The translations under genes were made by a program, and so were the position numbers. Positions 1-13,538 of a DNA stretch of 13,538 bases are shown here, one piece after another. Where the stretch lies: NCBI GenBank assembly GCA_016839405.1, contig JAEOUJ010000126.1:1-13538 (forward strand), read 5' to 3'. Source of the stretch: Candidatus Gerdarchaeota archaeon. Lineage in GTDB: Archaea > Asgardarchaeota > Heimdallarchaeia > JABLTI01. Position 1 is the first letter of the stretch; every line of letters begins with the position of its first letter. The notes beneath the pieces were generated by a model that searched no databases, was not told the origin of the DNA, and saw only the letters and a program-made list of their open reading frames with translations.

Positions 1-982
1 CAACTGATTCGTTGATTACTTTCTTTCCATCTTTATTTATTGGTTTCCAGTCTAAGTCCTTTTGTATTTGTGAAATGTCTAAAACCCTTGTGTTTCCATA
101 TCGCATAACTCTGTGTCTTGTTGTGGTCGGTTTTCCTGTTCCCTTTATTTTTGCTATTATTTCTTTTACCCAAGTGTAAAACATAGCAAACCATCTAGGG
201 AGATTTGGGATTTTTGTTTCAATATTCATTGCTTTCATATGTTCATACCAATAATCTTTCTGGGAAATATCAAAGCTTTTAACATTATATGATTTACCAT
301 TACAAATATCATTAAATCCTAATTCAATTAAAGATCTAGCAGCATCATTTACTGAAATACCTGAAAATAGATTCTTACCATTACCAACCATTTTAACTTT
401 ATTATCAAAAAAAGCTTGTACAACTCTAGGTGTTGTTAGTGTATCTCCTGAACCTAAAATCATTGGAAAGCGAGCTACTGTAACAGGAATATTATTTTTC
501 TTTGATAATTCCCACACTAATTTTTCTGCTATAACTTTAGATTTATGATAATCAGTTGTTGGATCGAAACGTTGATTCTCTTTCATAGGTTTAGGTTTTA
601 CTTTATAACCATAAACACCCCATGTACTTACAAAGATAAATTTCTTGGCTGAAGATTCCTCAGAAAATGCATTAAATAATGATTCAGTACCTAAAACGTT
701 AACACTATTTAGAACTTCAGGAGCTGATTGATCTAGGACTACTGCTCCTAAATGAAAAACCAGTGATTTATTTTTAACTGCTTTTTTTAGAGATTCTGGG
801 TTAGTTAAATCTCCAACAATTGGTTTAACTCCTAGTTTAGTTAAATTATCTATATTGCTTTTTTCTCTAACTAGAACATAAATATCTTCTACATTAATTC
901 CTAACTTTTGATGATTTTTCACTAATTCTTCTAAAAGTGTATTACCAACAAAACCTGTTCCCCCTGTAATTAGAATTGCCAT
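1..982 (-). CDS. NAD(P)-dependent epimerase/dehydratase, extended SDR family (3' end cut by window edge)
   Basis: The minus strand stays open from an ATG at 982 to base 2 (327 codons) without a stop, so the C-terminus lies outside the window. It starts MAILITGGTGFVG, the TGxxGxxG dinucleotide-binding turn of extended short-chain dehydrogenases (residues 6-13). A catalytic YxxxK is seen as YHKSK (Tyr145, Lys149), with the Ser/Thr position in FVSTWGVYG about 25 residues earlier. The sequence ARFPMILG and the later substrate domain fit NSDHL/3-beta-HSD-like or nucleotide-sugar epimerases; the substrate cannot be told from what is here. The start is supported by GGTGAT (989-994) six bases upstream. 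The gene is divergent from the KaiC-like gene. Soluble cytoplasmic enzyme by inference; family call is firm, substrate unknown. Confidence 0.9.
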   Translation of the reverse strand, partial: MAILITGGTGFVGNTLLEELVKNHQKLGINVEDIYVLVREKSNIDNLTKLGVKPIVGDLTNPESLKKAVKNKSLVFHLGAVVLDQSAPEVLNSVNVLGTESLFNAFSEESSAKKFIFVSTWGVYGYKVKPKPMKENQRFDPTTDYHKSKVIAEKLVWELSKKNNIPVTVARFPMILGSGDTLTTPRVVQAFFDNKVKMVGNGKNLFSGISVNDAARSLIELGFNDICNGKSYNVKSFDISQKDYWYEHMKAMNIETKIPNLPRWFAMFYTWVKEIIAKIKGTGKPTTTRHRVMRYGNTRVLDISQIQKDLDWKPINKDGKKVINESV

Positions 983-988
983 TCAACT

Positions 989-994
989 ATCACC
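989..994 (-). promoter_or_regulatory. Shine-Dalgarno site of the SDR gene
   Basis: GGTGAT on the minus strand, six bases before the ATG at 982, matches the complement of the usual archaeal 16S tail. It fixes the start of the epimerase gene. Confidence 0.6.
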
Positions 995-1197
995 TGACAT
1001 TTAAATTTAATTTTAGAAATATTCTATTATTATACTTTTTAAATTCTATTTATACTTATAAAATGCAATACATCCAATATATAATTTTATGTATCCAAAT
1101 AAGTTATAAAAGTGGAAGATAATACTTTCTAGGTTAAATACTTAAATAATCATATAATAGTTATGTTAGTAAGTTAAAAATTTGATAATAATTTAAT

Positions 1198-1953
1198 ATG
1201 GAGGATAAAGTGTTGTCACAATATGAATCAACCCCAGCAAGATTTGGTTTGCCAATTCTAGATGCTTCACTTGGTGGAGGAATACCAAGAGGTTCTGTGG
1301 TCTTGGTCGAGGATGAAATTGGTGTTGAAGCTGATTTATTGACTTTACATTTCCTAACAGAGGGATTGCGAGCGGGAGAAACAGGTTTCATTCTAAGTAC
1401 TGAACATCCATTCAAATACTATGATGATAATTTACGTGTTCTTGGAATAAATGCTGAAGTATTATTAGATACTGATAGAATGGTGTACATTGACGCCTTT
1501 TCAAATCCTTATGGATATTCAGATATGCGATCACAATTTAAGAATGTAGTGAATAATATTACTCAACCAAGAGTGGTAAGTGAATCTATACGACGTGCTT
1601 TACTTCACACACAAAATCAGAATATACCTTGTCGAGGTATAATTGATAGTGTTTCAGCAATTATGCTTGCTAGTGATAATGTGAGAACTGCTTTATCTTT
1701 TGTACAGAATAGAATAGCTTCAAACAAAGATGATGGAACAGTTACATTAATGACATTACATAGAGATATACATAATGATCATGATTTGAAAGCTTTAGAG
1801 CATTTGGTTGATGGTGTTATAGCAATTACAGCTGGTGATGAAACTTTTAGTACTGTCAAAATTATTAAATTACGAGGTTCATATACCTACAGTAAAAAAC
1901 CCATGGCAATGACTGTTTCAGCTGGTCAGTTGTCTATAATAGAATATCAATGA
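1198..1953 (+). CDS. KaiC/RAD55-like RecA-superfamily protein with degenerate Walker A
   Basis: 251 residues. The N-terminal pattern ARFGLPILDASLGGGIPRGS is typical of the archaeal KaiC/GvpD/RAD55 group (COG0467-like), where the next stretch should be a GxxGxGK(S/T) P-loop. Here that stretch is VEDEIGVEAD (residues 37-46): no lysine and no following Ser/Thr. The Walker B strand looks kept (RGIID, Asp150), as does a Glu in the place of the KaiC catalytic pair (STEHP, Glu69). Later strands (VTLMTLHRD, LVDGVIAI) also fit the fold. Length equals a single KaiC domain. ATP binding is therefore doubtful; a scaffold, sensor or partner role is inference. ATG start with no clear Shine-Dalgarno. It stands alone, followed by a hairpin terminator. 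Confidence 0.85.
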   Translation: MEDKVLSQYESTPARFGLPILDASLGGGIPRGSVVLVEDEIGVEADLLTLHFLTEGLRAGETGFILSTEHPFKYYDDNLRVLGINAEVLLDTDRMVYIDAFSNPYGYSDMRSQFKNVVNNITQPRVVSESIRRALLHTQNQNIPCRGIIDSVSAIMLASDNVRTALSFVQNRIASNKDDGTVTLMTLHRDIHNDHDLKALEHLVDGVIAITAGDETFSTVKIIKLRGSYTYSKKPMAMTVSAGQLSIIEYQ

Positions 1954-1960
1954 ACTATTA

Positions 1961-1994
1961 GGGAATATTTATTCCCTTCTCAAAATATTTTTTA
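1961..1994 (+). terminator. Hairpin plus oligo-T terminator after the KaiC-like gene
   Basis: A perfect six-base inverted repeat GGGAAT / ATTCCC (1961-1966, 1971-1976) with a four-base loop starts 7 bases after the stop codon and is followed by a six-T run at 1989-1994. Confidence 0.5.
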
Positions 1995-2034
1995 AATTAG
2001 GGTCTTATTTTTTTGAGACTTAAGTGGTTTTATT

Positions 2035-3402
2035 TTAAATTAAAGGATTAGAATTTGTTATTGGTTTAAGGCTAATAGGTTCTACTTCATATAAAACAGA
2101 TTTAGCTTTTAACCTCGAAGGTTCTGTAATTCTACCAAAAGAAACTGTTAATACAATCAACCATTCTAATGATAAAATAAAATTGAATCTTTCCCAAAGA
2201 CGGAGAATTCCTTCCCAAAATAGTAAAACAACACCAGCTAAAATTAAAGTTTGCCACCATGAGGATGAATTACTAAATACAGATGGGAAACCAAATGCCA
2301 TTTGTAACCAATATCTTGGCCCCATTTCAAATGCTTGAAATGCATAAACAGATAAAGCCAAAATTCCATATCTTCGAAAAGGAGTTGTATATTTTTTATA
2401 ATTAGATAGCCTACTTTCTGATCCTCGAAATTCGAAAATCCAAAGCAGAAAAATAGTCACTAATATTTGAATGCCAGTTTCTACAAGATATAATGGAACA
2501 CCTGGTCTAAGAACAGTAAAATCAAATTCTCCAAAGATAGGTGTTAACGGTGCTGAAGAATCAATTGAAAAAATAATGAAAATAACTCCTACAATTGTTA
2601 TTAATCCCCCACCAATTGAACCTAAAGAAAATAATCTTTTATCAAGATTTTCTTGTCCTAGAGCAGTACCTATCATTGCACCAAAGAAAGCAGTTGCCAT
2701 AAAAGGAAAAAGAGGTTCAACTTTACCAGTAAGAACAGATAAACAATATCGTACTATATAATCATATAGATTGAAAGGTCTTAGCTGATATTGATTACTT
2801 GGCCATCCTTCATAAATAAAACCTGCTATATCCCATAAGACAGGAGTTAAAACAATTACAGCAATTCCTAAAATACCTAGTATTACTATATTCCTTCGAA
2901 CTTTTTTAATTCCATCATTTTGTAACATAAAAAATTGAACTATTGCTAAGATAATAATTGCATAACCTATCGCATTTAAGGTTTCCATTTCAAATATATT
3001 GTGTAAACCTTTATCCCAAGTAGTATTATTTATCCCCAATCGTAATAGGTAACCAAAAGACCCATAATAACCTATGAAAGTTTCAACTAAAACTGCGATT
3101 ATTGATAGAGCAATACCAGTAAGAATTTGATATCTTAAAATTTGGTTAATTGGCTTCCCTTCTCTTGCTTTTTTATATAGAGAAAATGTATTTACAATCA
3201 TTGAAATCAACAAAAATAGACCCGCAAAAGTACTCAAAAAAGCTAAAATTCCAACTGAACCAATAATATAGAAAGGTTTTGATAATAACACTTCAAAATC
3301 AAAAGCCCAACTCTCATTGTAGACATGTTCAATTACATGTACAAAAATCATCATAAAAATAGCAAAACCCCTTAAGAAATCAAGTGTGATAATTCTCCTC
3401 AA
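2035..3402 (-). CDS. Multi-membrane DUF1624/HGSNAT-like acyltransferase family protein
   Basis: 455 residues and strongly hydrophobic, with about ten membrane segments. The N-terminus reads RIITLDFLRGFAIFMMIFVHVIEH; the Asp-x-x-Arg-Gly motif followed by a membrane helix with His22 and His26 is the hallmark of the heparan-alpha-glucosaminide N-acetyltransferase-like / DUF1624 / DUF418 group, which moves acyl groups across membranes onto sugars or similar acceptors. The acceptor here is unknown. The frame has a stop just upstream (3412-3414) and the motif begins at residue 7, so the TTG at 3402 is the only sensible start. Its leader carries two AGGTAAT repeats that resemble a motif upstream of the neighbouring winged-helix genes, which suggests it may be their target (inference). 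Confidence 0.75.
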   Translation of the reverse strand: MRRIITLDFLRGFAIFMMIFVHVIEHVYNESWAFDFEVLLSKPFYIIGSVGILAFLSTFAGLFLLISMIVNTFSLYKKAREGKPINQILRYQILTGIALSIIAVLVETFIGYYGSFGYLLRLGINNTTWDKGLHNIFEMETLNAIGYAIIILAIVQFFMLQNDGIKKVRRNIVILGILGIAVIVLTPVLWDIAGFIYEGWPSNQYQLRPFNLYDYIVRYCLSVLTGKVEPLFPFMATAFFGAMIGTALGQENLDKRLFSLGSIGGGLITIVGVIFIIFSIDSSAPLTPIFGEFDFTVLRPGVPLYLVETGIQILVTIFLLWIFEFRGSESRLSNYKKYTTPFRRYGILALSVYAFQAFEMGPRYWLQMAFGFPSVFSNSSSWWQTLILAGVVLLFWEGILRLWERFNFILSLEWLIVLTVSFGRITEPSRLKAKSVLYEVEPISLKPITNSNPLI

Positions 3403-3415
3403 TGAAATCCATTAA

Positions 3416-3433
3416 AGGTAATCTACAGGTAAT
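3416..3433. repeat. Two AGGTAAT direct repeats in the acyltransferase promoter
   Basis: AGGTAAT occurs at 3416-3422 and 3427-3433, an 11-base period (one helical turn), just downstream of an AATTTAAATT TATA-like stretch read on the minus strand. The second copy is part of CAGGTA, which also occurs upstream of the winged-helix genes. Possible regulator binding site. Confidence 0.4.
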
Positions 3434-3474
3434 TTAAATTAATTGGTGAGAAAAATAAAATGATTAGTAATTAA

Positions 3475-3774
3475 TTAGAAGCAGATTAGTTGCCAAACAT
3501 AACCTCCCTTCTGAATATGACCAACAATCCATCCCTTGTCTTGTAAATATCTAATTCCACGATAAACACTTTCTGCTGATGCGCATGTAATACACTCATC
3601 TTCATATTCTGGTGTAAGTGCTAATTTTACAATTTCATTTGTAGAGAGACAAATGCATTTTGAAAGAATTCTGAATACGCAAATCACTTCAATACGAACA
3701 TCACTTTCGTAGAGTTCTCTCATTTTTTGTTCTATGATGTTGGGATTTGTAGATTTTTTTAATGGTTTATCCAA
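3475..3774 (-). CDS. Small cysteine-containing winged-helix-like protein, paralog A
   Basis: 99 residues from a TTG at 3774. An in-frame ATG at 3723 would give 82 residues, almost the length of the neighbour (81), and may be the real start; no Shine-Dalgarno decides it. Over A32-A97 it aligns without gaps to paralog B, with about 25 identities, including Cys32, Cys61, Cys64 and the C-terminal KGGYxWQLI. Predicted helices followed by a strand-rich end (GWIVGHIQKGGYVWQLI) look like a small winged-helix DNA-binding fold. The CxxC (ECITC) plus the separate Cys32 could hold a metal or Fe-S centre or act as a thiol switch; this is inference. Extra Cys40, Cys42 and Cys98 are not shared. It lies 21 bases after paralog B, so probably co-transcribed. 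Confidence 0.7.
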   Translation of the reverse strand: MDKPLKKSTNPNIIEQKMRELYESDVRIEVICVFRILSKCICLSTNEIVKLALTPEYEDECITCASAESVYRGIRYLQDKGWIVGHIQKGGYVWQLICF

Positions 3775-3795
3775 TATTACACACTCAAATGAAGA

Positions 3796-4041
3796 CTATT
3801 CATTGATTATTAATTGCCACCTATATCCACCTTTCCCTAATGAGGATTTTATAAAACCATACTTTTCCATTTTTTTAACTGCTCTAAGGAACGAATCACC
3901 TGAAACACAACCAGTACATATTTCTTCAAATTCTTCTGTTGTTGCTAATTCTAAAATCCTTTTTGATGTAATGTTATTTTCTTTTCTTAGAATTTGATAG
4001 ATGCAATTCGTATCTTCGTCTTCTATTATTCTTTGATCCAT
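3796..4041 (-). CDS. Small cysteine-containing winged-helix-like protein, paralog B
   Basis: 81 residues, ATG start at 4041. It is the upstream member of a tandem pair with paralog A. Shared features in the same register: Cys13, Cys42 and Cys45 (EICTGC), the pattern ILELATTEEFEE, and the wing-like C-terminus GKGGYRWQLI. I do not recognise a named family. The arrangement helix-helix-CxxC-helix (SFLRAVKKMEKYGF) then a glycine-rich turn and a Trp strand resembles compact winged-helix regulators. An inverted repeat TACCTG-N10-CAGGTA sits immediately upstream, the place expected for autoregulation. Regulator role is inference; existence as a gene is well supported by conservation between the paralogs. 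Confidence 0.7.
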   Translation of the reverse strand: MDQRIIEDEDTNCIYQILRKENNITSKRILELATTEEFEEICTGCVSGDSFLRAVKKMEKYGFIKSSLGKGGYRWQLIINE

Positions 4042-4051
4042 TTTTAAAAAC

Positions 4052-4073
4052 TACCTGCCTTGTTTCTCAGGTA
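4052..4073. promoter_or_regulatory. Inverted repeat TACCTG-N10-CAGGTA upstream of the winged-helix pair (putative operator)
   Basis: Perfect 6-base arms at 4052-4057 and 4068-4073, starting 11 bases before the ATG of paralog B. A further ACCT at 4077-4080 makes a second inverted pair, AGGT-ATTC-ACCT. A TATA-like AGATATAAGG on the minus strand around 4081-4090 would put the transcript start close to the repeat, as for a repressor site. Confidence 0.45.
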
Positions 4074-4133
4074 TTCACCTTATATCTGTTGTTAAACAAT
4101 TAGAATAAAAATCCTACGTTTAATCACAAATTC

Positions 4134-4146
4134 ATTGATTATCAAT
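4134..4146. promoter_or_regulatory. 13-base palindrome ATTGAT-T-ATCAAT between divergent genes
   Basis: Perfect six-base arms around one T, located in the 174-base gap between the winged-helix operon and the EamA gene. In AT-rich DNA such a palindrome can arise by chance; position between divergent promoters makes a binding site possible. Confidence 0.3.
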
Positions 4147-4215
4147 AATTTTTATTATATAACTGAAGCAATTATTCAAATAGAATTATAATATTCTCGC
4201 TTTTGTGATTTATCA

Positions 4216-5208
4216 TTGGAATGGTTGGGAATACTGGAAGCATTTGGTAACATGATTTTCTCAAGTATTGCTACTGTTATATATAAATCACAAGGAAATC
4301 GTATTAAACCTGGCTTGATGCTGGTAATACAAACAACAGTTTCAGCAATTGCATTTCAAATCATTAATGCAAGTATGGGCAATTTTCGAGAAATGTTTAA
4401 AATACCAGTAAATGCTTTTATTGCTTTTGTATTTGCAGCTATTTTAGGTATTGTTATTGGTAATTTTATTTATTTAATTAGTTTAAATTTAATTGGTGTT
4501 TCTAAAGCATATCCAATAGCTATGACTTATCCATTGTTAACCTATCTTTTAGAAATAATGTTTCTAGGAGGAACTTTTAATTGGATGAAATTTTTAGGTA
4601 TAATTTCAGTTATTGTGGGAGTTATTTTTATATCAATCTCAAAAATTAATGAAAATAATAATTTAAATGAATTAAAAAATGAAATAAATGAAAAGGAAAA
4701 AGAAATTTCAGATATTGAATCAAGTGATGTTGATCATAGAAATTTCATGACTAAAATCAATACTAATAAAACTCTTCTTGGTATAATTTTAGCATTATTA
4801 ACTGCTATAACTTGGGCGTCAGGAACGACTTTAATTAAATATGCTTTAAATCAAACTGAAGTTGATATAATTCCAATAAATAGTGCTAGAATGATATTTT
4901 TAGTGCCATTTGCTTTAACACTATTTTTTATAACAAGGAAGAAAAACAATGTGGAAAAGAAAATAACAGGGAAATCAGTTTCATTAGTTGCATTAGGATC
5001 ATTATTTGGATTAGTTATAGCAAATATCGTTTATTTAATGGCACTTGATTCAGTTGGTACTTCTACAACAGCAGCTATAGCAGCTTCTGGACCTTTAATT
5101 TCTACTCCACTATCAATTTTGTTTCTAAAAGAAAAGATAGATTGGGAAATAATTAAAGGAACAATTTTAACAATTATTGGTAATATTCTTGTAATTTTAT
5201 TAGCATAA
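4216..5208 (+). CDS. EamA/DMT superfamily transporter
   Basis: 330 residues, ten predicted membrane helices in two EamA halves (about residues 2-142 and 186-330). Each half carries the family's Gly/Ala/Pro-rich late helix: SKAYPIAMTYPLL (96-108) and, in the second half, GTSTTAAIAASGPLIS. The halves are joined by a charged, Lys/Glu/Asn-rich linker (about 143-185) that looks partly coiled-coil and is longer than usual. Family members export or import metabolites such as amino acids or nucleotide precursors; the substrate is not visible. The TTG at 4216 is chosen because a stop lies upstream, the first helix begins directly after it, and GTGAT sits six bases before it. Divergent from the winged-helix pair. 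Confidence 0.85.
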   Translation: MEWLGILEAFGNMIFSSIATVIYKSQGNRIKPGLMLVIQTTVSAIAFQIINASMGNFREMFKIPVNAFIAFVFAAILGIVIGNFIYLISLNLIGVSKAYPIAMTYPLLTYLLEIMFLGGTFNWMKFLGIISVIVGVIFISISKINENNNLNELKNEINEKEKEISDIESSDVDHRNFMTKINTNKTLLGIILALLTAITWASGTTLIKYALNQTEVDIIPINSARMIFLVPFALTLFFITRKKNNVEKKITGKSVSLVALGSLFGLVIANIVYLMALDSVGTSTTAAIAASGPLISTPLSILFLKEKIDWEIIKGTILTIIGNILVILLA

Positions 5209-5291
5209 TTTAAATTACTGTGATGATTATATTGAAAGTTTGAGAATATCCTTTTGTTCCATTTATTGAATCTATAAAGAAGAGATCAAGT

Positions 5292-5921
5292 ATGTCTAAA
5301 TATATAGAATTGCTAAAAAATAAATACGAACCAAAAATTAAAGATGAAAGCACATTGGAAGAATATATCAAAGAATTAACTGAATTAGTTTATAGATTTC
5401 AAGATGAAAACCAAATTGATAATTTATCAATCCTTATTCAGTTATTTGAAAAATTAATGAATGATTATTCTTCAAATAAACTATTACAAGCAAATTATGG
5501 TCAAACAGTGGTTAATAGTCTTCCATTATTTTTTGCAGAGGGAACTCCAATAGAATCAATTAAAATAATTAATAATTTAAGATCCTATGCTTATAGGAAT
5601 AACAATAAAATACTCATTGAATTTTTAGCTATGACTTTAACCAATGCAATTTATGATTTTAGTTTGATTCGTAAGATTAACTCTATAAGAGAATTTGGCA
5701 TGGAATTAATAGATTTGGCTAGGAAATATCCTGAAGAAGAAAAAATCCAGATTGCTTGTGCTAAAGGTTTAATGAATGCGACTATGTTCTTCTTACAAAA
5801 TAACGATAAAGAAGCAGCTTCGATTTATTATCAACAATTAATTAAAATAATTGATAATCATCCTGGTAACGATATGGTTGATTCAATGCATTTGATTCAA
5901 TTAAAAGAGTATTTTAAATAA
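5292..5921 (+). CDS. All-helical tandem-repeat protein (TPR-like), function unknown
   Basis: 209 residues with no membrane segment or signal. It is built of about four helical-hairpin repeats of 43-44 residues: compare GQTVVNSLPLFF (70-81), TLTNAIYDF (115-123) and GLMNATMFF (159-167), where Asn75, Asn118 and Asn162 hold the same place, followed by a second helix (SIKIINNLRSYA, SIREFGMELIDLA, AASIYYQQLIKII). A more diverged copy makes up residues 20-62. This resembles archaeal TPR/SEL1-like repeat proteins that act as protein-binding scaffolds; that role is inference. It follows the EamA gene by 83 bases on the same strand and ends 9 bases from the convergent pilin-like gene. Confidence 0.75.
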   Translation: MSKYIELLKNKYEPKIKDESTLEEYIKELTELVYRFQDENQIDNLSILIQLFEKLMNDYSSNKLLQANYGQTVVNSLPLFFAEGTPIESIKIINNLRSYAYRNNNKILIEFLAMTLTNAIYDFSLIRKINSIREFGMELIDLARKYPEEEKIQIACAKGLMNATMFFLQNNDKEAASIYYQQLIKIIDNHPGNDMVDSMHLIQLKEYFK

Positions 5922-5930
5922 ATGATTTTT

Positions 5931-6776
5931 TTAATCAATTGTAATTGCTTGGAAATTAAAAGTAATCATTAGCAAATTAATACTAATTCTATTTCTGTAT
6001 CCAGTAGAAGTATAAATCGTAATTGGTCCAGTTCCTTTATTTAGTGTAATCTCAAAATCATCACCTGATGCAATATCTGGATTATTATCAATAAAACCAT
6101 GAATTGCGGGATTTAATTCAGCACTTGTTTTATTTATAACTAAATGATAAGTTCCAGAATTTAATCCTCGTAGTGATTCTAAAGCTGAAAAGCGCATAAC
6201 AATTACTGAGACATCAATAGTGCCATCTACACCAGTGTCTTTAATTAGTATAAATAAACGGTAATATAATTCCATATAATAAACATCTGAACTTGGTCGT
6301 TGTAAAGTGATTGTTCCTGGATCTATTTCTCCAAGCTCTGTAACAGCTGGTGGGTAATATGGGCTTCCTTTTAAAAATTCAATTATATTTCTTCGGATTA
6401 TAGGAGTCTCACTTGGAATGGTAATCCTAGCAATTCCATAATCTAAACCAGGAATTGGAAGATACATTGTTCCATTAACAAAAGCTCGGAAATTCATGCC
6501 TAAAGAACGGAATTCTAAATCTCCTGAAAATGCATCTACTTGTAATGTTCTTGAAGCGCCAATACCATCATAAAACATCGATTGAATTGCTGCGTCCATT
6601 TTTGTAAGAAATAAAGCTGACGTTGAGATTGCAGCATTCATTCTTCCTCTATCTATTGTAGGTATAATATAAACATATGTCAGTGAAATTGATGTAACCA
6701 TTATACTTGTTATTAATAATGTAGATACGATACTTGAAACACCTTTTTTATCTCGAGATATTTTTTTCAAGAGCAT
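5931..6776 (-). CDS. Type IV pilin-like secreted protein with class III signal peptide
   Basis: 281 residues from the ATG at 6776. The N-terminus is a short charged leader MLLKKISRDKKG followed by VSSIVSTLLITSIMVTSIS: the Lys-Gly/Val junction and long hydrophobic helix are the class III signal cut by archaeal prepilin peptidase (PibD/FlaK), cleavage expected after Gly12. The rest is a beta-rich, Thr/Ser-rich domain suited to the cell surface, with no Cys. It is larger than common archaeal pilins (~130-200) and may be a minor pilin, adhesin or pilin-like membrane-anchored protein. The frame extends upstream to a TTG at 6800, but GGTGA exactly five bases before the ATG argues for the ATG. It lies downstream of the ABC operon, separated by a terminator. 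Confidence 0.8.
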   Translation of the reverse strand: MLLKKISRDKKGVSSIVSTLLITSIMVTSISLTYVYIIPTIDRGRMNAAISTSALFLTKMDAAIQSMFYDGIGASRTLQVDAFSGDLEFRSLGMNFRAFVNGTMYLPIPGLDYGIARITIPSETPIIRRNIIEFLKGSPYYPPAVTELGEIDPGTITLQRPSSDVYYMELYYRLFILIKDTGVDGTIDVSVIVMRFSALESLRGLNSGTYHLVINKTSAELNPAIHGFIDNNPDIASGDDFEITLNKGTGPITIYTSTGYRNRISINLLMITFNFQAITID

Positions 6777-6781
6777 TTGTT

Positions 6782-6786
6782 TCACC
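6782..6786 (-). promoter_or_regulatory. Shine-Dalgarno GGTGA fixing the pilin-like gene start
   Basis: GGTGA followed by five bases and ATG (6776). The same GGTGA-N5-start spacing is seen for both ABC permeases. It selects the ATG over the TTG 24 bases upstream, which would place this site inside the coding region. Confidence 0.65.
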
Positions 6787-6863
6787 GACAATTGTATCAA
6801 TGGATATATTACTTATTTATCTTACTCAAAGGTTAAAATGTTTCTGTTATGGATATTGGGTAT

Positions 6864-6889
6864 TAAAAAAAGAAAGGGGGAATCCCCTT
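6864..6889 (-). terminator. Hairpin/oligo-T terminator of the ABC operon
   Basis: On the minus strand, eight bases after the permease 2 stop, AAGGGG / CCCCTT (6884-6889, 6874-6879; 6-base stem, 4-base loop) is followed by TTTCTTTTTTT. It is the clearest terminator in the window and separates the ABC operon from the pilin-like gene. Confidence 0.75.
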
Positions 6890-6896
6890 AAAGCAT

Positions 6897-7763
6897 TCAA
6901 TATTGACCAATAGTTCCTTTCTTACGGAGAATCTTTTCAATTGATGCAAATGATTTGATTCCAACAATTATTATTATAATGCTTAAACCAATTAATGCTC
7001 CTAAATATGCTAGAGTCATCCAATTTGTACCAAACATTATAGCATTTCGAAATCCTTCAATTCCATAAGTAAATGGATTCCCATAAGCAAGATATTGTAG
7101 ATATGTGGGCATTGTAACAATAGGGTAGGTTACTGGTGTAATTATTTCGATTAGTATTTGTATGAACATTACTGCTCTATAACCTTGTTTTTGCCATAAG
7201 ACAAAACCACTTAGCACCATTGCTAAACCTTGTATTAATAATATTGATACTAAAAGGAATATCAAAGCAACAATCAAATCTTTGAAAGCAAATAATCCCC
7301 AGTACCAATAAATTATGATTCCAAGTTGTAGCATTAATCCAACACTATTATGCATTATACTTTTCAATGCATTACCAAAGATTAATGACATTCTGCTAAT
7401 AGGTGTTACATATATAATTTCAAATGTTCCTGTCCATTCTTCCCGTCGAATACCGTATGCTGTGCTCCATAATGTAATATCTATGAACATATTGAATACC
7501 AATCCTAGTGATGTAAATACCCAAACATCACTTGTTCCAGCAATTTCTTGTAGAACTTCACTATATCTACCACCTATTAATGCTGAGCCATAGATTAGTT
7601 GAGGAAGTAGCCATAAGATTGGTGCTACTGCAAAGTAAAGTAGAGACATAGGATATCTAAGTTCAATTCGCCAACGTTTTTCTGCTAAAGCCCAAATAGC
7701 TCTAAGTTCATCTTTGAATTTTTGCCTTCTTGATTTTCTATTGTTTGATGTTTTGGTAGTCAT
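6897..7763 (-). CDS. ABC-2 type transporter permease (second permease of the operon)
   Basis: 288 residues from the ATG at 7763, with about 35 charged residues (Lys/Arg-rich) before the first helix and six predicted membrane segments. After the second segment it has EEWTGTFEIIYVTPISR, the amphipathic E-x(3)-GT-x(5)-PIS signature of ABC-2 permeases that couples to the ATPase; permease 1 has the matching EQHSGTLQFIWLAPISR. Together they would form a heterodimeric exporter. A longer frame starts at a GTG (7772), but that GTG is part of GGTGA, which lies five bases before the ATG and directly follows the stop of permease 1, so the ATG is preferred. Last gene of the operon, followed by a hairpin terminator. 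Cargo unknown. Confidence 0.88.
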   Translation of the reverse strand: MTTKTSNNRKSRRQKFKDELRAIWALAEKRWRIELRYPMSLLYFAVAPILWLLPQLIYGSALIGGRYSEVLQEIAGTSDVWVFTSLGLVFNMFIDITLWSTAYGIRREEWTGTFEIIYVTPISRMSLIFGNALKSIMHNSVGLMLQLGIIIYWYWGLFAFKDLIVALIFLLVSILLIQGLAMVLSGFVLWQKQGYRAVMFIQILIEIITPVTYPIVTMPTYLQYLAYGNPFTYGIEGFRNAIMFGTNWMTLAYLGALIGLSIIIIIVGIKSFASIEKILRKKGTIGQY

Positions 7764-7768
7764 TATTT

Positions 7769-7773
7769 TCACC
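7769..7773 (-). promoter_or_regulatory. Shine-Dalgarno GGTGA of permease 2, abutting the permease 1 stop
   Basis: Reads TAA-GGTGA-N5-ATG: the permease 1 stop codon is immediately followed by the ribosome site, so the two permeases are probably translationally coupled. It decides for ATG 7763. Confidence 0.7.
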
Positions 7774-8766
7774 TTAGAATGCTCCTAAATCTCCATGTTT
7801 GAGTGTTCTTTTTTCTGCCAAATGAAATATTAAATATCCACCTAGCCAAAATAACACATCGAGTCCAATTAATATACCAACCATATATAACATGCTAGTA
7901 ATTGAATCATTAGCCATGAATAATGCTCGGATAGACATTAGACCCCAGGAAAATGGAAATGCATAAGCAACCCATTTTGCCCAATTTGGCAAAACATTAG
8001 CAGGATAGCGAATAGGAGAACAAATATACAATACATTATCTACAAATTCCGTTAAAACTCCTGGTTCTTTGAACACAAGAATAATTCCTGCAAATGCAAA
8101 GCTAAATCCGTATAAACCTATAATAACCAATACTAGAACAATTAATGTTAGTATTGCATCAACAAAGGTTATTTGCCAACTAACAAAAATCGTTAGTAAA
8201 GCAAACTGACCTATGATCTCTATTAAAGACCAGATAGTACTTCCTAAAGATGCACCAATCATTAAATTGATTCTTGATATAGGTGCTAACCAGATAAATT
8301 GCAATGTTCCAGAATGTTGTTCCCATCTTAAAGCATTGCCTGCACCCCAAATTGCTGAATCCAATATATTCCACAATAGGGCACCAATAAAGATGAATTC
8401 TAAGACATTAGCTGTACCAGTTAGTCGCTCAAAGTTCTCACTTTGTAATGCTGCACCTAATAGTGCTTGTCCTTGAAAAACAAAAGGAATTAACCACATC
8501 ATAGGCATAAGTGTCCAGAATATTATTTCCCAGGGGTATCGAAGTATCATTAGAACTTCTTTCTTTGTTATTACTAAAATCGTTTGAAGAGTGTTTTTTA
8601 ATCTAAGTAACCAATTTCTAGGCTTATCATTTGTTTTGAGTTTAATATCTGGTATTTCTATTTGTTTATCAACAACACTAGTATCCACTAGTATAGCTTC
8701 TTCTTCTTCTTGTATTGATTCATAGGGCGTTTCTTGTATTTTGATTTCTTCTTTTATAGTTGTCAC
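7774..8766 (-). CDS. ABC-2 type transporter permease (first permease of the operon)
   Basis: 330 residues from a GTG at 8766. It opens with an unusual acidic, hydrophilic cytoplasmic stretch of about 65 residues (many Glu, Asp, Lys) before the membrane region, then six predicted helices with the ABC-2 coupling motif EQHSGTLQFIWLAPISR. It is a distant paralog of permease 2. The longest frame begins at a TTG (8793), but GGTGA five bases before the GTG repeats the spacing of two other genes and supports the shorter form. It is 70 bases after the ATPase stop and directly abuts permease 2. Membrane half of an exporter of the DrrB/ABC-2 class; substrate cannot be inferred. Confidence 0.87.
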   Translation of the reverse strand: MTTIKEEIKIQETPYESIQEEEEAILVDTSVVDKQIEIPDIKLKTNDKPRNWLLRLKNTLQTILVITKKEVLMILRYPWEIIFWTLMPMMWLIPFVFQGQALLGAALQSENFERLTGTANVLEFIFIGALLWNILDSAIWGAGNALRWEQHSGTLQFIWLAPISRINLMIGASLGSTIWSLIEIIGQFALLTIFVSWQITFVDAILTLIVLVLVIIGLYGFSFAFAGIILVFKEPGVLTEFVDNVLYICSPIRYPANVLPNWAKWVAYAFPFSWGLMSIRALFMANDSITSMLYMVGILIGLDVLFWLGGYLIFHLAEKRTLKHGDLGAF

Positions 8767-8771
8767 TTTTT

Positions 8772-8776
8772 TCACC
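8772..8776 (-). promoter_or_regulatory. Shine-Dalgarno GGTGA of permease 1
   Basis: GGTGA-N5-GTG. It decides for the GTG at 8766 rather than the TTG at 8793. Confidence 0.6.
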
Positions 8777-8786
8777 TTATTTGATA

Positions 8787-8809
8787 CCCTCAATCCGGAG
8801 GGGACGTCC
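8787..8809. repeat. GC-rich intercistronic hairpin and palindrome between ATPase and permease 1
   Basis: CCCTC / GAGGG (8787-8791, 8798-8802) pairs around a six-base loop and runs into a perfect GGACGTCC palindrome (8802-8809). This is strikingly GC-rich for the surroundings and lies just upstream of the permease 1 ribosome site. It could be an mRNA processing or stability element; no T-run, so not a terminator. Confidence 0.4.
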
Positions 8810-8836
8810 TGTTTTCAAATTTGTAATTCTGATATA

Positions 8837-9955
8837 CTATTCATCTAAACCATCAGCTTCATCCTCAAGTTTACGACCAGTTAATTTGAGAAAAACATCT
8901 TCAAGTGTAGCTGATTTCAAAGCAAATTCATCCACTTTGATATTTGCATTGTAAATGTATTGCAATACATCACTTGCTATATCAGAACCATTTTCAATTA
9001 CTATATCAGTAAAGTAGAACTCATCTTCCTTCTTTGAAGTGATAGTTCCAATATTAGGTAAATCCTTGAATAGTGTTTTTGGTACGGCTTGCCGCGTTTG
9101 TAGATTTAGAATGTGTTTTTGTTTCATTCCTAATTTTAGTCGCTCAGGAGTATCAAGAGCAATTATTGAACCCTTATTTATTAGAGCTATACGATCACAG
9201 AGCTCATCTAAAATTCTCATATCATGAGTACAAAGTAGAATTGTTTTACCTTGCTTTTCCTGTAGTTCTTCTTTCAAAAATTTGCGGAATTCTTTACTCG
9301 CTCGAGGATCCAATCCTCTTTCTGCTTCATCAACAAGTAATATCGGAGGGTCATGCATTAAGGCACGACAAAATGCAACTTTCATCTTTTGACCAGTGCT
9401 AAGATTTTGGACAAGCTCATCCTTTTTATCCTTGAGTTTGAATCGACCAATTAATTCTAATGCTCGTTTTTCTGCTTCCTTTTTAGTTAAGTGATAAAGC
9501 CTACCAAAAAAGACTAAATTTTCAATTGGAGTCATTTTCCAGTAAAGCGAACGTTCTCCACCAGTAACCAATCCTATTGATGAACGTACTGGTGTTGGAT
9601 TCGTTCTAACATCATGTCCATTTACTTCTATAGTTCCAGTATCTGGCAAGACTAATGTTGAGATGATTTTTGTTATAGTAGTTTTTCCAGCACCATTTGG
9701 TCCTAATAAACCAAATATTTCACCTGATTTAATATCCAATGTAACTCCATTTAATGCATGAGTATGTTTTATTCGTTTTTTAAGTAATAGTCCTTTTTTA
9801 ATCCAAATCTCAGAAATGGTGGATTCATCATCTTCACCATTAATTTCAAAGTCTTTTTGGAACACTCGAAGTCTTCTTTTTACTGACACATATTTTTTTG
9901 ATATATTTTTAATTTCAATCATTTTTCTTTCAACTTTTTTTCTTTCTTTTTTCAT
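8837..9955 (-). CDS. ABC transporter ATP-binding protein (DrrA/CcmA-like, ABC-2 exporter)
   Basis: 372 residues. Walker A GPNGAGKT (85-92), ABC signature LSTGQ (185-189), Walker B ILLVDE (205-210) with the catalytic Glu210, D-loop GLDP and the switch His244 (CTHD) are all present, so it should hydrolyse ATP. After Walker B the usual Pro-Thr is replaced (DEAERGLDP), and the Q-loop region reads TGGERSLYW, as in a subset of ABC-2 exporters. There is an insertion of about 35 residues (residues 30-65) between the first strand and ALNGV, and a C-terminal DrrA-type domain. It powers the two permeases encoded next in the operon. The ATG at 9955 has no Shine-Dalgarno; ATG 9922 (residue 12), where the domain proper begins, is an alternative. 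Confidence 0.92.
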   Translation of the reverse strand: MKKERKKVERKMIEIKNISKKYVSVKRRLRVFQKDFEINGEDDESTISEIWIKKGLLLKKRIKHTHALNGVTLDIKSGEIFGLLGPNGAGKTTITKIISTLVLPDTGTIEVNGHDVRTNPTPVRSSIGLVTGGERSLYWKMTPIENLVFFGRLYHLTKKEAEKRALELIGRFKLKDKKDELVQNLSTGQKMKVAFCRALMHDPPILLVDEAERGLDPRASKEFRKFLKEELQEKQGKTILLCTHDMRILDELCDRIALINKGSIIALDTPERLKLGMKQKHILNLQTRQAVPKTLFKDLPNIGTITSKKEDEFYFTDIVIENGSDIASDVLQYIYNANIKVDEFALKSATLEDVFLKLTGRKLEDEADGLDE

Positions 9956-9957
9956 TT

Positions 9958-10093
9958 AGCGACTTCATATCAGAAAAAAATCAAGAAAGAACCAAAATTG
10001 AAACATATCTTGATGAGAAATTTATTCTAAATTCATTCATCAAGAAAGACTGTTCAAAAACAGGAGGTTTCTTGTCCAATAAATGAAGTCGCT
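9958..10093 (-). other. Candidate structured 5' leader RNA of the ABC operon, closed by an 11-bp inverted repeat
   Basis: Read on the minus strand, AGCGACTTCAT (10083-10093) is perfectly complementary to ATGAAGTCGCT (9958-9968), which ends two bases before the first ATG of the ATPase. Inside are, properly nested: CAAGAAACC (10066-10074) against GGTT-CTT-TCTTG (9982-9993, three-base bulge); a hairpin CTGTT/AACAG (10050-10063); and a 9-bp hairpin TCTTGATGA / TCATCAAGA (10037-10045, 10008-10016) that can extend by AATTT/AAATT. The order closing stem, inner stem, two hairpins is what a multi-branch regulatory leader looks like. A relic transposable element with terminal repeats is the alternative, but no flanking target duplication is seen. 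Folding was done by eye. Confidence 0.5.
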
Positions 10094-10108
10094 GGTTTTA
10101 CGCATGCA

Positions 10109-10118
10109 TTTATATTAA
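10109..10118. promoter_or_regulatory. TATA-like element usable in both directions
   Basis: TTTATATTAA on plus, TTAATATAAA on minus. At the usual ~25-base distance, starts would fall near 10090 on minus (the edge of the ABC leader structure) and near 10140 on plus (the edge of the candidate ncRNA). A GCATGC lies directly beside it. Confidence 0.4.
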
Positions 10119-10144
10119 GCAGTAAGTAATGCAATTATCATTTG

Positions 10145-10253
10145 AAATGAAATATTGCCAACCTAACTACACTTAACTATAAAGAGTAGCATGCGCCTTC
10201 CAGGCGCGCAATATCAACCGGCATTAGAAAGCCAAGTTTTGCGATTTTCATTT
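10145..10253 (+). ncRNA. Candidate structured non-coding RNA in a GC-rich island
   Basis: In this AT-rich window, 10186-10233 has 27 G/C of 48 by hand count. Complementary segments nest cleanly: outer stem AAATGAAA/TTTCATTT (10145-10152, 10246-10253); perfect inner stem ATATTGC/GCAATAT (10152-10158, 10208-10214; A10152 can pair in only one of the two); inside it hairpin CTAC-A-CTT/AAG-A-GTAG (10167-10189) and GC hairpin GCGCCT-TCC-AGGCGC (10193-10207), which abuts the inner stem with no linker; then GGC/GCC (10220-10222, 10231-10233). A TATA-like box lies ~30 bases upstream and an oligo-T run at 10284-10289 on the plus strand, so plus is preferred. No known RNA family recognised; strand and ends are inferred. 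Confidence 0.5.
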
Positions 10254-10283
10254 TACGGGACATAACTGTACCTCAAATTCTTA

Positions 10284-10289
10284 TTTTTT
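10284..10289 (+). terminator. Oligo-T run after the candidate ncRNA
   Basis: TTTTTT within TTATTTTTTCG, with more T-rich sequence after it, about 30 bases downstream of the outer stem. Archaeal RNA polymerase often stops at such runs. Confidence 0.35.
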
Positions 10290-10387
10290 CGTGTTTGTAT
10301 TTTATTTATAATATTTTTGGTTGGAAAGCGATAAAAAAGTGAAAATTATAAAGATTTTATATTAAATTCAATGTCGTTTTTTCTTCT

Positions 10388-10837
10388 TTAAATTTTTGAC
10401 AATCGAAAATCCTCTTTAATAATATTCAATACTACATGTGTTTCTGTTCTATCAACAAAAGGCATAGCTAATAATTTCTTTGCAAATTCACTAACTTCGC
10501 TACGATTCTTGAATTTAGCTATAACTATAGCATCGATTTTTCCAGTTACATCATATACGCAACAAACTCCAGGAAGTTTGGCAATTTGCTCCTCAGTTTC
10601 AAAGAGCTTACCTTTTGATAATTGAATTTCTGTTAAAATTGTTAATTCTAAGCCTAAAGCTTCATAATCAACAACTGCTGTATATCCCTTTATTATACCC
10701 TCATCTTCCAACGTTTTTAATCTTCTAGTTACTGTTGTTAGGTGTTTATTAGTTTCATTAGCAATAATTTGTGCTGGTATTCTAGCGTCTTCTATCAATA
10801 AGCGGAGTATTTTCATATCTATTTCATCAATGATCAT
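10388..10837 (-). CDS. Lrp/AsnC family transcriptional regulator
   Basis: 149 residues, the full length of the family. Residues 1-50 are the helix-turn-helix (DEIDMKILRLLIEDARIPAQIIA, then THKHLTTVTRRLKTLE-like recognition helix region, then GIIKGYTAVVDY); residues ~65-143 are the RAM ligand-binding/oligomerisation domain (GVCCVYDVTGKIDAIVIAKF). Such proteins form dimers to octamers that sense amino acids. It is divergent from glnA with a 161-base shared control region, and Lrp-type regulators that respond to glutamine are known in archaea, so control of glnA and of itself is a sound inference. ATG start at 10837. A well-placed TATA box lies 36-47 bases upstream. Confidence 0.92.
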   Translation of the reverse strand: MIIDEIDMKILRLLIEDARIPAQIIANETNKHLTTVTRRLKTLEDEGIIKGYTAVVDYEALGLELTILTEIQLSKGKLFETEEQIAKLPGVCCVYDVTGKIDAIVIAKFKNRSEVSEFAKKLLAMPFVDRTETHVVLNIIKEDFRLSKI

Positions 10838-10872
10838 TAATTCACACTCACTTAACAGTAGAATATAAACGA

Positions 10873-10884
10873 AATATATAAAAA
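10873..10884 (-). promoter_or_regulatory. TATA box of the lrp gene
   Basis: TTTTTATATATT on the minus strand, an exact inverted copy of the glnA TATA region. It predicts a transcript start near 10853 and a leader of about 16 bases. Confidence 0.6.
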
Positions 10885-10887
10885 TTA

Positions 10888-10955
10888 TTGCTTTTTTTGT
10901 TTCTATATGTTATAATTGTTGCAAAAATAACTCTTATTATGCAATAGTTATCGCA
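10888..10955. promoter_or_regulatory. Cluster of TTGC-type half-sites between lrp and glnA (putative Lrp operator)
   Basis: TTGCT (10888-10892), TTGCA (10919-10923), TGCAA (10940-10944) and TCGCA (10951-10955) start 31, 21 and 11 bases apart, near whole helical turns. The second and third form an inverted pair TTGCA-N16-TGCAA. Archaeal Lrp sites described for Sulfolobus Ss-LrpB have TTGYA-W5-TRCAA arms, to which these half-sites are similar. ATAACT/AGTTAT (10926-10931, 10945-10950) adds further symmetry. Confidence 0.45.
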
Positions 10956-10967
10956 TTTTTATATATT
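10956..10967 (+). promoter_or_regulatory. TATA box of glnA
   Basis: TTTTTATATATT, 31 bases before the ATG. It predicts a start near 10986 and a leader of only about 13 bases with no Shine-Dalgarno, so translation is nearly leaderless. Confidence 0.6.
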
Positions 10968-10998
10968 AAAAACAAAATCTTTCAATGAGTTTGATAAT

Positions 10999-12303
10999 AT
11001 GACCGATTTAAAAGAAAAATTAGAGAAATATGAGGCAATTCAAGTACAATTTAGTGATTTACATGGAGTCCTAAAAAGTGTAACAGTTCCAAGTGATAGT
11101 ATAAAAGATAATCCAGAAGAAGGCATCTGGTTTGATGGTTCATCAATACAGGGATTCACAAGAATTATTGAATCAGATCTTTATCTAAGACCTGATATTA
11201 ATACATTAATTAATTTGCCATGGAAAAAAGAAATTGCTTGTTTATGGGGTGATGTTTATACACCACATAACAAACCATTTAGTGGAGACCCTCGAGATGT
11301 TCTAAGAAGGACATGCAAAAAGGCAGAAGAAATGGGATTTATTTATAAAATAGGTGCTGAATTAGAATTTTTCCTTTTAGAGAAAAAAGATGGACTTTAT
11401 GTGCCAACAGATCATGCAGGTTATTTTGATAGCTCACCTTTCGATAAAGGATTTGAAATAAAACAAGATGTTCTTTCAAGTTCAAAATTGATGGGAATTC
11501 AATGCGAAATGGGTCATCATGAAGTTGCTCGAGGACAACAAGAAATAGATTTTAGATTTGATGAAGCGATGAAAACATCTGATAGAATAATGATGATGAA
11601 GTTGCTAATTCAAACAATTGCTAGACAACATGGATTATTTGCAAGTTTTATGCCAAAACCATTTTTCGGTCAGAATGGAAGTGGTATGCACTGTCATCAA
11701 TCACTTTGGACTTTAGATGGAAAAAATGCCTTTTATAATCCTTCAGATGAGTTATTATTATCAGATATCGCAAAACAGTTCATTGCAGGTCAATTAAAGT
11801 ATGCTAAAGAAATAATTAGTATTTTAGCTCCAACAGTGAATTCTTATAAGCGATTAGTTCCAGGTTATGAAGCTCCAGTTTATATCAGCTGGGCACAATT
11901 AAACAGATCTGCCCTTATTAGAATACCTAGAATCCCTAAGGATCGGAGTTCATCAGTTCGAGCTGAAATAAGATGTCCTGATCCTATGTGTAATCCTTAT
12001 TTAGCTATGGCTGTTATGCTAGAAGCTGGTTTGGAAGGAATAAAACAAAAATTAGAAATTCCACCACCACGACAAGAAAATTTGTATGATTTAGAGAGTG
12101 AGGAATTAATTTCATTAAAAGTAGATTATTTACCATCAAGTTTGTGGGAAGCAATTGATAATATGAGAAAATCAGAATTGGTAAAAAGAGTATTTGATCA
12201 ACCATTATTTGATTCATATATAAGAGCTAAATTAAAAGAATGGGATGATTATAGATTACAAGTAACAGATTGGGAAAAAAATCAGTATTTGATGAGGTTT
12301 TAA
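10999..12303 (+). CDS. glnA: Glutamine synthetase, type I (alpha-like)
   Basis: 434 residues, normal for GSI-alpha. It makes glutamine from glutamate, ammonia and ATP as a cytoplasmic dodecamer. Motifs in order: WFDGSSIQGF (44-53); metal ligands GAELEFF (119-125, Glu121/Glu123); MGHHEVARGQQEIDFRF (171-187); GSGMHCHQS (227-235); NSYKRLVPGYEAPVY (281-295) with the catalytic flap Glu291; EIRCPDPMCNPYLA (323-336); and a typical C-terminus (EWDDYRLQVTDWE). All active-site parts are present. Arg55 (GFTRIIESD) matches the Arg62 of B. subtilis GS that gives glutamine feedback inhibition in the alpha class. NLYDL (361-365) resembles the adenylylation loop of the beta class, but the beta-class insertion is absent. 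Controlled by the divergent Lrp gene by inference. Confidence 0.97.
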   Translation: MTDLKEKLEKYEAIQVQFSDLHGVLKSVTVPSDSIKDNPEEGIWFDGSSIQGFTRIIESDLYLRPDINTLINLPWKKEIACLWGDVYTPHNKPFSGDPRDVLRRTCKKAEEMGFIYKIGAELEFFLLEKKDGLYVPTDHAGYFDSSPFDKGFEIKQDVLSSSKLMGIQCEMGHHEVARGQQEIDFRFDEAMKTSDRIMMMKLLIQTIARQHGLFASFMPKPFFGQNGSGMHCHQSLWTLDGKNAFYNPSDELLLSDIAKQFIAGQLKYAKEIISILAPTVNSYKRLVPGYEAPVYISWAQLNRSALIRIPRIPKDRSSSVRAEIRCPDPMCNPYLAMAVMLEAGLEGIKQKLEIPPPRQENLYDLESEELISLKVDYLPSSLWEAIDNMRKSELVKRVFDQPLFDSYIRAKLKEWDDYRLQVTDWEKNQYLMRF

Positions 12304-12305
12304 TT

Positions 12306-13136
12306 TCAAGGATTCTTAGAATAATCTGCAACTAACATACCATAATAAGTGGGAGCTTTATTGACATGAAGTTTTGGTTGGAATTTCATTTTGCCTATCA
12401 TTCCTTGTAACATAACAAAACCAACATAACCACAAACTTTTGCTTCATCTAATTTTGGGATTACCTTCTTCAAGAGAATATTTTCATCTAATGTTCCAGC
12501 CCATTGACCAATTAAATCATCGAAATCAGAAGCAGCTTCATTATATCCATAAGGGCCATCTTTTAAATGTGTATGCGCTAAATCGGCACTAATTATTACA
12601 ACTACTCTTCTTTTTAATTTTTCAAAAAACAATCTTAAATCATTGCCTAATGTTAATGTTTCAGGTATCATGTCTTTAGCCATTTCTATTCGCTTTAATG
12701 GTTGTGACATTATTACAAATTTAGCATGTAAATCTTTTAGAAACCAAAGAGGAACAGCTTCACCCCAACGCAATGGAATTTCCATACTGGGGGCATATGA
12801 AGCAATACCACTAACAGCTGTTTCTTTATCTAAAAGATAATCTAATAATTTCTCAGATGTATCCTGATCTAATTTAACATCACAAGTAAATTCTTTATAG
12901 TCACCGTTCCATTCGGCTGAACATTTTGCGTTTTTATTTAAATAAATCCCAAAATCGTTAGAATTAGAAATGCCGTGTGGTGAAGTTAGAAAAATAAGAT
13001 CAGGTTTAAGATCTTTTATTTGCTTGCTAATTGCTACCATTGCATTATGTAAATCCTCTGCTCCTTGTTTTTTCGCTTTTTTATGATCTAGAATCATGGA
13101 ACCATGTGGTAAAATGAAAGCACCAACAATACCCAT
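12306..13136 (-). CDS. LigB/MEMO-like class III extradiol dioxygenase superfamily protein
   Basis: 276 residues, ATG at 13136. Start GAFILPHGSMIL gives His11 and LIFLTSPHG gives His54, the two His positions that bind iron in LigB-type ring-cleaving dioxygenases; SADLAHTH (183-190) and GPYGYNEAASDFD (194-206) are the later conserved block. Archaeal members of this superfamily (PF02900-like and the MEMO1/AMMECR1 neighbours) are often of unknown substrate, so dioxygenase activity is a family inference. Cytoplasmic, no signal. It converges on glnA with only two bases between the stop codons, so transcripts must overlap. A degenerate ribosome site (AAGGTTGAT) lies just before the ATG. Confidence 0.85.
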   Translation of the reverse strand: MGIVGAFILPHGSMILDHKKAKKQGAEDLHNAMVAISKQIKDLKPDLIFLTSPHGISNSNDFGIYLNKNAKCSAEWNGDYKEFTCDVKLDQDTSEKLLDYLLDKETAVSGIASYAPSMEIPLRWGEAVPLWFLKDLHAKFVIMSQPLKRIEMAKDMIPETLTLGNDLRLFFEKLKRRVVVIISADLAHTHLKDGPYGYNEAASDFDDLIGQWAGTLDENILLKKVIPKLDEAKVCGYVGFVMLQGMIGKMKFQPKLHVNKAPTYYGMLVADYSKNP

Positions 13137-13225
13137 TAAATCAACCTTCTGTTTCAGAGGAATTAAATTATCTCAATTTCCTTTATTTAGTTTTTCGTCA
13201 AAAATTTTTGAAAAAAATTTCGAAA

Positions 13226-13235
13226 CTTTAAATAC
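13226..13235 (+). promoter_or_regulatory. BRE/TATA promoter of the last gene
   Basis: CTTTAAATAC preceded by CGAAA, a close match to the archaeal BRE-TATA pattern. The expected start is near 13256, about 10 bases before the ATG. Confidence 0.6.
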
Positions 13236-13266
13236 AAAAGTCACAATTCTATTGTTTTTGATTAAT

Positions 13267-13538
13267 ATGAGCGAGAAAAAACCAACAAAATTTTACAATA
13301 AATTTGAAACAACATATTTTAATTTATTCAAAATAAGATTCGATACACTTGCAGATATAACTAATGCTTTTAGTAAGAGGATCGGAAAGAAAGAATCTTA
13401 TGAAATAGTTGAAAAATTATCTGAAGAAAAATCAATTGAAAGTGTTCAAAAAATAATTGCAGATAACCCAATTAATAATTTTAGGGAATATAAAGAACTA
13501 TTCTTAAAACAAATGAATTCTGATTTTATGAAAAATAC
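13267..13538 (+). CDS. Unrecognised small protein, N-terminal part (cut by window edge)
   Basis: Open from an ATG at 13267 to the end of the window (90 codons). The sequence begins MSEKKPTKFYNKFETTYFN and is Lys/Glu-rich and helical with no membrane segment; phrases such as GKKESYEIVEKLSEE and NPINNFREYKELFLKQMN recall the N-terminal helical part of proteins annotated as L-2-amino-thiazoline-4-carboxylate hydrolase-like, but the diagnostic part would lie beyond the edge, so that is only a guess. A good BRE/TATA box and AT-rich near-leaderless start support it as a real gene. Divergent from the dioxygenase-like gene. Confidence 0.7.
   Translation, partial: MSEKKPTKFYNKFETTYFNLFKIRFDTLADITNAFSKRIGKKESYEIVEKLSEEKSIESVQKIIADNPINNFREYKELFLKQMNSDFMKN

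Follow-up and report, generated by a model that had tools for sequence, protein, structure and literature searches.

Toxin messages that lock themselves by pairing their two ends are the closest described systems to the RNA reported here. In the aapA mRNAs, according to the parts of PMC6733600 available to us, early hairpins are followed by a 5'-3' interaction with a far-downstream anti-Shine-Dalgarno (anti-SD) sequence, and trimming of the 3' end releases the message. Type I systems have so far been found only in Proteobacteria, Firmicutes and Tenericutes, with a cyanobacterial candidate added, and a hydrophobic peptide forming a membrane helix is the general rule for their toxins, with exceptions (PMC12390103, in excerpt). 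Archaeal small RNAs that carry translated small ORFs, and so act as dual-function RNAs, are described for Methanosarcina mazei in the sections seen of PMC11456600. Within the portion of the open-licence PMC literature that we consulted, we found no archaeal example. Ribosome-mediated attenuators and leader peptides occur before drug-efflux genes.

Asgard archaea are the archaeal lineage nearest to eukaryotes. We analyzed a stretch of 13,538 nucleotides from Candidatus Gerdarchaeota archaeon (contig JAEOUJ010000126.1; hereafter the window). Its minus strand contains a predicted structured RNA and a putative peptide that match no Rfam, Pfam or NCBIfam family. Our analysis supports the RNA as new and, on predicted folds, suggests a working mode like that of the known fold-back toxin messages.

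Layout of the locus

We compared the window with locus L001, from a Heimdallarchaeota metagenome genome, and locus L012, from genome G060. The lineage of the L001 relative belongs to the kingdom Promethearchaeati ('Asgard'). The Lrp-like gene of the window is 83% identical to its L001 homologue, and the remaining nine loci of the scan reach at most 54%; we therefore read the window as closely related to the L001 lineage. L001 and L012 are 98% identical to each other (260/265), and the three sequences amount to only two independent lineages.

On the minus strand of the window, the gene order is lrp (10837-10388), the RNA element, a DrrA-like ABC ATPase gene and two ABC-2 permease genes. The conserved span of the three-way alignment extends from a BRE/TATA-like box, AACCAAAAnnATTATAAAT, which we read against the archaeal BRE/TATA consensus, to ACCUCCU-R-UUUUU. 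Between them lie GAGGU (GGGGU in L001), a six-base spacer, an ATG-initiated ORF of 28 codons and its stop, a diverged middle and a conserved tail, pieces of which are complementary to the coding half. The features, in window coordinates, are as follows.

10304..10322, minus strand: promoter-like box, a BRE-like AACCAAAA then a TATA box ATTATAAAT, identical in the window, L001 and L012
10056..10280, minus strand: whole RNA of about 225 nt, same predicted fold in the three sequences; 5' end estimated from the distance to the TATA box, 3' end assigned to the U5 run
10270..10274, minus strand: Shine-Dalgarno (SD) GAGGU, which also supplies the 5' side of terminal helix P1; spacing to the ATG is six bases in each sequence
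10177..10263, minus strand: 28-codon ORF MSRKMKIAKLGFLMPVDIARLEGACYSL, stop TAG, with a coding signature; one copy found in genome G001
10258..10262, minus strand: P2 5' strand UGUCC, pairing with 10073-10077 at a probability of 0.94-1.0 in all three
10247..10253, minus strand: P3 5' strand AAAUGAA, pairing with 10081-10087; in the window 4/7 pairs at 0.27-0.79
10208..10242, minus strand: side hairpin P4, closed by GCAA/UUGC, kept in all three
10204..10206, minus strand: P5 5' strand CGC, pairing with 10090-10092 (0.49-0.97 in the window)
10189..10196, minus strand: P6 5' strand GCGCAUGC, within the ORF, pairing with 10100-10107 (0.99-1.0 in the window)
10108..10188, minus strand: interior arm, diverged in sequence, yet rod-folded in each
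10100..10107, minus strand: P6 3' strand GCAUGCGU, pairing with 10189-10196
10090..10092, minus strand: P5 3' strand GCG, pairing with 10204-10206
10081..10087, minus strand: P3 3' strand UUCAUUU, pairing with 10247-10253
10073..10077, minus strand: P2 3' strand GGACA, pairing with 10258-10262
10062..10068, minus strand: ACCUCCU, identical to seven bases of the 16S rRNA tail; P1 forms between its ACCUC and the SD
10056..10060, minus strand: U5 run, presumed transcription end, kept in all three; putative terminator
6897..9955, minus strand: downstream exporter genes, the DrrA-like ABC ATPase at 8837-9955 and the ABC-2 permeases at 7774-8793 and 6897-7772

A perfect 11-base inverted repeat has its arms in the 3' portion of the RNA (10083-10093) and immediately ahead of the ATPase gene (9958-9968). 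Judged by eye, it is partly kept in L001 but degraded in L012, and for the latter reason we rejected it as a second switch. Bulge-helix-bulge intron and selenocysteine readings, likewise considered by eye, were unsupported.

In L001, lrp and the element are separated by an opposite-strand gene (3469-4590) that is absent from this position in the window; by eye, its product is a repeat protein with a secretion-like N-terminus. Two minus-strand genes of the window, 3475-3774 and 3796-4041, encode adjacent small proteins that by eye are apparent tandem copies, with tails like ...GKGGYRWQL and ...QKGGYVWQL and a CxxC or CxS motif upstream of the tail. The protein encoded at 5931-6800, also on the minus strand, has the N-terminus KKGVSSIVSTLLIT... 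and no Pfam match. This N-terminus resembles those of archaeal pilins or archaellins.

Coding signature and shared fold

The ORF has the same length in all three sequences, and 22 of its 28 residues are identical between the window and either relative; it ends at TAG in the window and at TGA in L001 and L012. We tested for coding by placing the observed base changes at random on bases of the same kind in 20000 trials, a model that leaves pairing constraints outside. The BLOSUM score against either relative was reached in a fraction of 5e-5 of the trials, and the residue identity in 0.0018 (L001) and 0.0008 (L012). Taken by halves, codons 2-16 gave P values of 0.0016 and 0.0005, and the second half only 0.033 and 0.042, for L001 and L012, respectively. 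The remaining five frames contain stops, so that one of six is open. Peptide identity is 79%, close to the 82% of the ATPase and the 81% of Lrp.

SD 5-mers precede 17/95 genes in the window and eight G001 stretches, compared with 1/95 and 0/95 at two control distances, and the 3' end of 16S rRNA in G001, GGATCACCTCCTCT, contains ACCUCCU. Since this lineage uses SDs and its 16S tail has ACCUCCU, GAGGU at six bases from the ATG is a credible ribosome-binding site. The first-pass annotation had described a non-coding RNA at 10145-10253. A conserved 28-codon reading frame with such a site, occupying the 5' half of the element, speaks against that part of the description.

The peptide matched nothing in Pfam or NCBIfam, and a large protein set yielded no candidate, a result that is weakly informative for so short a query. 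Its best 15-residue Kyte-Doolittle mean is 1.13-1.27 and its GRAVY 0.22-0.42. There is no membrane-helix stretch among the 28 residues, the net charge is +3, and amphipathicity is no better than in shuffled sequences (P 0.45-0.61).

When cut at the U run, the window, L001 and L012 each adopt the same rod in unconstrained predictions, with the 3' half paired to the coding half. The architecture consists of P1 (GAGGU/ACCUC), P2 (UGUCC/GGACR), P3 (AAAUGAA/UUCRUUU), P4, P5, P6 (GCRCAUGC/GCAUGYGY) and a long interior arm. Pairs listed for P1-P6 exceed a probability of 0.9 in 26/32 cases in the window, 32/36 in L001 and 33/36 in L012. Weaker pairing is found mainly in the window's P3, with a minimum of 0.27, in the P1 of L001, with a minimum of 0.53, and in the last pairs of P4 and P5. 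The shared-fold test used the window and L001 only, L012 being omitted as a near-copy of L001. Of 76 pairs predicted, these two share 61 to within two columns; column shuffles averaged 4.6 shared pairs, never exceeded 33, and so reached 61 in 0/400 cases. For the arm plus P6, the folding z was -3.15 in the window (3/300 shuffles equal) and -1.92 in L001 (13/300).

Folding z scores for the whole element were -3.37, -2.28 and -3.36 in the window, L001 and L012, with 1, 8 and 0 of 300 shuffles equally good. Its opposite strand scores alike (-3.51, -1.90 and -4.27, in the same order), so single-sequence energy cannot pick the strand. Comparison across sequences does tell the strand, and it is the minus strand: the window and L001 share 61/76 pairs in their minus-strand folds but 11 in their plus-strand folds.

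This comparison bears on the first-pass annotation, which had placed a possible new structured non-coding RNA in a gene-free, GC-rich island on the plus strand. The island is real: no ORF of at least 60 codons lies within 10145-10253, its G+C content is 39.4% compared with 30.3% for the window, and 3.9% of all 109-base stretches reach 39.4%. Its plus strand beats 200/200 shuffles (z -3.47), and its minus strand has a z of -1.93, with 7/200 shuffles equally good. The outer stems, the six-pair hairpin with a three-base loop and the further hairpins described there are present in the plus-strand fold of the window, but the relatives do not keep them: 33/33 pairs can form in the window, 20/33 in L001 and 21/33 in L012, with the outer stem at 6/13 in both relatives. 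The six-pair hairpin is kept at 5/6 in L001 and 6/6 in L012. The TATA-like box said to precede this stretch, CATTTATATTAAG, exists on the plus strand of the window but by eye has no counterpart in L001 or L012; the conserved promoter-like box is the one at 10304-10322 on the minus strand. What stands is a structured RNA that fits no known one (0 Rfam matches at the gathering score in the window, 0 in L001). Its strand and stems differ from those first described, its length is double, and it is probably coding. The element (about 10280-10056, minus) extends beyond 10145-10253, which covers part of its 5' half.

The window-only plus-strand box (10107-10119) and a T6 run (10284-10289) flank the ORF in antisense. 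In this one genome, an antisense RNA at 10107-10289 on the plus strand might exist.

Base changes within the helices were read, for P6 and for the count of lost pairs, after correcting a one-base register shift in the alignment. One P6 pair varies as G-C in the window, G-U in L001 and A-U in L012. P4 has one A-U to G-C double change and one pair broken in the window, and a U-A pair of the window's P3 is U-G in the relatives. The window lacks six pairs, two of them in P6 and the others in P2, P3, P4 and P5 (one each). Compensatory changes are few because L001 and L012 are so nearly identical, and with two independent lineages the pair changes fall short of formal proof of covariation.

Predicted start-site capture and competing explanations

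In RNA ending at U5, the predicted probability that the SD is unpaired is 0.03 in the window, 0.06 in L001 and 0.01 in L012, and its partner is mostly the copy of the 16S tail. P1 pairing in this RNA averages 0.95 in the window, 0.66 in L001 and 0.99 in L012; in the window fold described above, the P1 pairs are at 0.83-0.93. When the transcript was modeled as growing, the SD was still unpaired at 0.76 in the window (215 bases), 0.85 in L001 (220) and 0.85 in L012 (220); five bases further, these values drop to 0.04, 0.01 and 0.01. Exposure of the SD in shorter transcripts is mixed: window transcripts of up to 200 bases give 0.40-0.44, those of the relatives 0.17-0.83. A small 5' hairpin in the 35-base transcript partly covers the start region, leaving the AUG unpaired at 0.36, 0.12 and 0.02.

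Conservation, coding signature, shared fold and, within the predicted fold, SD capture are computed results; to these our model would add where transcription starts and ends, repression of translation, an activation step and any role of the peptide. The explanation that we prefer, with middling confidence, is a stand-alone minus-strand gene for a micropeptide mRNA that is inhibited by folding back on itself, working much as hok and aapA do. Its own TATA promoter would drive an RNA of ~225 nt ending at U5. That RNA would be both the mRNA for the 28-residue peptide and a rod, formed when its second half folds back onto the coding half. Through the terminal ACCUCCU, which repeats the 16S tail, the message would capture its own SD, so that full-length RNA would be stored in a form poorly open to ribosome initiation. 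Translation would then be confined to unfinished transcripts, or would depend on loss or alteration of the 3' end, whether through trimming, read-through, binding of a factor or a signal.

The main rival is an attenuator, over which we favor the stand-alone gene and which we regard as unlikely. Here the ORF would encode the leader peptide of a Drr-like exporter operon, and a ribosome stalled on it, for example by the exported drug, would open the rod and let transcription pass U5. The ATPase gene does lie downstream of the RNA on the same strand in 3/3 loci, behind an ORF that has a coding signature and pairs with sequence preceding a U run, but gene order around the element is kept anyway, which makes this linkage weak evidence. 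The exporter resembles DrrA/DrrB drug efflux proteins at scores below the curated cut-offs. The 3' block can also pair with the sequence that follows it (75-base stretches at -15.0, -19.2 and -17.6 kcal/mol). With 20-30 bases added past U5, P1 in L001 and L012 yields to 0.00-0.51 and SD exposure is 0.23-0.60, recovering at 60 bases; in the window, P1 stays at 0.84 or above with bases added past U5. The minimum-energy fold of the window with 27 bases past U5 is without P1-P3. The predicted lock is thus sensitive to the position of the 3' end, which counts against the preferred reading and moved our confidence slightly towards the attenuator, although this loss of P1 in the relatives would suit either a stand-alone gene or an attenuator.

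In the window, no clear TATA box for the ATPase gene was seen by eye, which would suit a leader. In L001 and L012, ATTTATAAATTT lies between the U run and the ATPase gene, with a T6 run and a separate TATA box by eye, so the ATPase gene there seems to be driven by its own promoter. The terminal helix, moreover, closes at the predicted 5' end and the U run, as in a self-contained RNA.

A structural or regulatory non-coding RNA with an incidental ORF, in which the GAGGU/ACCUC helix only mimics an SD/anti-SD pair, appears improbable to us. The strong shared fold would fit it, as would the distribution of changes between L001 and L012: 0/131 after the ORF and 3/87 inside it, two of the three altering the peptide, compared with 5/90, 3/48 and 6/142 around the RNA. 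The 0/131 is strong only against these non-coding flanks, since the ATPase gene itself changes slowly (13/1047) and two of the three ORF changes alter the peptide. Against an incidental ORF stand the coding test, the SD spacing, the equal length of the frame in three sequences and the synonymous pattern of codons 2-16. In these, 5 of the 11 codons that keep their residue differ in sequence, compared with 138/295 in the ATPase.

The coding signature would also fit a plain small-protein gene whose fold is a by-product of conserved sequence, a reading that we find very unlikely. The 3' pairing strands are conserved despite a one-base indel within that region between the window and L001, where no shared reading frame was seen, and shuffling produced at most 33 shared pairs, compared with 61. 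Furthermore, none of the eight codons with an unchanged residue in 17-25, the P5/P6 part of the ORF, shows a synonymous change (0/8), although this split at codon 16 was chosen after the helices were known and P2/P3 codons do show synonymous change. The RNA seems to be both coding and folded, and either a plain gene or a plain non-coding RNA explains the data poorly.

A plus-strand RNA with the stems originally described at 10145-10253, possibly antisense to the ORF, is scarcely credible: it has its fold in the window, an opposite strand of the element that folds as well as the minus strand, and a TATA-like box and oligo-T on its side, but its stems and its box are not shared by the relatives.

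Distribution and comparison with known systems

At a loose threshold, Rfam gave 11 matches around the locus (best E 0.27), all far below gathering scores and rejected, and a tRNA/tmRNA search found none. RNase P was rejected as an identity; G001 has an RNase P RNA elsewhere, and none was found in G060. A peptide search of 227 genomes of the phylum matched three, of which two are credible; the third, in G177, was noise (E 0.09, two internal stops). At the DNA level, 195/227 genomes matched at E <=1, led by G060 (2e-16) and G001 (3e-16), with the next at 6.5e-4. The further DNA matches, including L017 and L031, the two inspected, were dropped as short matches.

The first-pass annotation had suggested a homologue search with a covariance model. 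Ours, R1, built from the window, L001 and L012 themselves, does find matches in 2/227 genomes of the phylum, the same two as the peptide search, but they form a narrow clade with few compensatory changes. With laxer filters, R1 matched 7/38 genomes; the five others (E 0.15-0.97) and second matches in G001 and G060 were dropped as chance. One viral scan was empty. A close ATPase (E <=1e-90) is present in 2/9 genomes of the order, again the same two. The element may therefore be young, or it may have diverged beyond recognition by these searches, in which weak matches can be lost. A pattern of SD, ATG, ~190 bases and ACCTCC matched 95 times in 42 of 58 class genomes, compared with 136 matches for its reversed control; as the control is commoner, we claim no wider class.

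Two near-identical copies of GAGGT...ATG...ACCTCC with this spacing occur at G061:C74:20124-20327 and G061:C86:2922-3125, with a stop three codons after the ATG.

ORFs of 28 residues fall below the usual limits of gene callers. Annotation misses the element twice, since its ORF is under those limits and no Rfam model matches its RNA.

Rfam families such as archaeal RNase P are likewise stable archaeal RNAs, from which this element is set apart by the absence of a match at gathering scores. It shares with the M. mazei RNAs a dual function, if our reading is correct, but SD capture by a copy of the 16S tail is not described in the parts of PMC11456600 available to us. Attenuators and leader peptides before drug-efflux genes resemble it in that a structured RNA with a short ORF precedes an ABC exporter gene, and differ from it in that its ends are self-contained and a separate TATA box precedes the exporter gene in 2/3 loci.

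In comparison with hok (E. coli) and aapA (Helicobacter), the present element is archaeal, it is single-copy in each of two genomes, and no conserved antisense promoter was seen for it, the plus-strand TATA-like motif being confined to the window (by eye). Its peptide is without a membrane-helix stretch and carries a charge of +3. We do not class this peptide as a type I toxin because it lacks the usual membrane-helix feature, and antisense RNA and toxicity are only candidate features.

The likenesses to hok and aapA, as far as PMC6733600 was available to us, are a short ORF, pairing of the 5' and 3' ends that locks the full-length mRNA, capture of the SD by a distal anti-SD and an early 5' hairpin at the start region, the last three being predicted here. 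We raise, tentatively, the possibility that hok/aapA control has a convergent counterpart in archaea, with the coding half supplying one side of the inhibitory fold and the 16S-tail copy acting as the lock; the RNA may be the half that we see of a type I-like module for a toxin or signalling peptide in Asgard archaea. The codons would then be constrained by the peptide and by the helix alike. If this is true, peptide and regulatory helix are written in the same bases, and fold-back control of translation through a distant downstream anti-SD, a feature of bacterial toxin messages, has also arisen in the archaeal lineage nearest to eukaryotes.
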